Positions 1 to 64,000 of a stretch of DNA of 64,000 nt are shown here, in pieces. The translations under genes and the position numbers were made by a program. How positions within the stretch are numbered: the first letter of the stretch is position 1; each line of letters starts with the position of its first letter. This DNA is from Barnesiella intestinihominis YIT 11860 (GTDB lineage: Bacteria; Bacteroidota; Bacteroidia; Bacteroidales; Barnesiellaceae), in contig NZ_JH815205.1 of the NCBI RefSeq assembly GCF_000296465.1, positions 449,109-513,108 of the forward strand, written 5' to 3'. The notes below the pieces were generated by a model. The model did not search any database. It was not told the origin of the DNA and saw only the letters and a list, made by a program, of their open reading frames with translations.

Positions 1-100
1 AAGGAGTAAAATATGTTTCAAATAAAGATTTGAACGCATCCTCATTTCCTTCACGAATCTGCCTAAGCAATGATATGTCATTAGTGATATTCGCTACCAT
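1..100 (-). CDS. ECF RNA polymerase sigma factor, N-terminal fragment
   Basis: The minus strand from the ATG at 98-100 reads without a stop to the window edge, giving 33 codons. The peptide includes the run NDISLLRQIREGNEDAFKSL, typical of the start of sigma-70 region 2 in Bacteroidetes ECF (RpoE/SigW-like) sigma factors. The rest of the gene lies to the left of the window. It diverges from the FecR anti-sigma gene starting at 336, with 235 bp between them. By family knowledge such sigma factors are held by a FecR protein in the inner membrane and released when a TonB-dependent receptor binds its ligand, so this is the probable regulator of the locus at 1.5-16 kb. The divergent layout is less usual than sigma followed by fecR on one strand; a partner elsewhere cannot be excluded. 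Confidence 0.72.
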   Translation of the reverse strand, partial: MVANITNDISLLRQIREGNEDAFKSLFETYFTP

Positions 101-335
101 TATTACAGGAAAACTATGCAAAGAAAATAATATTATTCAAGATAAAAAAATAATATTCACAGCAAAAATAAAAAAATATAAAAGCCTCGAAAGATTTCTA
201 CTTATTGATTACAAAGTAATTATAAAATGGATATCTATACCAATCAGACATTTTTTCTTTTTTATTATCTACACATATAAGGGTCAAGCCCGATTTTTGT
301 GTCTAAGTAATTGAAATCTTAAAATTCCATCAAAC
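101..335. other. intergenic region between divergent sigma factor and fecR
   Basis: AT-rich region of 235 bp that must hold both promoters. On the plus strand GATTTTTG at 292-299 differs by one base from the TAnnTTTG -7 box and lies 36 bp before fecR, but no TTTG is at the right distance upstream. On the minus strand TTACTTTG (212-219) also differs by one base. Neither is convincing, which would fit recognition by an ECF sigma instead of the housekeeping sigma. No gene is supported here; an open frame at 30-314 crosses the sigma start antisense. Confidence 0.4.
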
Positions 336-1361
336 ATGAATAATAATCTTCCGTGGGATATAATCATCGCTAAATTCGAAGGAATCTCCCTATCAGAAGA
401 AGAGCAATCGCAGCTACAAAACTGGTTAGCGGCCGATAACAAAAACAAACTTCTTTTCGATGAACTGAAAACCCTTTGGGATAGCATCCAAGCAAAATCT
501 GCCAACTACAATCCCGATGTAGATTATTATTGGAAAAAATTCCAAGCCTATATTCACAAAGATACTATACAGAAAGAACCTATAAAGGTAAAAAAGATTG
601 TTCCCCGGTTACATTTCGGCAAGAAACTAAACCGCATTGCCGCAGCTATCAGTTTATTATTAATCGTTTCGGGGATAGGGTATTATTTCTTTTCCAGCAA
701 CAAATCTTTGAACAGAGAGACAATTGTCCAAACTTATTCGACAATTACAGGAAAATCGAAATTCATACTTCCCGATGGCAGTGAAGTATGGTTAAATTCA
801 CATTCGAAGCTGGAATACAAAAATCTTCATGCCGACATGCGAGAAGTCGAATTGAAAGGCGAGGCTTTTTTTAAAGTTCAGCACGATGAAAGGCCGTTCA
901 TTGTCAAGACCAGCGACATAGCGGTAAAAGTACATGGTACACAATTCAACGTAAGCGCCTACCATACTGACGAAAAATCGGTAGTGAGCCTATACGAAGG
1001 TTCGGTATCGATGCATGTATTGGGCGACGATAGCTCGAACTGTTATCTGAAACCGGGGGAAGAAGGCTTTCTCGATAAAAAAGACAAAACAATTCGGGTT
1101 GAAAAAGGAGACGTAGAATTTGCAAAAATGTGGACTAACGAAAAAGTCAAACTGGAAAACAAAAATCTTCATGAAGTTTGCAAATATCTTTCCAAATGGT
1201 ATAACGTGAACATCATCATCGACCCGGCTTTGCCCGACGATCAATCTTACACGTTTACCCTCCATGACCAAAGTCTCGAAGATATCATTCGTATCATGTC
1301 GAACATATCTTCGATAAACTACTACTTTACAGAAGACAACACATTAATGATAACCCTTTAA
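336..1361 (+). CDS. FecR-family anti-sigma factor
   Basis: Inner-membrane anti-sigma factor of 341 aa, the usual length for the Bacteroidetes FecR family. An N-terminal cytoplasmic sigma-binding part (about 1-95) is followed by a single membrane segment near residues 100-120 (run of A/I/S/L/V/G ending YYFFSS). The periplasmic FecR domain (about 130-250) has the characteristic LPDGSEVWLNSHSKLEY stretch, and a C-terminal DUF4974 domain (about 270-341) ends with the typical SINYYFTEDNTLMITL. It sits between a divergent ECF sigma gene and a SusC carrying an STN domain, the standard partner of the periplasmic domain. Inferred role: transmits receptor occupancy to the sigma factor and so controls this polysaccharide locus. 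Confidence 0.9.
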   Translation: MNNNLPWDIIIAKFEGISLSEEEQSQLQNWLAADNKNKLLFDELKTLWDSIQAKSANYNPDVDYYWKKFQAYIHKDTIQKEPIKVKKIVPRLHFGKKLNRIAAAISLLLIVSGIGYYFFSSNKSLNRETIVQTYSTITGKSKFILPDGSEVWLNSHSKLEYKNLHADMREVELKGEAFFKVQHDERPFIVKTSDIAVKVHGTQFNVSAYHTDEKSVVSLYEGSVSMHVLGDDSSNCYLKPGEEGFLDKKDKTIRVEKGDVEFAKMWTNEKVKLENKNLHEVCKYLSKWYNVNIIIDPALPDDQSYTFTLHDQSLEDIIRIMSNISSINYYFTEDNTLMITL

Positions 1362-1495
1362 CACATTATTGCCTATGACGATACATTAAAGACAAACCAC
1401 CTATGTAGAATGAATGATTAAAAATTTTTATTCTTAAACCCAAAAACAAAAAAAAGAAAGAGAACTTATTAAGTTAACTTTAATATACCCATGAT
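1362..1495. other. fecR-susC spacer
   Basis: A 134-bp AT-rich spacer between fecR and susC. It holds the imperfect palindrome TTAAGTTAACTTTAA just before susC and an AAAAATTTTT core further upstream. Neither has the form of an intrinsic terminator. No TTTG/TAnnTTTG promoter was found, so either fecR and susC are co-transcribed or susC uses an ECF-type promoter that cannot be recognised by eye. Confidence 0.3.
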
Positions 1496-4400
1496 ATGAA
1501 TCTAAAGAAAAAATTGGCTGTATTTCTAGCCATTTTATTCTCCTTGAACTTGTTTGCTCAAGCACCGGGAGAAACCATAACAATTTCTTTTCAAAACATT
1601 CCATTATCCGAGGCTATCAAAAAAATAGAAAGTGTAAGTAAATACACGTTCTTTTACGATGCCTTAAAATTGAATGTCGATCAAAAAGTATCGCTGAACG
1701 CCCAAAAGACACCTATTCAACAAGCAATATCCCAAATGCTTGGAAATTCGGGTATTAAATTTGAAATTAAACAGTCTCAAATCATCTTATATAACAAAAA
1801 CGTATCCTCTGATGAAAAAAAGATTTCCATACGAGGAAACGTTACAGATGTCAACGGCGAGCCGCTTATCGGTGTAACCGTCTCGGTAAAGGACAATCCC
1901 TCTATCGTGACTATCACCAATGTAGATGGTATCTATGACATAAAAGTGCCCGATAAAAGTGCCATACTACAATTCAAATACATCGGGTTCGCTTCTCGTG
2001 AAGAAGCCGTGAATAGCCGGAAAATTATCAATGTGGTGTTACAAGACGCAGCGACCCAACTCGAAGACGTCGTAGTCGTTGGATACGGAGTACAGAAGAA
2101 AGCATCGGTAGTCGCAGCTATCACCAGTGTGAAACCTCAACAATTACAAGTAGGGACGACTCGTTCGTTGAGCAACGACCTCGCTGGTAACATCGGGGGT
2201 ATCATCGCCGTTCAACGTTCCGGGGAACCGGGTTATGACAACTCCGAATTCTGGATTCGCGGTATGAGCTCTTTCAAGGGCAGCAACTCCCCGCTCGTAC
2301 TTGTCGATGGTGTAGAACGCTCCTTGAACAACCTCGATATTTCGGAAATAGAATCGTTCTCGGTACTGAAAGATGCTTCGGCAAGTGCCGTGTACGGTGT
2401 ACGTGGTGCGAATGGTGTAATCCTTATTACAACCAAACGAGGACATTCCGGTAAGACGAACATCAACGTATCGGTAGAACACTCTATCACTCGTCCGGCC
2501 AAATTACCCTCGTTCCTTAATGCGGCAGATTACCTTACGCTCTTGAACAATATCAATATCCAAGAGACGGGGACAGAACTTTATTCGCCGGAACTAATAG
2601 ATAAATACCGCAGCGGATACGATACCGAACTATATCCCGATATCGATTGGATAGACGCAATTACAAAAGACGTCGCTCACAACACGAGGGCCTCGTTCGA
2701 CCTTTCGGGAGGTAACGAGAAATTGCGTTACTCTTTCGTCGGCGCATACTATAACGAAGCAGGTATTACCGAGAGCGACAAAACTCAAAACTGGAACTCC
2801 AATATCTCGGTGAATCGATTCAACTTGCGTACCAACGTAGACATGAACGTCACCTCCTCTACATTATTGACATTCAACATCGGCGGATACCTTCAACAGA
2901 GAAACGCACCGAAAGATGGTATCGACGATATTTTCGGCGCTGCATTCAAAGCTACGCCGTACATGGTTCCGCTGATTTATGAAAACGGGGCCCTTCCCAA
3001 ACCTCGTGAAAATGAAAACCCGTGGGCCAAACTGACACAATCGGGTTTCAAACGTGAGGCAGAAAGTAAACTGGAAACCTTGTTCGCCGTGGAACAAGAC
3101 TTAAAATGTATCTTACCCGGTTTGAAAATAAAAGGTATATTCTCTTACGACTACTATTCACGAAACGGAGTAAACCGGGGCAAAGCTCCCCGTTACTATT
3201 CGCCGGCCACGCAACGCGACCCGGTGACCGGAGAGTTAATACTGACGGTTCTGAGCGAAGGAGACGAATTCTTGGGCTACGAAAGATGGGAAGACTATGG
3301 CAATTATAGCACCTACTTAGAAGGAAATATCACCTACGACCAACGATTCGGAAATCACTCGGTAAGCGCATTGTTGTTGTACAACCAACGCAACTACGAC
3401 GACGGTGACCAAGTGCCCTATCGTACACAAGGTTTCGCCGGCCGTGCGGCATATACATACGCCGACCGCTATATCGCAGAGTTCAACTTCGGTTATAACG
3501 GTTCCGAGAACTTTGCAAAAGGCAACCGTTTCGGTTTCTTCCCGTCTATCGCTGCGGGCTGGATTGTTTCGGAGGAAGAATTCATGCGTCCGGTACAAAA
3601 CTACATCAATAAATTAAAACTGAGAGCTTCTTACGGTTTGGCCGGGAACGACCGCTTTTATAACGACGACGGTTCTCAAAAACGTTTTGCCTATATCACT
3701 ACTATCGGCACGACCGACGGATACAAGTGGGGTAATTCCAATGCATTCTACGATAAAGGCGGTTTGCGCGAAGGTGATCCCGGTGTTGAGTCCCTGACTT
3801 GGGAAACCGTGAAAAAAGCCAACGTCGGAATCGAATTGGGTTTGTTCAAAATGGCCGAATTGCAAGTAGACTTCTTCCATGAAAGAAGAGAAGACATCTT
3901 CATGCAACGAAAGAACATTCCGTCATCGGCCGGCTTCCCCTCCGCTCCGTGGGCGAACTACGGTATCGTGACAAACAAAGGTTTCGATATTTCATTGGAT
4001 TTGAACAAACAAATCAACAAAGACTGGTTTATTTCGGCTCGGGCAAGTGTTACCTACGCCAAGAACAAAATCATAGAACAAGACGAAGATTTAGGTGTAC
4101 TCGGCACTTACCGTTCGAGTACCGGCAAACCGGTAGGCCAGATATTCGGTTTGGTTAACGACGGCTTATATACCGAAGCCGATTTCGAAGACGTAACGAC
4201 CGGTAAGCTGAAACCGGGACTACCGGTTCCAAAATTCTCGGATAGAGTTTATCCCGGAGATATAAAATACGTGGATTTCAACGGTGACGGAGAAATCACA
4301 GAAACCGATAAAACCGCCATCGGAGGTACGGTCAATCCCGAACTCGTATATGGTTTCGGTATTAACCTGAGCTATAAAAATATCGATTTCGGGGCTTTCT

Positions 4401-4828
4401 TTCAAGGAAACGGCCGCACCTATCGTATCATCGGAGAAAACCAAAAGAACTTCTTACCCGGTTCTACTATCGGTGCCGAAGGTAACATATTTACCAATGC
4501 CTCGGATGCATGGACAGTCGACAACCCCAGTCAAGACGTATTCTATCCGAGACTCCACATGGGCTACAACGCCAACAACGCCCAAGTATCGGATTGGTGG
4601 TTGAAAGATATGAGTATGTTGCGGTTGAAAAATGTAGAATTGGGATATTCATTCTCAAAAAATCTTATCAAAAAAGCTGCAATGGAGTATGCCCGTATAT
4701 TCGTTCGCGGAACAAATCTTTTGCAGTTCTCCAAGTTCGACCTGTGGGACCCCGAACTGAATACCAGCAACGGTTTGAAATACCCCATCATGGCCACTTA
4801 TTCTATCGGACTACAAGTAAGATTCTAA
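1496..4828 (+). CDS. SusC/RagA-family TonB-dependent outer-membrane transporter with STN domain
   Basis: Outer-membrane importer for oligosaccharides, 1110 aa. A signal peptide (about 1-22, ending LNLFAQA) is followed by an STN (secretin/TonB N-terminal) domain at about 29-92, then a carboxypeptidase-D regulatory-like beta-sandwich (about 110-190, GNVTDVNGEPLIGVTVSVKD). The SusC signature LEDVVVVGYGVQKKASV follows, then the plug (about 210-320, VLVDGVERSLNNLDISEIES) and a long beta-barrel ending in an aromatic strand (SIGLQVRF). The STN domain marks the subset of SusC proteins that signal to FecR, matching the anti-sigma gene just upstream. It would pair with SusD, which starts 19 bp downstream. 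The transported glycan is unknown; the enzymes downstream suggest an alpha-mannan or mixed alpha/beta-glucan type substrate. Confidence 0.95.
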   Translation: MNLKKKLAVFLAILFSLNLFAQAPGETITISFQNIPLSEAIKKIESVSKYTFFYDALKLNVDQKVSLNAQKTPIQQAISQMLGNSGIKFEIKQSQIILYNKNVSSDEKKISIRGNVTDVNGEPLIGVTVSVKDNPSIVTITNVDGIYDIKVPDKSAILQFKYIGFASREEAVNSRKIINVVLQDAATQLEDVVVVGYGVQKKASVVAAITSVKPQQLQVGTTRSLSNDLAGNIGGIIAVQRSGEPGYDNSEFWIRGMSSFKGSNSPLVLVDGVERSLNNLDISEIESFSVLKDASASAVYGVRGANGVILITTKRGHSGKTNINVSVEHSITRPAKLPSFLNAADYLTLLNNINIQETGTELYSPELIDKYRSGYDTELYPDIDWIDAITKDVAHNTRASFDLSGGNEKLRYSFVGAYYNEAGITESDKTQNWNSNISVNRFNLRTNVDMNVTSSTLLTFNIGGYLQQRNAPKDGIDDIFGAAFKATPYMVPLIYENGALPKPRENENPWAKLTQSGFKREAESKLETLFAVEQDLKCILPGLKIKGIFSYDYYSRNGVNRGKAPRYYSPATQRDPVTGELILTVLSEGDEFLGYERWEDYGNYSTYLEGNITYDQRFGNHSVSALLLYNQRNYDDGDQVPYRTQGFAGRAAYTYADRYIAEFNFGYNGSENFAKGNRFGFFPSIAAGWIVSEEEFMRPVQNYINKLKLRASYGLAGNDRFYNDDGSQKRFAYITTIGTTDGYKWGNSNAFYDKGGLREGDPGVESLTWETVKKANVGIELGLFKMAELQVDFFHERREDIFMQRKNIPSSAGFPSAPWANYGIVTNKGFDISLDLNKQINKDWFISARASVTYAKNKIIEQDEDLGVLGTYRSSTGKPVGQIFGLVNDGLYTEADFEDVTTGKLKPGLPVPKFSDRVYPGDIKYVDFNGDGEITETDKTAIGGTVNPELVYGFGINLSYKNIDFGAFFQGNGRTYRIIGENQKNFLPGSTIGAEGNIFTNASDAWTVDNPSQDVFYPRLHMGYNANNAQVSDWWLKDMSMLRLKNVELGYSFSKNLIKKAAMEYARIFVRGTNLLQFSKFDLWDPELNTSNGLKYPIMATYSIGLQVRF

Positions 4829-4847
4829 ACCTATTAATATAAAAATT

Positions 4848-6800
4848 ATGAAACATACAATCGTTAGATATACATTAGCTATCATCGGTCTGTTTTCGGT
4901 CACTTCCTGTACCGATTATCTGGACAATGCTCCCGACGATATTTTAACATTGGATATGGTATTCAACAGTAAGAACCGTACCGAGGAATGGTTGGCCGGT
5001 ATCTATGACGGAATCCCCGACCCCTACACGCCCATGATGCGTAATTACGATGCCTATGCCGATGATTTCTCGCCTTCGCAAGACTGGCGGGCATTCTCCG
5101 ACTGGGATTGTATCGACAAAATCTTAGGTAACTGGACTCCCCAAAGCGAGTGGAAGGGGAATTTTTGGAGCGACTTTCCGGTGAGAATACGCGAGGCTTA
5201 CATTTTCTTAGACAACGTCAAGGCTCTGCCCGAGCAAGAGGTCTATCAAGCCGATGTGGACAACATGAAGGCCGAGGCACGTTTCTTGATTGCTTACTAC
5301 TATTATCTGTTGGTGAATACCTACGGAGCCATACCGTTCCAAACCTCACTGGTCGACATGAACGACCCCATCGACAAGATATTGATAGGACAAACACCTT
5401 ACGACCAAATAATCGATTGGCTCGATAAAGAGTTCAAAGCCGTATCGGAACTGTTACCACCCTCTTATACCGAAGAACGTAAATACGGACGAGCAACCTC
5501 GGTGATGGCGTTGGCTATCCGTGCCCGTATGCTTCTTTTCGCTGCAAGTCCGTTGGTAAACGGGAACGATGACCCCGATTATGCCGCTTATACGAACAAT
5601 AAAGGTGAAGCAATCTTCAACTCTACCTACGACCCCAAGAAATGGGAACGTGCGGTAAACGCTTGCAAAGATCTTTTGACCGAGGCCGAAGGCAACGGTT
5701 ATGCCTTGTACAAAGAGTATAACGGAGATGGTTCGATCGACCCCTTCATGTCCTATTCCAATATGTGTTACAAAGAATTCAATCAAGGTAACAAGGAAAT
5801 TCTGTTCGCCCGTCCCGATGTAAGTTACGACCTTTACTCTCAACACTCGGTTCCCCGCGGATCCCGTGGACAAGGCGGTTTGGGAGTTACTCAGGAATTG
5901 GTCGATGCGTTCTTCATGAGCAACGGTCTGCCCGCTATCACAGGGTATGAGCCCAACGGCGAGCCTATCATCAACAAAGCCTCGGGATACAATGAAAGCG
6001 GATTCTCTACCCAGCCCGATGTCAGAAAGACCAAATGGATCGAAGGAGACAAAGATGCCAAAGAATCCAACACCGAAAATACAATCGCTCCGGCCGGAAC
6101 ATTCAACATGTATGTCAATCGCGAGCCTCGTTTCTATGTATCGGTGCTTTACAACGGTGCTTGGTATCGTCAATCGAGCCGTTATGTGGATTTCTATTAC
6201 GAAGGAGAAGACGGCCGGCCCGCGTCCGGTTCTTTATGGGATGCTCCGCAAACAGGTTATCTGTTGAGAAAACGCGTACACCCCGAAACGAATATCCTCA
6301 ACTACTCCATTCCCTATCGTCCCGGTATTATCTGCCGGTTGGCAGAAGCCTATCTGAACTATGCCGAAGCTCTCAACGAATGGGCTCCCGAGCAAACCGA
6401 CGAGATACTGAAATACGTGAACCTCGTAAGAGAGCGCGCAGGTATCCCCCAATATGGAACAGGGAAAGACAGCAACGGATTAGACAAAATCCCCGCACCG
6501 GCCGATCAGACCGCTATGCGTGAAGCGATTCGTCGCGAACGTCGGGTTGAGTTCAACTGCGAATATGCGATCCGTTTCGATGATATCCGCCGTTGGAAAC
6601 AAATCGATATTCTGCGCGGTGACTTCTACGGCATGAACAAGTTCGGGACAGAAAAAAGCTGCGACAAGAACAACGAGAATGCCTACTTCAAACGTCGCGT
6701 CGAAATCACACGCGCTTTCAGCGAAAAGAACTATTGGTTCCCCATTCATCAAAATCAATTGGACAAGAACCCCAACCTCAGACAATTACCCAAATGGTAA
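4848..6800 (+). CDS. SusD/RagB-family surface glycan-binding lipoprotein
   Basis: Surface lipoprotein of 650 aa that caps the SusC barrel and captures glycan. The signal peptide ends in a lipobox (SVTSC, Cys21) followed by TDYLDNAPDD, typical of SusD. The TPR-like core shows the family hallmarks YYYLLVNTYGAIPF and EAYLNYAEALNEWAP, and the C-terminal IRRERRVEFNCEYAIRFDDI and YWFPIHQNQLDKNPNLRQ (the latter in the usual place for a RagB/SusD terminus). It is longer than many SusDs (about 500-600 aa). It starts 19 bp after susC and would form one outer-membrane complex with it. Confidence 0.95.
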   Translation: MKHTIVRYTLAIIGLFSVTSCTDYLDNAPDDILTLDMVFNSKNRTEEWLAGIYDGIPDPYTPMMRNYDAYADDFSPSQDWRAFSDWDCIDKILGNWTPQSEWKGNFWSDFPVRIREAYIFLDNVKALPEQEVYQADVDNMKAEARFLIAYYYYLLVNTYGAIPFQTSLVDMNDPIDKILIGQTPYDQIIDWLDKEFKAVSELLPPSYTEERKYGRATSVMALAIRARMLLFAASPLVNGNDDPDYAAYTNNKGEAIFNSTYDPKKWERAVNACKDLLTEAEGNGYALYKEYNGDGSIDPFMSYSNMCYKEFNQGNKEILFARPDVSYDLYSQHSVPRGSRGQGGLGVTQELVDAFFMSNGLPAITGYEPNGEPIINKASGYNESGFSTQPDVRKTKWIEGDKDAKESNTENTIAPAGTFNMYVNREPRFYVSVLYNGAWYRQSSRYVDFYYEGEDGRPASGSLWDAPQTGYLLRKRVHPETNILNYSIPYRPGIICRLAEAYLNYAEALNEWAPEQTDEILKYVNLVRERAGIPQYGTGKDSNGLDKIPAPADQTAMREAIRRERRVEFNCEYAIRFDDIRRWKQIDILRGDFYGMNKFGTEKSCDKNNENAYFKRRVEITRAFSEKNYWFPIHQNQLDKNPNLRQLPKW

Positions 6801-6831
6801 ATTCAATTTTGAAATCTAAAAGTATAAATGT

Positions 6832-7932
6832 ATGAAAACGATATATCATATATTATTCTCACTTCTGTTCGTACTGGCTTTTGTCGGCTGCGACGATGAC
6901 GACGATAAAGTCATAGAGCGGAATCAATTGAAATTGACAGCCTCCGCCCAGTCGGCGACTCTTACTCCGGATGCGACAGACGACAAGATTATTTCGTTCT
7001 CTTGGAACGAAGCGACCAGTTTAGGGGCAGACTACACTTTCTCCTATCTGTTTCAAATAGATATAGCAGACAACAACTTTCAGTCGGCAACCGATGTCCG
7101 CACATTCGGACCCAATGAATCGATCAGCTACTCATCGGCCGAACTGTACGACCTTATTGTAGAAAAATGGGGAAAGACAGCCGGAGAAGCAGTCTATGTG
7201 GAGGCTCGGGTAGCCGCCAAAGTGGAAGGTCCCAAATTCAAATATCCCGAAATAGCGACCACGAAAGTGCAAATAACCACTTATAAGCCTACATCGCAAC
7301 CGCTCTATATTACGGGTACGGCTACGACCGGCGGTACGGATCTGAATGCCGCTGAGAAAATAACCGAACTATCTAACGGTCGTCTGTATAATTGGAGAGG
7401 CCAGTTGAAACAAGGCGGATTCAAATTCATCACCACGCTGGGGCAAGCCTTGCCTTCTTACAACAAAGGAGCGGACAACAGCTCTGTCGTAAAACGTACG
7501 AGCGAAACGGAAGCAGACGACCTCTTCCAGATAAACGAGGCTGGATTGTATTACATCTACCTATCGCTTAAAGATATGACTATCTCATACAAGAAACTTC
7601 TATATGAAAACTTATATCTTGTAGGTAATGCGACTGCTGCCGGTTGGGATATAGAAAAGATTATCGCCATGACTCCCGATAACTTGAATCCTAACATCTT
7701 TACTTACCAGGGGGCTTTGCAAGAGGGAGAATTAAAAATCCTCGCCCAAAGGAAGTTCGACGGAACCACGTTCAAGCCACTTGTCGAAAACGGGTCTATC
7801 GAAAGTACCGATGTACAAGTGACCCCGGGAGAACAGCCCGACTACAAGTGGAAAATAACCGCCGAGCAAGCAGGTCTTTACAAGATCACGCTCGATACGG
7901 AAAAAATGGAAATCAAATTTGAAAAGCAGTAA
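6832..7932 (+). CDS. SusE/SusF-like outer-membrane lipoprotein
   Basis: Lipoprotein of 366 aa with lipobox FVGC (Cys20) followed by a run of aspartates. An N-terminal SusE-type immunoglobulin-like domain (about 30-145; TFSYLFQIDIADNNFQS, then YVEARVAAKVEG) is followed by two similar starch-binding-like modules (about 155-255 and 260-366). These begin PLYITGTATTGGTDLNAAEK and NLYLVGNATAAGWDIEKI, and each ends in a G-L-Y-x-I strand. This matches the SusE N-terminal plus SusF/SusE C-terminal architecture. It sits third in the locus, where SusE-like glycan-binding proteins usually are. Its likely role is to hold polysaccharide at the cell surface for the SusCD pair; the exact ligand is unknown. 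Confidence 0.85.
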   Translation: MKTIYHILFSLLFVLAFVGCDDDDDKVIERNQLKLTASAQSATLTPDATDDKIISFSWNEATSLGADYTFSYLFQIDIADNNFQSATDVRTFGPNESISYSSAELYDLIVEKWGKTAGEAVYVEARVAAKVEGPKFKYPEIATTKVQITTYKPTSQPLYITGTATTGGTDLNAAEKITELSNGRLYNWRGQLKQGGFKFITTLGQALPSYNKGADNSSVVKRTSETEADDLFQINEAGLYYIYLSLKDMTISYKKLLYENLYLVGNATAAGWDIEKIIAMTPDNLNPNIFTYQGALQEGELKILAQRKFDGTTFKPLVENGSIESTDVQVTPGEQPDYKWKITAEQAGLYKITLDTEKMEIKFEKQ

Positions 7933-7941
7933 TCATGATCG

Positions 7942-7973
7942 CGCTACTATTCGGAAAATTCCGAATAGTAGCG
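7942..7973 (+). promoter_or_regulatory. perfect hairpin between susE-like gene and GH76 gene
   Basis: Perfect inverted repeat with 15-bp arms, CGCTACTATTCGGAA and TTCCGAATAGTAGCG, separated by AA. It lies 10 bp after the SusE-like stop codon. No T-run follows, so it is not a standard intrinsic terminator. It separates the membrane components from the enzyme genes and may protect the 3' end of the upstream message or attenuate read-through (inference). Confidence 0.7.
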
Positions 7974-8021
7974 TCGACCAATGAATCTCGTCAAATTCGT
8001 TAAAACATCACACAACTCATC

Positions 8022-9224
8022 ATGAAAAAAAATTTATTAGTTCTCGCTTTCCTTGTAGGACTACTGACTTGCTGTAAAAGCGAAGATGCTCCCATCAAAC
8101 CCGTGAAACCCACTGATCCGGGAAGTATCAATAAGGAATACATGTCGCGAGCCGAAACGACTTTTGCCAATATTTTCAAATATTATTGGAGCGACAAAGT
8201 GCGAATGATGTTCGGTTCATATCCCAATACATTAGGAACTCCTCAAGAACCTTCCAGCCCCGACTACGACAGTCACGCTTTCTTATGGGGATTGGGCAGC
8301 GTCGTTTCGGCCTTCAACGCTATCGTACAAAATACCGATAACGTAGATTTCCGAATGACCTACGAAAGCCGGTTGAAAGAGACACTGCTCAAATACTACA
8401 ATACGACAAAAGAACCCATGTGTTTCGGCTGTTTTGTCAACCCTCACGATCAACGTCTATACGACGACGCTATTTGGGTGGGTATAGATTTAGCGGATCT
8501 TTACAGCAAAACCAAAGATAGCTGGTATCTCGACTATGCAAAAAGCGTATGGAATTTCGTACTCTCCGGGAAAGACGATGAACTCGGAGGCGGAGTTTAT
8601 TGGGACGAAAATGCCAAAGACTCCAAAAACACTTGTTCCAACGCTCCGGCCGTGGTTCTCGCTTTGAAACTCTATCAAATCACCAACGATGCAGCGTACT
8701 TGGAGAACGGTAAAGATATTTACAAATGGACAAAATCGAAATTACAAGACCCCTCCGACTACCTCTACTGGGATTGCATCAAAACGAGCGGTAAAATCGA
8801 AACCAGCAAGTTCTCTTACAACTCGGGACAAATGTTGCAAGCAGCCGTGTTGCTCTACAATGCGACAGGCGAGGAACAATATCTCACCGATGCCAAATTG
8901 CTCGCAGAGGCTTGCTATAATTATTTCTTCGAAAACTTCATATCCAACTCGTCGGGAGAGCAATTCCGCATTCTCAAAGACGGAAGCCGCTGGTTCAATG
9001 CGATCATGGTCCGCGGATTCCTTGAACTGAACAAAGTCGAGAGCAATGGAACTTATATGATCGCCATACGCAAATCGGTCGACCACGCATGGAAATACAC
9101 CCGGGATGCCGAGACCGGACTTTTCTTCAAACAATTCAGCGGGAACGACATAACGGACAACCCGGGAGATATTCTTGCACAAGGTGCTATGGTTGAATTA
9201 TTCGCAAAATTAGCAGTTAACTAA
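8022..9224 (+). CDS. glycoside hydrolase family 76 (alpha-1,6-mannanase-like) lipoprotein
   Basis: A 400-aa enzyme with an N-terminal signal and lipobox-like LLTCC (Cys17/18), so probably a surface or periplasmic lipoprotein. The (alpha/alpha)6 toroid of GH76 shows in the order RLYDDAIWVGIDLADLY, then GGGVYWDE, then TCSNAPAVVLALKLYQITND and FSYNSGQMLQAAVLLY. The paired aspartates D148-D149 match the catalytic DD pair known for GH76 endo-alpha-1,6-mannanases. Family members cut the alpha-1,6-mannan backbone of fungal mannan or related actinobacterial glycans. Length fits the family. Followed 18 bp later by the GH31 gene, so probably one transcript. Confidence 0.88.
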   Translation: MKKNLLVLAFLVGLLTCCKSEDAPIKPVKPTDPGSINKEYMSRAETTFANIFKYYWSDKVRMMFGSYPNTLGTPQEPSSPDYDSHAFLWGLGSVVSAFNAIVQNTDNVDFRMTYESRLKETLLKYYNTTKEPMCFGCFVNPHDQRLYDDAIWVGIDLADLYSKTKDSWYLDYAKSVWNFVLSGKDDELGGGVYWDENAKDSKNTCSNAPAVVLALKLYQITNDAAYLENGKDIYKWTKSKLQDPSDYLYWDCIKTSGKIETSKFSYNSGQMLQAAVLLYNATGEEQYLTDAKLLAEACYNYFFENFISNSSGEQFRILKDGSRWFNAIMVRGFLELNKVESNGTYMIAIRKSVDHAWKYTRDAETGLFFKQFSGNDITDNPGDILAQGAMVELFAKLAVN

Positions 9225-9242
9225 TAATTAAAATTTTTATCC

Positions 9243-11402
9243 ATGAAATTAAACGGAATTATAGTCGCTTTATGCTCGGTCGGAATCCTCAATGCACATG
9301 CCGAAAACGTAGCTATCGCCAAATCTTCTCTCGTGGGAGACGGGATAGTAGAATTCGTTCCGCAAGGATTCGACCAAACGAAAACCCCCTCTTTAATTCT
9401 TAAAGAAGAACCCACGGCAAAAGGGTCTGTACCCTCCGATTGGGAATTATATCCACAATTCACCGTCGTGGACGGAAAAGCCAATGCCTCATTGAGCCTG
9501 ACCGGTGAAATAAGTCTGTATGGCGGTGGCGAAGTTACCGGGCCTCTATTGAGAAACGGCCAATACATAAAACTCTGGAACACCGATACAGGAGCCTACG
9601 GCGTCGATGGCGGTAAACGACTGTATCAATCACATCCGTGGGTATTGGGTGTGAGAAGAGACGGTAGCGCTTTCGGTATTTTGTTCGATAGTAGCTGGAA
9701 ATCGGAACTACATACCAATTCCGACAAAATCGAATTTAACACAGAAGGAGCTCTATTCCGCATTTACATCATCGACAGGGAATCACCCAAAGATGTCCTC
9801 AAAGGCCTTGCCGAATTGACCGGGACCATCACGATGCCTGCCCGTTGGACTCTGGGATACCATCAATGTCGTTTCTCCTACGGTAGCGAGCAGAAAGTAC
9901 GGGAAATCGCAGACAATTTCCGTAGCAGAAATATCCCTTGCGATGCTATCTGGATGGACATCGATTACATGGACGGCTACCGTATTTTCACATTCAACGA
10001 AACTAATTTCCCCGACCCCAAAGCCTTGAATGAGGAACTTCATCAAAAAGGATTCAAAGCCGTATATATGATCGATCCCGGAGCCAAAGTGGACAAAAAC
10101 TACCACGTTTACCAATCGGGAACAGAAAACGATGTGTGGGTAAAACGCCCCAACGGTGAAATTTACGAAGGTAAAGTATGGCCGGGATATTGCGCATTCC
10201 CCGACTTTACCATGCCCAAAGCCCGTGAATGGTGGTCCAATTTGTATAAAGATTTCTTGGCATTGGGAATCGACGGCGTATGGAACGACATGAATGAGCC
10301 GGCCGTTACCGACGACGATATTCCCGAAGAAAACCGCATTGGAACCATGCCTTACGATACTCCTCACCGAGGAGGCGGCAATTTACCCGCCGGCTCTCAC
10401 CTGCTCTACCACAACGCTTACGGTCGTCTTATGGTCGAAGCCTCGTATGAAGGGATTATGAAAGTCAACCCCGAAAAACGCCCCTTCCTTCTTACGCGTG
10501 CCGGCTTACTGGGTTATCAACGATATGCAGCAACTTGGACAGGTGACAACTGGGCTGGCTGGGATCACTTGAAACTTTCCGTACCTATGTCTATTACATT
10601 AGGCCTTTCAGGTCAAGCATTCAACGGTCCCGATATCGGAGGATTCTTAAATAATACGGATGCCGATTTATGGGCTCATTGGTTGGGATTCGGAGTATTT
10701 TTACCTTTTGCCAGAGGTCATGCTTGTGCAGGAACCAACGACAAAGAACCGTGGGCTTTCGGCGAGGCCATAGAAAACACCTCTCGTATTGCCCTCGAAC
10801 GTCGTTACCGATTGCTTCCCTATTTCTACACGTTGTTCTACGAAGCTCACAAGACAGGTGTTCCGGTTATGGAACCTGTATTTTTCGCCGACCCCAAAGA
10901 CCTGAGATTGCGCAGCGAGCAACAGGCTTTCCTATTGGGAGACAATGTCCTTGTTATTCCCGCTTTCGCCGAGAATCCCGTATTGCCTTACGGAATTTGG
11001 GAAAATATGACACTGATCGATGGAGAATACAGCGATAAGTACCAAGCCAAATTGAAAATCAAAGGCGGAAGCATCGTTCCGGTCGGAAAGGTTATACAAA
11101 GCACCACCGAAAATTCGTTCGAACCTCTTACTCTTTTTGTATGCCTCGATGAGAACGGAAAAGCTCACGGTCAACTCTATTGGGATGCCGGAGACGGCTG
11201 GAATTTCCAATGCGGAGATTATAGCTTGATGACATTCTCTGCCGAGAAGAAAAACAATCAAGTAAAAGTCTCTCTCGCTTCCAAAGAGGGTAAACGTAAA
11301 ATAGAGAAAGAAATCAAAGCTCTGAATGTAGAATTAATGATGAACGGGAAAGTATATAAAGGTTCCGGTTCGTTGAAAAAAGGTGTAACAATAAATCTTT
11401 AA
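9243..11402 (+). CDS. glycoside hydrolase family 31 alpha-glycosidase
   Basis: A 719-aa secreted or periplasmic alpha-glycosidase with a plain signal peptide (about 1-20, no lipobox Cys). An N-terminal beta-sandwich (about 20-190) precedes the TIM barrel. The catalytic nucleophile is D349 in WNDMNEPAV and the acid/base is D435 in TGDNWAGWDHL; DIDYMDGYRIFTFN and the RGHACAGTNDKEPW loop are typical GH31. C-terminal beta domains close the protein. GH31 includes alpha-glucosidases, alpha-xylosidases and transglycosidases; the sequence alone does not separate these. Together with GH76 and GH3 it suggests stepwise breakdown of a branched alpha-linked glycan. No T9SS tail is visible, unlike the next two genes. 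Confidence 0.93.
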   Translation: MKLNGIIVALCSVGILNAHAENVAIAKSSLVGDGIVEFVPQGFDQTKTPSLILKEEPTAKGSVPSDWELYPQFTVVDGKANASLSLTGEISLYGGGEVTGPLLRNGQYIKLWNTDTGAYGVDGGKRLYQSHPWVLGVRRDGSAFGILFDSSWKSELHTNSDKIEFNTEGALFRIYIIDRESPKDVLKGLAELTGTITMPARWTLGYHQCRFSYGSEQKVREIADNFRSRNIPCDAIWMDIDYMDGYRIFTFNETNFPDPKALNEELHQKGFKAVYMIDPGAKVDKNYHVYQSGTENDVWVKRPNGEIYEGKVWPGYCAFPDFTMPKAREWWSNLYKDFLALGIDGVWNDMNEPAVTDDDIPEENRIGTMPYDTPHRGGGNLPAGSHLLYHNAYGRLMVEASYEGIMKVNPEKRPFLLTRAGLLGYQRYAATWTGDNWAGWDHLKLSVPMSITLGLSGQAFNGPDIGGFLNNTDADLWAHWLGFGVFLPFARGHACAGTNDKEPWAFGEAIENTSRIALERRYRLLPYFYTLFYEAHKTGVPVMEPVFFADPKDLRLRSEQQAFLLGDNVLVIPAFAENPVLPYGIWENMTLIDGEYSDKYQAKLKIKGGSIVPVGKVIQSTTENSFEPLTLFVCLDENGKAHGQLYWDAGDGWNFQCGDYSLMTFSAEKKNNQVKVSLASKEGKRKIEKEIKALNVELMMNGKVYKGSGSLKKGVTINL

Positions 11403-11409
11403 AAAATGA

Positions 11410-11437
11410 AGAGAGTGCATCGGTCGATGCACTCTCT
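11410..11437 (+). promoter_or_regulatory. hairpin between GH31 gene and CBM-protein gene
   Basis: Perfect inverted repeat with 13-bp arms AGAGAGTGCATCG and CGATGCACTCTCT around GT, starting 8 bp after the GH31 stop. It is followed by CTTTACTAAAACTTTTTT, so weak termination is possible, but the next gene starts 22 bp later on the same strand. Partial termination or mRNA 3'-end stabilisation is inferred. Confidence 0.6.
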
Positions 11438-11458
11438 CTTTACTAAAACTTTTTTATC

Positions 11459-13522
11459 ATGAAAAACAGATATTCCATCTGGCGACTAATGTCGTTAGGA
11501 GCTGCTTTAATGACAGCTCCGTGGCTACAAGCCCAAGACGTGCTTGTAACGCTCGAAGCAGAAAAGGGAATAATCACACTGCCTGCAAAAGTAAAACCTG
11601 TCGACGGTAGTACCGTAGAAGGAATCTCGGGCGGTAAATATGTAGGTGATAACGACCCCGGTAGCTCCATAGTTTTTAACGATATTGAAGTGCCCGAAGC
11701 CGGGACTTATGAATTCAAGACTTATTACATGAGTATGCAGAATAGGTCTATTGCCGTTAAAGTCAATAACTATTCCGAATACATATCGACGGTCTCCAAT
11801 ACGACACCGGGTTGGGACGTACCTCCCACAAACGAAATGAGTACCTATATCTACATGGATAAAGGGAAAAATACGATAAAAATTACTCCTATGGGAAGCG
11901 GTGGCCCTAATATGGATAAATTCGAAATCATTACAACCGACGTAGAGCTTCCGAAACCGGGAGAGTTTCCTATCGTTCTCGAAGCCGAAACCGCTCAATT
12001 ATTCGGAAACCTGAAAGTAAAACCTACCGACGGTTCTTCCGTTGCCGGTCTATCGGGAGGCAAATATATCGGAGACTTCGACTTAGCCGCTAACTCCTAT
12101 TTACGGTTCAACAACGTCGAGATACCCGAAGCCGGGACTTACGAATTGAAAGTCTATTCGATGGGGTCGAGCCGAGCTCTCACCATCAAGGTCAACCACT
12201 ATCAAAAGAGTATCATTCGTACGAAAGACTCCCCCAACTGGGACAATGCCCCTACCTCAATGGTATCTACCTTGATATATCTCGATAAGGGAACAAACAC
12301 CCTGACTTTCGGACTACACGAGGACAATGGCCCCAATATCGATAAATTCGAGATATGTACAACGACCGAAGAAATAGATAAACCAGAAGTCGAGAAAATC
12401 GCTTACTCGTATGATTTTACCGACGAGGCCGAAATTTCTTCTACACAAGAAAATTCTACGCTGAGCTTGTTGACCGATAATGATGAATACACTTATTATG
12501 TTCCCGAGACATCGAATGTAGAAATCGTAGCCAAATGCCAGCAACCGGTACTCTTGACGGGATTTTTACTCTCAGCAGGTATCGACAGTGAAATCGACGT
12601 TGACACTTGGAAATTATATGCTTCGGCCAATGGCTCTACATGGAAAGAAATTTCTTACGATAAAGTAACCGATCTCGACGGAGCCCACCTATATGAAATA
12701 ACCCGATATCCGGGAACCGCAGCAGCAGACGCCGCACAATATTACAAATTAGCGGCAACCCACGAAAATCTCGAAATTGCAGAATGGCAATTGTTCGGTC
12801 TGCCCTATGTCGCTTCGGGAGACAAAAATTTTCCGACTGACCTGACTGAAAATATCGATGTTCACTCCAATGTATCGGCATATCCTATCGGAGAATCGGG
12901 TGATAATTTCTCCGAAGAATTTTACAATCTGTTCGACCGGAACATGAACACCAAATATTATGCACATGAAGCAACGAGTTTTTATGTAGAAATAGATTTG
13001 GAAAAGCCCTATACGATCGAATCTTATGCCCTTACAAACGCTCATGATTATCCCGACCGGGATCCTCGCAAATGGATTTTAAATGCTTATAACGAAGAAT
13101 TGGGCTGGGTAGAACTCGACCGTCAGACAGACACATACTTCCCCACCCGGTATTCTACTTTGAAATATAACGTAAACTCGTCCACGGGATTCACCAAAGT
13201 CATGCTCGACGTAGAAGCTAATAATGGAGCAAAAGACATTCAACTCCTTAAATTCCAAATCTTCGGTAAAGAATTTAACGGAGCCGGCATCAACGCCGCC
13301 CAGGACAAAACACTTTCCATCATTGCGGATCAAGGGAAAATCATTATTTCTCAAACAGAGGGCAAACCGGTAAACTACACGGTATATAACCTGTCGGGAA
13401 CAGTGATCGAACAAGGTACGACTGATGTTTCATACCGAGAAATCGTACTGAATGCCGGAGCATACATTGTATCGGCTAATGACGGAAGTAAAAATAAAAT
13501 AGAAAAACTAATTGTTAAATAA
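11459..13522 (+). CDS. secreted multi-domain carbohydrate-binding protein with T9SS sorting domain
   Basis: A 687-aa protein with a signal peptide (about 1-25, ending WLQAQD) and no recognisable catalytic domain. Two tandem CBM6/CBM35-like beta-sandwiches (about 27-160 and 170-305) share the pattern LEAE, DGS(T/S)V, ISGGKY(V/I)GD, then PEAGTYE. Two F5/8-type-C-like modules follow (about 315-450 and 475-605; VLLTGFLLSAGIDSEIDVDTW, FYVEIDLEKPYTIESYALTN). The C-terminus (about 615-687) is a T9SS type-A sorting domain (YTVYNLSGTVIEQGT, LNAGAYIVSAND, KIEKLIVK). By family knowledge it would be exported across the outer membrane and anchored or released. Inferred role: surface tether for the glycan degraded by the neighbouring enzymes; direct enzymatic activity cannot be excluded. 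Confidence 0.78.
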   Translation: MKNRYSIWRLMSLGAALMTAPWLQAQDVLVTLEAEKGIITLPAKVKPVDGSTVEGISGGKYVGDNDPGSSIVFNDIEVPEAGTYEFKTYYMSMQNRSIAVKVNNYSEYISTVSNTTPGWDVPPTNEMSTYIYMDKGKNTIKITPMGSGGPNMDKFEIITTDVELPKPGEFPIVLEAETAQLFGNLKVKPTDGSSVAGLSGGKYIGDFDLAANSYLRFNNVEIPEAGTYELKVYSMGSSRALTIKVNHYQKSIIRTKDSPNWDNAPTSMVSTLIYLDKGTNTLTFGLHEDNGPNIDKFEICTTTEEIDKPEVEKIAYSYDFTDEAEISSTQENSTLSLLTDNDEYTYYVPETSNVEIVAKCQQPVLLTGFLLSAGIDSEIDVDTWKLYASANGSTWKEISYDKVTDLDGAHLYEITRYPGTAAADAAQYYKLAATHENLEIAEWQLFGLPYVASGDKNFPTDLTENIDVHSNVSAYPIGESGDNFSEEFYNLFDRNMNTKYYAHEATSFYVEIDLEKPYTIESYALTNAHDYPDRDPRKWILNAYNEELGWVELDRQTDTYFPTRYSTLKYNVNSSTGFTKVMLDVEANNGAKDIQLLKFQIFGKEFNGAGINAAQDKTLSIIADQGKIIISQTEGKPVNYTVYNLSGTVIEQGTTDVSYREIVLNAGAYIVSANDGSKNKIEKLIVK

Positions 13523-13532
13523 ACATTGAACC

Positions 13533-16265
13533 ATGAAATCCAGAAGATATAAACTACCCTTGATAGCCTTATCGCTATCATTAGCATTACCGGCTTTCTC
13601 CCAATCGTGGTTTACTCCCGAAGTAGAAAAAAGAGCCGAGGATATTTTAAAAAATATGACAGTAAAAGAACGCCTGACCTATATCGGTGGTATAGATTGG
13701 ATGTACACCCGCGCTATTCCCCGATTAAATGTTCCGGCTATAAAAATGTCCGACGGACCGCAGGGCGTAGGTACATGGGGAGCTTCCACGGCTTATCCTT
13801 GCGATCTTTTACTGGCAGCCACATGGAATCCGGATATGGCCTATGCGTTCGGCGCAGCTTTGGCACAAGACTGCAAGGCTCGTGGTGTAAATATTCTATT
13901 AGGTCCTGCCGTAAACATCGCAAGAGCTCCTTTCTGTGGTCGGAACTTCGAATATATGGGAGAAGACCCTTTCTTGACGGCAACGACTTCTACCGGATAT
14001 ATCAAGGGATTACAAGAAAACGGAGTGATGGGAGTAATCAAACACTTCACGGCCAACTTCCAAGAATATGACCGTAATTATGTGAGTTCCAACATTGACG
14101 AGCGAACCTTACATGAAATCTATTTCCCGGCATTTAAATCGGCCGTCCAGAATGCAGAAGTCGGTGCTGTCATGAGCAGTTATAACTTGCTCAACGGCGT
14201 ATGGACAACCGAGAATCCCTGGTTGCTCAAAGAAGTACTACGGGAACAATGGGGATTCAACGGACTCGTGATGTCCGACTGGGGCTCCACTCATAACTGT
14301 GTTCCGGCGGTTAAAAACGGACTCGATTTGGAAATGGCAGGAAATGAAATCGAAAACGAGGAAGCTCTGCGCCATTATCTCGAAACCGGAGAAATAAATA
14401 TGAGCGAAATCGATTTGAAAGTCAAACATATCTTACAAACGATGATCGGATTCGGATTCTTCGACAAAGAACAATTAGATCCGAGCATTCCCCTCGACAA
14501 CCCCGAAACGGCAAAAGCCGCATTGGAAATTTCGAGAGAAGGAATCGTGTTGTTGAAAAACGAATCGAACATTCTGCCATTGAACACCAATACGATTAAA
14601 AACATTGCCGTAATCGGTAATAACGCTACAATTTATGCGGCCGGCGGCGGAAGCGGACTGGTAAGACCTTTCCATTATGTGTCTTACTTCGACGGATTGA
14701 AAAAGTTGGCAAATGAAAAAGGCATCAACGTCACACTCGTGGATCTCTATGATCACATGGAAGATGTCCTGTATACAGCTGCCGGCTCGAACGAACATGG
14801 TCTCAAAGCCGAATTTTACAACAACGAGAATCTATCAGGAACTCCTGTAACTACCCGTGTAGACAGTCGTATCAACTTTGAATGGACCTCGGGACCCGAT
14901 GCTGCCAATGTCGAGAAAAACTATTTCTCGGTCAAATGGACCGGTGAAATTCGTCCCCAAGAAACATCGAACTATACTTTCATCGTGAAAGGAGATGACG
15001 GTTTCCGTTTAATTCTCGATGGAAAAACGGTCATCGATGAATTCAAATCGGGTTCCACTCGTGAAAAACGTTATACCATGAAAATGGAAGCAGGGAAAGC
15101 CTACAAAATTCAACTGGATTATTTTCAGGGAGGAGGCGGAGCCTGTATCGATTTGGCATGGCTCAAAGACGGAGATGAAAACCGGTTCCAAAACGAATTG
15201 GACAAAGCCGACATAATCGTCGCATTCATCGGTCACAATTCAAGTAGCGAAGCCGAAGCCGGAGAACGGTCCTTCGGATTGCCCCAAGATGTAAAGGACC
15301 TCGTCCTAGCCGCCCAAAAGAGCTCCAAACCGATGATCGGAGTCGTTAATGCCGGCGGAAACGTAGAAATGCAAGACTGGGAACCTAAAATGAAAGGTCT
15401 TCTTTGGGGTTGGTACGGCGGACAAGAAGCCGGAACCGCGATGGCCGAAGTGTTATTCGGAGAGTACAACCCTTCGGGAAAACTCCCTGTAACATTTGAA
15501 AAAAGATGGGAGGATAATCCCTGTTACAACAGCTATTATGATAATGGGACCAAACAAGTGAATTTTACCGAAGGTATCATGATGGGATATCGTGGATATG
15601 ACAAAGCCGGTACAGAGGTCCAATATCCGTTCGGTTTCGGATTATCCTATACGACATTCAATCTTTCCGATATGCAAATCACGGAATCTTCCGACGACAA
15701 ATATTTAGTCGAAGTTTCTTGCAAAATAAAGAATACCGGAAAGGTTGCCGGTGCAGAAGTCATTCAACTGTATGTAGGCAAGAACGGCAGCAGCCCTGTC
15801 GAACGCCCGATAAGGGAACTCAAAGGCTACCAAAAAGTATATCTTGAACCCGAAGAAGAAAAATTCGTGACTTTGTACCTTTCTAAAGATGCGTTTTCTT
15901 ATTACGATGTCAATCGGAAAAATTTCGTTGTCGATAACGGGGAATACAACATCGAACTTGGATTTTCATCTCGCGATATAAAATTGAAAGACCAAACTCA
16001 AATCAATGTTGTTTCGGCTATTGACGAAGCCCGCCAAGATACCGAAAAAGGTAACTTAATTCCCTCGGTGGTTAAACAAGGTGAAATTATCAGAATTGCA
16101 CAAGGCTGTGCTTCCGAATTAAACATTTTCGACCTTACGGGTCAAATGTTACTCAAACAAATTGATAAATGTACAATCGATACCTCTTATCTAAAAAAGG
16201 GAGCCTATCTTGCTTTGTATAAAATAGATGAAAAATTTCATACGGGTAAATTCATCGTTGAATAG
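13533..16265 (+). CDS. glycoside hydrolase family 3 beta-glycosidase with PA14 insert and T9SS tail
   Basis: A 910-aa exo-acting beta-glycosidase. Signal peptide (about 1-24, ALPAFSQS); GH3 N-terminal barrel (about 30-300) with the nucleophile D249 in MSDWGSTHN and the KHFTANFQEYDR substrate loop. The C-terminal alpha/beta sandwich is interrupted by a PA14 domain (about 425-545; GLKAEFYNNENLSG, FIVKGDDGFRLILDGK). A fibronectin-III-like GH3 module follows (about 720-810), and the end (about 840-910) is a T9SS type-A-like sorting domain (LNIFDLTGQMLLKQI, LKKGAYLALYKID, KFIVE). The PA14 insert is known in GH3 enzymes to shape substrate specificity. It starts 10 bp after the CBM gene and is the last gene of the locus. 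Likely a surface-exposed beta-glucosidase or beta-xylosidase. Confidence 0.93.
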   Translation: MKSRRYKLPLIALSLSLALPAFSQSWFTPEVEKRAEDILKNMTVKERLTYIGGIDWMYTRAIPRLNVPAIKMSDGPQGVGTWGASTAYPCDLLLAATWNPDMAYAFGAALAQDCKARGVNILLGPAVNIARAPFCGRNFEYMGEDPFLTATTSTGYIKGLQENGVMGVIKHFTANFQEYDRNYVSSNIDERTLHEIYFPAFKSAVQNAEVGAVMSSYNLLNGVWTTENPWLLKEVLREQWGFNGLVMSDWGSTHNCVPAVKNGLDLEMAGNEIENEEALRHYLETGEINMSEIDLKVKHILQTMIGFGFFDKEQLDPSIPLDNPETAKAALEISREGIVLLKNESNILPLNTNTIKNIAVIGNNATIYAAGGGSGLVRPFHYVSYFDGLKKLANEKGINVTLVDLYDHMEDVLYTAAGSNEHGLKAEFYNNENLSGTPVTTRVDSRINFEWTSGPDAANVEKNYFSVKWTGEIRPQETSNYTFIVKGDDGFRLILDGKTVIDEFKSGSTREKRYTMKMEAGKAYKIQLDYFQGGGGACIDLAWLKDGDENRFQNELDKADIIVAFIGHNSSSEAEAGERSFGLPQDVKDLVLAAQKSSKPMIGVVNAGGNVEMQDWEPKMKGLLWGWYGGQEAGTAMAEVLFGEYNPSGKLPVTFEKRWEDNPCYNSYYDNGTKQVNFTEGIMMGYRGYDKAGTEVQYPFGFGLSYTTFNLSDMQITESSDDKYLVEVSCKIKNTGKVAGAEVIQLYVGKNGSSPVERPIRELKGYQKVYLEPEEEKFVTLYLSKDAFSYYDVNRKNFVVDNGEYNIELGFSSRDIKLKDQTQINVVSAIDEARQDTEKGNLIPSVVKQGEIIRIAQGCASELNIFDLTGQMLLKQIDKCTIDTSYLKKGAYLALYKIDEKFHTGKFIVE

Positions 16266-16287
16266 CTTTTAAAACTTCCAGACAACA

Positions 16288-16325
16288 AAGAGGCCCGGAA
16301 ATTAAATTTCCGGGCCTCTTCATTT
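16288..16325 (+). terminator. intrinsic terminator closing the first polysaccharide locus
   Basis: Perfect 15-bp arms AAGAGGCCCGGAAAT (16288-16302) and ATTTCCGGGCCTCTT (16306-16320) with a 3-nt loop, followed by CATTTTAATT. It lies 22 bp after the GH3 stop. purT converges from the other side and ends at 16374, so the hairpin may serve both directions. Confidence 0.85.
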
Positions 16326-16373
16326 TAATTCGTTCGTTATTCAACCGCCCAAAGCAGTTTCTCAAACTGGCAT

Positions 16374-17564
16374 TTATCTGGGCAATAATTTTACTTTCAG
16401 TTTCTTGTATGCACGATCGGCCTTCGCTCGCGCCTCCTCCACCGTATCGGCTGTCGCCAAAATCACACCTAATCGACGGTGTCCGACAACTTCCGGCTTC
16501 CCAAAAATTCGCATTTGTACTCCTTCTTCCGAAAGAACCTCATCGAGGTTACCAAATACAACTTTATCCGTATCTCCTTCTACAACGATAGCACGAGATG
16601 CCGATGGGCCATAGAAACGAACTCCGGGAACAGGTAACCCTAAAACAGCACGGGCATGCAAGGCGAATTGTGACATGTCTTGCGAAATCATAGTCACCAT
16701 TCCCGTATCGTGCGGGCGCGGAGAAACTTCGCTGAAAAGGACATCGTCCCCTTTAATAAAAAGTTCTACTCCAAAAATACCATATCCACCCAAAGCATCC
16801 GTAACTTTCCGGGCTATATCCTGAGCTTTTTGCAATGCTTTCTCCGACATAACCTGTGGTTGCCAAGATTCCCGATAATCACCATCTACTTGTACATGAC
16901 CTACCGGTTTTAGAAAAGTCGTCCCGGCAGAATGACGAACAGTAAGTTGAGTAATTTCATAATCGAACTGCACGAATCCTTCCACAATAACCCGACCGGC
17001 TCCAGCTCGTCCCCCTTCCTGAGCGTAGTGCCACGACTTATCGATATCATCGGCCGTACGCACGACACTCTGTCCGTGTCCCGAAGAACTCATGATAGGT
17101 TTCACCACACATGGCATGCCTATTTCTTTCACGGCCTCCTCGAACTCTTCTCGTGTAGAGGCAAATTTATAAGGCGACGTAGGCAATCCCAGTTGCTCTG
17201 CGGCCAAACGACGTATGCCCTCCCGGTTCATAGTCAGGTAGGCGGCCGTCGCAGTAGGTGTAACCGAATACCCCTCTTTTTCGAGAGCCACCAACGTATC
17301 TGTAGCAATAGCTTCTACTTCGGGAATGATGTAATCTGGACGTTCCGTTTCTATCACTTCTCTCAACTTTTTGCCATCGAGCATAGACAAAACATGACTG
17401 CGATGAGCGACCTGCATAGCCGGGGCATTAGCATACTTATCCAAAGCAACCACCTCCACACCATAACGTTGCAGCTCTATTGCTACTTCTTTACCCAATT
17501 CTCCACTTCCGCAAAGCAAAGCTTTCTTACCGACAGGAGTTAGTACCGTTCCAATTTCTACCAT
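16374..17564 (-). CDS. purT: formate-dependent phosphoribosylglycinamide formyltransferase (GAR transformylase 2)
   Basis: ATP-grasp enzyme that formylates GAR with formate in purine synthesis. From M(VEIGTVL) the protein is 396 aa and lines up with the PurT family start; a further in-frame ATG at 17594 would add 10 residues (NNTYKIKLY) not expected for the family, so 17564 is preferred. Motifs: [20 protein letters not shown] (N-terminal nucleotide fold), [31 protein letters not shown] (ATP-grasp loop), [24 protein letters not shown] (metal and ATP site). Transcribed alone towards the locus-1 terminator, with a good promoter at 17679-17710. Confidence 0.95.
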
Positions 17565-17678
17565 ATATAACTTGATTTTGTATGTGTTATTCATTTATAC
17601 AAATGTCTTATGCTAACCGAAAAAATGCAGGCTGTCCTCAACTATATACCGAGACATAACCTTTCTTTACATCTTATG

Positions 17679-17710
17679 CAAAGATACAGGAAAAATGAAT
17701 GGAGTACAAA
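17679..17710 (-). promoter_or_regulatory. predicted purT promoter
   Basis: Minus-strand -33 TTTG (17710-17707), 20-bp spacer, then -7 TATCTTTG (17686-17679), an exact match to the Bacteroides consensus TTTG-N19/20-TAnnTTTG. It implies a 5' leader of roughly 110 nt before the purT ATG at 17564, in which no recognisable riboswitch was found. Confidence 0.65.
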
Positions 17711-17731
17711 TGAATAAACAGACTTCCTACC

Positions 17732-17768
17732 AACAAAAAACGGGCTCTCGTTTTCGAAGTCCGTTTCA
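17732..17768 (-). terminator. probable terminator of the CDGSH gene
   Basis: On the minus strand an imperfect stem (AACGGACT pairing with AGCCCGTT, one mismatch; plus-strand 17758-17765 and 17739-17746) is followed by TTTTTTG. It lies 20 bp after the stop codon of the CDGSH gene and before the purT promoter. Confidence 0.6.
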
Positions 17769-17784
17769 ATTCTTTGGAACACCT

Positions 17785-17979
17785 TTAATCTTCGACATGG
17801 GAACCGTCGCAAAAGGGCTGATTCGACGATTTTCCACAACGGCAGATAAACGCCCGTTGTTTAATAACCATACTCCCATCGGAGAACATAATTCTTACAT
17901 GCCCACCAATACGTAATGGACCGCACTCGATAACCTTTACGACCACCTCGGGTTTTATCGGCACAATAGTTCCTTTCAT
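17785..17979 (-). CDS. CDGSH iron-sulfur domain protein
   Basis: Small 64-aa protein with one CDGSH-type [2Fe-2S] motif: C46-R-C48-GKSSNQPF-C57-DGS-H61. These are the three cysteines and one histidine that bind the cluster in the mitoNEET/CDGSH family, and the spacing is exact. The N-terminal half (GTIVPIKPEVVVKVIECGPLRI) resembles the strand region preceding the motif in small bacterial CDGSH proteins. The role of these bacterial proteins is not settled; redox or cluster transfer is assumed from the family. It stands alone with its own terminator. Confidence 0.88.
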   Translation of the reverse strand: MKGTIVPIKPEVVVKVIECGPLRIGGHVRIMFSDGSMVIKQRAFICRCGKSSNQPFCDGSHVED

Positions 17980-18051
17980 AGCTGCTTCTTTTTTAGTTTT
18001 ATATTCACTTAAACAGCAAATCCGGTTCTTTTGTTTATTGTACCGTTAAAC

Positions 18052-18087
18052 GATCGAGGCGTAGAAAATAATTTCTACGCCTCGATC
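18052..18087 (-). terminator. strong hairpin after the DUF2582 gene
   Basis: Perfect 16-bp arms GATCGAGGCGTAGAAA (18052-18067) and TTTCTACGCCTCGATC (18072-18087) with a 4-nt loop, 22 bp downstream of the DUF2582 stop codon on the minus strand. The sequence after the stem (GTTTAACGG) is only weakly T-rich, so termination is likely but not of the classic form. Confidence 0.7.
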
Positions 18088-18109
18088 TATAAACCTACGT
18101 ATCACTTTA

Positions 18110-18310
18110 TTAAAGCAACACTACCTCTATGTCTGCATCTACTTCATACATGCTCACTTTACCTTCGCGAGCCAACCAGCCAAGGGCCGCATACAATTCT
18201 TTTTCTTTCAGTTTCGTTGCTTTTTTCAACCCTTTTACAGTTAATTTTCCGGACTCATTTAAAGCATTCCAAACCTGTCCTGCCCATGTTCCAATAACTT
18301 CTGCATTCAT
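18110..18310 (-). CDS. winged helix-turn-helix protein, DUF2582 family
   Basis: A 66-aa protein consisting of one winged-helix domain: helix GTWAGQVWNALNE, then LTVKGLKKATKLKEKELYAALGWLAREGKV as the helix-turn-helix, and the wing SMYEVDADIEVVLL. Length and pattern match the DUF2582 family common in Bacteroidetes. Such proteins are presumed to bind nucleic acid; the target is unknown. A -7 box TAACTTTG (minus strand, 18371-18364) lies 53 bp upstream. Confidence 0.82.
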   Translation of the reverse strand: MNAEVIGTWAGQVWNALNESGKLTVKGLKKATKLKEKELYAALGWLAREGKVSMYEVDADIEVVLL

Positions 18311-18363
18311 TCTTTTTTACGTTTAAATTAAACAACTTGAAAACACATTGTTTTAATCTGGCA

Positions 18364-18371
18364 CAAAGTTA
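18364..18371 (-). promoter_or_regulatory. predicted -7 box of the DUF2582 gene
   Basis: TAACTTTG on the minus strand fits TAnnTTTG and lies 53 bp before the ATG at 18310. No TTTG is present at the expected -33 distance, so this is a weak prediction. Confidence 0.35.
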
Positions 18372-18489
18372 ATACATTTTTCTTTAATTTTAATGCTTCA
18401 ATGTGTTTTTTCATATTATCTACCCCCCTACAAAAGAAAAATAGACATTATAAAAACACTCTACGGGTGATTTTGTTTGCCCCAATCAT

Positions 18490-19410
18490 CTATCTCCCCA
18501 GTATAATTTTCAGTTCTTCTCTTGCCAAAAAAGAAGGAGCAAATTCTTCACGCGCTTGCTCCAATAACTGTTGCTCATTCTCATATCGAGCCGAGAAATG
18601 CCCCAATAACAATTGCTTTACACCTGCTTTACGAGCTATAATAGCCGCTTGCCGAGCCGTCGAATGGCAGGTTTCCTTCGCAAGAGCTTCGGCATCGTCC
18701 CCGAATGTAGCCTCGTGATACAACAAATCTACACCTTCTATGATCGGTAACAAAGCCTCGTTATAAGCCGTATCGGAACAATAGGCATAACGTAACGGAG
18801 GGTCTGCCGGCGTCGTCAAATATGAGTTGGGAATAATTCGACCATCGGAAGTAACAAAATCTTCTCCCGCCTTTATCGCAGCTCTACGGTAAACCGGAAC
18901 GTTATAAAAATTCATCATATCTCCCAATAAATGTCGCATTCCTACTTTCTCTTCAAAAAGGAAACCCGAACACGGAACCCTGTGTATCATCGGTAAGGAA
19001 CGAACTCTAATAGATTTGTCTTCATAAATCACCTCCGTTCTATTCGGCAATACAGGTTCGAAACGAACAGTAAAAGGCAAGTCCCGACAGAAAAAATCGA
19101 GTTGAGGCCGAAACACCTGCTCTGCCTGAGGATGGGCATGAATCACCAGTTCTCCGGTCCTACCTACTAACGCAAAAGTCGAAATCATTCCGATCAAACC
19201 GAAACAATGGTCTCCATGAAGATGACTCAAAAAGATATGCCCCAATCTCGTAAACTTCAATCGCATGCGACGAAACTGTATCTGAGCCCCTTCTCCGCAA
19301 TCAATCATAAACAAATTGTCGCGAATATTCAGAATCTGCGTACTCGGATAGTGACGTGCGGTGGGCAAAGCCGACCCACACCCCAAAATATTTACCTCAA
19401 ACTTTCCCAT
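18490..19410 (-). CDS. rnz: ribonuclease Z (tRNA 3' endonuclease)
   Basis: Metallo-beta-lactamase fold endonuclease of 306 aa that trims tRNA 3' ends. The metal-binding motif SHLHGDHCFGLIGM is at about 61-74, a downstream HRVPCSGFLFEE stretch follows, an aspartate is in YAYCSDTAYNEALLP, and a histidine cluster in LLYHEATFGDDA and LLLGHFSARYEN completes the zinc sites. Length is typical of the short (bacterial RNase Z) form. A -7 box TATCTTTG is 22 bp upstream of the ATG. Neighbour rpsA is transcribed in the same direction but has its own terminator between them. Confidence 0.95.
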   Translation of the reverse strand: MGKFEVNILGCGSALPTARHYPSTQILNIRDNLFMIDCGEGAQIQFRRMRLKFTRLGHIFLSHLHGDHCFGLIGMISTFALVGRTGELVIHAHPQAEQVFRPQLDFFCRDLPFTVRFEPVLPNRTEVIYEDKSIRVRSLPMIHRVPCSGFLFEEKVGMRHLLGDMMNFYNVPVYRRAAIKAGEDFVTSDGRIIPNSYLTTPADPPLRYAYCSDTAYNEALLPIIEGVDLLYHEATFGDDAEALAKETCHSTARQAAIIARKAGVKQLLLGHFSARYENEQQLLEQAREEFAPSFLAREELKIILGR

Positions 19411-19432
19411 TTCAAAGCTCCTTTGACATTTA

Positions 19433-19440
19433 CAAAGATA
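19433..19440 (-). promoter_or_regulatory. predicted -7 box of rnz
   Basis: TATCTTTG on the minus strand, an exact TAnnTTTG match, 22 bp upstream of the rnz ATG. A matching -33 TTTG is not visible at the usual distance. Confidence 0.5.
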
Positions 19441-19481
19441 TGCATTTCCTCACTTTAACCTGCACTTTTCATAATCAAACA

Positions 19482-19509
19482 AAAAGACCGGCAATCTTGC
19501 CGGTCTTTT
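19482..19509 (-). terminator. rpsA terminator
   Basis: Perfect 13-bp arms AAAAGACCGGCAA (19482-19494) and TTGCCGGTCTTTT (19497-19509) around a 2-nt centre, followed on the minus strand by TTTTTGTTTG. It lies 25 bp after the rpsA stop codon. Confidence 0.88.
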
Positions 19510-19534
19510 CTTTATAATACGCTTTTAATGCGCC

Positions 19535-21328
19535 TTATTTTTTCTCTGCGTCGAGTTTCTCTTTCAAAGCTGCCAATGCATCGATATCGCCCAAAGTAGT
19601 TTTTTCCATTTGAGGAGTTACGATAGCATCGTCTGCCTTAGCGGCTTTTTTAGCGGCTTTCTTAGCAGCATTTTCTTTCTTAGCCTCAGCCTTAGCTTCA
19701 TCTTCGAAAATACGGCTGTGAGACAAGATGATACGTTTAGCATCTTTGTTAAACTCTATAACCTTGAACGGAAGTTTCTCTTCCAATTGAGCCTGAGTTC
19801 CGTCTTGTTTTACCAAATGTTTGGGAGTAGCGAATCCTTCAACGCCATAAGGCAAAGCAATTACAGCGCCCTTATCGAGCATTTCGATGATAGTACCTTC
19901 ATGGATAGAATCGACGGTAAAGATACCTTCGAATACGTCCCACGGATTCTCTTCGAGTTGTTTGTGACCCAAGCTCAAACGACGATTTTCCTTATCGATT
20001 TCCAATACTTGAACTTCGATGTCGGCTCCAATTTGAGTAAATTCAGACGGGTGTTTGATTTTCTTCGTCCAAGAAAGGTCTGAGATATGAATCAAACCAT
20101 CTACGCCCTCTTCGATTTCAACGAATACACCGAAGTTTGTAAAGTTACGAACTTTGGCATGATGACGAGAACCGACAGCATATTTGGTTTCGATATCTTC
20201 CCACGGATCCGGTTTGAGTTGTTTGATACCGAGAGACATTTTACGTTCTTCACGGTCAAGAGTCAAGATAACGGCTTCTACCTCATCGCCTACTTTCATG
20301 AAGTCTTGTGCACTACGCAAGTGTTGCGACCAAGACATTTCGGAAACGTGGATAAGACCTTCGACACCCGGAGCTATTTCGATGAATGCACCATAGTCAG
20401 CCATTACGACAACTTTACCTTTCACTTTGTCACCCACTTTCAAATCGGGATCCAAAGCATCCCATGGATGGGGTTGCAATTGTTTCAGGCCCAACGCAAT
20501 GCGTTTTTTCTCATCATCGAAATCGAGGATAACTACATTGAGTTTTTGATCGAGAGAAACTACTTCTTCGGGGTGAGATACACGTCCCCAAGAAAGGTCG
20601 GTGATGTGAATCAATCCATCTACGCCGCCCAAATCGATGAATACACCATAGGAAGTGATATTCTTGACAGTTCCTTCGAGTACTTGTCCTTTTTCGAGTT
20701 TGGCAATAATTTCTTTCTTCTGTTGTTCGAGCTCGGCTTCGATAAGAGCTTTGTGCGAAACAACCACATTCTTGAATTCTTGATTGATTTTAACAACTTT
20801 GAATTCCATAGTTTTACCTACGAATACATCGTAGTCACGGATAGGCTTAACGTCGATTTGAGAACCGGGCAAGAATGCTTCGATACCGAATACATCGACA
20901 ATCATACCGCCCTTCGTGCGACATTTGATATATCCTTTGATGATTTCGTCGTTTTCAAGAGCCGAGTTAACACGATCCCAAGAGCGAGTAGCACGAGCCT
21001 TCTTGTGCGACAAAACCAATTGTCCTTTTTTATCTTCCTGATTCTCGATATAAACCTCTACTTTATCTCCTATTTTCAAATCGGGATTGTAGCGGAATTC
21101 GCTCATCGGAATGATACCGTCCGATTTGTAACCGATGTTTACGACCACTTCACGTTTGTTCAATGCGATTACCGTACCTTCGATTACTTCTTTGTCTTTT
21201 ACCGTATTCAAAGACTGGTCATAAGTATTTACCAATTCATCATGGCTCTTATCACCATACACTTCGCCTTTTTCAAAGGCATCCCAGTCAAAATTTTCTA
21301 CCGGGCTGTTTTTTAGTTCTTCACTCAT
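19535..21328 (-). CDS. rpsA: 30S ribosomal protein S1
   Basis: Translation-initiation RNA-binding protein of 597 aa. Six S1 (OB-fold) repeats can be followed: about 45-110, 130-195, 210-280, 298-368, 384-454 and 470-535. Repeats 3-5 share the motif EG(V/L)xGLIHxSxxSW. A lysine/alanine-rich tail (KAEAKKENAAKKAAKKAAKA) follows the last repeat, then a short acidic end. The N-terminus is acidic (FDWDAFEKGEVYGDKSHDELVNTY), as in Bacteroidetes S1. Monocistronic, with its own promoter and terminator. A 409-codon open frame on the opposite strand (20087-21316) is a compositional shadow. Confidence 0.97.
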   Translation of the reverse strand: MSEELKNSPVENFDWDAFEKGEVYGDKSHDELVNTYDQSLNTVKDKEVIEGTVIALNKREVVVNIGYKSDGIIPMSEFRYNPDLKIGDKVEVYIENQEDKKGQLVLSHKKARATRSWDRVNSALENDEIIKGYIKCRTKGGMIVDVFGIEAFLPGSQIDVKPIRDYDVFVGKTMEFKVVKINQEFKNVVVSHKALIEAELEQQKKEIIAKLEKGQVLEGTVKNITSYGVFIDLGGVDGLIHITDLSWGRVSHPEEVVSLDQKLNVVILDFDDEKKRIALGLKQLQPHPWDALDPDLKVGDKVKGKVVVMADYGAFIEIAPGVEGLIHVSEMSWSQHLRSAQDFMKVGDEVEAVILTLDREERKMSLGIKQLKPDPWEDIETKYAVGSRHHAKVRNFTNFGVFVEIEEGVDGLIHISDLSWTKKIKHPSEFTQIGADIEVQVLEIDKENRRLSLGHKQLEENPWDVFEGIFTVDSIHEGTIIEMLDKGAVIALPYGVEGFATPKHLVKQDGTQAQLEEKLPFKVIEFNKDAKRIILSHSRIFEDEAKAEAKKENAAKKAAKKAAKADDAIVTPQMEKTTLGDIDALAALKEKLDAEKK

Positions 21329-21393
21329 GTTAATTAAATAATTGATTTTTTGATTAATAAGTTAGACATTATATGGTCTTGTTAAAATCGGTG

Positions 21394-21424
21394 CGAAGAT
21401 ACAAAATCTTTTCCTCTCTGCAAA
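21394..21424 (-). promoter_or_regulatory. predicted rpsA promoter
   Basis: Minus-strand -33 TTTG (21424-21421), 19-bp spacer, -7 TATCTTCG (21401-21394; one base off TAnnTTTG). It lies about 65 bp before the rpsA ATG. Confidence 0.55.
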
Positions 21425-21549
21425 TTATTTCAAGAATATAATCTCCTAACACCCTTTGACATAAACATATATTCATCTCTACAAAAGATTCCGCCATGCA
21501 ATAAACAGAGTATAATTTTGTTTTATTTAAAGAGAATATATACCCACCC

Positions 21550-22533
21550 ATGAATAGACAAAAGATAACATGGTTGCAAATACTCCAAGGTTGGAGTATG
21601 TTATTGGTCGTAATAGGACATGTTACCTTAACCGGTATTTTCGAGAATCCTCAAACTCCGGTGAGCGCGACGATAGAGCGTGTCATATACAGTTTTCACA
21701 TGCCTCTTTTCATGTTTATCTCCGGTTTCCTTTTTTATTTCACAAAAATCAGCCGAGACTTAGCCTATAAAGAAGTTGTGTTCGATAAGCTCAAACGGTT
21801 GGGAATCCCCTATTTGTTCTTCACCTTTTTCACCTTCGCCGTCAAGTTTATATTCTCACCATTCATGAAACGCCCGGTAGAATTGTCTTTACGACAATTT
21901 ACCGACAGTTTTCTATATCCCGGCTCCAACCCGTTGAGCGAAATGTGGTTCGTCGCCACACTCTTTATCATCATGCTATCTTATCCTTTGCTGAAATATA
22001 TGATAACGGGGCATTTCAAAATCGCGGTATTAATTATCGGAAGTGTCGTACTCAACTTATTTTTCCCTCCCGATATATTCTTGCTTTGCCTTTCCAACGT
22101 GGCATATATGTTCCTTTTTTTCTGCTTAGGCATACTTTTCTGCAAATTCGATATACAACGTTTTTTGAGTCATTCCGGGAATCTCCTACTTTCGCTCCTT
22201 CTTTTCATCGCACTGAATCTGATTCCCGACTGCCCGATTTTACTGTTAAACCTCACCGGAATAATCTTTTCCGTCTCATTGTGTCTGAACTTAACCCCGA
22301 TAGTATCGGGACTATTCTCCTCCTTCCGAGACTATACGTTTCAAATTTTTCTATTAGGAATTTTTCCACAAATAGCCATCAGAATACTCTACTCCAAGAT
22401 ACCACAAAACGAATTGTCCTATTGGAGTCTCTATATCATTAGTATTCTATTAGGGATTTACCTGCCTGTTTTCATAGCAAAAATCGTAGAGAAGATTCCC
22501 AACAAACTTATCCGCCGTTGTTTCGGACTCTGA
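21550..22533 (+). CDS. acyltransferase family 3 membrane protein
   Basis: A 327-aa polytopic inner-membrane protein of the acyltransferase_3 (OafA/WecH-like) family. The N-terminus ITWLQILQGWSMLLVVIGHV carries the family histidine (H at about residue 23), followed by YSFHMPLFMFISGFLFYF, a second conserved histidine region. About nine to ten hydrophobic segments follow to the C-terminus. Such proteins O-acetylate or succinylate cell-surface sugars or other carriers; the substrate is not inferable. It stands alone and converges on tadA, whose stop lies 2 bp away. Confidence 0.88.
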   Translation: MNRQKITWLQILQGWSMLLVVIGHVTLTGIFENPQTPVSATIERVIYSFHMPLFMFISGFLFYFTKISRDLAYKEVVFDKLKRLGIPYLFFTFFTFAVKFIFSPFMKRPVELSLRQFTDSFLYPGSNPLSEMWFVATLFIIMLSYPLLKYMITGHFKIAVLIIGSVVLNLFFPPDIFLLCLSNVAYMFLFFCLGILFCKFDIQRFLSHSGNLLLSLLLFIALNLIPDCPILLLNLTGIIFSVSLCLNLTPIVSGLFSSFRDYTFQIFLLGIFPQIAIRILYSKIPQNELSYWSLYIISILLGIYLPVFIAKIVEKIPNKLIRRCFGL

Positions 22534-22535
22534 TT

Positions 22536-22979
22536 CTATCGTTTTTTCGCAAAAAAATCTTTCATCAAAGCGATACACTCCCCGGCCAAAACACCACACT
22601 CGACCTCTGTTTTAGAATGCAATACATGAGGAGCGAAACGCCGGTAACCTCGTTTCTCATCGCCGGCTCCAAATACGACCCGAGCGAGCTGAGCCCACCC
22701 TATCGCACCGGCACACATCACACACGGCTCCAATGTCACATACAAGGTACAGTCGGTCAAATACTTACCGCCGAGCGAAGCCGCAGCCGAAGTAATCGCT
22801 TGCATTTCGGCATGAGCCGTCACATCGCCCAGACATTCGGTCAAATTATGTGCCCGAGCCACAACCCTATCTTTACAAACGATGACAGTTCCCACCGGTA
22901 TCTCATCGGCATCGAATGCCTCTTTTGCCTCCTGCAAGGCCATTCTCATAAACCGTTCGTCCTTTGCTCTATCAACCAT
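22536..22979 (-). CDS. tadA: tRNA-specific adenosine deaminase / nucleoside deaminase
   Basis: Zinc deaminase of 147 aa in the cytidine-deaminase superfamily. Motif HAE at 56-58 (H zinc ligand, E58 proton shuttle) and PCVMC at 85-89 (two zinc cysteines), with GAIGWAQLARVVFGA after it, match TadA, which makes inosine-34 in tRNA-Arg. A guanine-deaminase-like role is the main alternative. Convergent with the acyltransferase gene. Upstream, a MITE-like element separates it from the SIMPL gene on the same strand. Confidence 0.9.
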   Translation of the reverse strand: MVDRAKDERFMRMALQEAKEAFDADEIPVGTVIVCKDRVVARAHNLTECLGDVTAHAEMQAITSAAASLGGKYLTDCTLYVTLEPCVMCAGAIGWAQLARVVFGAGDEKRGYRRFAPHVLHSKTEVECGVLAGECIALMKDFFAKKR

Positions 22980-23068
22980 ATCTTCTCATAAGCTTTGTGG
23001 GAAACACTATCATTTCTCATACAATCCTGACAATATTCCCCACATAGTAGCTCTTGTCCTTTTTCTTA

Positions 23069-23260
23069 GAAGTTGTTTTAAATTTATTCCGAGACAGATT
23101 GAGACCCATGTTGAAGCAGATTGGAGTCCGAGATATGCAGTCAATAGCGGGCTATTGACAAAAATCAAGGGATTCAAGATGCGACACAGGGGCTCAATAT
23201 GGCCGGAACATACCTGCTTGAAATGATAATATTATTTCTCAATAAATTTAAAACAGCTTC
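23069..23260. mobile_element. MITE-like element with 20-bp terminal inverted repeats
   Basis: A 192-bp non-coding element. The left end GAAGTTGTTTTAAATTTATT (23069-23088) and right end AATAAATTTAAAACAGCTTC (23241-23260) are inverted repeats matching at 19 of 20 positions. Both ends are flanked by TTA (23066-23068 and 23261-23263), a 3-bp target duplication of TNA type. Internally a 9-bp perfect palindrome GTCAATAGC-GG-GCTATTGAC lies at 23140-23159. No transposase is encoded. By known family behaviour, TNA duplications occur with some IS5-group elements (for example the IS1031 group); the parent element is unknown. Confidence 0.8.
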
Positions 23261-23965
23261 TTAATTCTTCAAATAATATACCACCGAGGTCACGACCCGC
23301 ACATGCTTCAAATAAGGAGTATTGGCATCCCTATCCTCGATAGAGAATTGTCCTTGATATGCCGATGATATTTTGCCCAATTTACTATCGGAGTCTTTGG
23401 CGAATTTTTCGGCGGCAACTCTCGCATTTTGAGTGGCTTCGGCAATCATCTCGGGTTTTAGTTCATTCAACTTGGTAAACAAGAACTGAGTGTTATACTG
23501 ATAATCCCCGGAAACGATAGCCACCCCCTTTTCCAACAAGGAGGCTTGCTTCACGATCAACTCTCGTACTTTCTCTACTTGATTCGAAGATACCGTTATT
23601 ACCGAAGTAACATTATAACGATACGGGACACTTTGGTTTCCATACCGTTCGGCCTGCATATCTACGATTCCGGGAGCCGCGATAGAAATTTCGGCGTCGG
23701 ATATCCCGTTAGCTTTCAGAAAATTTATCACGATTGTATTCTTAGTATTGATCGTACGGTAAATCGTGCCTAAATCATTCCCCAACTCCTTATATACCAA
23801 AGGCCAGATAACTTTATCGGCCGGGACCTCACGCTCTGACAAACCTTTTACCGAGACCGTACGCACAGCCTCCTTCGAACGAACGATACCTTGTTCGATT
23901 CGTTGCCCCAATAAAAACAAGCCTACTGCTATGATAATAGCCGGCACAATCCATTTGTTTTTCAT
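23261..23965 (-). CDS. SIMPL-domain (DUF541) membrane-anchored protein
   Basis: A 234-aa protein from the ATG at 23965 (MKNKWIVPAIIIAVGLFLLG); an upstream start at 24019 would add 18 residues with no family support. One N-terminal membrane anchor (about 5-20) is followed by a SIMPL/DUF541 domain: VSVKGLSEREVPADKVIW, then YNVTSVITVSS, NARVAAEKFAKDSDSKLGKI and a C-terminal VVTSVVYYL. The family is periplasmic or surface and of uncertain function, linked to stress and outer-membrane proteins in other bacteria. Its TAA stop codon coincides with one copy of the TTA target duplication of the adjacent MITE-like element. Confidence 0.82.
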   Translation of the reverse strand: MKNKWIVPAIIIAVGLFLLGQRIEQGIVRSKEAVRTVSVKGLSEREVPADKVIWPLVYKELGNDLGTIYRTINTKNTIVINFLKANGISDAEISIAAPGIVDMQAERYGNQSVPYRYNVTSVITVSSNQVEKVRELIVKQASLLEKGVAIVSGDYQYNTQFLFTKLNELKPEMIAEATQNARVAAEKFAKDSDSKLGKISSAYQGQFSIEDRDANTPYLKHVRVVTSVVYYLKN

Positions 23966-24177
23966 AATCTTCCATATTTTATTTCTTACAAAGAAAATGC
24001 ATGCCAGACTCAAAAGCAAATTTTATTTGCAATTTTACCGAAGACATAGACTATTTTCACATCTATTGTCAGGAACTGTTCCAAAGATAATTATTCGCCG
24101 TATCTATCAGACTTTTTCTCACTCCGATTTCTTTTTTCATCGAATCTTCGTATATTCGCTTTTCCAAATTCGTACTT

Positions 24178-24549
24178 ATGGCGCAACACAACCAATTGGG
24201 AAAAACAGGAGAGGAACGAGCCGCAGAATATTTGATTTCCAAAGGATACATTATCCGAGACATAAATTGGCGGAGTGGAAAAATGGAATTGGATATTGTA
24301 GCCTATCGTGACAAAACGTTGGTTGTCGTAGAAGTCAAAACACGAAAAAACAACGAATTTCTACGCCCGGAAGAAGCCGTTACACTCCGCAAGATAAAAA
24401 ATATAATCCAAGCCACGGATGCCTATATTCGTATGTTCGATATACCTTTCGACATACGATTCGACATCATTACCTTAGTCGGGGAAAATGAAGACTTTCA
24501 AATAGAACATATAGAAGATGCCTTTCTTCCTCCATTAAACTGTCGATAA
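24178..24549 (+). CDS. YraN/UPF0102 family putative endonuclease
   Basis: A 123-aa protein with the UPF0102 pattern: LGKTGEERAAEYLISKGY (helix), ELDIVAYRDKTLVVVEVKTRK (the D...ExK core of a PD-(D/E)xK nuclease fold), and VTLRKIKNIIQATDAYI. The family resembles Holliday-junction resolvases in fold, but its function is not established. First gene of a tight three-gene unit with yjbR-like and birA (2-bp gap to the next gene). Confidence 0.92.
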   Translation: MAQHNQLGKTGEERAAEYLISKGYIIRDINWRSGKMELDIVAYRDKTLVVVEVKTRKNNEFLRPEEAVTLRKIKNIIQATDAYIRMFDIPFDIRFDIITLVGENEDFQIEHIEDAFLPPLNCR

Positions 24550-24551
24550 AC

Positions 24552-24932
24552 ATGAACGTAGAATCTTTGCGTGAATTCTGTCTGTCACTACCACAGGTAA
24601 CCGAATGTTTCCCATTCGATGAATGGGTGCTGGTTTTCAAAATCGAAGGTAAAATGTTTCTCTTCTGTGATTTGTCGGCCGAAGAGAAACGAATTTCGCT
24701 CAAATGCGACCCCGAACTTGCCATAGAATTACGGGAACGATATCCCGAAATAGAACCGGGCTACCACACGAATAAACGATTGTGGAATTCTATTTGGCTA
24801 AGGCCTTCCATCGACGATAAAGTCATTTGCGATTGTATCGTCCATGCTTATAGCGAAGTGCTAAAAAAACTACCCAAAATCAAACGCGAACCTTTATCGG
24901 AACTACTCGAAGCATGGAAACAAAAGAAATAA
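24552..24932 (+). CDS. MmcQ/YjbR-family protein
   Basis: A 126-aa protein of the MmcQ/YjbR family (CyaY-like fold). Hallmarks are LREFCLSLPQVTECFPFDEW near the N-terminus, then KMFLFCDL, SLKCDPELAIELRERYP, PGYHTNKRLWNSIWL and the C-terminal HAYSEVLKKLP. Proposed to bind DNA, with no firm biochemical role. Begins 2 bp after yraN; its last 19 bp overlap the start of birA, so the three genes are likely translated from one transcript. Confidence 0.92.
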   Translation: MNVESLREFCLSLPQVTECFPFDEWVLVFKIEGKMFLFCDLSAEEKRISLKCDPELAIELRERYPEIEPGYHTNKRLWNSIWLRPSIDDKVICDCIVHAYSEVLKKLPKIKREPLSELLEAWKQKK

Positions 24933-25663
24933 AATTCCAAAAAACTCACTTAAAGGAGATCGGCTCGACCAATACATATCTCCAAGAATCGGACAAAGAC
25001 AGACTTCTACCGGAAGGAACCATCGTTTACTGCGACATACAACGGTCTGGGCGCGGCCAACGTGGAAATTCATGGGAATCTGAGCCCTTCAAAAATTTAA
25101 CATTCAGCCTTTTACTCAGGCCAGAACATATCCCTGCCAATCGGCAATTCTTACTTTCTGAAATCGTATCGCTGGCAACTGTCGATGTTCTGAACCGATA
25201 CGCCACTGGATTCTCTATCAAATGGCCGAATGACATCTATTGGCACGACAAAAAAATTGCCGGTATTCTCATCGAAAATGTACTGAGCGGGAGTACATTC
25301 TCACGGGCTATTATCGGAATGGGGCTGAACATCAATCAGAAAAATTTTTACAGCGATGCTCCCAACCCGGTTTCATTATATCAAATAACAGGTCGCACCT
25401 ACAAGATAGAAAAAATATTAGACGAATTCACAGAGGCTTTCGGAAAGCGATATACAGACACATTTACAAACTCCTCCGACCGTATCCACAAAGAATATAT
25501 AGCGGCACTCTACCGAAACGACGGGGTATATCCGTTTTATAGCGACGGCAATATTTTCCACGCCTCTATTGCCGATGTCGAACTTGACGGTCATCTGCTT
25601 TTATCGACGGAATCGGGAGAGAAAAAACGCTTCGCTTTCAAAGAGGTTTCATTCCTGCTTTAA
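24914..25663 (+). CDS. birA: biotin--[acetyl-CoA-carboxylase] ligase
   Basis: A 249-aa biotin protein ligase that activates biotin with ATP and attaches it to carboxylase carrier proteins. Motifs: GSTNTYLQE, the biotinyl-AMP loop SGRGQRGNSWES, FKNLTFSLLLRP, IKWPNDIYWHDKKIAGIL with the catalytic lysine region, and GMGLNINQ. The short C-terminal SH3-like domain is present. There is no N-terminal helix-turn-helix, so it is the monofunctional class and not a repressor. It overlaps yjbR by 19 bp at the start and the TPR gene by 15 bp at the convergent end. Confidence 0.95.
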   Translation: METKEIKFQKTHLKEIGSTNTYLQESDKDRLLPEGTIVYCDIQRSGRGQRGNSWESEPFKNLTFSLLLRPEHIPANRQFLLSEIVSLATVDVLNRYATGFSIKWPNDIYWHDKKIAGILIENVLSGSTFSRAIIGMGLNINQKNFYSDAPNPVSLYQITGRTYKIEKILDEFTEAFGKRYTDTFTNSSDRIHKEYIAALYRNDGVYPFYSDGNIFHASIADVELDGHLLLSTESGEKKRFAFKEVSFLL

Positions 25664-26542
25664 ACGTTTCAAGAACGGACGAATAACCCCGCTGCTTTGA
25701 GGCAACTCATCGGAAAGTCCCGACAGCATGGAAAGTTGTTCCAAAAGATATTTATTGCTACGAACCCGTGCAGCAATCGTAAAATATTTTTTAGCACAAG
25801 CTATATCGCCGTTGATCACTTGCCTTTTTTCCTCTTTATATACGGAAGCAGAGATAGAAAGACCGTTCGAATCTTCAAGATACTGTTGATCTATCGATTT
25901 CAGTTTTTCCTGTCCCTTTATAGCATAATAGCTTCCCAAAAACAAGTTTGCATCAAAATTAAGAGAGTCTATATCCAAAATAGTTTTCTGAACCTCGACC
26001 GCTGCAGTATCGTTTCCAAGTAACAACAAAGCATCGGCTTTGGCTTTCAAATAATTAATTTGCCCGGGCATCACCGACAACAATTCGTCAGCAACGGCAA
26101 GTATCTTTTCAGCATCATGCCGAAACACATAATACCCCAATAAATAATTATTCGTCACCCGAGTAAACCACGGCTGTTGTTCTTTCACCAACAAAAGTAC
26201 CTGTTCATAAATGCCCGACTGTCCGATAGATCGCGACAACACGTCTATGCCGGTAAACAACGAATCCAAAGATAGTCCTTGCATTTCCGAACGAACCACA
26301 TATTGCATAATAGACGAAGAATCGTTCATCATGGCCGATGCGACAACCGCATCCACATACGTTTTCACCCTACCGGGACGGCGTTCCAACAATACGTCAT
26401 ACATAGTAACAGCCTCTTGCCACTCCTTATTGGCAAAGTGATCATCGGCTTTTCTCAACACAGTACGATACGGCATCTCGGCAAAAGCCGAAAAAGCGAT
26501 ACTACAAAAAAGGAAAAATCCTATTATCCGTCTTATATACAT
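25649..26542 (-). CDS. secreted tetratricopeptide-repeat protein
   Basis: A 297-aa protein with a signal peptide (about 1-21, IAFSAFAEM), so periplasmic or exported. Helical TPR-like repeats are visible: ADDHFANKEWQEAVTMYDVLLERRPG (about 32-57), an AEKILAVADELLSVMPGQINYLKAKADALLLLG pair (about 155-190) and VQKTILDIDSLNFDANLFLGSYYAIKG (about 195-225). The C-terminus is conserved-looking but unassigned. Function unknown; TPR proteins act as assembly platforms. Its promoter is one of the 87-bp hairpin/promoter modules described below. Confidence 0.8.
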   Translation of the reverse strand: MYIRRIIGFFLFCSIAFSAFAEMPYRTVLRKADDHFANKEWQEAVTMYDVLLERRPGRVKTYVDAVVASAMMNDSSSIMQYVVRSEMQGLSLDSLFTGIDVLSRSIGQSGIYEQVLLLVKEQQPWFTRVTNNYLLGYYVFRHDAEKILAVADELLSVMPGQINYLKAKADALLLLGNDTAAVEVQKTILDIDSLNFDANLFLGSYYAIKGQEKLKSIDQQYLEDSNGLSISASVYKEEKRQVINGDIACAKKYFTIAARVRSNKYLLEQLSMLSGLSDELPQSSGVIRPFLKRLKQE

Positions 26543-26567
26543 TTAATTGTCACCCATTATGAACAGA

Positions 26568-26662
26568 CAAAGATAGCGAAAGGTGAGTGCAGAGACAAAC
26601 GGAAATTTTATTTCCGATTTGACTATGCCGAACCGCATCCTATTTTCGTACTTACAAAGATA
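26568..26662 (-). repeat. 87-bp hairpin-promoter module upstream of the TPR gene
   Basis: Read on the minus strand, TATCTTTG (26662-26655) is followed exactly 87 bp later by a second TATCTTTG (26575-26568). Between them lie GGATGCGGTTCGGCATAG, a palindrome CGGAAAT-AAA-ATTTCCG and, abutting it, TTTG (26599-26596), which is 20 bp from the second box. The downstream box lies 25 bp before the ATG of the TPR gene. By hand alignment it matches the rsgA copy at 79 of 87 positions. Confidence 0.85.
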
Positions 26663-26945
26663 ACAAATCAACTCTGTAATATAGGCAATACTGCCGACAA
26701 AAATAAAACAGATTCCCCGCGAAACTTGCAGCAATCCGGTAAATAGTCCCGATGAATTAATTAAACATAAACTTTGAACGAGCTTCATTCTAAAAATAAA
26801 ATAAATTAATATTATATTTATAAATAATAACTTTATACATAGCATTATTCCCATATCTTTGTAACAGTAATTAAAACAGTCCATTAAGATAAAAAGGCTC
26901 GTCTTCCTGTACTGTTATTTTCAATCCGAGCCGAAAAATTCCATC
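26663..26945. other. intergenic region upstream of the fibronectin-like T9SS cargo gene
   Basis: AT-rich DNA between the TPR promoter module and the next gene. On the plus strand a -7 box TATCTTTG lies at 26854-26861, 84 bp before the ATG at 26946; the -33 position has only TTTA. In the presumed leader, GGCTCG (26896-26901) can pair with CGAGCC (26927-26932). A minus-strand open frame over 26543-26884 runs through the repeat and is not credible. Confidence 0.4.
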
Positions 26946-28790
26946 ATGAAAAAACTTTACTCAAAACTATTGACGTTAGTCACTATCGGTTTTTACAGTC
27001 TATCTGTCTGGGCACAAGATGCTCCCGTCATTCAGAATTACAGCGACTATACCGGAGACTCATTCGTAGCCAACTGGGACAAAGTATCGGGAGCAGACAA
27101 GTATTTCCTCAATGTCTACACGAACGGGACCAACGTTCAAAACGTAAATGAAACCTTTGGCAACATCAACCATTCCGATGGGAAAATAGACCAGCAATCG
27201 CCCAATTACCCGAATGGCTGGGAGATAAACGTGAGTGAAAACGGCAGTACCGATATGGTCGTCTACGAAGGTGTAAATAAAATTATCCTCGATGCGACAG
27301 ACGACTACATAAGCACCGAACAAATTATCGGAACCGGCGTGGGGAAATATATCGTTAACGCCAACCTCATCAATGCAGAAAATATCACCCAAGAAAATTC
27401 AAGCTTATTCAAGATTGAAATATTCGACAAAGCAGGTATACTTCTTAGCACCGGAACAATCGAAACTTTACTTTTTGCCCAAATAACCGAATTCAATATT
27501 TTCGACGGCTTCGGATACACACAAGCAAACATCGGGCGCATAAAAATATCTATCGAAAAAGGTGACGGAAAAATTGGAGACCTCATGATAAACTCTATCT
27601 CTTACTCTTGTACCGAGCCTTCGTATATTCTGAAAGATCAAGCAACGGCCGAAAATTCTTATCCTGTAACCAACCTCGACCCGGAAAAGGAATATTACTA
27701 CTACGTCGCTGCTTCGGTGGAAGGAAAAACGACAGACGCATCGAACATCATCAGAGTAAATGAATTCCTCACTCCCAAAGCCTTAGACGCAACCGGCACA
27801 TCGGAAAACTCGTTCACGGCAAATTGGGAAAGACTGCCCAAAGCAAAAGGATACATCGTGCAAGCGTACCAATATCACACCGCAACACAAGACAGTGAGA
27901 AGAAAATACTCGACGATTCTTTCGAAAAATCGACAGAGGGTACTATGGACGATCCGATCTCTGTTACCGACCCGGACTTATACACCGCAGTTCCGGGTTG
28001 GAGCGGGAAAAACATACTGGCAGCCAACGGTATGCTCGGAGCCGACAACGGAAGATTTCCCGTAAGCCTCTCTTATTTATGGACTCCCACAATGAACCTG
28101 TCATCGAATAACGGTAAATACAAAATCCACATCAAAGCCCGTGGAACAGCCGGAGATTATCTGTCGATTTATCGAATAGGTTATATGATAGACAGCAACG
28201 GAGACGGAGAACCCGATGCCCTTAACATACATAAAGTAACAGCTTTCGACGAAAACGGATACGCCGAAGAAACTTGGGAAATGGAAGACGGTGCTGAAAA
28301 CATGCAACTCTCCATCGAAGAAAACAAACTAAAAAGATTTTTCATCGACGAAATCACCATCATACAAGAAAGCAAGGCCGGAGAGGTTACGAGAATACCT
28401 CTCGTTCCGGCAACCATTTCGGACGGTTCTCAAACGTCTTATACTTTCACAGATCTCGAAACGAATGGAAACTACGGCTACGAAGTGACCGGTATGCGTT
28501 ACAACGACTATGAGGAAGAAGAATATTCCGAAACGTCTAACCTTATTACCGTGCAGTTAATACATTCGGGAATAGAAAGTAGCACAACTCAAAACGTAAA
28601 AGTAATCGCTTCTGAAAACTCAATCAACATAGTTCTATCGGAAAGGGCACTCATACAAATATTTACTGCCAACGGACAACTTGTAAAAACCATAAATGGA
28701 ACCTCGGGAGAAAATATCGTTTCTATCCCTGCTGCCAATATTTATATCGTAAAAGTCGGAAGCAAGATATTTAAAGTCATCGCCCGATAA
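26946..28790 (+). CDS. secreted fibronectin type III-like protein with T9SS sorting domain
   Basis: A 614-aa protein with signal peptide (about 1-23, SLSVWAQD). Two fibronectin-III-like modules begin near residue 27 (DSFVANWDKVSGADKYFLNVY) and 285 (NSFTANWERLPKAKGYIVQAY). Each is followed by a jelly-roll-like insert of about 130-150 aa that may be carbohydrate-binding. The end (about 545-614) is a T9SS type-A sorting domain (ALIQIFTANGQLVKTINGTSG, VSIPAANIYIVKVGSKIFKVI). Stand-alone, with its own terminator and no enzymes nearby, so the ligand is unknown. Probably surface-displayed; adhesion is an inference only. Confidence 0.75.
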   Translation: MKKLYSKLLTLVTIGFYSLSVWAQDAPVIQNYSDYTGDSFVANWDKVSGADKYFLNVYTNGTNVQNVNETFGNINHSDGKIDQQSPNYPNGWEINVSENGSTDMVVYEGVNKIILDATDDYISTEQIIGTGVGKYIVNANLINAENITQENSSLFKIEIFDKAGILLSTGTIETLLFAQITEFNIFDGFGYTQANIGRIKISIEKGDGKIGDLMINSISYSCTEPSYILKDQATAENSYPVTNLDPEKEYYYYVAASVEGKTTDASNIIRVNEFLTPKALDATGTSENSFTANWERLPKAKGYIVQAYQYHTATQDSEKKILDDSFEKSTEGTMDDPISVTDPDLYTAVPGWSGKNILAANGMLGADNGRFPVSLSYLWTPTMNLSSNNGKYKIHIKARGTAGDYLSIYRIGYMIDSNGDGEPDALNIHKVTAFDENGYAEETWEMEDGAENMQLSIEENKLKRFFIDEITIIQESKAGEVTRIPLVPATISDGSQTSYTFTDLETNGNYGYEVTGMRYNDYEEEEYSETSNLITVQLIHSGIESSTTQNVKVIASENSINIVLSERALIQIFTANGQLVKTINGTSGENIVSIPAANIYIVKVGSKIFKVIAR

Positions 28791-28820
28791 ATCATCGGAA
28801 ATAGGAAATCACCTACACAA

Positions 28821-28865
28821 TCGAGACCGACAAGGTAGACTTACTTTGCCGGTCTCGACTTTTCT
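28821..28865 (+). terminator. terminator after the fibronectin-like gene
   Basis: Stem arms TCGAGACCG (28821-28829) and CGGTCTCGA (28850-28858), extended inwards with mismatches, followed by CTTTTCTC. It lies 30 bp after the stop codon. Confidence 0.75.
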
Positions 28866-28925
28866 CATAATCACTAATCGGATATTATTTTCTCTTCAAA
28901 GGCTACGTGAACCATAAAAATTGAT

Positions 28926-28933
28926 TATTTTTG
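28926..28933 (+). promoter_or_regulatory. predicted -7 box of pyrH
   Basis: TATTTTTG fits TAnnTTTG and lies 39 bp before the chosen pyrH ATG. This also argues against the upstream in-frame ATG at 28931, which overlaps the box. No matching -33 TTTG was found. Confidence 0.45.
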
Positions 28934-28972
28934 CATAAATGCGACTGTTTAATTAAAAGAACGAATCTGATT

Positions 28973-29683
28973 ATGAATAACCAATACAAAAGGATTCTCC
29001 TGAAACTGAGCGGTGAATCGCTCATGGGCGAAAAGCAATATGGCATCGATGAAAAAAGAATAGCCGAATATGCCACACAAATTAAAGAAATCGCCGACAT
29101 GGGCATAGAAATAGGTATCGTCATCGGCGGCGGAAACATATTTCGCGGATTGAGCGGAACTTCCAAAGGGGTAGACCGTGTAAAAGGAGACCAAATGGGC
29201 ATGCTCGCAACTGTAATTAACAGTTTGGCATTAAGCTCCGCATTGGAAAAAATCGGACAAAAAGCCCAAGTCTTCACGGCAATCAATATGTTCCCCATCG
29301 GCGAATATTATAGTAAATGGAGAGCTATCGAGGCCATGCAAAACGGAACCGTAGCCATTATATCGGGAGGGACGGGAAACCCATTCTTCACGACCGATAC
29401 AGGCTCGGCCCTAAGAGGTATCGAAATAGAAGCCGAAGTCATGCTGAAAGGGACACGTGTCGACGGTATTTACACGGCCGATCCAGAAAAAGATCCTACC
29501 GCAAAGAAATTCGACAAAATCAGCTACGACGAAATCTATACCCGTGGATTAAAGGTCATGGACCTCACGGCGACCACCCTCTGCAAAGAAAACCATCTGC
29601 CCATTATCGTATTCGATATGGATACGGTCGGAAACCTGAAAAAAGTATTGTCAGGAGAGAACATAGGGACTCTGGTATATTAA
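28973..29683 (+). CDS. pyrH: UMP kinase
   Basis: A 236-aa amino-acid-kinase-fold enzyme phosphorylating UMP to UDP. Start at M(NNQYKRILLKLSGESLMG), which matches the family N-terminus; an upstream ATG adds 14 unsupported residues. Motifs: KRILLKLSGESL, IVIGGGNIFRG, DQMGMLATVINSLAL, ISGGTGNPFFTTDTGSALR, KGTRVDGIYTADPEKDP, DLTATTLCKEN. Followed 86 bp later by frr, the usual bacterial neighbour. Confidence 0.96.
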   Translation: MNNQYKRILLKLSGESLMGEKQYGIDEKRIAEYATQIKEIADMGIEIGIVIGGGNIFRGLSGTSKGVDRVKGDQMGMLATVINSLALSSALEKIGQKAQVFTAINMFPIGEYYSKWRAIEAMQNGTVAIISGGTGNPFFTTDTGSALRGIEIEAEVMLKGTRVDGIYTADPEKDPTAKKFDKISYDEIYTRGLKVMDLTATTLCKENHLPIIVFDMDTVGNLKKVLSGENIGTLVY

Positions 29684-29718
29684 ACCCGGTCTTATATGGC
29701 TATTCTTAAAAAAAAGAG

Positions 29719-29726
29719 TACATTTG
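29719..29726 (+). promoter_or_regulatory. predicted -7 box of frr
   Basis: TACATTTG fits TAnnTTTG, 43 bp upstream of the frr ATG in the 86-bp pyrH-frr gap. No clear -33 TTTG. frr may also be co-transcribed with pyrH. Confidence 0.4.
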
Positions 29727-29769
29727 TTCACGAAACTAATTATACAGAAAAATTTCAACCTTATTCATT

Positions 29770-30330
29770 ATGGACGACGTAAAGACATACTTGAACTCTG
29801 CCGAAGAAAAAATGGCTATGGCCATCGAATTCTTAGATGAAGCATTAGCTCACATTCGGGCAGGTAAAGCCAACCCCCGAATTCTCGACGGCATACGGGT
29901 CGATTATTACGGAAGTTTGGCCCCGCTTTCCAATGTAGCTAATATTTCTGTCCCCGATGCACGTACCATCGTTATTACCCCCTGGGAAAAATCCATGTTC
30001 AAAGTGATCGAGAAAGCCATTTTGGATTCAGAATTAGGCATCACTCCCGAAAATAACGGCGAAATCATCAGACTATCAATTCCCCCGTTAACCGAGGAGA
30101 GACGTAAAGCACTCGTCAAACAGTCGAAACAAGAAGCCGAAAATGCCAAAGTGAGCGTGCGCAATGCGCGCCGGGATGCCATCGATGGGCTGAAAAAGGC
30201 TCAAAAAGAGGGAATGCCCGAAGATGTCGCCAAAGACGGAGAAACCTCGGCACAAAAACTTCACGACAAATACATGAAGAAAATCGACGATATGTTTGCC
30301 GAAAAAGAGAAAGAGATACTCACCGTATAA
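29770..30330 (+). CDS. frr: ribosome recycling factor
   Basis: A 186-aa protein that splits post-termination ribosomes together with EF-G. Typical length and pattern: [96 protein letters not shown] and a lysine-rich helical C-terminus with [17 protein letters not shown]. Downstream of pyrH and followed by a clear terminator. Confidence 0.97.
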
Positions 30331-30351
30331 AATAAAATCTAAAATATATTC

Positions 30352-30388
30352 AAAAGGGCTTTCATTATCGAAGGCCCTTTTCTTTTTT
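30352..30388 (+). terminator. frr terminator
   Basis: Arms AAAAGGGCTTTC (30352-30363) and GAAGGCCCTTTT (30370-30381), 11 of 12 paired, followed by CTTTTTTCT. It lies 21 bp after the frr stop. Confidence 0.88.
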
Positions 30389-30394
30389 CTCGAT

Positions 30395-30520
30395 TCAAAA
30401 GTTTCTACTGTTTCTAAGGTTCAGTAGAAAATCCGTGGGGTAAGCATGAATTTTAACGATAAATCTCTCGTCGGCACACACATTCCGGTCTCTTCGGAGA
30501 GAGGTTGGAAAAGATAGCAT
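30395..30520 (-). other. 41-codon open frame in a probable dispersed repeat
   Basis: The minus strand from the ATG at 30518-30520 to a TGA at 30395-30397 encodes 41 residues, including RRDRNVCADERF and KIHAYPTDFLLNLRN. I recall near-identical short hypothetical proteins from many Bacteroidales genomes; this is unverified memory. The DNA also contains a perfect 9-bp inverted repeat (TTTCTACTG 30402-30410, CAGTAGAAA 30422-30430) and a TCTC-TTCG-GAGA tetraloop hairpin near 30490-30505, so it may be a conserved non-coding repeat that happens to be open. No function is assigned. Confidence 0.45.
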
Positions 30521-30545
30521 AGGAGTTTTTGATTGTAAGGCTTAA

Positions 30546-30632
30546 CCCCTCCGTCACTACGTGACACCTCCCCTATATTTTGCGCTGCAAAACGCCCCGT
30601 AAGGTTACGGGACACGGCAGGGGGAGAGAGCC
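30546..30632. repeat. compound palindromic element between frr and rsgA
   Basis: Three palindromes lie in a row: GTCAC-TAC-GTGAC (30553-30565), TTTTGC-GCT-GCAAAA (30578-30592) and CCCGTAA-GG-TTACGGG (30596-30611). They are bracketed by C-rich AACCCCTCCG and G-rich CAGGGGGAGAG ends. This looks like an intergenic repetitive element capable of folding into a multi-stem structure. No protein is encoded. Confidence 0.6.
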
Positions 30633-30688
30633 AAAATGCAGTTCAAAAAAACAAATGCATTCGTTGTTATCCGACTCTCGTCTTTTTG

Positions 30689-31027
30689 TATATTTGTAGA
30701 ATATCGGAGGCGGTTCGGCATAGTCAAGCCGAAAATGTAATTTTCGCTTGCCTCTGCGCTCACCTTTCGCTATATTTGTGGAATGTAAGAGTGGAGTGGC
30801 ATAGCTGGAAATATGATTTCCTCTTGCCTCTGCATTTCACTTTCACTATCTTTGAGTTGAAACTCGAAAATACTTCTGCTCGGCAGAATAAAATTAAAGC
30901 AAGCTTTGTTTTGCTCAGCTCTCGCTTATACGTATCTTTGTCACTACGAAGATAGGATGCGGTTCGACATAGCCAAATCGGAAATGAAATTTCCGTTTGT
31001 CTCTGCTCTCACCTTTTGCTATCTTTG
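30689..31027 (+). repeat. tandem array of four hairpin-promoter modules upstream of rsgA
   Basis: Five TAnnTTTG boxes are spaced regularly: TATATTTG 30689-30696 and 30771-30778, then TATCTTTG 30847-30854, 30933-30940 and 31020-31027 (periods 82, 76, 86 and 87 bp). Units 1, 2 and 4 carry a palindrome next to the -33 element (CGAAAATGTAATTTTCG; GGAAATATGATTTCC; CGGAAAT-GAA-ATTTCCG), while unit 3 is diverged. Each unit has TTTG or CTTG 19-20 bp before its closing box. The last unit (TTTG 30996-30999, N20, TATCTTTG) lies 18 bp before the rsgA ATG. See the corresponding finding. Confidence 0.85.
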
Positions 31028-31045
31028 TTCATTAAATTTCATTGC

Positions 31046-31978
31046 ATGGAAGGTCTTGTCACAAAAAATACGGGAAGCTGGTATATCGTCCGCACAGAAA
31101 ACGGAGATTCGATACGCTGTAAAATCAAAGGTAATTTCAGGTTAAAAGGAATACGCAGCACCAATCCCGTATCAGTGGGCGACCTTGTGGATATAGAGTT
31201 AAATCCCGACCAAACGGCTTTTATCACTCGCATACACGAACGAAAAAACTACATTATCCGCCGATCGTCCAACTTGTCGAAAGAGTCCCATATCATCGCC
31301 GCCAACATAGACTATGCCTTACTGATCGTAACGGTCAATACGCCTCCGACCTCGACCACCTTTATCGACCGTTTTCTTGCCACAGCCGAGGCGTATCGCA
31401 TACCTGTATGCATCGTTATCAATAAGAGCGATACATTTACCGAAGAAGACCGGGAATATGCCGAAGCACTTCGCTACCTTTACACCTCTATCGGGTATGA
31501 CTGCCATTGTGTATCAGCGATTACCGGTGAAGGATTCGATTTCATAGACTCATTTATCGCAAACAAAATTACCCTGTTATCGGGGCACTCGGGCGTAGGA
31601 AAGTCTACGATTATCGACCGTATTCTACCGAATGCCCATGTAAAAATCGGAGCCGTATCCACTTCTCACCACAAAGGCATGCACACGACCACTTTTTCAG
31701 AGATGTACCCTTTGCCACAAGGTGGATACATTATCGACACTCCGGGTATAAAGGGCTTCGGAACTATCGATTTCAATCCCAACGAAGTGGCACATTTCTT
31801 TCCCGAAATTTTTGAGATTTCCCAAAACTGCCGGTTTAACAATTGCACCCATCGACACGAACCCGGTTGTGCGGTATTAAAGGCGTTGGAGAACCACCAA
31901 ATAAGCGAATCGAGGTATACAAGCTATTTGAGCATTATCGAAGATAGTTCGGAAGGAAAATATCGGGAAGCATTTTAA
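31046..31978 (+). CDS. rsgA: ribosome small-subunit-dependent GTPase A
   Basis: A 310-aa circularly permuted GTPase that assists 30S maturation. Start at M([14 protein letters not shown]), chosen because the promoter -7 box ends at 31027; an in-frame ATG at 31016 would overlap that box. An N-terminal OB fold (about 1-70) is followed by permuted G motifs: NKSD (G4), [12 protein letters not shown] (G1), the switch [14 protein letters not shown] (G3, in DTPGIKGFG), and a C-terminal zinc knuckle [14 protein letters not shown]. Its stop is 23 bp before the NlpC/P60 ATG. Confidence 0.96.
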
Positions 31979-32001
31979 AAAGATTGAAGCGAATCGGCGC
32001 A

Positions 32002-32691
32002 ATGAGATACAAAGGCATCGGAATTTTATTTTTCATGATGGCAAATATCCTATCGACAAATGCGGAGGGAAAAGACTTGCTTGTACCATCGAAGACCGAC
32101 ACCGTTACCATCGATACGCTTTCGACAAACAACAGGGTTTCACTACCCCTACCCAACACACTTGTCAACAAACAAATCGACCGTCTCGTCGAATATGCCA
32201 GAAAATACATCGGGACACCTTACAGGCGAGGAAGCAAAGGCCCCAACCGATTTGACTGTTCGGGTTTCATGCAGTATATTTTCAACCATTTCTCCTATTC
32301 CCTCAATGCAAGTTCCGCTTCTCAATATTTACAAGGAATCTCTGTTAAAGACGAAGAAATCTGCCGGGGAGATTTGGTATTTTTCAAAGGTAGAAATTCC
32401 CGGCGGTCGAATGTAGGACATGTAGGCTTGGTTACGGAAGTATATCCCGACGGACGATTCAAATTTATTCACGCATCCACATCACAAGGGATACGGGAAG
32501 ATTGGAACTTCTCTCCCTATTATGCTCAACGATATGTCGGAGCCCGACGCATTTATTTCGTTCAAATCGACAAACGACTGATTTTAGATGCTATTCTCGA
32601 ATTGGAAGACATCGATGACAACACTCCTTTTACCGAAACGGAAAAGAGTATTACGCCGCAGGAATTTTCAACTTTTGTCCGGGCTGAATAG
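32002..32691 (+). CDS. C40-family NlpC/P60 cell-wall peptidase
   Basis: A 229-aa secreted peptidoglycan peptidase. The ATG at 32002 is preferred over an in-frame TTG at 31984. Signal peptide about 1-22 (FFMMANILSTNAEG). NlpC/P60 domain about 60-190: catalytic Cys in RFDCSGFMQYIF, His in NVGHVGLVTE, and a third polar residue in KFIHASTSQGI. It would cut stem-peptide cross-links in the wall. The last 41 bp overlap, antisense, the 3' end of the transglycosylase gene, another wall hydrolase. Confidence 0.9.
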   Translation: MRYKGIGILFFMMANILSTNAEGKDLLVPSKTDTVTIDTLSTNNRVSLPLPNTLVNKQIDRLVEYARKYIGTPYRRGSKGPNRFDCSGFMQYIFNHFSYSLNASSASQYLQGISVKDEEICRGDLVFFKGRNSRRSNVGHVGLVTEVYPDGRFKFIHASTSQGIREDWNFSPYYAQRYVGARRIYFVQIDKRLILDAILELEDIDDNTPFTETEKSITPQEFSTFVRAE

Positions 32692-34120
32692 CATTTCCTT
32701 TCAAATTGTTCGCCCGTTTAATATCTTCGGCCGAAACCCCTTTATATTTTTGAGAAATCGTCCATAGGTTCTCGCCTTTACGAACCGTATGATATTGACC
32801 TTTTGCTGACGAAGCCGTAGACGAAGCCCCGCTTTTACTTGTCGTTGTCTTGCTACAAACCGCCAAACGTTGCCCGATACGCAAATATGAATTTTTTCGC
32901 AAATTATTCCAAGAGCGCAAGTTACTTACCGACACTCCATATTTTTGAGCTATCCCGGAAAGGGTCTCTCCTTTACGAACCTTATGATAAACTGTTGTTC
33001 CGGGAGCCAACCCTGCCGGCTCAACGGCAAACCGTCGTGCATACAGCTCCTGATTATGCGCAAAAATAGCATCTTGCGCTTCGATAAAAGCATAGACCTG
33101 TTGCGATGGCAAAATGAGCGCATAAGGCCGGATATTACCCGGTATGATGTCGCGACGATATTGAGGATTCAAACTTCGAATCTCCTCGATCGGAATCTGT
33201 AATACATCGGATATCTGCTGCAAATGGACTCGACGTGTCACTTGTACGGTATCCGTTAACAAAGGACGCCGGGTAAGTACCGGACAGATATTGTGGTCGC
33301 TATAATAATTCATCACATAATTGACTGCGATAAAAGCCGGAACATAGCCTCTCGTTTCACGAGGCAAATAGGGATAAATTTCCCAATAATCGGTTTTACC
33401 TCCCGAACGGCGAATAGCTTTACTTACATTCCCCGGGCCACAGTTATACGATGCGATAGCCAATGCCCAATCGTGATAAATACTATATAAATCTTTCAAG
33501 TAACGGGCCGCCATCGCCGAAGATTTAATAGGATCCCGCCGTTCGTCTACGAGGCTGTTCACCTCCAAACCCATACTCTTTCCGGTCTTGACCATAAACT
33601 GCCACAAACCGGCTGCTCCTACCCGAGAAGTAGCATCGGGACGCAAAGCAGACTCGATAATCGGCAGATATTTCAATTCCAAAGGCAAACCTTCCCGTTC
33701 AAGAGCTTCCTCGAAAATGGGCATATAATATGTACTCAATCCCAAAAGATTCTCAACAAGCGCTCTCCTTTTCTGTACATACATGTCTATATAACGGCGA
33801 ACGACACTGTTATAAGGCATCTCGATAACAGTCGGCAGTTGTGATAATTTACGGATATAAACCGAATCGGGATAATCCACATTAACGCTATTCACCAAAC
33901 AAGAATCATCTACAACAGCATATTGCTGCATATACCAGTCGGTCAAAAGATTATTCAAATCGGCCTCCATACTTTCGGGATACACGATAGCATTATCTAT
34001 CGTATCCGACAAGGCAACCTCTATTGTGTCGGTATCTACGATTTCCTCGTCCGTTTCTATTTGGGAAAAACTATATAAAGATATTCCCAAGCCCATAAAA
34101 ACAAGCCAAAATTTCTTCAT
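32651..34120 (-). CDS. MltD-like lytic transglycosylase with two LysM domains
   Basis: A 489-aa wall enzyme that cleaves the MurNAc-GlcNAc bond. Signal peptide about 1-20; SLT domain about 135-275 with the catalytic Glu in LPIIESALRPDATSRVGAAG, the GLWQFMVKTGKSMGL motif and ALAIASYNCGPGNVSKAI. Two C-terminal LysM repeats (about 380-423 YHKVRKGETLSGIAQKYGVS and 443-487 YHTVRKGENLWTISQKYKG) bind peptidoglycan. It is the last gene of the parA-parB-DUF5683-mltD run on the minus strand (12-bp gap). No lipobox is obvious, unlike E. coli MltD. Confidence 0.93.
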   Translation of the reverse strand: MKKFWLVFMGLGISLYSFSQIETDEEIVDTDTIEVALSDTIDNAIVYPESMEADLNNLLTDWYMQQYAVVDDSCLVNSVNVDYPDSVYIRKLSQLPTVIEMPYNSVVRRYIDMYVQKRRALVENLLGLSTYYMPIFEEALEREGLPLELKYLPIIESALRPDATSRVGAAGLWQFMVKTGKSMGLEVNSLVDERRDPIKSSAMAARYLKDLYSIYHDWALAIASYNCGPGNVSKAIRRSGGKTDYWEIYPYLPRETRGYVPAFIAVNYVMNYYSDHNICPVLTRRPLLTDTVQVTRRVHLQQISDVLQIPIEEIRSLNPQYRRDIIPGNIRPYALILPSQQVYAFIEAQDAIFAHNQELYARRFAVEPAGLAPGTTVYHKVRKGETLSGIAQKYGVSVSNLRSWNNLRKNSYLRIGQRLAVCSKTTTSKSGASSTASSAKGQYHTVRKGENLWTISQKYKGVSAEDIKRANNLKGNAIQPGQKLKIPAA

Positions 34121-34132
34121 AGCAAATAAGCA

Positions 34133-34939
34133 TTAAAATGTAATCGCACATTGTAATCCGATCGATGGCAATACCGTACACCCGGTAGGAATAATCGCCG
34201 GCTGCCACTTCATCGAAATATCGGGGCTGACATCAAAATGATACAACTGAGCATCGACATAAGCATCTATCATACAAACAGCATAAAGCCCTATCATACA
34301 AATAATACATAGGTCACGATTCTGTCTATAATAGTCTTTCCTCTGCTTCAATACACGGGTTAACCATTCCTTGTCTATATCTTCCTCGCGATACGACGAC
34401 GAAAAAAAATCCATATAACTGTTCGTACCCGGATCACTGTCCATAATATCCAAATAGGCTCGTTGATAATCAGACAGCATACGGCTATTCCATGTCGTGG
34501 CATAAAAAAGCCCTACATATCCGCCCACGACGATAGGCAATTTCCAATACCTATGGTTATAAATTTGACCCAATCCGGGGAACAGAGCCGATAGCCATAC
34601 GGCTCTCATTGGGTCAGGATTGAAATCGGAAGGTCTCCACGATTTACGTGAAGCCGCTTTCATTCCCAAAGAATCGGACGGGACAAGCCCACCCAGAGAA
34701 TCGGTAATCATCACCGGGACCGAATCTTGAAATAAAGCTCCGACACTATCTCCCGAAATAACCGAAATAGAATCGGGACGATTATATCTCGCATTCTCCA
34801 TTTCCACCGTATCGGCAGAATTAACTTCTACCTCTACTAATTCCTGATATCCAATATTCGAATCGGCCTTGACTTCAAGAATAGACAATGGTAATAACGC
34901 AATTATAAAAATAATAATCACGGCACGTCTCAATCCCAT
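34133..34939 (-). CDS. DUF5683-domain membrane protein
   Basis: A 268-aa protein from the ATG at 34939; a TTG at 34957 would add six residues. N-terminal signal or anchor (about 3-20, AVIIIFIIALLPLSIL), a low-complexity linker rich in D/S/V, then the DUF5683 domain (about 110-268). That domain contains RAVWLSALFPGLGQIYNHRYWKLPIVVGGYVG, typical of this Bacteroidetes family, and hydrophobic segments around 130-150 and 215-235. Function unknown. It lies between parB and the transglycosylase in what looks like one transcript; 22 bp separate it from parB. Confidence 0.85.
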   Translation of the reverse strand: MGLRRAVIIIFIIALLPLSILEVKADSNIGYQELVEVEVNSADTVEMENARYNRPDSISVISGDSVGALFQDSVPVMITDSLGGLVPSDSLGMKAASRKSWRPSDFNPDPMRAVWLSALFPGLGQIYNHRYWKLPIVVGGYVGLFYATTWNSRMLSDYQRAYLDIMDSDPGTNSYMDFFSSSYREEDIDKEWLTRVLKQRKDYYRQNRDLCIICMIGLYAVCMIDAYVDAQLYHFDVSPDISMKWQPAIIPTGCTVLPSIGLQCAITF

Positions 34940-34961
34940 GTCACCCGATATTCCCAAAATC

Positions 34962-35840
34962 TTATTTCAATTTATCGAACAAACCGATAATCCGTTCCAA
35001 ATCTTCTTCGTTCTTAAATGGAATAGATATTTTCCCTTTCCCTTTTTCATCACAGGTAAACTGAACCTTAGCGTTGAAGAAATCGGACAAATGCGATTTC
35101 AGCACATTATACTCTTGTCGCATCATAACTTTCTTCTGTGCTTTCTTACGGGCTCGCTCTCCTCCGGCAGATAAAGTTTTAGCCAAGTCTTCGACACTAC
35201 GCACACTCAATCCGTCGGACAATATACGCTCGTACAACTCCAACTGTAAAGCAGGGTCGGCAACAGACAACAACGCCCGAGCATGCCCCATATCGATACG
35301 TTTATCCCGCAATCCTATCTGTACCTCGGCCGGAAGTTTCAGCAAACGCAGATAGTTGGCTATCGTCGTCCTCTTCTTCCCGACCCGCTCACTCAGTTTT
35401 TCCTGTGTCAGTTGATACAACTCTATCAATTTCTGGAAAGCCAATGCAATCTCTATGGAGTTCAAGTCTTCCCGTTGAATGTTCTCAATAAGAGCCATCT
35501 CCATCAACGTTTCGTCCTCTACCGTTCTCACATAGGCGGGAATCGTTTCCAACCCGGCCATTTGTGCAGCTCTATATCGCCTCTCTCCGGCAATAATCTG
35601 ATAATTTCCACCATCTACCTGCCGCAACGAAATAGGCTGTATAATACCCAATTCCCGAATAGAGCTTGCCAATTCTTCGAGAGCTTCCTGATCGAATTCC
35701 CGACGAGGTTGATCGGGATTAGGCACAATCTGGGATAATTCTATTTCATGAATAGAAGATGTGCCGCTGGTTACAATGTTATCCATCGAAATCAACGCAT
35801 CCAAACCTCTACCCAATGCACTTCTTTTAGGAGTTGCCAT
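34962..35840 (-). CDS. parB: chromosome partitioning protein ParB
   Basis: A 292-aa parS-binding CTPase. N-terminal LGRGLDALI, then the ParB/Sulfiredoxin domain (about 28-118; IVPNPDQPRREFDQEALEELA, IAGERRYRAAQMAGL), a helix-turn-helix (about 140-200; LTQEKLSERVGKKRTTIANYLRLLKLP) and a C-terminal dimer region. Directly downstream of parA (20-bp gap). No parS-like GTTTCACGTGAAAC was found in the window. Confidence 0.96.
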   Translation of the reverse strand: MATPKRSALGRGLDALISMDNIVTSGTSSIHEIELSQIVPNPDQPRREFDQEALEELASSIRELGIIQPISLRQVDGGNYQIIAGERRYRAAQMAGLETIPAYVRTVEDETLMEMALIENIQREDLNSIEIALAFQKLIELYQLTQEKLSERVGKKRTTIANYLRLLKLPAEVQIGLRDKRIDMGHARALLSVADPALQLELYERILSDGLSVRSVEDLAKTLSAGGERARKKAQKKVMMRQEYNVLKSHLSDFFNAKVQFTCDEKGKGKISIPFKNEEDLERIIGLFDKLK

Positions 35841-35860
35841 AACTTATCGATTTTAGCCGC

Positions 35861-36625
35861 TTATCTATTTTTCATTATCAATTCTTTCGCCAGTTCCATG
35901 TGATTGACACTACCCCTCGACTCACAATCGTATAGCAAAGCCGGAAGCCCGTGACTCGGAGCCTCGCTCAAACGGATATTCCGTTGAATGACCGTATTAA
36001 ATACCAAGTTCCCGAAATGCCCCTTCAACTCTTCATAAATCTGATTAGCCAAACGCAAACGGGAATCATACATCGTTAACAAAAAGCCTTCGATTTCGAG
36101 CTGAGGATTCAATTTCGATTTTATGATCTTGATCGTGTTCAACAACTTGCTGATACCTTCCAAAGCGAAATACTCTGCCTGTACGGGAATAATAACAGAA
36201 TCGGCCGCCGTAAGAGCATTGACCGTAATCAATCCCAACGAAGGAGAACAGTCTATCAAAATATAATCATAATCGCCTCGCGCTTCGCTCAACACATGAG
36301 ATAAAACCCGCTCCCGATTTTTCAAATTCATCAATTCGAGTTCTGCTCCAACCAAATCGATATGAGAGGCGACCAAACCCAATCCCTCCACACAAGTTTC
36401 GACAACCGATTCCTTGATCGAGGATTGCCCCACCAAACATTCATAAATAGACGACTTCACCTGTTGCGGATCCACTCCCAAACCAGACGAAGCATTTGCT
36501 TGGGGATCGGCATCAATGAGCAAAACCTTCTTATCCAGAACCGCCAACGAAGTGGCCAAATTTATAGAAGTCGTTGTCTTTCCGACTCCTCCTTTTTGAT
36601 TTGCAATAGCGATAATTTTACCCAT
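35861..36625 (-). CDS. parA: chromosome partitioning ATPase ParA
   Basis: A 254-aa Soj/ParA ATPase. Deviant Walker A KGGVGKTTTSINLATSLA at about 11-28 (signature and catalytic lysines), Walker A' region LLIDADPQANASSGLGV, Walker B YILIDCSPSLGLITVNAL. It positions the ParB-parS complex on the nucleoid. First gene of the parA-parB-DUF5683-mltD unit. Its promoter was not recognised; the only near box (TATCTTTA, 36846-36839) is one base off and has no -33 partner. Confidence 0.97.
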   Translation of the reverse strand: MGKIIAIANQKGGVGKTTTSINLATSLAVLDKKVLLIDADPQANASSGLGVDPQQVKSSIYECLVGQSSIKESVVETCVEGLGLVASHIDLVGAELELMNLKNRERVLSHVLSEARGDYDYILIDCSPSLGLITVNALTAADSVIIPVQAEYFALEGISKLLNTIKIIKSKLNPQLEIEGFLLTMYDSRLRLANQIYEELKGHFGNLVFNTVIQRNIRLSEAPSHGLPALLYDCESRGSVNHMELAKELIMKNR

Positions 36626-36945
36626 ACTGTTATTTTTTCTTCACGAAGACAGTGTAGCCGGAAGCAAAACGAAATCCCATTTCTTGCGCCGAGATACCCT
36701 TTCTTCACGAGTTTCCCATCGCAAAGGAATATCTTTTAATTTGTATTTCATTCTCTCGGATGCCCGAAAATATCATAATTGTTGATAAGTGACCCTTTTT
36801 GTTGATAAATCAGCAGAATCACTTCTCCATTTTCTGCGTAAAGATACACTTTTTTTACAAGAATCCTATGAGGATAAAATCTGTCTTTTACCTATTTTAT
36901 GACTCCATATTATCCGTTAAAACATAAAAAACGAGTATTATTCAT
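36626..36945. other. divergent intergenic region between parA and surE
   Basis: No gene is supported. Two direct copies of TGTTGATAA (36780-36788 and 36800-36808, 20 bp apart) read TTATCAACA on the other strand, one base from the DnaA box TTATCCACA. There is nothing else resembling an origin here. The distal part merges into the surE promoter module. Confidence 0.3.
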
Positions 36946-37028
36946 TATCTTTGCATAAAGCAAAAAATGAAATGAGCCTCGGTATATCCGAGTGAACTTG
37001 TTTCGATTCACGTCTTACCCTATCTTTG
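36946..37028 (+). repeat. diverged hairpin-promoter module upstream of surE
   Basis: Two TATCTTTG boxes (36946-36953 and 37021-37028) lie 75 bp apart. Between them are the palindrome CTCGG-TATAT-CCGAG (36978-36992) and CTTG (36997-37000), 20 bp before the second box. The architecture matches the 87-bp module upstream of ssb, rsgA and the TPR gene, although the sequence is different. The second box lies 27 bp before the surE ATG. Confidence 0.65.
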
Positions 37029-37055
37029 TAATAGTCAAACATATTTTCTCTTTAT

Positions 37056-37841
37056 ATGAAAAAAATAACACGTTCTCATAAACCTCTCATTCTCATCACT
37101 AATGACGACGGCATACAAGCCAAAGGTATCCGCGAAGTTGCCGATTTTCTAAAACCCTTAGGAGATATTCTCATAGTCGCTCCGGATGCGCCCCGCTCGG
37201 GACAAAGCTCTGCAATTACCGTAACTTCTCCCCTTCGCATGAAAGTCGTCGAAGAGCGAGATGGGTTTCTCGCAATCCGAACCAACGGGACACCGGTCGA
37301 CTGTATCAAGTTGTCGATGAACATTCTTTTAGACGAACGCCCCGACTTAATCGTATCGGGTATTAACCACGGCTCCAATTCGGGAGTAAGTGTCATCTAT
37401 TCGGGAACAATGGGGGCTGTTTTTGAAGGAGCCTTATTACATATACCTTCTATCGGATTCTCCCTTTGCAATCACAAAGCCGATGCCGATTTTTCACACT
37501 GTCGGGAACTCATTTTGGACGTATGCCAAAAAGCATTGACCCATAACCACTGGCCCCAAAACATAGGACTTAATATCAATATTCCCGATGTGCCCCAACT
37601 CAAAGGCTCGAAGATTTGTAGAGCCGCACAAGGTCATTGGACCGAAGAATATGATTGCCGGACAGATCCTCACGGACAGGAATATTACTGGCTAACCGGA
37701 AAATTTAAAAATGCCGAACCCGAAGCAACCGATACAGACGAGTATTGGTTGGAACGTGGATATGCGACGATTGTTCCCTGCACAACAGACAACTCCGCCC
37801 TCAATATCCTCCCCGAACTATCGTCGGTTCTCGGAATATAA
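37056..37841 (+). CDS. surE: 5'/3'-nucleotidase SurE
   Basis: A 261-aa metal-dependent phosphatase acting on nucleoside monophosphates. N-terminal ILITNDDGIQAKGI carries the Asp-Asp metal pair; VAPDAPRSGQSSAIT has the catalytic Ser/Asn loop; NGTPVDCIKL and SGINHGSNSGVSVIYSGTMGAV are SurE signatures. Length is normal. Monocistronic, with a promoter module upstream and a terminator downstream. Confidence 0.96.
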   Translation: MKKITRSHKPLILITNDDGIQAKGIREVADFLKPLGDILIVAPDAPRSGQSSAITVTSPLRMKVVEERDGFLAIRTNGTPVDCIKLSMNILLDERPDLIVSGINHGSNSGVSVIYSGTMGAVFEGALLHIPSIGFSLCNHKADADFSHCRELILDVCQKALTHNHWPQNIGLNINIPDVPQLKGSKICRAAQGHWTEEYDCRTDPHGQEYYWLTGKFKNAEPEATDTDEYWLERGYATIVPCTTDNSALNILPELSSVLGI

Positions 37842-37870
37842 AAAGACTATCCAACACGACAATACAGATA

Positions 37871-37902
37871 AAAAAAGGCGGAAAACATTTCCCGCCTTTT
37901 TT
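37871..37902 (+). terminator. surE terminator
   Basis: Perfect 11-bp arms AAAAAAGGCGG (37871-37881) and CCGCCTTTTTT (37892-37902), ending in six T residues, 29 bp after the surE stop. Confidence 0.92.
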
Positions 37903-37919
37903 ATGAATACAAATTGAAT
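37902..37919 (+). promoter_or_regulatory. possible distal ARG box
   Basis: TATGAATACAAATTGAAT matches the Bacillus-type ARG box CATGAATAAAAATTCAAG at 14 of 18 positions by hand alignment. It lies 117 bp upstream of the argR ATG and partly overlaps the end of the surE terminator. Suggestive only. Confidence 0.3.
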
Positions 37920-37999
37920 GCACATGCAATAATGGTTTAAATATCACCCTATATTGTAAAAAATATACAAAATCTATTCTACCATTTTCATTTTTAAAC

Positions 38000-38024
38000 T
38001 ATATTTGCCGCATAATTATTCAAA
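38000..38024 (+). promoter_or_regulatory. argR -7 box with overlapping candidate ARG box
   Basis: TATATTTG (38000-38007) fits the TAnnTTTG -7 box. Overlapping its end, GCCGCATAATTATTCAAA (38007-38024) matches the ARG-box consensus AATGAATAATTATTCATT at 12 of 18 positions, with an intact right half ATAATTATTCA. The position at the presumed transcription start would suit autorepression of the operon by ArgR. Confidence 0.45.
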
Positions 38025-38036
38025 TATATCATAGGC

Positions 38037-38522
38037 ATGAAAAATAAAGTTGCCCGCTTACAAGCTATAAGAGAAATTATTATCCATTCAAGAGTAAAAA
38101 GCCAAGATGAAATCTTGAAAAAATTACACGAATTAGGATTTGATTTAACACAGGCTACTTTGTCCCGAGACCTGAAACAATTGAGGATTGCCAAAGTTCC
38201 CGGCAATGACGGTTCATATGTATATATTATGCCCGAAATAGGGAGTATAGGCAAATTGATGCAGGAAAAACTATCGGAGAATCCCGAGCGACAAATACCC
38301 GGAGGATTCATTTCCATTAATTTCTCAGGAAATTTGTCTGTAATTAAAACAAGACCGGGATATGCAGGAAGTCTCGCATACGATATAGATAGCAATACTC
38401 CTCCCGAAGTATTAGGAACTATTGCCGGAGACGATACGGTTTTGGTAATTCTGGAAGAAAACATATCCCATCAACAGGCCATGTTGGCTCTTTCGCCCTT
38501 TATCCCGGTTTTACATGACTAA
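38037..38522 (+). CDS. argR: arginine repressor ArgR
   Basis: A 161-aa hexameric regulator. N-terminal winged helix (about 1-75; ARLQAIREIIIHSRVKSQDEI, LGFDLTQATLSRDLKQLRI) and C-terminal arginine-binding oligomerisation domain (about 85-161; LSVIKTRPGYAGSLAYDID, VLGTIAGDDTVLVI), with the TIAGDDT motif of the ligand site. First gene of an arginine biosynthesis operon, which it presumably controls together with itself. Confidence 0.95.
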   Translation: MKNKVARLQAIREIIIHSRVKSQDEILKKLHELGFDLTQATLSRDLKQLRIAKVPGNDGSYVYIMPEIGSIGKLMQEKLSENPERQIPGGFISINFSGNLSVIKTRPGYAGSLAYDIDSNTPPEVLGTIAGDDTVLVILEENISHQQAMLALSPFIPVLHD

Positions 38523-38586
38523 TTTTTTAACTGATCCTATAACAACACCTACAACACCTCTTTTAAGGAGAAGAGGTTTACACATC

Positions 38587-39150
38587 ATGGAAGAAATAAA
38601 AGTATTTGTAGCCGACGAACGACACATTAAATACGTCGACACGATTCTCGACACAATCGAGAGAGCTGCAAAAATAAGAGGAACCGGAATTGCAAAGCGT
38701 TCTCCCGAATATGTAAAACAAAAAATGCTGGAAAGAAAAGCAATCATAGCATTGGACGGAGACAAGTTCGCCGGCTTCTGTTATATCGAAAGTTGGAGCA
38801 ACAAACAGTTTGTAGCCAACTCGGGATTAATCGTCGTCGATACTTATCGGGGACACGGTTTAGCCAAAAGAATCAAGCGCAAGGCTTTCGAGTTATCCCG
38901 CGAACGATTTCCGGAAGCCAAGATATTTGGGTTAACGACTGGCGAAGCAGTCATGAAAATAAATAACGAATTAGGATACAGACCCGTAGCATTTGCTTCG
39001 TTAACCGACGACCCTGCCTTTTGGAAAGGGTGCGAAAGTTGTGTGAACTTCGACATCTTGCAACGAAACAATCGACGCATGTGTCTCTGCACAGGCATGC
39101 TTTACGACCCTCACGAACATGAAAACAAAGACAACCAAGAACTCAAATAA
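38587..39150 (+). CDS. GNAT acetyltransferase in the ArgA position
   Basis: A 187-aa GNAT enzyme from the ATG at 38587, preceded by AAGGAGAAG about 15 bp upstream; an in-frame ATG at 38515 would overlap argR and lacks family support. The acyl-CoA loop is VVDTYRGHGLAKRIKRKAFEL (R/Q-x-x-G-x-G/A type). The C-terminal part carries Cys residues (KGCESCVNF, RRMCLCTGML). Between argR and argG it probably catalyses the first step, acylating glutamate. Bacteroides use N-succinyl intermediates in arginine synthesis, so the donor could be succinyl-CoA (inference). Confidence 0.8.
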   Translation: MEEIKVFVADERHIKYVDTILDTIERAAKIRGTGIAKRSPEYVKQKMLERKAIIALDGDKFAGFCYIESWSNKQFVANSGLIVVDTYRGHGLAKRIKRKAFELSRERFPEAKIFGLTTGEAVMKINNELGYRPVAFASLTDDPAFWKGCESCVNFDILQRNNRRMCLCTGMLYDPHEHENKDNQELK

Positions 39151-39160
39151 CAAAAACATC

Positions 39161-40363
39161 ATGGCAAAAAAGAAAGTAGTATTAGCTTTTAGCGGAGGCT
39201 TGGACACCTCGTTTTGCGTTAAATATCTATCGGAAGAATGCGGATACGATGTATATACAGCTATTGCCAACACCGGAGGTTTTAATCAAGAAGAATTAAA
39301 ATCCATCGAAGAACGAGCCTATAAATTGGGTGCGGTACAACATGCTACACTCGATATAACACAAGAATATTATCAGAAAAGTATCAAATACATGGTATTC
39401 GGGAATATTCTAAGAAACGGGACCTACCCTATTTCTGTCAGTTCCGAACGAATCTTCCAAGCCATAGCCATCATCAATTATGCCAAAGAAATCGGAACCG
39501 ATTATGTAGCGCACGGTAGTACCGGAGCCGGAAACGACCAAGTACGGTTCGACCTTACATTCCAAATATTGGCTCCCGAAATCGGGATTATCACTCCGAC
39601 CCGAGATATGACATTGACTCGTGAATACGAAATAGAATATCTCAAAAAGCACGGATATACAGCCGACTTCAAAAAAATGGAATACTCTATAAACAAAGGT
39701 TTGTGGGGAACGAGTATAGGAGGTAAAGAGACGCTAAAAAGCGACCAAACCCTGCCGGAGTCGGCCTATCCGTCACAAATGACAGCTACTCAAAGCAAGA
39801 CTATCACGCTCGATTTCGTCAAAGGTGAAATCGCCGGGATCAATGGAAAAGCATACGACAATAAAGTCGCTGCGATCCAAGACCTCGAAGCGCTCGCCGC
39901 TCCCTATGCCATAGGACGCGATATGCACATCGGAGATACGATCATCGGTATTAAAGGCAGAGTCGGATTCGAAGCAGCCGCACCCATGCTTATTATCGCC
40001 GCACATAAGATGTTGGAAAAACACACCCTCACCAAGTGGCAACAATATTGGAAAGATCAAGTAGGCACGTGGTATGGAATGTTTTTACACGAAGCTCAAT
40101 ACCTCGAACCAGTCATGCGCGATATAGAGGCTTTTCTCGATAGTTCGCAACAAAACGTTACCGGACGTGTAATCATCGAACTACACCCTTATCGCTATGT
40201 TTTAGTGGGGGTCGAAAGCGATTACGATCTCATGAAATCGGACTTTGGCGAATACGGCGAAGTAAATAAAGCGTGGAGTGCCGACGATGTAAAGGGCTTT
40301 ACCAAAATTCTGGGCAACCAAATGAAAATTTTCTATTCCGTACAAAATAAAAACAAAAAATAA
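39161..40363 (+). CDS. argG: argininosuccinate synthase
   Basis: A 400-aa ATP-dependent enzyme joining citrulline and aspartate. Start at M(AKKKVVLAFSGGLDTS), 10 bp after the GNAT stop; an in-frame ATG at 39119 lies inside the GNAT gene. Motifs: AFSGGLDTS (PP-loop), VAHGSTGAGNDQVRFD (ATP/citrulline loop), EYSINKGLWGTSIGGKE. Second enzyme gene of the operon. Confidence 0.95.
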   Translation: MAKKKVVLAFSGGLDTSFCVKYLSEECGYDVYTAIANTGGFNQEELKSIEERAYKLGAVQHATLDITQEYYQKSIKYMVFGNILRNGTYPISVSSERIFQAIAIINYAKEIGTDYVAHGSTGAGNDQVRFDLTFQILAPEIGIITPTRDMTLTREYEIEYLKKHGYTADFKKMEYSINKGLWGTSIGGKETLKSDQTLPESAYPSQMTATQSKTITLDFVKGEIAGINGKAYDNKVAAIQDLEALAAPYAIGRDMHIGDTIIGIKGRVGFEAAAPMLIIAAHKMLEKHTLTKWQQYWKDQVGTWYGMFLHEAQYLEPVMRDIEAFLDSSQQNVTGRVIIELHPYRYVLVGVESDYDLMKSDFGEYGEVNKAWSADDVKGFTKILGNQMKIFYSVQNKNKK

Positions 40364-40405
40364 ATTGTAGATTAGACGCTGAATTAAACTATTAAACCCG
40401 TAATT

Positions 40406-41374
40406 ATGATAAAAGTAGGTATCATCGGAGGGGCCGGCTACACCGCCGGAGAACTTATAAGACTATTGATCAACCACCCCGATGTAGAAATCATTTTCGT
40501 TCACAGTGAAAGTAACGCCGGAAACAAAATTACCGACATACATACCGGCCTGTTCGGTGAAACCGATCTCATATTCACCAGCGAAACTCCTTTCGACGAG
40601 ATAGACCTGCTTTTCTTCTGCACGGCACACGGAGATACCCGTAAATTCATAGAGAGTCACAACCTTCCCGAAGAACTGCGCATCATCGATTTATCGACCG
40701 ACTATCGGCTCGATGCTCCCGGTAATGACTTCATATACGGTCTGCCCGAATTGAACAGGAAATACATCATTCGTTCTAAACGAGTGGCCAATCCCGGCTG
40801 TTTTGCTACGGCCATTCAATTGGCTCTGCTGCCATTGGCAAAAAATCTGCTGCTGAACAATGAAATCCATGTGCACGCAATCACCGGATCGACAGGAGCC
40901 GGACAAAAACCGTCGCAGACGTCTCATTTCAGTTGGCGCAACGACAATATTTCCATTTATAAACCTTTCACTCATCAACATTTGGACGAAATACGCCAGA
41001 GCCTGTCCAAACTGCAAAACAGTTTCTCGGCTCCGATCAACTTTATTCCGGTCAGAGGGAATTTCTCTCGGGGTATTTTCGCTTCGCTGTATCTCGACTG
41101 CCCTGTCGAAATAGAGCTATTGAAAGATTTATACAATTCATATTACGACGATCATAATTTTACATTTCTCACCGACAAAATGCCCGACTTGAAACAAGTT
41201 GTCAATACCAATAAATGTCTGTTGTATCTCGAAAAACATGATAACAAACTGCTCATCGTTTCTGTGATCGACAATTTATTAAAAGGGGCATCGGGACAAG
41301 CTGTGCATAACATGAATCTGCTTTTCGGATTGCATGAACGGGTTGGCTTGCATTTAAAACCATCGGCTTTTTAA
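40406..41374 (+). CDS. argC: N-acetyl(succinyl)-gamma-glutamyl-phosphate reductase
   Basis: A 322-aa NADPH-dependent reductase making the glutamate semialdehyde intermediate of arginine synthesis. N-terminal Rossmann motif GIIGGAGYTAGELIRLL; active-site cysteine in VANPGCFATAIQL; ITGSTGAGQKPSQTSHFSWR; C-terminal dimer motif LLKGASGQAVHNMNLLFGL. In Bacteroidetes the substrate may be the succinylated form. 9-bp gap to argD. Confidence 0.95.
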   Translation: MIKVGIIGGAGYTAGELIRLLINHPDVEIIFVHSESNAGNKITDIHTGLFGETDLIFTSETPFDEIDLLFFCTAHGDTRKFIESHNLPEELRIIDLSTDYRLDAPGNDFIYGLPELNRKYIIRSKRVANPGCFATAIQLALLPLAKNLLLNNEIHVHAITGSTGAGQKPSQTSHFSWRNDNISIYKPFTHQHLDEIRQSLSKLQNSFSAPINFIPVRGNFSRGIFASLYLDCPVEIELLKDLYNSYYDDHNFTFLTDKMPDLKQVVNTNKCLLYLEKHDNKLLIVSVIDNLLKGASGQAVHNMNLLFGLHERVGLHLKPSAF

Positions 41375-41383
41375 CAAAAAGAT

Positions 41384-42508
41384 ATGAAACTTTTCGACGT
41401 ATATCCCCTGTTCGATATAGAAATAAAATCGGGGAAAGGCTGTTATACTTACGATACAGAAGGGAATGAATATCTCGACCTCTACGGTGGTCATGCCGTC
41501 ATTTCCATCGGACACTCGCACCCTTATTATATAAACAAAATCACCGAACAGGCACAAAGACTTACATTTTACTCCAACTCGGTCAAAAACAGTCTCCAAC
41601 AGCAATTGGCAGATAAATTAGGGAAAATATCGGGATACGAAGACTATTCCCTATTCCTCATCAATTCGGGAGCGGAAGCCAATGAAAACGCTTTGAAGCT
41701 GGCCTCGTTCCACACGGGAAAGAAAAAGGTAATAGCTTTCTCCAAAGCATTTCACGGGAGAACCTCTGCCGCAGTGAAAGTAACCGACAACCCCAAAATA
41801 GTCGCTCCCATCAACGACACTTTTGAAGTGGCTTTTTTACCGCTCAACGACATCGAACGAGTGAAAAAAGAAATTTCGAAGGGAGATGTCTGCGCCGTTA
41901 TTATCGAAGGCATACAAGGTGTAGGAGGAATACAAGTACCCGACACACAATTTTTGAAAGAACTTAGAAATATATGTACACAAAATCAGGTCGTTCTCAT
42001 TCTCGATGAAGTACAATCGGGATATGGTCGAACCGGAAAATTTTTCGCACACCAACACTCCGGCATACGCCCCGATTTGATTACTGTCGCAAAAGGAATG
42101 GGCAACGGATTTCCCATCGGCGGGGTCCTCATCAGCCCTGCTTTCACACCGGTCTACGGTATGTTAGGAACCACCTTCGGAGGGAATCATTTAGCCTGCA
42201 CCGCCGCTTGTGCTGTCCTCGATGTCATGCAAAAAGAAAATTTAATCGAGAATGCAGCCACTGTCGGAGAGTATCTCATATCCCAGCTCAAAACAATACC
42301 GCAAATTAAAGAAATAAGAGGTAAAGGCCTAATGATAGGACTCGAATTCGATTACCCGGTCAAAGAACTTCGGAACAAGCTACTCTTCGAGCAACATGTA
42401 TTTACGGGAGCTTCGGGAACGAATGTCATTCGACTGCTTCCGCCCCTGACGCTATCCAAAGAACAAGCAGATAGTTTTATCGGCAAACTTAAAAACATAC
42501 TCTCATGA
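41384..42508 (+). CDS. argD: acetyl/succinylornithine aminotransferase
   Basis: A 374-aa class-III PLP aminotransferase. DLYGGHAVISIGHSHP near the N-terminus, NSGAEANENALKLA (PLP phosphate binding), KAFHGRTSAAVKVTDNP, LILDEVQSGYGRTGKFFAHQH and the PLP lysine in VAKGMGNGFPIGG. It converts the ArgC product to N-acylornithine. Overlaps proC by 4 bp (ATGA), showing translational coupling. Confidence 0.94.
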   Translation: MKLFDVYPLFDIEIKSGKGCYTYDTEGNEYLDLYGGHAVISIGHSHPYYINKITEQAQRLTFYSNSVKNSLQQQLADKLGKISGYEDYSLFLINSGAEANENALKLASFHTGKKKVIAFSKAFHGRTSAAVKVTDNPKIVAPINDTFEVAFLPLNDIERVKKEISKGDVCAVIIEGIQGVGGIQVPDTQFLKELRNICTQNQVVLILDEVQSGYGRTGKFFAHQHSGIRPDLITVAKGMGNGFPIGGVLISPAFTPVYGMLGTTFGGNHLACTAACAVLDVMQKENLIENAATVGEYLISQLKTIPQIKEIRGKGLMIGLEFDYPVKELRNKLLFEQHVFTGASGTNVIRLLPPLTLSKEQADSFIGKLKNILS

Positions 42509-43293
42509 AGATATCAATTATCGGAGGCGGGAACATGGGGGGAGCCATAGCCCGCGGATTATCTCAAAGTTCAATCGTTGCCCCGTCGGAAATCACAGTC
42601 AGTAACCGAGGAGAAGAAAAACTAAACGAACTCAAATCTTTTAATCCTTCGATTCATACGACCACCGACAACAAAGAAGCCGTCAAAGAAGCCGATGTTA
42701 TCATTTTGGCCGTTAAACCCTGGATACTCGACAGTGTGGCATACGACATACGTGAAGTGCTGGACTTTCCCCGGCAAATCATCGTTTCGGTGGTAGCGGG
42801 TATCACATTGGAAAGATTGTCCGAATTATTCTCATCGGAAGATGCGGCTCCGGCTATTTTTAGAGTAATACCCAATACGGCCGTCTCTATTCGACAAAGT
42901 ATGACTCTCATTTCGCCCTACAATGCCGTACCGGAACAAATAGATTATATTCGGTCTCTATTCGACAGCCTCGGGAAAAGCCTTCTCATCGAAGAGAATC
43001 TGATGACAGCAGGGACAGCACTCTGCTCCTGCGGAACAGCTTTTGTCATGCGTTATATGAGAGCGGCCATCGAAGGTGGAATAGAAATGGGAATTTATCC
43101 CAAAGATGCGGCTTTACTCGTAGAACAAACGGTCAAAGGTGCAGCGGAATTATTATTGACTAACGGCTCCCACCCCGAAGTCGAGATAGACAAAGTAACT
43201 ACTCCCGGCGGTATTACCATAAAAGGTCTGAACGAAATGGAAGCCGCAGGATTCTCCTCCGCAGTTATCCGAGGATTGAAAGCCGCCAAATAA
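42505..43293 (+). CDS. proC: pyrroline-5-carboxylate reductase
   Basis: A 262-aa NAD(P)H-dependent enzyme making proline. Rossmann start MKISIIGGGNMGGAIARGL, then ILAVKPW, VVAGITLERL, FRVIPNTAVSIRQSM (substrate loop), GTALCSCGTAFVMRYMRAAIEGG and the signature LLTNGSHPEVEIDKVTTPGG. Its place as the last gene of the arginine operon links proline to arginine and ornithine metabolism. Followed by a strong terminator. Confidence 0.95.
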   Translation: MKISIIGGGNMGGAIARGLSQSSIVAPSEITVSNRGEEKLNELKSFNPSIHTTTDNKEAVKEADVIILAVKPWILDSVAYDIREVLDFPRQIIVSVVAGITLERLSELFSSEDAAPAIFRVIPNTAVSIRQSMTLISPYNAVPEQIDYIRSLFDSLGKSLLIEENLMTAGTALCSCGTAFVMRYMRAAIEGGIEMGIYPKDAALLVEQTVKGAAELLLTNGSHPEVEIDKVTTPGGITIKGLNEMEAAGFSSAVIRGLKAAK

Positions 43294-43326
43294 CAAAATC
43301 GGGTTCTATTCTCACTACCATCATAA

Positions 43327-43357
43327 GCCCCGTTAGAGCAGACTAACGGGGCATTTT
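43327..43357 (+). terminator. terminator of the arginine operon
   Basis: Perfect 10-bp arms GCCCCGTTAG (43327-43336) and CTAACGGGGC (43343-43352) with a 6-nt loop, followed by ATTTTTG. It lies 33 bp after the proC stop. Confidence 0.92.
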
Positions 43358-43456
43358 TGTAAACCATACAAGGAGTCGTTTGTTTTCTTTTCGATTATAT
43401 TGGTTACCAATCAAAGATAAGATACACCTTAACTCAAAAAAAACGAATAGACCTGT

Positions 43457-43487
43457 CTTGTTCTATGCGTAACTTTCACTATCTTTG
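43457..43487 (+). promoter_or_regulatory. distal ssb promoter
   Basis: CTTG (43457-43460), 19-bp spacer, TATCTTTG (43480-43487). It lies directly upstream of the 87-bp module that carries the proximal promoter, so ssb appears to have tandem promoters. Confidence 0.55.
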
Positions 43488-43574
43488 ACGCTACGAAGAT
43501 ACGATGCGATTCGGCATAGCCAAGCCGGAAACAAGATTTCCGTTTGCTTCTGCTCTCATCTTTCACTATCTTTG
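43480..43574 (+). repeat. 87-bp hairpin-promoter module upstream of ssb
   Basis: Bounded by TATCTTTG at 43480-43487 and 43567-43574, exactly 87 bp apart. It contains GATGCGATTCGGCATAGCCA, the palindrome CGGAAA-CAAGA-TTTCCG (43526-43542) and the abutting -33 TTTG (43543-43546), 20 bp before the closing -7 box. By hand alignment it matches the rsgA unit at 72 of 87 positions. The -7 box ends 29 bp before the ssb ATG. Confidence 0.85.
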
Positions 43575-43603
43575 AAAATTAATTTTACAATCACTCAACG
43601 ACT

Positions 43604-44059
43604 ATGTCAGTAAATAAGGTTATTCTGATAGGGAATGTAGGGAAAGACCCAGATGTTCGATACCTCGAAAACAATGTATGTGTCGCCAATTTCACATTGG
43701 CTACGACCGAGCGTGGATATACGACCCAAAGCGGTATACAAATACCCGATAAAACAGAATGGCACAACATCGTAGTTTGGCGCGGATTAGCCGAAATAGC
43801 AGAAAAGTATGTCCGCAAAGGGACTCAACTATATATCGAAGGCAAAATTCGCACTCGTTCATGGGAAGACCAAAACAAGATTCGTCGATACACAACCGAA
43901 ATTTATGTCGACAATATGGAATTATTGGGCCGACGCGACGGACAATCATCACCGAGTTCTGCACCGGTAATGTCCCAGTCGCAAAATAATCCCTCTCCGG
44001 CAAACACAAGTTACAATTCCCCTATTGAAAATAGTAGCGATAATGATTTGCCTTTCTAA
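43604..44059 (+). CDS. ssb: single-stranded DNA-binding protein
   Basis: A 151-aa protein. N-terminal OB fold about 1-105 (VNKVILIGNVGKDPDVRYLEN, VANFTLATTER, WHNIVVWRGLAEIAEKYVRKG, LYIEGKIRTRSWEDQ). A flexible S/P/N/Q-rich linker follows (about 112-143), then the acidic tip DNDLPF, the protein-interaction tail of bacterial SSB. Two promoters appear upstream, one inside a repeat module. Confidence 0.96.
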   Translation: MSVNKVILIGNVGKDPDVRYLENNVCVANFTLATTERGYTTQSGIQIPDKTEWHNIVVWRGLAEIAEKYVRKGTQLYIEGKIRTRSWEDQNKIRRYTTEIYVDNMELLGRRDGQSSPSSAPVMSQSQNNPSPANTSYNSPIENSSDNDLPF

Positions 44060-44077
44060 TATAATATTGTAATTTTG
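44047..44077 (+). promoter_or_regulatory. predicted promoter of the gldE-gldD unit
   Basis: TTTG (44047-44050), 19-bp spacer, TAATTTTG (44070-44077), an exact match to the Bacteroides consensus. The -33 box is inside the last codons of ssb. The start codon of gldE is 101 bp downstream. Confidence 0.6.
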
Positions 44078-44178
44078 CGAGAAATTAACTGGTATCTATG
44101 TATTTATAAACTGGAAAAATACGGCCGAAATAGATAAAATTCGGCAGATACCCATTGTTTAACTAATCCCACTGATTC

Positions 44179-45498
44179 TTGGACCCAGATTCGTATTTAT
44201 CGGTATTCTCCTCAGCCATAGAAATTACAGTTCCGTCAGGAGGAGCTATTTTAGCAATCGTATTGGCCGGATTATTTTTGTGTGTTTCTGCATTTGTCTC
44301 AGCTTCTGAAATAGCCTATTTCTCCCTCACGTCCGAAGAGTTACAAGAATTCGACGAAGAATCCCCTCGGGATCGTTTAGTCAAACGATTACTCGCCCAC
44401 CCCGAACACCTTTTAGCTACGATACTTATATCAAACAACTTAGTCAATGTAGCAGTCGTTATCCTTTGCAATTTTTTCTTCTCAGATATTCTACACTTCA
44501 ATAGTGAAGTATTGGACTTTATTTTCCAGACAATCCTGCTCACCTTCCTCCTTCTCTTATTCGGAGAAGTGATTCCTAAATTTTATGCAAATCTAAAACC
44601 TGTCGTTTGGGCTAGGAAAAGCTGCAAAGGATTGTCTTTATTAGGAAAAATATTCTCCCCGCTGGCCAATTTCTTGGTTCGTTCAACCCATATCGTAAAT
44701 AAACGTATCGTACGAAAAAACACCAACATTTCCATGAATGAACTTTCGCAGGCTCTGGAAATGACAAATGTCGGAGCTAACGACGAAAAAGAAATGCTCG
44801 AAGGGATTATAAAATTCGGAGGTAAAACGGTCGAAGAAGTCATGACAGCCCGGGTCGACATCACCGATATTGAAATGCGGACAGATTTCAAACAACTCCT
44901 CGACACGATTATCGAAACCGGATACTCCCGGCTCCCGGTCTACGATACGACCGAGGACGACATTAAAGGAATCATATACAGTAAAGACCTATTACCCTAC
45001 ATTGGTCAAGAGGCATCGTTCGATTGGCACAAATTAATGCGCCGAGCTTATTTCGTTCCCGAGACGAAAATGATAGACGATTTGTTAGAAGAATTCCGCA
45101 CGAAAAAAATACACATGGCAATCGTTGTCGATGAGTTCGGAGGCACATCGGGAATAGTGACTATGGAAGATATTTTGGAAGAAATAGTCGGTGACATCAG
45201 CGACGAATATGACGAGGAAGAGAAAAACTATACGAAGATAGATGAAAACACCTATATATTCGAAGGGAAAATACTTTTAAACGACTTTTACAAAATCACA
45301 GGACTAGACGAAAATGAATTCGGTGACAAAGCAGAAGATGCCGAGACGCTGGCCGGACTTATTTTAGATATCAAAGAAGACTTCCCCAAAATAAAAGAAC
45401 AAATCGATTATGGAAGATGCCAGTTCATCGTACTCGAACTAGACAAACGGCGTATCGGTAAAGTAAAAGTGATTATCAATTCCCCTTCGGAAGAGTGA
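44179..45498 (+). CDS. gldE: gliding-motility-associated protein GldE (CNNM/CBS hemolysin-type)
   Basis: A 439-aa membrane protein. The start appears to be TTG at 44179: the DPDSYLSVFSSAIE N-terminus resembles GldE proteins and no ATG follows until after the membrane domain. A DUF21/CNNM membrane domain (about 20-185, three to four hydrophobic segments beginning ILAIVLAGLFLCVSAFVSASEIAYF) is followed by a CBS pair (about 215-330; MTARVDITDIEMRTDF, MAIVVDEFGGTSGIVTMEDILEE) and a CorC/HlyC transporter-associated domain (about 345-435). GldE supports the GldD lipoprotein in gliding/T9SS-related functions, and gldD is the next gene. In non-gliding Bacteroidales the role is unclear. Confidence 0.88.
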   Translation: MDPDSYLSVFSSAIEITVPSGGAILAIVLAGLFLCVSAFVSASEIAYFSLTSEELQEFDEESPRDRLVKRLLAHPEHLLATILISNNLVNVAVVILCNFFFSDILHFNSEVLDFIFQTILLTFLLLLFGEVIPKFYANLKPVVWARKSCKGLSLLGKIFSPLANFLVRSTHIVNKRIVRKNTNISMNELSQALEMTNVGANDEKEMLEGIIKFGGKTVEEVMTARVDITDIEMRTDFKQLLDTIIETGYSRLPVYDTTEDDIKGIIYSKDLLPYIGQEASFDWHKLMRRAYFVPETKMIDDLLEEFRTKKIHMAIVVDEFGGTSGIVTMEDILEEIVGDISDEYDEEEKNYTKIDENTYIFEGKILLNDFYKITGLDENEFGDKAEDAETLAGLILDIKEDFPKIKEQIDYGRCQFIVLELDKRRIGKVKVIINSPSEE

Positions 45499-45530
45499 AG
45501 CAAACCATCGATTCATATCCACACTTTCAC

Positions 45531-46133
45531 ATGCGATTGAATAAAGCCATACTATATACGACCCTCTTCATAACTATGGGACCGGTAATATTTTCCTGCC
45601 ACAGAAAATATACACCTCTTCCAGACGGATACTTTCGTATAGACCCATACCCCGAAGAATATAAAGAAATGACTTTATTATCCCCTTTTATTTCTTTCGA
45701 AATTCCAGACGGGACAACAGCTACCCTCGACAAAGACACCACATTACACAAAAACGACGTTAAATGGCTAAACATAAGATATCCTCGTTATAGAGCCACT
45801 ATTTATTGCAGTTATCACATCTTGCACAAAAATCTCGAAAGCCTGCTGAACGAAAGTAAAGACTTGGTTTACAGGCAAAGTATTCGTCCGGACTTCATAA
45901 AAGCAGGGAATTACGAAGATCCTGAACGAAAAATCTATGCAACCTTGTATAACCTCTCTGCCGAAAGTGCTACGCCTTTACAATTTGTAGTTACCGACAG
46001 TACCCGATACTTGCTGAGAGGAGCTCTTTATTTCGATGAATCCGGCAAAAGCGACTCTATCGCTCCGGTCATCGACTACTTATCAGATGATATTATTCAC
46101 CTAATCGAAAGTATCGAAACTCGTGCCGAATAA
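45531..46133 (+). CDS. gldD: gliding-motility lipoprotein GldD
   Basis: A 200-aa lipoprotein from the ATG at 45531, which gives a clean signal peptide with lipobox VIFSC (Cys20). A GTG at 45495 overlapping the gldE stop would add 12 polar residues and is less likely. After the Cys the family pattern KYTPLPDGYFRIDPYPEEY, PFISFEIPD, LNIRYPRYRATIYCSYH and LYNLSAESATPLQFVVTDST can be read. Its stop overlaps the start of the phosphopantetheinyl transferase gene by one base. Confidence 0.88.
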   Translation: MRLNKAILYTTLFITMGPVIFSCHRKYTPLPDGYFRIDPYPEEYKEMTLLSPFISFEIPDGTTATLDKDTTLHKNDVKWLNIRYPRYRATIYCSYHILHKNLESLLNESKDLVYRQSIRPDFIKAGNYEDPERKIYATLYNLSAESATPLQFVVTDSTRYLLRGALYFDESGKSDSIAPVIDYLSDDIIHLIESIETRAE

Positions 46134-46768
46134 TGCCTTTTCACGAACACATATTGACAAAATTCGGAGCAACAATCGTTTTGTGGCAGCTCACAGAAAA
46201 TGAACAGACCATAGCCACCCTGCTTTCAGAAAAAGAGCGAAGCCTCATAGACTCACAAAATCTTTCCCCCAAGCGATTCTGCGAACGAGCTGCCTCCCGA
46301 TTATCGCTAAACAGAATAAAAGAAACTCTAAACGACGATATAACCTACACCGCCGAGGGTAAACCCCACTTACTCAGGAAGTCCGGTCACATATCGATTT
46401 CACACACAAAAGAATGGGTAGCTGTGGCTTACCACCCTTTCTTACCGATAGGAATAGACATCGAACGAATCGGCGAAAAAATAGAAAAAGTAGCCCCACG
46501 CGTATTTAACGCCCCTGAATTGAATATATCATCAGAGAATCGGGGAAAATGGTTACACATCTGCTGGTCGGCAAAAGAAGCCCTTTTCAAAGCTATACCC
46601 GAGACCGGGATAGACTTTCGGGAACACTTGCATATCGTCCCCGCCCTCCTTACAGAAGAAGGCTACCTATCGGCGTGGGAGACTCGTACCGAAGCCACAA
46701 AAGCCTACACCGTTTGGTATCGCATATACGATGATTTCGTACTCGTCTGTACGGTCCCTTTACAATAA
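46133..46768 (+). CDS. 4'-phosphopantetheinyl transferase superfamily protein
   Basis: A 211-aa enzyme of the Sfp/AcpT type that attaches phosphopantetheine to carrier proteins. Metal-binding motif GIDIERIGEK (about 104-113) and WSAKEALFKAIPE (about 148-160) carry the conserved D-x-E and W-x-x-K-E residues; KPHLLRKSGHISISHTKEW precedes them as in the family. It could serve as the cell's ACP synthase or a secondary-metabolite enzyme. Third gene of the gldE-gldD unit and convergent with the HMA gene (9-bp overlap of the 3' ends). Confidence 0.9.
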   Translation: MPFHEHILTKFGATIVLWQLTENEQTIATLLSEKERSLIDSQNLSPKRFCERAASRLSLNRIKETLNDDITYTAEGKPHLLRKSGHISISHTKEWVAVAYHPFLPIGIDIERIGEKIEKVAPRVFNAPELNISSENRGKWLHICWSAKEALFKAIPETGIDFREHLHIVPALLTEEGYLSAWETRTEATKAYTVWYRIYDDFVLVCTVPLQ

Positions 46769-46960
46769 TTCGGCCTTAAACCCGGCGGCACGCACAGCCT
46801 CTACAACTTTCTCCGCAGGCACATCGGCTTTCACCGTCAATAATTTATCGGGAGACGACAAATCGATACTCCACTGCTCAGGAGTCAAAAACGTATGTAG
46901 CTGTTCCGCTATCTTGGCAACACAACCGGCACACTTGGCCGAAGTTTTTACTTGTATCAT
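46760..46960 (-). CDS. heavy-metal-associated domain protein, copper chaperone-like
   Basis: A 66-aa single HMA domain with the metal motif KCAGCV (C10-x-x-C13), followed by the ferredoxin-like beta-alpha-beta pattern and the C-terminal VVEAVRAAGFKAELL. It lies 24 bp downstream of the copper ATPase gene, so it probably carries Cu(I) to or from that pump (CopZ-like). The ATG was chosen as the only plausible start. Confidence 0.88.
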   Translation of the reverse strand: MIQVKTSAKCAGCVAKIAEQLHTFLTPEQWSIDLSSPDKLLTVKADVPAEKVVEAVRAAGFKAELL

Positions 46961-46984
46961 TTCACTATATTTTTTAATTATTCT

Positions 46985-49135
46985 TTATCGTAACCTCAAA
47001 CTGTTGAGTATCACCGATACCGAGCTGAATGCCATAGCAGCACTCGCCCACATGGGAGACAATAATATCCCTACGGGATAAAGGACTCCGGCTGCAATAG
47101 GGATGCACACTACATTATAACCGAAAGCCCAAAAAAGATTCTCCCGGATAATTCTTACGGTCTTTCGCGATAGCTTTATCGCTCTCGGCAACAAAGCCAA
47201 GTCCGAGTTCATCAAAGTCACCATAGCTATATCCATAGCCACATCGGTTCCCTTTCCCATAGCCACACTCACATCGGCCCGTGCCAATGCCTGTGAATCG
47301 TTAATGCCATCGCCGACCATAGCCACACATTTGCCCCGACGTTGCAAATCCAAGACAAAACGTTCCTTATCATCGGGCAAAACACCCCATTCATAATGGG
47401 TAATTCCTGCTTGACGAGCGATTTCGGAAGCCGCAGACTCTTTATCACCGGTAAGCATACAAACCTCTACTCCGTACGACTCCAATTGACGTACTGCCTC
47501 TTTCGAATTTTCCTTCAAAGCATCTTTTACTTCAAAAGCAGCTACCAACGAATCTCCTTTACCAAAATAGATAGAAAACAAATCGGGTAATAAAACACCC
47601 ACATTCTCTTCCGCCAATGCCTTGCTTCCAATCCAGAATTTCTCACCTCGGTATTCACACATTACACCTTTTCCCGTAATACTTTCAAAAGCCGATATTT
47701 CGACAGGCTTGACCCCCTTCTGTCGCAAATACTCCGAAAGCGACACTGCCAAAGGGTGCTCTGAACGCATTTCGGCTGCCAACAATACCGACACATACTC
47801 TTCGAAACCAGAGTATAATTTCTCGCCGACCACCTTCGGCGTTCCTTCGGTCAAGGTTCCGGTCTTATCCAGAACAATTGCATTCACACGGCACATGTTC
47901 TCCAAAGCAAAGGCATCTTTGATGAGGATATGCTGTTGCGCCGCTTTACCGATACCTACGGTTAAAGCGGTAGGCGTAGCCAATCCTAATGCACACGGAC
48001 AAGCGATAACCAATACCGAGACTGCGGTTAATAACGCATAGGGAAACATGTTCCACCCGGCAACCGAAATCCAAATCACAAAAGTAAGTATAGATAACAA
48101 AATAACTACCGGTACAAAAACAGACGAAACCTTATCGACCACCCCCTGAACAGGAGCCTTACTCCCCTGCGCCTCCTGAACCATACGAACCATACGGGCA
48201 AGTACGGTATCGGCTCCCGAAGCCTGCACGTTCAACCAAAAAGCGCCACGCTGGTTCAACGTTCCGGCCAAAACCCTATCCCCGGCTTGTTTCTTCACGG
48301 CCTCAGACTCCCCGCTGATCATACTTTCATCTACATAAGAACCACCTTCCAAAACAGTCCCGTCCACCGGTATTTTCTCACCGGGGCGAACACTCACTGT
48401 ATCCCCGGGGCGAAGCATAGCAATAGGTACATCTTTTTCTTCCCCGTCCTTTCCGACCAGCCTTGCCGTCTTGGGCTGCAATCCCATTAAAGAACGGATA
48501 GAAGCCGATGTGCTCTGCTTAGCCCTCGCTTCCAATAATTTCCCCGACAAAACAAAAGCTATAATCATAGCAACCGCTTCGTAATAGACATGCGGAACAA
48601 GTCCCAAAGAAAGCCAAAAATACGGATAAATCGTACTGAACAAGCTGAACAGAAAAGACACGGCAGTACTCAACATTACCAAAGTGTCCATATTGGCTCG
48701 TCCTCGTTTTACAGCCTTCCAACCCGATACATAGAACGAACGCCCCCAATATAACACCGGAAGAGTCAGTGCGAGCAATATCCAAGTAAGAATCTGTGAA
48801 GGAGAATGAAAAATCATCGACAATACCATCACCGGCAATCCGAAACTCCAAGCACCAATGGTTCTTCTTCGCAAATCGAGATAAAGACGATGTTCGGCAT
48901 CAATAGCATCAGCCTCCGCATTTTCCGAAATAACCAAGTCATATCCTGCGGCACTTACCGCAGCCTGCATATCCTTCAACGAAATCTTATCGGGATCATA
49001 AACCACCTGCAATGTATTAGCCGAAAAATTCACACTTGCCTCTTCGACCCCGGTCAACTCCCGAACAGTCTTCTCGACTGTTGCCGCACAAACGGCACAA
49101 CTCATTTCCAAAACGGGTATTACTCTTTTTTCCAT
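46985..49135 (-). CDS. copA: copper-translocating P-type ATPase
   Basis: A 716-aa P1B-ATPase exporting Cu(I). One N-terminal HMA domain with MSCAVCAAT (C13-x-x-C16). Eight membrane segments, including [16 protein letters not shown] with the CPC transport site. Actuator ISGESEAV, phosphorylation site [11 protein letters not shown], nucleotide-binding SEHPLAVSL, hinge [13 protein letters not shown]-terminal segments contain [15 protein letters not shown] and [16 protein letters not shown], typical of CopA. Paired with the HMA chaperone gene downstream. No copper regulator is visible nearby. Confidence 0.95.
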
Positions 49136-49206
49136 ACTATCCCTTTAATTAGAAATTAACACCCTATCCTCGATTTTGCTCACCAAATCGAAAAAAAAAC
49201 AACCTT

Positions 49207-49572
49207 TCAGGCATCGCCTCCATCATCAAGCTGCTGCAACATGGTGCACTTTCCGTTCAACACGGCTCCGGGCTCTATCGCCAACCGTCGAGCCTGTATA
49301 TCGCCCTCCAAAGAAGATGTCGCTTTCAACACCAACATCTCGGCCACCATTACATTACCCGTTATACGTCCTACCACTTCGGCATTCACAGCAACAATAT
49401 CCCCTATCACCTGACCGGTCTCCCCGATGACAACCTTACCCTGACATTCCAATCGTCCCTCCAAAGTCCCGTCTATGCGAATATCTTTTTGCGAAACTAT
49501 CTTCCCGACAATCGTAGTCTCCGCTGTCAGAGCATTATGCGCCATACCCGAAAAAGTATTATCCTTTGCCAT
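49207..49572 (-). CDS. bactofilin-family polymer-forming cytoskeletal protein
   Basis: A 121-aa beta-helical protein of the bactofilin (DUF583) family. The core (about 20-110) has repeated turns such as TIVGKIVSQKDIRIDGTLEG, GKVVIGETGQVIGDIVA, VVGRITGNVMVAEMLVLKAT and SLEGDIQARRLAIEPGAVLNGK. Bactofilins assemble into filaments and scaffold wall enzymes or polar structures. It has its own -7 box (TATCTTTG, minus strand 49603-49596), with CTTG 20 bp upstream. Confidence 0.93.
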   Translation of the reverse strand: MAKDNTFSGMAHNALTAETTIVGKIVSQKDIRIDGTLEGRLECQGKVVIGETGQVIGDIVAVNAEVVGRITGNVMVAEMLVLKATSSLEGDIQARRLAIEPGAVLNGKCTMLQQLDDGGDA

Positions 49573-49595
49573 AATATAATCTTATTTATTGACTC

Positions 49596-49627
49596 CAAAG
49601 ATAACATAAACCAAAGGTAAAAACAAG
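49596..49627 (-). promoter_or_regulatory. predicted promoter of the bactofilin gene
   Basis: Minus-strand CTTG (49627-49624), 20-bp spacer, TATCTTTG (49603-49596), 23 bp before the ATG at 49572. Confidence 0.55.
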
Positions 49628-49685
49628 TTTACCAGATTTTACGAGATACAGTCCATCTCCACATCTCATACAAAAATAATGAGAA

Positions 49686-49714
49686 TAGGCCGAAATGTCA
49701 TAGATTTCGGCCTA
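49686..49714 (-). terminator. terminator of the second polysaccharide locus
   Basis: Perfect 11-bp arms TAGGCCGAAAT (49686-49696) and ATTTCGGCCTA (49704-49714). On the minus strand the stem is followed by TTCTCATTATTTTTG. It lies 31 bp after the galM stop and probably ends the minus-strand transcript of the whole locus. Confidence 0.75.
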
Positions 49715-49745
49715 TAATATTCAGAAAGAGATTTCAATTTTAAAG

Positions 49746-50759
49746 CTATACGACAGAAAGCTTATATAATGTAGTGTGGTGATAAGGTTTCTCAGGAAAC
49801 ACAACCCCTTGTGGGAATTCTGAATGATTCGGAAAATCTGGGAAGTATTGAGTTTCAAGACAAAATCCACACATAGGAGTATACTTATACCCTTGCTTCC
49901 CGACAATCTGCGATGATAAATACCCACTAGAATAAAATAATACTCCCGGATATGTAGTAAAGACATCGAGTTTTCGCCTCGATTTAGGTTCATACACGCT
50001 TGCTGCCCATTTCATCTTTCGCTCATCATACAAGGAGAAAACATAACAATGGTTATAACCTCTGTTCCATTCGAGTTGTTGCGTTTGTTTCTCAATATCC
50101 TTACCTATATTTTTTCCATACCGAAAATCGAATTCCGTTGCCTCTACCGGAAGAATACCCCCAGAAGGAATAAACTCTGCATTTGTTTCAAGAATATAGC
50201 TCGACGGTATTGTGACTCTATGTTGTAGTATATCTCCTTTGCCAGCAAGATTGAAATAAGCATGATTGGTCAAATTAAGTACAGTAAGACGATCCGACAC
50301 TCCATCGAAATCAATAGAAACCATTCCGTCAGAAGTAAAACTATAAGAGACCGTCACCTCGACATTTCCCGGATATCCACCTTCTAAATGAGCAGAAGAC
50401 AAACGAAATACAATTTTGTTTCCCTCATAACTTCCTTTCCAAATTTTAGAATGGAAACCTGAATACCCTCCATGATTTGTATTCGCCCCATCGTTTTTCT
50501 CCAATGTATATTCATGATCCTCCAAAGAGAAAGTCGCTCCTGCTATACGATTGGCAAATCTACCCACAATAGCACCCATATAGCAATCATCTTGCAAATA
50601 ATCCAACACAGTGGGGTATCCCAACAAAATATCGGAATACTTTCCGTTCCCATCAGAAACAACCCACGACAACCATCTCGCTCCCAAATTGCTTACTTCA
50701 ATATAAGAGCCATCAGAATGGGCAATACGAAAAACTTGTATTTGAGGTTCCCTATTCAT
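49746..50759 (-). CDS. galM: aldose 1-epimerase
   Basis: A 337-aa mutarotase of the GalM family. GARWLSWVVSDGNG, GAIVGRFANRIAGATF (substrate Arg), NHGGYSGFHSKIW (His), TNHAYFNLAGKGDI (catalytic His region) and GFCLETQYFPDFPNH near the end with the catalytic Glu. It interconverts alpha and beta anomers of galactose or glucose. There is no evident signal peptide, so it is probably cytoplasmic. Last gene of the second polysaccharide locus, 10 bp after the clan-D glycosidase; this supports galactose as a product. Confidence 0.93.
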   Translation of the reverse strand: MNREPQIQVFRIAHSDGSYIEVSNLGARWLSWVVSDGNGKYSDILLGYPTVLDYLQDDCYMGAIVGRFANRIAGATFSLEDHEYTLEKNDGANTNHGGYSGFHSKIWKGSYEGNKIVFRLSSAHLEGGYPGNVEVTVSYSFTSDGMVSIDFDGVSDRLTVLNLTNHAYFNLAGKGDILQHRVTIPSSYILETNAEFIPSGGILPVEATEFDFRYGKNIGKDIEKQTQQLEWNRGYNHCYVFSLYDERKMKWAASVYEPKSRRKLDVFTTYPGVLFYSSGYLSSQIVGKQGYKYTPMCGFCLETQYFPDFPNHSEFPQGVVFPEKPYHHTTLYKLSVV

Positions 50760-50769
50760 TTCAATCAGA

Positions 50770-52764
50770 TCAACGCATTATACGAAACACCAGAACATCT
50801 TTCTTGGGTATACAAACCCGCACATTTTTCTTGAATTTCACCTCTTTTCCAGACCATAATTCTTTGGCCTTATAAGTAGAAAATTCCCTTAACCCGAGAC
50901 GAGACAATGGCAAATCATAAGTGAGATCATAGCCCGAATAATTAAACGCAGCTAAGTAAACCTCTTTTCCCGTATCATACATAAATAGGAAATCTGCTCC
51001 GTCCATATTTCCATTTACCGGACGGAAACTTTTCCCCATTTTAGCTATCGCATTTATATCCTCATTTGTCAAAAATTTACGAGCCTTATCCTTAGCCACT
51101 TGAATCCCCGAAATATAACTCAAATCATCTCCATTCATAAAGATCCCAGTAATAACGCCTGATGTTATACGAGCTCGATTTTCCCCATCGGAAACTGGTT
51201 CTAGCAACAGATGATCTGGATCGTTATAAGTATATACTTGATTAAGCCACCACCCATAAGTCAAAGAGTTCAACGTGTATTCTGTATCTCCTATTCCGGC
51301 CCAAGCATCGCATGCGATACGACGAGAGTGAGCATACTGCGATGGGAACAAAGGTGAAATAGCCATAGTAATATACATACCCTCCATCTGTTCAAGTAAA
51401 TAGGCCATTCCTTTGTTATACGCCTGCATACCGGTTTGAACCTCTGGATCGTAATAATAATCGGCTTCGGCACAACCATGCGTTAAGAAATCAATTTTAA
51501 TGTATTCATATCCCAATCGTTTAAATCGCTCTGCTGTTTCACGGATACGTTCTTTAATTGCCGGATGTGTAGGATCCATAGCCAACCCACCGGCAACCAT
51601 ATTCTGAGTTTTACCGTTAGCATACAAATAAGCATCTTTACACTTATATCCTGAATTACCGTTGATATAGGCCTCGGGATCTTTCCCCCAATCCGAGAAA
51701 GGTGTAAAATATATACCAGCTTTTTGTCCATTTGCTTTACAATGTCTCGCAATATCAGCCAACTGCTCATCACTCATTTTGGCCCAACCAGCATCCATTC
51801 CGATATATACAATACCATTATTCTCGAAATTATTGTTTTGCAGATTCTCCTTAAAGAAATCGGATACTTCAAGTACTTTTTCATAGGATAACCGGAACTC
51901 CATCTTAGCCCAACTATTCCAACCGAAAGGTGTTCCTAAATTCCACGGTAACGGAGGTGCTATTGTCGCACAAGCCCGTCCGAACTCTTCCATACCATCA
52001 CGCCAATCTTCAAAATATCCGAAAAAGGTTTTCGACGAACGAACAGTTTTCCCTTTTACCTTGCCATGAGGGAGCACATCTCTTGTCCCTTCTCCCGACG
52101 CTCCAGTATAAAGTTCAAGACGAGATATGATACCGGGTTCATCGGACTCTATGCGAACACCGCTCTTCCATGTATCGTGTTCCACCGATCCGATAACGAT
52201 TCCCCTGCGAGTATCTGCATTATAAACAGCACTTACTTCAAAGCTGTTTACCCCGCCTCTCAAATCGGAAGAACGATAGCGTACCCATTTGTCGTTATCA
52301 AACGGAACGATAAGAACACGATTATCGCCCTTTCCCAAAATATCACAACGGGTGTCGGGTTCAGTAGAAATAGGACGCAGATAATTGGTTTCAACACCTT
52401 TTTCGTCGCTCAGCGCCACATCGGTAAGGAAATAATCTTTCCCCTCATATAAGAAAAAACGCTGTATGACAGAAGGTAAATTTTCTCCCGATCTCGTCAC
52501 AGTAAAACACATTCCCGTTCCGAAACCGTCCGTTATTTCTTCCTGTCCAATCTCATATTCAGTATACGTTCCTGAAACACCCGTACCCACTTTATCGAAC
52601 ACCGTTTTACCTTGATATATGTATTCGGCACTACCCGTAGAAAGAGTATATTTCAAATGCCATTTCCCATATTTGAAATCGGCCGTATTCCCACCGGCCA
52701 TAACTATCTGTCCGATAAAGACCAAAAACAATGTGACTACACAAATTTTTCTTCTCATATTCAA
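50770..52764 (-). CDS. clan GH-D alpha-galactosidase-like glycoside hydrolase (no T9SS tail)
   Basis: A 664-aa enzyme with signal peptide (about 1-23). An N-terminal beta-sandwich (about 25-265) precedes a TIM barrel opening with GTPFGWNSWAKMEF, as in GH27/GH36. The likely nucleophile is D425 in IKIDFLTHG; RRIACDAWAGIGDTEYTLN probably holds the acid/base region, and GENRARITSGVITGIFMNGDD follows. It is a clear paralogue of the 785-aa enzyme encoded at 56704-59061 but lacks its T9SS domain, so it is probably periplasmic. Alpha-galactosidase or a related alpha-glycosidase activity is expected; exact specificity is unknown. Confidence 0.82.
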   Translation of the reverse strand: MNMRRKICVVTLFLVFIGQIVMAGGNTADFKYGKWHLKYTLSTGSAEYIYQGKTVFDKVGTGVSGTYTEYEIGQEEITDGFGTGMCFTVTRSGENLPSVIQRFFLYEGKDYFLTDVALSDEKGVETNYLRPISTEPDTRCDILGKGDNRVLIVPFDNDKWVRYRSSDLRGGVNSFEVSAVYNADTRRGIVIGSVEHDTWKSGVRIESDEPGIISRLELYTGASGEGTRDVLPHGKVKGKTVRSSKTFFGYFEDWRDGMEEFGRACATIAPPLPWNLGTPFGWNSWAKMEFRLSYEKVLEVSDFFKENLQNNNFENNGIVYIGMDAGWAKMSDEQLADIARHCKANGQKAGIYFTPFSDWGKDPEAYINGNSGYKCKDAYLYANGKTQNMVAGGLAMDPTHPAIKERIRETAERFKRLGYEYIKIDFLTHGCAEADYYYDPEVQTGMQAYNKGMAYLLEQMEGMYITMAISPLFPSQYAHSRRIACDAWAGIGDTEYTLNSLTYGWWLNQVYTYNDPDHLLLEPVSDGENRARITSGVITGIFMNGDDLSYISGIQVAKDKARKFLTNEDINAIAKMGKSFRPVNGNMDGADFLFMYDTGKEVYLAAFNYSGYDLTYDLPLSRLGLREFSTYKAKELWSGKEVKFKKNVRVCIPKKDVLVFRIMR

Positions 52765-52776
52765 AAAACGATATTT

Positions 52777-54213
52777 TTATTTTTCAAACGGATAGGGGAA
52801 AAGGTCCGATTTCACATGAGCCTGCTTTATGAAAATTTCCATTTGCTCCACGATATCGGGGTGCTGTTCAGACACATCGCAATCTTCATGAACATCGTTT
52901 TCAAGATTGAAAAGTTGCATAGGAGCTTGGGGATTCTTACCAAAATTTAATTTAACTCCTTTCCAATTTCCCATTCGTACAGCAACGCGTCCGCCTCTTT
53001 CATGAAATTCCCAATACAGATATTCATGTTGTTTTTGGCCTTTCCCGCCAAATAATGTAGGAGCAAAAGATATACCGTCACACTCACCTTTTATTTCGCC
53101 ACCAGCAATATCGGCCAAAGTGGGCATAACGTCCCAAAATGCCGAGATATGGTCGCTACAAGTTCCGGCCTCCACTTTCCCCGGTGCCCAAGCAATCAAA
53201 GGGACACGGATACCACCCTCATACATATCTCTCTTAATACCACGAAAAGGACCATAACTATTGAAAAAATCGGGATCTGCCCCGCCTTCTTGATGAGGGC
53301 CATTGTCGCTAGCGAAAAATACGATAGTATTCTTATCCAATCCTAATCTTTTCAATGTTTGCATAATTTCGCCGACATAAGCATCGAAACGAGTCACCAT
53401 CGAAGCGAAATCGGCATGTGGGTTTTCAGAAGAACAATACCCTCCGTACTTATAATATGGATTCTTTATGTCGTCGACACCTTCATAAGGTTTGCCTTCC
53501 TCGATTTTACCCTTATACATGGCAAGAATGGAATCTTCGGGCGACACCAATTCGGCATGTGGCAGAATATAAGGCAGATACAAAAAGAAAGGTTTCGATT
53601 GATTATCAACGATAAACTGCAACGCTTTTTCCTGTATCAAATCCTGAGCATAAGTTTCGGTTTTACTCCCCTCATTTCCGGGCAGCATCACTTTCTCTTG
53701 ATTATGCCACAAATGATAAGGATAATAGTGATGAGCCTGACGTTGGCAATTATACCCGAAGAACTCATCGAATCCGAGATTGGTTGGATCACCCTCTGAA
53801 CACGGATAGCCCAACCCCCATTTACCGAATGCACCGGTCGCATACCCGGCATCCTTCATCATACGAGCAAGCGTATAGGTGTTGCCCGGCAGTGGTTCTT
53901 CACCCTCAGTACCATGACTTTGATTTCCCCGAATATAGGTATGTCCCGTATGCTGCCCCGTCATTAGACAAGAGCGCGAGGGGGCACTTACCGTACAACC
54001 CGAATAATGCTGCGTGAACAACATTCCTTCCTCAGCAAGCCTGTCGATATTAGGAGTTTTTATAATCTTTTGCCCATAACACCCCAAATCTCCGTACCCG
54101 AGGTCATCGGCAAGTATATAAATAACATTCATTTTCTGCTTTTTGCTTTTGGTCGTGCAAGAGCTGCTTATCAACACCCCCAAAAGAGCGACACTCAAAA
54201 ATACTTTTTTCAT
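52777..54213 (-). CDS. S1-family sulfatase, serine-type, lipoprotein
   Basis: A 478-aa sulfatase with lipobox ISSSC (Cys19). N-terminal metal motif IYILADDLGYGDLGCYG; the formylglycine site is S76 in SAPSRSCLMTG (S-x-P-x-R), that is the Ser type that needs the anaerobic radical-SAM maturase, which is not in this window. Other features: GKWGLGYP, FFASDNGPHQEGGADP and a C-terminal YLYWEFHERGGRVAVRMGNWK subdomain. It would desulfate sugars of the target glycan before the galactosidases act. It starts 22 bp after the GH2 gene stop. Confidence 0.93.
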   Translation of the reverse strand: MKKVFLSVALLGVLISSSCTTKSKKQKMNVIYILADDLGYGDLGCYGQKIIKTPNIDRLAEEGMLFTQHYSGCTVSAPSRSCLMTGQHTGHTYIRGNQSHGTEGEEPLPGNTYTLARMMKDAGYATGAFGKWGLGYPCSEGDPTNLGFDEFFGYNCQRQAHHYYPYHLWHNQEKVMLPGNEGSKTETYAQDLIQEKALQFIVDNQSKPFFLYLPYILPHAELVSPEDSILAMYKGKIEEGKPYEGVDDIKNPYYKYGGYCSSENPHADFASMVTRFDAYVGEIMQTLKRLGLDKNTIVFFASDNGPHQEGGADPDFFNSYGPFRGIKRDMYEGGIRVPLIAWAPGKVEAGTCSDHISAFWDVMPTLADIAGGEIKGECDGISFAPTLFGGKGQKQHEYLYWEFHERGGRVAVRMGNWKGVKLNFGKNPQAPMQLFNLENDVHEDCDVSEQHPDIVEQMEIFIKQAHVKSDLFPYPFEK

Positions 54214-54235
54214 ATATAGTAATTAGAATATAAAA

Positions 54236-56668
54236 CTATATAACATTTATCTCGACACTCGATGATTTCAAGCCCGGGCTTTTCGCCTGTATCCGCAGTC
54301 TGCCGGCATTGTCGGTCGCTTGTAATATCAATAACGCTTTACCATTGAAGGTTTTTCTATGAAGCACTTTATGAGGTGCAATATCCAAGACATCTCCATT
54401 TTCAACTCCAATAAGTTTATAATCGCCTTTCACCTCAAAATCCACGTCCACATTGGCATAGGGTACAAAATTCCCTTTCTTATCGGTTACATCGACGGTC
54501 ACAAAAACTACATCCTTACGATTGGATTTCATTGTTTTTCTATCTGCCGTCAATTTCAAGGAGTAGGCTTTTCCGGCAGTCTTGTGAGAGCATGAGGCGA
54601 TTACCCGCCCGTCTTTATAAGCTACTGCCTTGATGGTTCCCGGACGATACGGCACATTCCAAACAATCTGCAAAGAATCTCTATGCATATCTTTCCTCCC
54701 CAAAGATTTGCCATTATAGAACAGTTCCGCTGCATCACCGTTAGTATAGACAACCACCGGTATTTCTACTCCTTCTTTACCCGGATGTGTCCAATGAGGC
54801 AATACATGAACCATAGGCTCATCGCTCCACAAACTCTGATACAGATAATAATGATCTTTCTCAAAACCGGCAAGGTCTATGATACCATAGTTATTGGTTC
54901 TTCCGGGCCAACCCCACGATTCTCCCAGATAATCGAATCCTGTCCAGACAAATTGTCCTATAAAAAAGTCATTGTCACGAGTCTGTTTCCATTGCTCCCT
55001 TACCGATATACGGCGGGTCTGATTGTCATAACTCGAAGCATAACGAGTATCTATACCATCGAATACCTCTTCGGTCGTAAAACTCGTAAGAGGGAATACT
55101 CTGGCAGCATCATGCTCGTTCAACACCTCATCTTTATCCCACGGTTTACGAGTTCCAATCGTGCGGTACACCCCACGAGTCTGCCGAGTATGAGGGATCT
55201 CGGTTCCCACAGCCAATTTAAGCGGTTGCTTTTTATGGAAATCCGATATATCTCCTTTACACTCGCCATTGGCATTAAATCCCGCAATATCGATATAAAG
55301 GTCTGTACAATAGGCCTGCGTTGTAGGACGAGTAGGATCCATATCATGGAAAATCTTATTCATCTTATACTGCAAATACATATGCCTATCATATCCCCAA
55401 ACCTCATTTCCCAAACTCCACATCACCACGCTCGGGCAATTTCGGTCGCGTTTTATAAAATCGGGAAGATCTTTTTCCCACCAATCAAGAAAGTCATTGC
55501 TGTAATCATAAGGCACTTTGTGACAACCATACCAATGGAACCAGCCGTCCCACGGTTCGTCTATCACCATAAAACCAAGTGTGTCGCACATGGCATAAAA
55601 CTCGGGAGCATAGGGATAATGCGATGTACGTATGGCGTTACACCCCATTTTTTTCAACTGTATTAAGCGTTTATGCCATATATCTTCTGCCAAGGCCGTT
55701 CCCACAGCACCCATATTTTGATGCAGGCACACACCTTTCATTTTTGTCGGTATATCATTGAGTCTAAATCCCTTTTCGGGTATATATTCCAGTCTTCTGA
55801 TACCAAAACGCGTCGTATAATTGTCTACGATCTTACCCTCTTTCTCTACAAAGCTCTCCATATAGTAGCATTCGGGAGTATCAGGACTCCACAATCGAGG
55901 ATTTTCGACACAAATCGTATCAAACGACGTCAATTGATAACAACTGATTTGCCCATTGCGTTGACTTCTACCGACTTCACGGCCTCGGCTGTCCCGAATG
56001 ACAGAAATTAACTTGATAGGAACCTCACAAGCCTCTGGACTATTCACCTCGGTCTCTATACATATCCGAGCCGACTCGGTCGAAATCTCCTCGGCTCGGA
56101 TACACGTTCCGAATCGAGCTATATGAACCGGATCGGTCGTCACCAAATTTACATGACGATAAATCCCTATGCCCGAATACCACCGCGCACTCGGCAATCT
56201 ACTGTTATCCAATCGTACCGACAGAACATTAGTTCCTTTCACTAAATAAGGAGTGAGATCATAGGAAAATCCAAGATAACCATTAGGATAGAAACCTAGC
56301 TTATAACCGTTCAGCCAAACCGTACTGTTCATATAGGCTCCATCAAACTCGATAAATACCTTCTTACCTTCCCACAAAGGATTCCATTCGAGCTCTTTTT
56401 TATACCAAACGACACCGCCACCCGGCAAAAATCCGTTTTCACGGCCATTTTTCTGATCATAAGTTCCTTCGATACTGTAATCATGCGGGACATCGACTTT
56501 TCGCCAAGATAAAAAACGACTATTATCCATCTCACAACCTTGTATATCGGCTGGGTAGAAATACCAATCGAAATCTATATTCTGTATAACCCTCGCCTCT
56601 GTTGCCCTCAGGCAAAGAGGAGAAAGGGTTAAAATCAATAATCCTAAAAGCGATAATCTTCTCATCAC
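54236..56668 (-). CDS. glycoside hydrolase family 2 beta-galactosidase-like
   Basis: An 810-aa GH2 enzyme with signal peptide (about 1-22). Jelly-roll sugar-binding domain (about 25-190; GVVWYKKELEWNPLWEGKKV), immunoglobulin-like domain (about 195-305), then the TIM barrel (about 305-590). Acid/base E422 lies in WSLGNEVWGYD and the probable nucleophile E490 in GTEIPHTRQTRGVY. A DUF4982-type domain and a further immunoglobulin-like domain fill the C-terminus (about 620-810; ADRKTMKSNRKDVVFVTVDV). Beta-galactosidase is most likely, given GalM and clan-D enzymes in the same locus. No T9SS tail. Confidence 0.92.
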   Translation of the reverse strand: MMRRLSLLGLLILTLSPLCLRATEARVIQNIDFDWYFYPADIQGCEMDNSRFLSWRKVDVPHDYSIEGTYDQKNGRENGFLPGGGVVWYKKELEWNPLWEGKKVFIEFDGAYMNSTVWLNGYKLGFYPNGYLGFSYDLTPYLVKGTNVLSVRLDNSRLPSARWYSGIGIYRHVNLVTTDPVHIARFGTCIRAEEISTESARICIETEVNSPEACEVPIKLISVIRDSRGREVGRSQRNGQISCYQLTSFDTICVENPRLWSPDTPECYYMESFVEKEGKIVDNYTTRFGIRRLEYIPEKGFRLNDIPTKMKGVCLHQNMGAVGTALAEDIWHKRLIQLKKMGCNAIRTSHYPYAPEFYAMCDTLGFMVIDEPWDGWFHWYGCHKVPYDYSNDFLDWWEKDLPDFIKRDRNCPSVVMWSLGNEVWGYDRHMYLQYKMNKIFHDMDPTRPTTQAYCTDLYIDIAGFNANGECKGDISDFHKKQPLKLAVGTEIPHTRQTRGVYRTIGTRKPWDKDEVLNEHDAARVFPLTSFTTEEVFDGIDTRYASSYDNQTRRISVREQWKQTRDNDFFIGQFVWTGFDYLGESWGWPGRTNNYGIIDLAGFEKDHYYLYQSLWSDEPMVHVLPHWTHPGKEGVEIPVVVYTNGDAAELFYNGKSLGRKDMHRDSLQIVWNVPYRPGTIKAVAYKDGRVIASCSHKTAGKAYSLKLTADRKTMKSNRKDVVFVTVDVTDKKGNFVPYANVDVDFEVKGDYKLIGVENGDVLDIAPHKVLHRKTFNGKALLILQATDNAGRLRIQAKSPGLKSSSVEINVI

Positions 56669-56703
56669 CTTTTTTGTGTGTTTATCGGTAACTACTTTAC
56701 GGT

Positions 56704-59061
56704 TTATTCTTTAATGAACGAAGCAACAAATCTATTCCTCGTGACGGTATCGGTAGATACCAGTATATAGCTGCCCGGGGCGAGAGGATTCACATCAATC
56801 ACGTCTCCACCGAAATCGTCCAAAGAAATCAGTTTCTCCCCGGCAATAGAATACACGTCATAATCGCAGTTATTTTCGTTATTCAATTTATTTATATACA
56901 GTTCATCATGACAAGGATTGGGATAGATTTTAGTATCTTTATCTGCCACAGCCTCTTCTACCGAAGATATGGTTCCAGGATAAATCTTAAATACTCTGGC
57001 ATCGGAACGAGGCACTTTCAACGTCAATATATTTGCTGTTTTATCTGTCATTTCTTTTTTATCTGTCCAAAGTTCATGTACAGTGTAAACCACGCCTTCG
57101 GCAAGCCCCAAATCACTATATTTCAAATTAAAAACTTTTTGAGTCGGAGACGTAGTAAAGTGATATGCGGCCACATAAAGGGTATCGGCAACTCTATGCA
57201 TAAAAGCATCGGCTTGACCCGTTCCCCAATAATCGTTCACGATAGGACGAAACGACTTCCCTATTTTACCGATACGATTTATCTCTTCATTCTTGACAAT
57301 CGACTGTGCACGAACACGCGCTTCCTCTGTACAGTTCAAGAAATCGTCCCCCAACAAACATAGTCCCGTAGTTACCACCGAAGTGAACCGAGCTCGGTTT
57401 TCTCCCGGCGAATGCAATGTATAAGTTCTGCCCGACGGATATTCCCCATTACCCGTAAATTTACCGAAGACCATGTAATCGGGGTCGTTATAACAATAGA
57501 AACGATCGGTCCACCAACTATGTGTCAATGCGTTAAGCGCATATTTCGTATCGTTCATCGTTCCATATGTATCACAAGCAAAACGACGCCCATTGGCATA
57601 CTGCGCCGGGAAAAGAGGTGCGATAGAAAGGTTCACGTACATCTTATCACCTATTCTGTCCGAAAGATATTTCATTCCCTGATTATAAGCCTGTATTCCC
57701 GTAGTCACCTCTGGATCATACCAAGAGTCGGCCTCGAACGTTCCGTGTGTCATAAAGTCTATTTTCAGGAACTCATAACCATCTTTAATCCATTGGTCTA
57801 TATAATAATCTATACGCATCTTCGTGCCGATGTGAGTAGGATCTAATGCCCAACCTTTATTTCCACCGGGAAACTGCGCTGGTTGTCCATTGATTTTCAG
57901 TACAATATCCCCATATTTATATTTACCGTTAGTTCCTTCCACATCTTTATTCATGTTGCCTCCCCAATCAACGAAAGGAGTCCAATAAATACCCGGTCTC
58001 TGTCCACGTTCTTTACACTCCTTAATAAAACGACGGCGATTTTGAGCCGTGATATTTGTCCAATAAGAATCGAGACCGATATATACGGTACTGTCATTGG
58101 TAAATTCGGGAGCCAGTTTATCGGCAAAGAAAGCCGATACACTCGAAGCAATCGCATACGAAACATCAGACATCGCATTTCCCCAACTGTTCCAGCCGAA
58201 CGGCGTTCCTTTATCCCACGCACGTTTAGGTGTCACAACGGCATTCAACTCGCCATAAACCTCCATTCCATCTCTCCAATCGTCAAAATAACCGATCATC
58301 ACCTTCGGTGACTTCACAGTTGTACCTTTCACTTTGCCATGAGGCAGTTGATCTCGGGTAGTAGGGGTCTTTCCACTGTAATTGTCGCTAATACCGCCAT
58401 AAACAATAAGCGACGTAATAGAATTGGGAGTATTGACTTTCGACACGACTCCGGTTTTCCAATTATCATGTTCGATAGAGCCTAATACCAAACCATTGTT
58501 ATTTTTCGTGCTATACAAGCAGCCTGCTTCATAGCTCGTGTAAGTCGCCCCTACTCTAAACACCTTAGAGTCGTAAGCTACCCAACAGTCATTGTCATAA
58601 GGAACGATCAAAGCAACGTTCGTTCCGTTCTCGGCGGGAAGAAAAGCCGTTGGCTCAGTCGTCGTCAAAGGCGACATATAATTCGATGCTATCACATCGG
58701 GAGCCTCTACTTTCAATTCAGTCAACAAATAGTTTTGACCCGAATAGAGGTAATAAGTATGTGTAGCTTTCAGTTTAGGATTTTCATTCGTATACACAAG
58801 GTCTACACGCTTACCCAAACCAAATAAATCGGAATAATCACTAACAGTTGCTCCGGTAAATGTCAACGAGGGAGCAGAATATTCAGATTCGTCTATCTTA
58901 AATACAGCATGGTTTTTGGAAATCAACAATACTTCGTTTCTGTAAATATCCGTTTGCCCATCTGTATCCGAAATATTTAATTTCAGCATTCCTTCCTGTA
59001 CTGTGATAGCCGATACAGAAAGGGGGATAACACAAAATAAAAGGGAGGTGAGTCGATTCAT
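56704..59061 (-). CDS. clan GH-D alpha-galactosidase-like glycoside hydrolase with T9SS tail
   Basis: A 785-aa enzyme with signal peptide (about 1-18, LSVSAI), N-terminal beta-sandwich (about 20-275) and a barrel beginning GTPFGWNSWGNAM. The predicted nucleophile is D435 in LKIDFMTHG; RRFACDTYGTMNDTKYALN and GENRARFTSVVTTGLCLLGDD follow as in the 664-aa paralogue. The last 80 residues are a T9SS type-A sorting domain (IYPNPCHDELYINKL, YDVYSIAGEKLISLDD, PLAPGSYILVSTD). It is therefore probably a surface enzyme, with its paralogue acting inside. Specificity is unresolved between alpha-galactosidase and related activities. Confidence 0.85.
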   Translation of the reverse strand: MNRLTSLLFCVIPLSVSAITVQEGMLKLNISDTDGQTDIYRNEVLLISKNHAVFKIDESEYSAPSLTFTGATVSDYSDLFGLGKRVDLVYTNENPKLKATHTYYLYSGQNYLLTELKVEAPDVIASNYMSPLTTTEPTAFLPAENGTNVALIVPYDNDCWVAYDSKVFRVGATYTSYEAGCLYSTKNNNGLVLGSIEHDNWKTGVVSKVNTPNSITSLIVYGGISDNYSGKTPTTRDQLPHGKVKGTTVKSPKVMIGYFDDWRDGMEVYGELNAVVTPKRAWDKGTPFGWNSWGNAMSDVSYAIASSVSAFFADKLAPEFTNDSTVYIGLDSYWTNITAQNRRRFIKECKERGQRPGIYWTPFVDWGGNMNKDVEGTNGKYKYGDIVLKINGQPAQFPGGNKGWALDPTHIGTKMRIDYYIDQWIKDGYEFLKIDFMTHGTFEADSWYDPEVTTGIQAYNQGMKYLSDRIGDKMYVNLSIAPLFPAQYANGRRFACDTYGTMNDTKYALNALTHSWWTDRFYCYNDPDYMVFGKFTGNGEYPSGRTYTLHSPGENRARFTSVVTTGLCLLGDDFLNCTEEARVRAQSIVKNEEINRIGKIGKSFRPIVNDYWGTGQADAFMHRVADTLYVAAYHFTTSPTQKVFNLKYSDLGLAEGVVYTVHELWTDKKEMTDKTANILTLKVPRSDARVFKIYPGTISSVEEAVADKDTKIYPNPCHDELYINKLNNENNCDYDVYSIAGEKLISLDDFGGDVIDVNPLAPGSYILVSTDTVTRNRFVASFIKE

Positions 59062-59080
59062 ATTATTGGTGTTTTTTTAA

Positions 59081-59110
59081 TCGTCGGGAAAATAAAAATT
59101 TCCCCGACGA
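59081..59110 (-). promoter_or_regulatory. hairpin between FG-GAP gene and clan-D glycosidase gene
   Basis: Arms TCGTCGGG (59081-59088) and CCCGACGA (59103-59110) in the 102-bp spacer, with A/T-rich loop bases. No strong T-run follows on the minus strand. Possibly an mRNA processing or stability element. Confidence 0.45.
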
Positions 59111-59163
59111 CCTGATTAAGATTTTATTATACAAATTTCATGCAACAAACCATGTAAATCCTA

Positions 59164-61047
59164 TTACATGCCTACTATTATCTTAGATACAGCTTGTTTG
59201 TTTCCAATGGTAACTTTTACCAAATAAACTCCTTCGTTTACATCGAAATTCATGTTCTGACTAGCAGCCACACGATATTGTGCCAATGCCCTTCCATCTA
59301 TACCCAAAATTTCAAATATGGCAACTTCGTTCGAGGAGTTTTGCAAATACACGGTTTGTCCGGCAGCATACACTTTGTAATCATTTCCGCTTAAAACATT
59401 TTCAATGCTCGAAGTAGAACTTATTACGAAAGGACTTGCCAACCAGCCGTTATCCACAGCAGATACCGCAAATTCCACACCTTCGGTTTTAGGCATATAC
59501 AAGTCATACCGATTGGTCGGAACCAACGGATATTGCGTTCCATATACTTTCAACGCACCTGTGGTTTTATCGGCAGGAAGTATGAAATTTATTTTACCAT
59601 CGGGAGTCTTGACATAGATATTATATCGAATAGCCTCAGCCGGAGTCGTATCGTCAGTAGCTTTTTCCCATCTCAACTCATAGCAACCTTTGTCTTCATT
59701 GTAAATGGCCGTAAAGTTCTTAGGCGCAGCAGGTGCGGCATTGGCAATAACACCATCGTTGCCTCTATTAAATAAGATATAATCGGGCCAAGAACCCAAT
59801 CCATCACCATCTGCCCCACCACCATCACGATAACCGAAGATACCCATATCGAGGAAACCGTCATTATCAATATTTACAAAAGTAGCCGATCCTCCGCGGC
59901 AACGAGCATCGTCGGGAATAAGCTCCTGCTTTGTAAATGAATTATCTCCATTATTATACATAAAGGTGGCATTGGTATTCCAACCCGTCATGAAATAATC
60001 ATTCAACCCATCGTTATTCACATCGCCAATCGCCAAAGCACAGCCCCCACCGAAGAAATTGGTCTCGGCTTCCTCATGACGAGTAAATGTACCATCTTGA
60101 TTATTGATATACAACTTTCCAAAAGCGGCCCAACCATTATTCACATCACGACCGATCTCAATGATATCGGCATATCCATCATTATTTACATCGATGAAAG
60201 CAGTTTCTCCTTGTTGATGTCCCACAAAGTCGATCCCCGTAACTTCGGTAAACGTATCATTACCATTATTTTTATATAATTTCGTTATCGATTTATACTC
60301 ATCATGATATCCTGTAACCAAAATATCCATCCAACCGTCATTGTTGAAATCGGCCACATCAATAGAACCACCGTTAACACCGATGAAATTTTCTGTTCCA
60401 TCTACCGGATTCTTTAATAGTTCAAACGTTCCATGATTATTTTTCATAATAGCACATACACGACCTTGTCCTGTTCCTCCCGTAATTTCTTCCCACACAC
60501 CACCGGCGCTTCCGTTGATAAGCAAGTCGGTCCAACCGTCATTATTGTAATCGAAAGCGACAAGTAGCTTAGAGCCATTGTCATTCGATTCGGAACTAAG
60601 ACCGGGAAAAGCCTCTATCATATCCCAGTCGGCCACGAATTTATAATCAGGAGCACCACTGTTCATAAATATGTCGGTAAACGCATCGCTACCGGATTTC
60701 CCGACAGTAATCAAATCGAGATTACCATCATTATCGATATCAATGAACACCGCAGAAGCTTGGCTTTTGGCATACAAGTCTTCCGACTCCGCAGTAACAT
60801 CGGTATACGTTCCATTGGCATTGCCTTTGAACAAGCCCATACTGGGGTCAGCTTGTCCGGCAATAATAAAATAGTCCATAATGCCATCGTTGTTAAAATC
60901 GACAAACAACTGACGACCAGAGGCAGTCATTGGGAATCCACTTTCCCCATCTACCGGATTTCGTAAAATTTCCCAATTTACCGAATTTACGGCAAAACTC
61001 GGAATTACAGCTCCTACAAGAGCCAAAGAGAATAATAATTTTTTCAT
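59164..61047 (-). CDS. FG-GAP/VCBS-repeat surface protein with T9SS sorting domain
   Basis: A 627-aa protein with signal peptide (about 1-19). It shows seven calcium-loop motifs D-x-N/D-N-D-G-x-x-D: DFNNDGIMDYF, DIDNDGNLDLI, DYNNDGWTDLL, DFNNDGWMDIL, DVNNDGYADII, DVNNDGLNDYF and NIDNDGFLDMG, consistent with a seven-bladed FG-GAP propeller (about 20-430). A fibronectin-like module (about 440-540; APKNFTAIYNEDKGCYELRW) and a T9SS sorting domain (about 550-627; IFEILGIDGRALAQYR, VNEGVYLVKVTIGNK) follow. It occupies the slot after SusD where a surface glycan-binding protein is usual; glycan binding is inferred from position only. Confidence 0.85.
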   Translation of the reverse strand: MKKLLFSLALVGAVIPSFAVNSVNWEILRNPVDGESGFPMTASGRQLFVDFNNDGIMDYFIIAGQADPSMGLFKGNANGTYTDVTAESEDLYAKSQASAVFIDIDNDGNLDLITVGKSGSDAFTDIFMNSGAPDYKFVADWDMIEAFPGLSSESNDNGSKLLVAFDYNNDGWTDLLINGSAGGVWEEITGGTGQGRVCAIMKNNHGTFELLKNPVDGTENFIGVNGGSIDVADFNNDGWMDILVTGYHDEYKSITKLYKNNGNDTFTEVTGIDFVGHQQGETAFIDVNNDGYADIIEIGRDVNNGWAAFGKLYINNQDGTFTRHEEAETNFFGGGCALAIGDVNNDGLNDYFMTGWNTNATFMYNNGDNSFTKQELIPDDARCRGGSATFVNIDNDGFLDMGIFGYRDGGGADGDGLGSWPDYILFNRGNDGVIANAAPAAPKNFTAIYNEDKGCYELRWEKATDDTTPAEAIRYNIYVKTPDGKINFILPADKTTGALKVYGTQYPLVPTNRYDLYMPKTEGVEFAVSAVDNGWLASPFVISSTSSIENVLSGNDYKVYAAGQTVYLQNSSNEVAIFEILGIDGRALAQYRVAASQNMNFDVNEGVYLVKVTIGNKQAVSKIIVGM

Positions 61048-61084
61048 ATTCGATAAGTGTTTTTATGGCGAGGTCTATTTTTAT

Positions 61085-61128
61085 TTCTCTATCGGCAGAA
61101 CAGACCTCTTAATCCTGCCGATAGAGAA
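61085..61128 (-). promoter_or_regulatory. perfect hairpin between susD and the FG-GAP gene
   Basis: Perfect 14-bp arms TTCTCTATCGGCAG (61085-61098) and CTGCCGATAGAGAA (61115-61128) with a 16-nt loop, 12 bp after the susD stop on the minus strand, followed by ATAAAAATAG. It sits at the same functional boundary as the hairpin at 7942-7973 in the first locus. Confidence 0.65.
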
Positions 61129-61140
61129 TATATAATCAAT

Positions 61141-62700
61141 TTAATTCAATCCAGGATTTTGATCACCTTGCAAATGCGGGTTTTGCTTTATTTCCACCAT
61201 AGGCACAGGGAATAAGCGATGTTGAGTTCCAATAGTCGGAGCCAAAGCCTGCCAACGGTTTCTCACTTTTACATACTCTTCAAAATGTCCGGTCCTCACA
61301 AGGTCCATACGCCGCCAACCCTCGCAAGCGAGTTCACGCATACGCTCATCGAGTATTTTCGTGCGGAATTCTTCGGCAGACATACCCGTGTCCCAAACAT
61401 ATTGAGCCGGAACCGTTCCACCGAAAGCACGAGAGCGAACAGTCGTATTCACCAATGTAACAGCACCTGACGTATTTCCTGTCTCGTTCATACATTCGGC
61501 CAACATCAACAACGCATCGGCATAACGGAAGTAGTACATATTTCCACCCGTATAATAAAAAGACTTAGTTCCATCGATACGCACATCTTCAAACTTTTTG
61601 AAATGGGGCTTCAATTGGTCTTCTCCAAAACCAGCAGATGGAACAGGCTGTTTGCCCTTATAAATAAAATCGGAGCGTATGCTGGCATCTTTTCTCAAGT
61701 CTCCCGGCTCGTATATATTCACGCAATAATCAGTCGGTAAAACAAAATCATATCCTCCATACATGCAATTGGGATCTCCGGAACAAGCACGAGTGCCTGC
61801 ATACCATTGAGCCTCGTTAGAATCGGGCCATACATTATTGAAATAAAACGTGAATATTTCTTCTGTACTGGCCTGAGACGGTAAATTTCCCATTACTTTG
61901 TTGGCATCGAACAAATCGGCATAATTGTTTTCAAGAACAAATCCGCCTCTGCTTTTCAAATCTTCCAGCAAAATCTGCGCTTCACCGAAATCTCTATATC
62001 CTGACTCCACAGGAGCCGACATATATACCTTCGCCAACAACATTTTTGCGGCCCAAATCGTAGGGATACGTCCATCGGCCGCTCTTTTTTCCGACAAGTA
62101 AGTAAGAGATACCTTCAAATCATCTGTAATCATCTTGTAGACTTCTTGCAATTCTTTGCGCGGCCCCAACTGATTCTGGCCGTCTACGATATTGGGCAAT
62201 GGTAATTTGCCCCAATATTGAGTCAACTCAAAAAGAATACATGCCCGATAAAAAGATATCTGTCCCAAGAACACCTTATACTGCTCGGCTTCATCGGCAG
62301 AAGCAGATTTCAACAATCGATCGATATGCCATAACCCCTCACTTGCTTGCACAGCCACCGGCCAACGAATATTCCAAGCCTCTGCAATAGAAGTATTTTC
62401 AGAATCATAATATCCGTCATATTTATCGAACGCCGCCTGCATAGCATTTGTCCTTACCTGATACTCACCCTGCTGAGCCTCATCGGTTCCTAAAATCGTG
62501 TAAAAACCTTTCCGATTCACACGAGTCGCACGCCATTGATAGTACAGCCCATAAACAAAAGCTTGCACATTCTCTGGTTTTTCAAAAACCTGTTCGCTCG
62601 ACAAACTGGTTTGCGGATCTTGCTTCAAAAAACCGTCTTCGCAAGACGATACAAAAATCGACAGAAGCAACGCTATAACGATATATCTATTAGTTTTCAT
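61141..62700 (-). CDS. SusD/RagB-family surface glycan-binding lipoprotein
   Basis: A 519-aa lipoprotein with lipobox FVSSC (Cys20) followed by EDGFLKQDPQTSLSSEQVF. Typical SusD stretches: FYRACILFELTQYWGKLPLP, KMLLAKVYMSAPVES, YYFRYADALLMLAECMNETG, the C-terminal ILDERMRELACEGWRRMDLVRTG and the terminal LFPVPMVEIKQNPHLQGDQNPGLN. Pairs with the SusC encoded just upstream on the minus strand (19-bp gap). The bound glycan is predicted, from the downstream enzymes, to contain galactose and sulfate. Confidence 0.94.
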   Translation of the reverse strand: MKTNRYIVIALLLSIFVSSCEDGFLKQDPQTSLSSEQVFEKPENVQAFVYGLYYQWRATRVNRKGFYTILGTDEAQQGEYQVRTNAMQAAFDKYDGYYDSENTSIAEAWNIRWPVAVQASEGLWHIDRLLKSASADEAEQYKVFLGQISFYRACILFELTQYWGKLPLPNIVDGQNQLGPRKELQEVYKMITDDLKVSLTYLSEKRAADGRIPTIWAAKMLLAKVYMSAPVESGYRDFGEAQILLEDLKSRGGFVLENNYADLFDANKVMGNLPSQASTEEIFTFYFNNVWPDSNEAQWYAGTRACSGDPNCMYGGYDFVLPTDYCVNIYEPGDLRKDASIRSDFIYKGKQPVPSAGFGEDQLKPHFKKFEDVRIDGTKSFYYTGGNMYYFRYADALLMLAECMNETGNTSGAVTLVNTTVRSRAFGGTVPAQYVWDTGMSAEEFRTKILDERMRELACEGWRRMDLVRTGHFEEYVKVRNRWQALAPTIGTQHRLFPVPMVEIKQNPHLQGDQNPGLN

Positions 62701-62719
62701 ATTCCTAACTTTTAATTTC

Positions 62720-64000
62720 TTAGAATGATATATTTAGACCGACAACATACATACGCGTATTGGGATACCAATCCCCGGTTTCAGGATCGAATCCTTTGTA
62801 TTTCGTCGCAGTAAAGAGATTACTTCCCGTAAAATAGATGCGAAGATTGTCAAGGTAAATCTTATTGATCAATTTACGAGGGAACGTATAAGCCAACGTA
62901 GCCGAACTTAACCGGAAGAACGAGGCATCTTGCAAACATAGGCTCGTACTGCCGTACCCAAATCCGCTAAACGCATGATAAGCTCTCGGTATCAATGTAT
63001 TCGTATTCTCCGGTGTCCAACGATTCAATATATCTTTATGAGCTGCACTTCTTCCATCACTGGTAACCAATGAATTATACAAGAAACTCGTTTTCTTGGC
63101 TCCATACGAATAATTCCCGACAAGCGTCAATTCCAAACCTTTCCAACTTACAGTCGTATGGATACCACCATAGAATTTAGGGTCTTTAACCCCCACGACC
63201 GTACGGTCCTTATCATTAATAATGCCGTTATGATCTCTATCCAACGGCAAAATATCTCCGGGTTGTGCCGTTCGAGAACCCAATTCGAGAGAGTTCACAT
63301 AATCCATATCCGACTCCTGTATAATCCGGTCGAACAGATACATATAAATCGTATTCAACGACTCACCCACAAACAAGTTACCCTCGGTCTGTATCTCGTT
63401 ATTCGACATACCACCTAATTTATAGATTTCCTGAGCCTGCCCGTCCAATTTGATAATCTTATTGCGATCGGCAGAAATATTAAATCCGATATTCCAATTC
63501 CAGTCCTTTGTACGAATAGGAGTGGCATTTATCGAAAATTCAATACCTCTATTCCGAAGCGTGCCTACATTGGCTAATTGATCAAGGTATCCCGAAGACG
63601 GCGACTTACTAATGGTCATCAACAAATCCTCGTTATCAATATGAAATAAATCGAGCGTAAAGCTCAAGCGATCGTTAAACATGCCATAGTCCAATCCCAC
63701 ATTAATTTGTTTCTGCTTTTCCCAGCGTAAATCGGGGTTACCATACCGTCCCCAGTTAATCAACGCACTCGTACCAAGAGTAGCTCTTACATCATAAAGC
63801 GTTTGGTAACCATAGTTGGGAATATTTTGATTACCAGCCAAACCATAGCCTACCCGAAGTCTTAGGTTATTAATGACATTCTGCGACTGCATGAACTCCT
63901 CTCCTGTAATATTCCACGAAGCAGATACCGAAGGGAAGAATCCCCATTTATTATTGGTTCCGAATTTAGATGAACCATCATAACGACCTGTAAACGTGAC
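62720..64000 (-). CDS. SusC/RagA-family TonB-dependent transporter, C-terminal part
   Basis: The open frame runs on from the right edge of the window (426 codons plus stop visible), so the first visible ATG at 63892 is internal. The edge-proximal peptide VTFTGRYDGSSKFGTNNKWG, followed by FFPSVSASWNITGEEFM, is a typical SusC barrel signature. LRLRVGYGLAGNQNIPNYGY and the terminal strand MYVVGLNISF follow the family pattern. The signal peptide, any STN domain and the plug lie beyond the window, so whether this locus is also controlled by a sigma/anti-sigma pair cannot be seen. Confidence 0.94.
   Translation of the reverse strand, partial: VTFTGRYDGSSKFGTNNKWGFFPSVSASWNITGEEFMQSQNVINNLRLRVGYGLAGNQNIPNYGYQTLYDVRATLGTSALINWGRYGNPDLRWEKQKQINVGLDYGMFNDRLSFTLDLFHIDNEDLLMTISKSPSSGYLDQLANVGTLRNRGIEFSINATPIRTKDWNWNIGFNISADRNKIIKLDGQAQEIYKLGGMSNNEIQTEGNLFVGESLNTIYMYLFDRIIQESDMDYVNSLELGSRTAQPGDILPLDRDHNGIINDKDRTVVGVKDPKFYGGIHTTVSWKGLELTLVGNYSYGAKKTSFLYNSLVTSDGRSAAHKDILNRWTPENTNTLIPRAYHAFSGFGYGSTSLCLQDASFFRLSSATLAYTFPRKLINKIYLDNLRIYFTGSNLFTATKYKGFDPETGDWYPNTRMYVVGLNISF

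What the first reader, a model, noticed from the sequence alone, without database searches (positions are those of the whole stretch)
26568..26662. Second, nearly identical 87-bp module in reverse orientation driving the TPR gene
On the minus strand two TATCTTTG boxes are exactly 87 bp apart, with a palindrome CGGAAAT-AAA-ATTTCCG and TTTG-N20-TATCTTTG between them. It matches the rsgA unit at 79 of 87 positions by hand alignment, though the two loci are 4 kb apart and unrelated. The -7 box at both borders means either a target-site duplication of a -7 box or a tandem duplication event; insertion into an existing promoter would regenerate it.
Basis: partly seen in the sequence, partly recalled or inferred. 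Interest (0 to 1): 0.75.

Follow-up and report, generated by a model that had tools for sequence, protein, structure and literature searches.

The report
Hairpin promoter cassettes inserted into promoters
A gut Barnesiella-type genome carries dozens of copies of a short DNA hairpin with a complete built-in promoter; copies sit at the core box of existing promoters, nearly always pointing at the gene, so genes appear to be rewired by a small mobile promoter of a kind we did not find described.

Summary
It is one of at least 65 copies in a 3.44-Mb Barnesiella-type genome. The family is genus-wide and frequent in four other families. Each unit is an end-to-end imperfect hairpin with compensatory changes that carries a full sigma-ABfr-type promoter: TTG-N19/20-box in 58 of 63 units. 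In 34 of 42 arrays an ORF follows in the same direction, median 34.5 nt after the last box. Twelve other promoters show the same filled/empty contrast, some with strongly conserved flanks. At this gene itself the left flank is too diverged to prove the junction. Array neighbours are rarely nearest relatives (1 of 20), so stacking is mainly serial insertion, not tandem duplication. The mobilising enzyme is unknown: Y1, IS110 and integron-integrase families are not genus-wide. It works like a mobile promoter, but no known element family fits.

The parts
26655..26662 (-). left TATCTTTG box (upstream -7 box; presumed insertion target)
   Evidence: single box at this place in 7 of 8 congeners
26640..26648 (-). 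5' arm CGAAAATAG of the end-to-end hairpin; inverted near-copy of the -7 box
   Evidence: the arm covaries with both boxes across copies
26600..26616 (-). core hairpin CGGAAAT-AAA-ATTTCCG
   Evidence: DNA and RNA folds z -3.2 and -3.3 for 26568-26650
26596..26599 (-). -33 box TTTG of the carried promoter
   Evidence: TTG-N19/20-box in 58 of 63 own units
26568..26575 (-). right TATCTTTG box (-7 box of the carried promoter, 3' strand of the hairpin)
25649..26542 (-). 297-aa gene whose start codon lies 25 nt after the right box (no Pfam family)
30933..31027 (+). closest window copy (87/95), last unit of the array before rsgA
   Evidence: rsgA named by Pfam
30690..30854 (+). two further units of the rsgA array
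30847..30940 (+). more diverged unit of the rsgA array (ends CTCGCTTATACGTATCTTTG)
   Evidence: (E 0.12 with the narrow profile)
43480..43574 (+). copy before ssb (78/95)
36946..37028 (+). diverged 75-bp-period unit before surE; 5 of 5 relatives examined have one box and no unit
   Evidence: conspecific copy found by the broad profile, E 1.7e-4

Best explanation
It is a copy of a non-coding mobile promoter cassette (mostly 75-95 bp) that inserts at the -7 box (TAnnTTTG) of existing Bacteroidota promoters. SHOWN: the unit runs box to box; it is repeated at many unrelated promoters; it carries the sequence of a complete sigma-ABfr-type promoter; its sense strand can fold end to end into a conserved, covarying hairpin; orthologous promoters in sister species have one box and no unit; and units stack mainly by separate insertions. 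INFERRED: insertion leaves a box on each side, so the old start region is displaced upstream and the cassette's own -33/-7 pair takes over close to the gene. Because the box is a directional target, the cassette points at the gene. The new right-hand box can be hit again, which builds arrays. The old left box then decays. UNKNOWN: the enzyme. Box-arm covariation suggests that target choice depends on the element's own box/arm sequence.
For: Filled/empty contrast at 13 promoters. On at least one side 11 of 13 loci reach >= 21/30 identity with at least one relative, against a control mean of 15.9 and 99th percentile of 21; best cases are the MNTDNV gene (left 26 and 28/30, right 22/30), METATF (left 25/30), MKAKDM (right 29/30) and surE (left 21-23/30 in 5 of 5). 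Codirectional ORF after 34 of 42 arrays, median 34.5 nt. TTG-N19/20-box in 58 of 63 units. Hairpin: 22 cells with both-side changes vs 7.2 in shuffles, 95.9% of cells paired vs 41-57% when slid. Association of box 1, arm and box 2: p 5e-8, 4e-7, 3e-8 in own copies. Array neighbours 0.68-0.92 identical vs 0.815 mean for non-adjacent pairs. Old left box degenerate while the right box is intact before the MKNQW and MKAKDM genes.
Against: No mobiliser found. No polymorphism inside the species: in 6 conspecific scaffolds with long matches no indel >= 15 bp falls within the alignments and the units lie in the matched stretches, so movement is not recent there. A precise deletion between two boxes would also leave a clean 'empty' site, so polarity at single loci rests on parsimony on a weakly supported tree. 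At the finding's own gene the left flank is at control level for 3 of 5 relatives. At rsgA, surE, rpiB-like and (3 of 4 relatives) folB-like loci the right box differs from the relatives' box, so 'the target box is simply duplicated' does not hold everywhere. Promoter activity is read from sequence only. Before the METATF gene of G004 the left box is kept and the right one is decayed, against the usual pattern.
Confidence: 0.77

Rival explanations
1. Microhomology template switching: no dedicated enzyme; replication or repair switches templates between identical 8-9 bp -7 boxes, copies a box-to-box segment into another promoter, and selection keeps good promoters.
For: Units begin and end at the same 8-9 bp word that every target promoter already has; the two boxes of a unit agree in type; no mobiliser family found genus-wide.
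Against: Predicts copying of any promoter segment between boxes, but the inserted segments seen are members of one hairpin superfamily with covarying pairs; dozens of copies need a high rate.
Confidence: 0.25
2. Ordinary MITE: moved in trans by a DDE transposase, with an 8-9 bp target-site duplication that happens to be the -7 box.
For: Short, non-coding, intergenic, many copies, duplicated 8-9 bp word at both ends. The same genome does carry a classical-looking MITE.
Against: If the box is the duplication, the remaining ends (TAAGTACG.../...CACCTTTCGC) are not inverted repeats; the inverted ends are the arm, 3-9 nt inside the left box, and the right box itself. A duplication of the target would not covary with the internal arm.
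Confidence: 0.15
3. Not mobile: a conserved regulatory RNA or attenuator plus promoter, inherited vertically and often lost.
For: Sense-strand hairpin with G-U pairs; no difference within the species.
Against: Same unit before unrelated genes; different units before the same orthologous gene in sister species (MVEIG gene, ssb, MDHTASS gene); stacking of dissimilar units; no Rfam family in the window.
Confidence: 0.06
4. Tandem duplication of a promoter segment at each place.
For: Exact 87-bp period in some arrays; one array with near-identical neighbours (C1:852910).
Against: Only 1 of 20 array units has its neighbour as nearest relative; 24 of 42 arrays have a single detected unit.
Confidence: 0.03

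Closest known systems
Correia repeat enclosed elements (CREE) of Neisseria (PMC2649163, abstract and passages seen)
   Same: Short non-coding repeats, many before genes, hairpin-forming, able to supply promoter parts, mobiliser not determined.
   Different: The paper describes a -35 and a partial -10 at one end that some insertion sites complete, or a -10 at the other end with a native -35. Here a whole -33/-7 pair lies inside, the insertion point is the promoter's own -7 box, and orientation follows the promoter.
BrickBuilt MITE of Porphyromonas gingivalis (PMC4596501, abstract and passages seen)
   Same: Bacteroidota, intergenic, non-autonomous, promoter activity measured in E. coli, filled and empty sites between strains.
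   Different: IS5-family-like terminal inverted repeats, variable target duplications, minisatellite interior, promoters in both directions; none of these seen here.
REP/REPIN with RAYT (PMC3733652 and PMC8049555, search listings only)
   Same: High-copy palindromic extragenic repeats.
   Different: No conserved GTAG/CGTC tag at the hairpin foot; Y1 transposase family in only 1 of 9 genus genomes.
Integron attC sites (recalled)
   Same: Inverted ends around an imperfect palindrome, array growth at a short core site.
   Different: No gene cargo; an integron integrase over its cut-off in none of 9 genomes; the core is a promoter box.
sigma-ABfr promoter of Bacteroides (PMC7366714, passages and one section; PMC12632263, passages)
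   Same: TTTG at -33 and TAnnTTTG at -7, as carried by the unit.
   Different: The passages seen describe the promoter motif, not a repeated or mobile unit.

Membership tests
Primary sigma (ABfr-type) promoter | TTG/TTTG about 19-21 nt before TAnnTTTG | tested here: met
   58 of 63 own units have TTG-N19/20-box; motif definition seen in PMC7366714 passages, spacing recalled
Primary sigma (ABfr-type) promoter | Transcription starts just after the box | not testable with these tools
   no RNA data held
MITE | Short, non-coding, intergenic, multi-copy | tested here: met
   3 of 42 arrays overlap an ORF >= 120 aa
MITE | Terminal inverted repeats flanked by a target-site duplication | tested here: inconclusive
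   inverted ends (arm / right box) and a duplicated box exist, but they do not nest in the usual way: the right inverted end is itself the repeated box
MITE | Parent transposase with the same ends | not tested
   no search for an autonomous copy was made beyond the families
REPIN/RAYT | Y1 (RAYT) transposase in carrier genomes | tested here: not met
   PF01797 in 1 of 9 genus genomes, while 9 of 9 carry the units
REPIN/RAYT | Conserved GTAG or CGTC tag at the palindrome foot | tested here: not met
   bases between box and arm vary (TAAG, TCAC, ACGC, TTACA, GAT, TAG and others) in alignment A2
Integron cassette/attC | Integron integrase in carrier genomes | tested here: not met
   TIGR02249: 0 of 9 over cut-off
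IS110-type (bridge RNA) element | DEDD transposase in carrier genomes | tested here: not met
   PF01548: 0 of 9 over cut-off; 6 of 9 have weak hits in ORFs of about 1400 aa
CREE | Correia repeat ends (CCGGTACGG seen) and Neisseria host | tested here: not met
   ends are CGAAGATAG/CTATCTTTG, host Barnesiella-type

The most novel reading that the evidence does not exclude
A promoter-targeting recombination system: a gene-less hairpin cassette, folded as a single strand, is recombined by a host recombinase into double-stranded DNA at an 8-bp core that IS the sigma-factor -7 box. The cassette's own arm and box decide which boxes (TATC- or TATA-type) it enters, and promoter melting by RNA polymerase exposes the target. 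Barnesiella promoters would then be assembled by serial cassette insertion, as integrons assemble genes.
Probability: 0.12. Interest if true: 0.88.

Novelty: new variant of a known kind. Interest (0 to 1): 0.64.

Why it matters
Small elements that supply promoters are known, but one whose insertion site is the promoter core box itself, that carries a full promoter, follows the promoter's direction and stacks in arrays would be a direct route for rewiring gene expression in common gut bacteria. At least 65 copies per genome in two Barnesiella-type species and replacement at housekeeping genes such as rsgA, ssb and surE mean that promoter comparisons in this group must reckon with it. It also makes the question of how bacterial promoters turn over testable with natural filled/empty pairs.

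Tried and rejected
Tandem duplication as the main process: rejected. Known RNA family: none in the window at Rfam gathering score. Y1/RAYT, IS110 and integron integrase as genus-wide mobilisers: rejected at the level of family searches. Phage carriage: the pattern CTCNCCTTTCRCTATMTTTG is absent from viral contigs; of the 11 'phage' hits, the 10 records opened are described as UNVERIFIED fecal scaffolds, and 6 of these match the own-genome pieces at 97.7-99.2% over long stretches, so they were used as conspecific chromosome pieces. Restriction to Barnesiella: false, families f22, f29, f69, f89 carry many. That box 1 is always the old target box, or always the new one: not settled; loci point both ways. 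I dropped 3 of 16 contrast loci (15 plus surE): MFDSIK (57% identity, maybe a paralogue), MFLTTYP (short remnant), and ssb, because the relatives without a detected unit carry what look like remnants. In the covariation counts only 70 of 144 units had both boxes and an arm readable by the script.

Print: searches listed no paper that by title or abstract start describes this repeat; that is all that 'not described' rests on. One further paper tried by its DOI was not held.

Full report
Observation. The unit at 26568-26662 (-) is identical to the rsgA unit at 87 of 95 positions including both boxes, i.e. 79 of 87, and to a third window unit before ssb at 78 of 95.

Copy number and range. In the own genome (3.44 Mb, 5 contigs) blastn found 53 matches with only 40 of 75 candidates scored; the 3'-end pattern CTCNCCTTTCNCTATCTTTG (<= 1 mismatch) has 65 matches, with 0 for the reversed control. 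All 9 genomes of the genus carry the unit (25-35 matches each at capped scoring), as do G029 (19) and G036 (21); G025 has one weak match; 29 of 41 genomes have none. In 149 genomes of the order the pattern occurs in 12; counts of 5 or more are confined to families f1, f22, f29, f69 and f89. One 78% copy with both boxes sits on a Phocaeicola massiliensis plasmid.

Anatomy. From left to right: box, 3-9 or so variable bases, arm (C)GAAGATAGG, a conserved half ending CGGYTCGGCA, a variable core hairpin, TGCNCTCNCCTTTCNC, box. RNAalifold, given no structure, pairs the arm with the right box and adds three inner helices; 6 of 18 pairs have a change on both sides, chiefly columns 23-100 (G-C to U-A in 8 of 32) and 35-88 (U-A to C-G in 8 of 32). 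With that structure 95.9% of cells pair (41-57% when slid) and 22 cells have changes on both sides (7.2 in shuffles); the structure was derived from these sequences, which favours it against slides. The alternative pairing of the arm with the left box scores equally well. Single copies fold better than shuffles: z -3.2, -2.9, -2.1 as DNA and -3.3, -3.9, -2.1 as RNA for the three window copies. G-U pairs lie on the sense strand, which hints, no more, that the sense strand is the folded one. The arm, left box and right box change together (TATC-type with G or A in the arm, TATA-type with T): Fisher p 5e-8, 4e-7 and 3e-8 in own copies, 4e-4, 4e-4 and 8e-5 in others; 70 of 144 units were readable and copies share ancestry, so these p-values are optimistic.

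Promoter and position. TTG lies 19 or 20 nt before the right box in 58 of 63 own units. Units form 42 arrays (24 with one detected unit, 15 with two, 3 with three); 34 of 42 are followed by a codirectional ORF of at least 120 aa within 250 nt, median 34.5 nt after the last box; 15 of 42 have a divergent ORF on the other side; 3 of 42 overlap an ORF.

Empty sites. Before the orthologous 297-aa gene, 7 of 8 congeners have one TATCTTTG or TATATTTG and no unit, and G008 has another unit at a contig edge. The flank test at this gene is weak: left 14-18/30 against 14-17 for the wrong box, right 17-21/30; at 45 nt the left flank beats all but 1.2% and 3.5% of controls in 2 of 5 relatives and is ordinary in 3. 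The own genome also has about 3 kb of extra sequence between this gene and the kinase gene upstream. The case therefore rests on this locus plus twelve others. Before the MNTDNV gene, G004 has an 89-bp insertion at the box with left flank 26 and 28 of 30 and right flank 22 of 30 identical to the empty G001 and G005 sites; before surE the own genome has a 75-bp-period unit where 5 of 5 relatives have one box, left flank 21-23/30, right 18-21/30. METATF (left 25/30), MKAKDM (right 29/30), MKNQW (right 22-25/30), folB-like (right 18-26/30), galE-like, rpiB-like and rsgA (right 19-22/30) and MKLNK (23 left and 21 right with G001) agree; MVEIG and MDHTASS reach 20/30. Control pairs of boxes average 15.9, with a 99th percentile of 21. 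Gene names other than rsgA, ssb, surE and the amino-acid-kinase-family gene are recalled or are given by the first residues.

Polarity. A deletion between boxes would also give a clean single box. On a two-protein tree (support 33-94%) G001, G003, G004, G005 and G008 group together; units present in only one of them while the sisters examined and G007 lack them (MKNQW, folB-like, rpiB-like) are most simply gains. Different units before the same gene in different species (MVEIG, ssb, MDHTASS) also speak for repeated gains. Within the species no difference was seen in 6 matching scaffolds, so current activity is not shown.

Stacking. Adjacent units are 68-92% identical (10 pairs), non-adjacent pairs average 81.5%, and only 1 of 20 array units has its neighbour as nearest relative (52 of 63 units used, weak and N-bearing ones left out). 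Arrays therefore grow mainly by new insertions at a box.

Mechanism. The conserved facts are a box at each end, an orientation that follows the promoter, and a hairpin containing one box. Which box is old differs between loci: the right box resembles the relatives' box before the MNTDNV, MKLNK and MDHTASS genes, but not before rsgA, surE or the rpiB-like gene. A conventional transposase with a box-long target duplication does not explain the box-arm covariation. Families that use hairpins or guides are not genus-wide: Y1 in 1 of 9, integron integrase over cut-off in 0 of 9, IS110 over cut-off in 0 of 9. I leave the mobiliser open and rank a dedicated but unknown recombinase above template switching, without proof.

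Comparison. CREE are the nearest functional analogue; BrickBuilt is the nearest promoter-bearing MITE in the phylum. Neither shares the target rule. The unit works like a mobile promoter; membership in MITE, REPIN, CREE or attC families is not claimed.

Noticed in passing
window 23050-23266 (-); L139:4280-4482: A separate, conventional-looking MITE of about 200 bp with long inverted ends (AAGAAGCTGTTTTAAATTTATT / AATAAATTTAAAACAGCTTCTT), about 30 copies in the genome; one copy lacks about 85 bp in a conspecific scaffold.
   Followed up: partly
window 30488-30592: Another repeat family, found with the 3' part of L133, many partial copies across the genome, next to the rsgA array.
   Followed up: no
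window 26946-28790 (+): A 614-aa ORF with a weak fn3 match lies between the 297-aa gene and the amino-acid-kinase-family gene; the relatives compared lack this stretch.
   Followed up: partly
L137:5001-5095 (OY726013.1): A full unit with both boxes and a partial second arm on a 46-kb Phocaeicola massiliensis plasmid, the only plasmid record with a match.
   Followed up: partly
L199-L201: The IS110 profile hits about 1400-aa ORFs in 6 of 9 genomes below cut-off; size and RuvC-like match suggest Cas9 (recalled, not tested).
   Followed up: no
L101: A single Y1 transposase in the own genome, with no match in the 8 congeners.
   Followed up: no
window 17594-17690 (-): The MVEIG gene promoter carries what looks like a decayed unit in the own genome and different units in three relatives, while G007 has none: a repeated insertion spot.
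   Followed up: partly

Follow-up and report, generated by a model that had tools for sequence, protein, structure and literature searches.

The window analysed here, a stretch of 64,000 nucleotides from the genome of Barnesiella intestinihominis YIT 11860, carries at 30689-31027 an array of four head-to-tail units bounded by five -7 boxes and located immediately 5' of rsgA (Table 1). The boxes at 30689-30696, 30771-30778, 30847-30854, 30933-30940 and 31020-31027 are spaced by 82, 76, 86 and 87 bp, and CTTG or TTTG was found 19-20 nt ahead of every closing box. Both regularities of the original prediction, -7 boxes recurring every 76-87 bp and a TTTG or CTTG before each closing box, were thus confirmed for all four units. 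The right-end pattern was matched five times and the left-half pattern four times, compared with 0.01 and 0.00 matches expected by chance. The start codon of rsgA follows 18 nt past the final box.

Unit 3 is not a decayed copy; it represents a second type, whose central palindrome differs (AAAATTAAAGC-AA-GCTTTGTTTTGC), and near-identical sequence occurs elsewhere, e.g. at loci L239, L002 and L222. Decay from unit 4 to unit 1 had been proposed, with the newest copy adjoining the gene. The covariance scores of units 1 to 4 (91, 46, 40 and 100 bits) follow no steady trend and support neither claim. The additional copies cited at 26568-26662 (minus strand) and 43480-43574 (plus strand) were recognised by the covariance model as the same element.

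Table 1. Elements, promoter boxes and rsgA in the window (scores are from the covariance model unless stated otherwise)
Feature	Position	Strand	Remarks
Left (upstream) -7 box of unit 1, TATATTTG	30689..30696	+	Identical layout in a strain copy (L264)
Unit 1, type-1 palindromic element with putative promoter, A subfamily (AATATC...CTATATTTG)	30700..30778	+	91.4 bits, E 1.6e-21
Closing box of unit 1, TATATTTG	30771-30778	+	
Unit 2, degraded type-1 element	30782..30854	+	45.6 bits, E 3e-9; closing box 30847-30854
Unit 3, type-2 element	30855..30940	+	39.8 bits; closing box 30933-30940
Unit 4, type-1 element closest to rsgA	30949..31027	+	100.3 bits, E 6e-24
Putative promoter boxes of unit 4	-33 TTTG 30996-30999; -7 box TATCTTTG 31020-31027	+	Spacer 20 nt
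rsgA	31046..31978	+	TIGR00157 213 bits, cut-off 100
Single type-1 element	26568..26646	-	103.1 bits; 25 nt 5' of gene 25649-26542 (minus)
Upstream box of the preceding element	26655-26662	-	
Weak type-2-like element	36964..37028	+	27.1 bits, E 3e-4; 27 nt 5' of ORF at 37056
Type-2 element, degraded, directly 5' of the ssb copy 43496..43574	43414..43487	+	21.9 bits, E 0.007; type-2 profile E 1.5e-5
Type-1 element	43496..43574	+	87.7 bits; 29 nt 5' of ssb (43604)

Structure of the units

Every unit is one long imperfect palindrome of about 80 bp (range about 65-85 bp) with the plan AAGATAGGATGCGGTTCGGCA - variable central palindrome - TGCnCTCACCTTTCACTATCTTTG. Instead of a short palindrome abutting the -33 element, as first described, the palindrome spans the whole unit and both promoter boxes lie inside its stems. 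The -7 box of the unit falls within the right terminal inverted repeat. The -33 TTTG of type 1 precedes it by 20 nt and belongs to the 3' arm of the central stem. From the outside inwards the stems are AAGATAG/CTATCTT, GGT/ACC, GGCA.AG/CT.TGC, CAAA/TTTG and an inner stem. Type 2 shares the outer parts and differs in the core. In addition, two subfamilies differ in one base of the box (TATCTTTG, TATATTTG), and this difference is mirrored in the left arm (AAGATA, AATATA); of 69 copies, 30 have G-C and 23 have T-A at the corresponding pair.

A structure obtained from DNA folds of single sequences was then tested by pair counts; RNAalifold returned no structure for the alignment of 69 sequences. 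Single-strand DNA folds of eight units, including units from other genera, gave a nested stem over the full length; unit 1 and the ssb copy folded less regularly. The pair counts depend on related copies and on the structure obtained from them, but two types and several genera agree: 91.3% of cells were paired in type 1 and 90.7% in type 2, compared with 40-49% and 39-55%, respectively, for slid partners. For the terminal inverted repeat AAGATAG/CTATCTT the value was 93.6%. Changes on both sides were found in 15 of 26 pairs of type 1 and in 13 of 22 pairs of type 2. The stems therefore stay paired across genera via compensatory changes, and the core can be entirely different between genera yet still palindromic.

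Distribution and position at genes

Further copies, which the original prediction had named as support, were found at roughly a hundred places in this genome. BLAST yielded 51 matches. A covariance model built from 69 copies, with 150 candidates scored per genome and rough E-values, gave about 118 matches in this genome; eight congeners had 42-126 each, and five element-positive genomes of other families had 15-50. A few of these matches are the palindrome read on the opposite strand. Of ten Bacteroidales genomes without a match to the DNA query, eight had no match to the model either, one had four weak matches and one had a single match. An order-wide DNA query matched 20 out of 393 genomes, in 9 out of 206 genera. 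Matches with a name include those in Paraprevotella clara and in an uncultured Barnesiella. One plasmid match was obtained, an element in a 46-kb plasmid record of Phocaeicola massiliensis. The spread is patchy. An Rfam search of the whole window assigned no family and no such element is described in the literature searched, in agreement with the earlier statement that no element of this design was known.

Runs of ten N were noticed inside the arrays L236, L231 and L044 (C1:975404ff, C3:636710ff and C1:853014ff), so that the unit numbers at these loci are assembly estimates and may be too low. A phage origin was considered and rejected. Five of ten matching records named 'Bacteriophage sp.' were examined (MT837279, MT836672, MT836520, MT835643 and MT835991, all unverified and from Mexican fecal samples). 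Since they align to this chromosome at 97.6-99.3% identity, they were treated as contigs of bacterial strains; they are probably mislabelled bacterial scaffolds.

The elements occupy a defined position. Of 58 units, 54 point in the same direction as the longest nearby ORF downstream of them, and the closing box typically lies 17-100 nt ahead of the start codon, at about half of the loci no more than about 40 nt. The downstream genes include rsgA, ssb, ruvA, recR, uvrA, uvrB, priA, ligA and dnaX as well as nadE, ispD, lgt, galE, metF, metH, dapB, gpmI and lpxB. Eight of the downstream genes serve DNA replication or repair, a raw count that is a lead only. The units match the sigma-ABfr promoter consensus of the Bacteroidales, TAnnTTTG at -7 and TTTG near -33 (PMC7366714). 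In the relatives, the gene-adjoining closing box was intact in 38 out of 39 units, in comparison to 23 out of 32 inside arrays (Fisher p = 0.004; two units were re-filed by eye from terminal to internal). An intact last box fits selection on the gene-proximal promoter. Copy number and position support the original view of a portable promoter module that recurs at the starts of many genes. From the consensus and the selection evidence, the units are predicted to have promoter activity.

At one locus of another genome (L262, G149:C16:12000-12900) an element is located directly 5' of a tRNA gene. Here 28 bp, TATCTTTGCATCGYAAATGCGAAAATAG, are present at both element ends, the right copy extending into the tRNA gene; these repeats may represent a longer flanking duplication.

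Empty and filled sites

Fifteen downstream genes were followed into eight congeners. An element was present in 40 out of 119 orthologous upstream regions, often of another type. Three empty/filled pairs, at dapB, metH and ispD, were clean at both flanks and demonstrate presence and absence at orthologous sites between species. All three are from the same two sister species, G006 and G007. The dapB site is empty in G007 and filled in G006, whereas metH (filled with two units) and ispD are empty in G006 and filled in G007. In the filled sites, the upstream flank continues through the host -7 box. The element comes next and closes with a -7 box of its own, directly after which the host sequence of the downstream flank starts again. 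No target duplication beyond the box was seen at the compared sites. A 5-bp duplication (TGTAN) seemed possible at dapB and metH and was rejected because of ispD (TGGAT vs TGTCA).

The -7 boxes on the two sides of a unit agree at the variable base in 75 out of 82 cases, but the sequence beyond them does not agree, and the right-hand box may be the end of the element itself. The metH locus of this genome has an A-type left box, like the empty orthologs in G002 and G006, and a C-type arm and right box, which suggests that the latter box is part of the element.

Copies at orthologous genes of different genomes are 67.6% identical, compared with 67.7% for copies at unrelated genes of different genomes and 81.5% among copies within this genome. 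At recR, type 1 is found in G001 and type 2 in the sister species G008; the same near-sister pair has nearly identical copies at rsgA and dapB. A shared gene thus confers no extra similarity on copies from different species, and even their type can differ, so that turnover is recurrent. Some arrays contain near-identical units, indicating that local tandem duplication also occurs. Within the species the units are stable: strain contigs with 98-99% identity to this genome had all of the units compared, the whole rsgA array included, and no recent movement was caught.

We consider it likely that the units form a MITE-like family of short palindromic mobile elements with a built-in promoter, which enter at -7 boxes and rebuild the promoter. 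Like MITEs, they are short, non-coding, multi-copy and intergenic and have terminal inverted repeats. A copy would enter a host promoter at its -7 box, and the gene would retain a -7 box at about the same distance from the start codon and acquire new sequence upstream of it. Since the unit closes with the same kind of box, further units could stack behind it or duplicate in tandem, resulting in head-to-tail arrays of which the gene-proximal unit would then act as the promoter of the gene. Such a course would imply a transposition-like mechanism and an enzyme acting in trans.

Units might also have arisen without transposition, by local tandem duplication at the repeated boxes, and have spread by ectopic recombination or gene conversion between promoters that share the right end, whereby one promoter would overwrite another. 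The units within an array are often near-identical with array-specific spacers (L231, L236, L252, L258 and L261), assembly gaps lie inside arrays, and sister species can have different element types at one promoter, all of which speaks for such events. However, the empty dapB and ispD sites are bare -7 boxes that otherwise resemble the element little and leave only 8-9 bp of homology for conversion, and types 1 and 2 share their outer arms around unrelated cores. We therefore regard an origin by duplication and conversion as unlikely.

Mobilisation and comparison with known systems

The original prediction had suggested looking for a RAYT/IS200-like transposase. With such a mobiliser the elements would be REP/REPIN-like or derived from IS200/IS605 and moved as single-stranded DNA by RAYT, a Y1 HUH transposase; the left AAGATAG arm would serve as a guide and pair with the box. 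They are indeed short palindromic intergenic repeats inserted beside a fixed short motif with no clear target duplication, and we take the order of box, arm and hairpin to recall IS200/IS605 ends. The distribution of the transposase is, however, at odds with this proposal. No Y1_Tnp gene was found in any of the eight congeners, each carrying 42-126 elements, which excludes RAYT as resident agent, and the single Y1_Tnp gene of this genome has no element beside it. Among the genomes examined, Y1_Tnp is present in 4 of 24 element-bearing (absent from 20) and in 21 of 26 element-free ones; in these counts, which are uncontrolled for genome size and kinship, Y1_Tnp and the element tend to exclude each other. 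Mobilisation by RAYT is thus quite improbable. No transposase could be linked to the element. Likewise, no longer element with matching ends occurred among the BLAST matches in this genome, a search that a parent sharing only the 7-bp ends would escape. The Y1_Tnp-like gene of this genome (L055, C1:236191-236526, 179 aa) is closely packed between genes that by eye resemble those of a beta-propeller surface protein and a TonB receptor, and it may be domesticated.

The units could instead be operators or promoters of a regulon, with the palindrome binding a transcription factor and copies kept at co-regulated genes, many of them for replication and repair. A palindrome combined with a promoter, and the presence of ruvA, recR, uvrA, uvrB, priA, ssb, ligA and dnaX downstream, agree with this explanation. 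We give it very little weight, since presence is not conserved, 40 of the 119 orthologous regions having an element and often one of another type, the inner palindrome differs wholly between genera, unlike a protein operator, and most targets are unrelated housekeeping genes. For LexA in Bacteroidetes the motifs GGA-N5-TCC and CTAA-N5-TTAG have been published (PMC8565304). A LexA/SOS regulon was considered and rejected; neither motif is a defining feature of the element, and the pattern across species does not fit. At uvrB, elements are found in this genome, whereas only one of the eight congeners has any element there.

That the hairpin works in the transcript, as a leader, small RNA or attenuator, is hardly credible despite the compensatory changes and the possibility that units 3' of another unit are transcribed, because the last unit has its palindrome upstream of the start presumed for it, no Rfam family was matched, and G-T and A-C mismatches occur in near-equal numbers in type 1 (66:69) and lean towards A-C in type 2 (10:24), whereas plus-strand RNA should favour G-U. 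This absence of a one-strand bias indicates that the palindrome acts as DNA, as originally proposed.

The closest described case is the BrickBuilt MITE of Porphyromonas gingivalis, from the same phylum, which is also intergenic, multi-copy and non-coding with small terminal inverted repeats; it has promoter activity and has been proposed as a putative mobile promoter (PMC4596501). BrickBuilt has 23-nt tandem repeats between leader and tail, 4-bp target duplications, 12-bp ends like ISPg1/ISPg9 and a host range of P. gingivalis and P. gulae (PMC4596501). In contrast, the units found here measure about 80 bp, are palindromes as a whole, insert at -7 boxes and have no matched insertion sequence. 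The Correia repeat enclosed elements (CREE/NEMIS) of Neisseria are palindromic and MITE-like, comprise about 100-150 bp and have promoter boxes near an end. They differ in their longer inverted repeats, TA target and lineage, and neither targeting of -10 boxes nor head-to-tail stacking is known for CREE/NEMIS.

Matus-Garcia et al. reportedly described putative mobile promoters in 2012 as homologous promoter sequences before unrelated genes. These represent a statistical category, whereas the present element has defined ends, structure and target. REP, REPIN and BIME sequences are likewise short palindromic intergenic repeats with high copy number (PMC2817692, PMC3116915, PMC3733652). They are tied to a host RAYT, which the element-bearing congeners lack, are typically 20-40 bp long with a GTAG or CGTC tag and are not known to be promoters. 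On the preferred reading, the element is a previously unnamed family of 'mobile promoters', with a putative promoter and akin to known miniature transposable elements.

A more specific version of the MITE-like reading, which we put forward tentatively, is a site-specific selfish 'promoter-homing element' that recognises the core -7 box as its target, enters next to it, restores the promoter with the start site in place and is moved by neither RAYT nor a matched insertion sequence. As the promoter would be restored, insertion would be nearly harmless or even useful and always correctly oriented, and the central palindrome might vary freely while staying palindromic. If the MITE-like reading is right, many housekeeping promoters of these gut bacteria, among them those of rsgA, ssb, ruvA, recR, priA, uvrA, ligA and dnaX, would be supplied by a spreading DNA element, different versions of which would have been received independently by species at one gene, and promoter evolution by invasion would become testable. 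An element that targets -7 boxes and spares the promoter would also lend itself naturally to promoter tagging in Bacteroidales.

The window furthermore contains a classical MITE of 192 bp at 23069-23260. It has inverted repeats of about 20 bp (GAAGTTGTTTTAAATTTATT) and, apparently, a 3-bp duplication of TTA, and this genome contains about 32 full copies with 94-100% identity. It is absent at the corresponding place of the strain contig MT835643, which indicates that this MITE was recently mobile.
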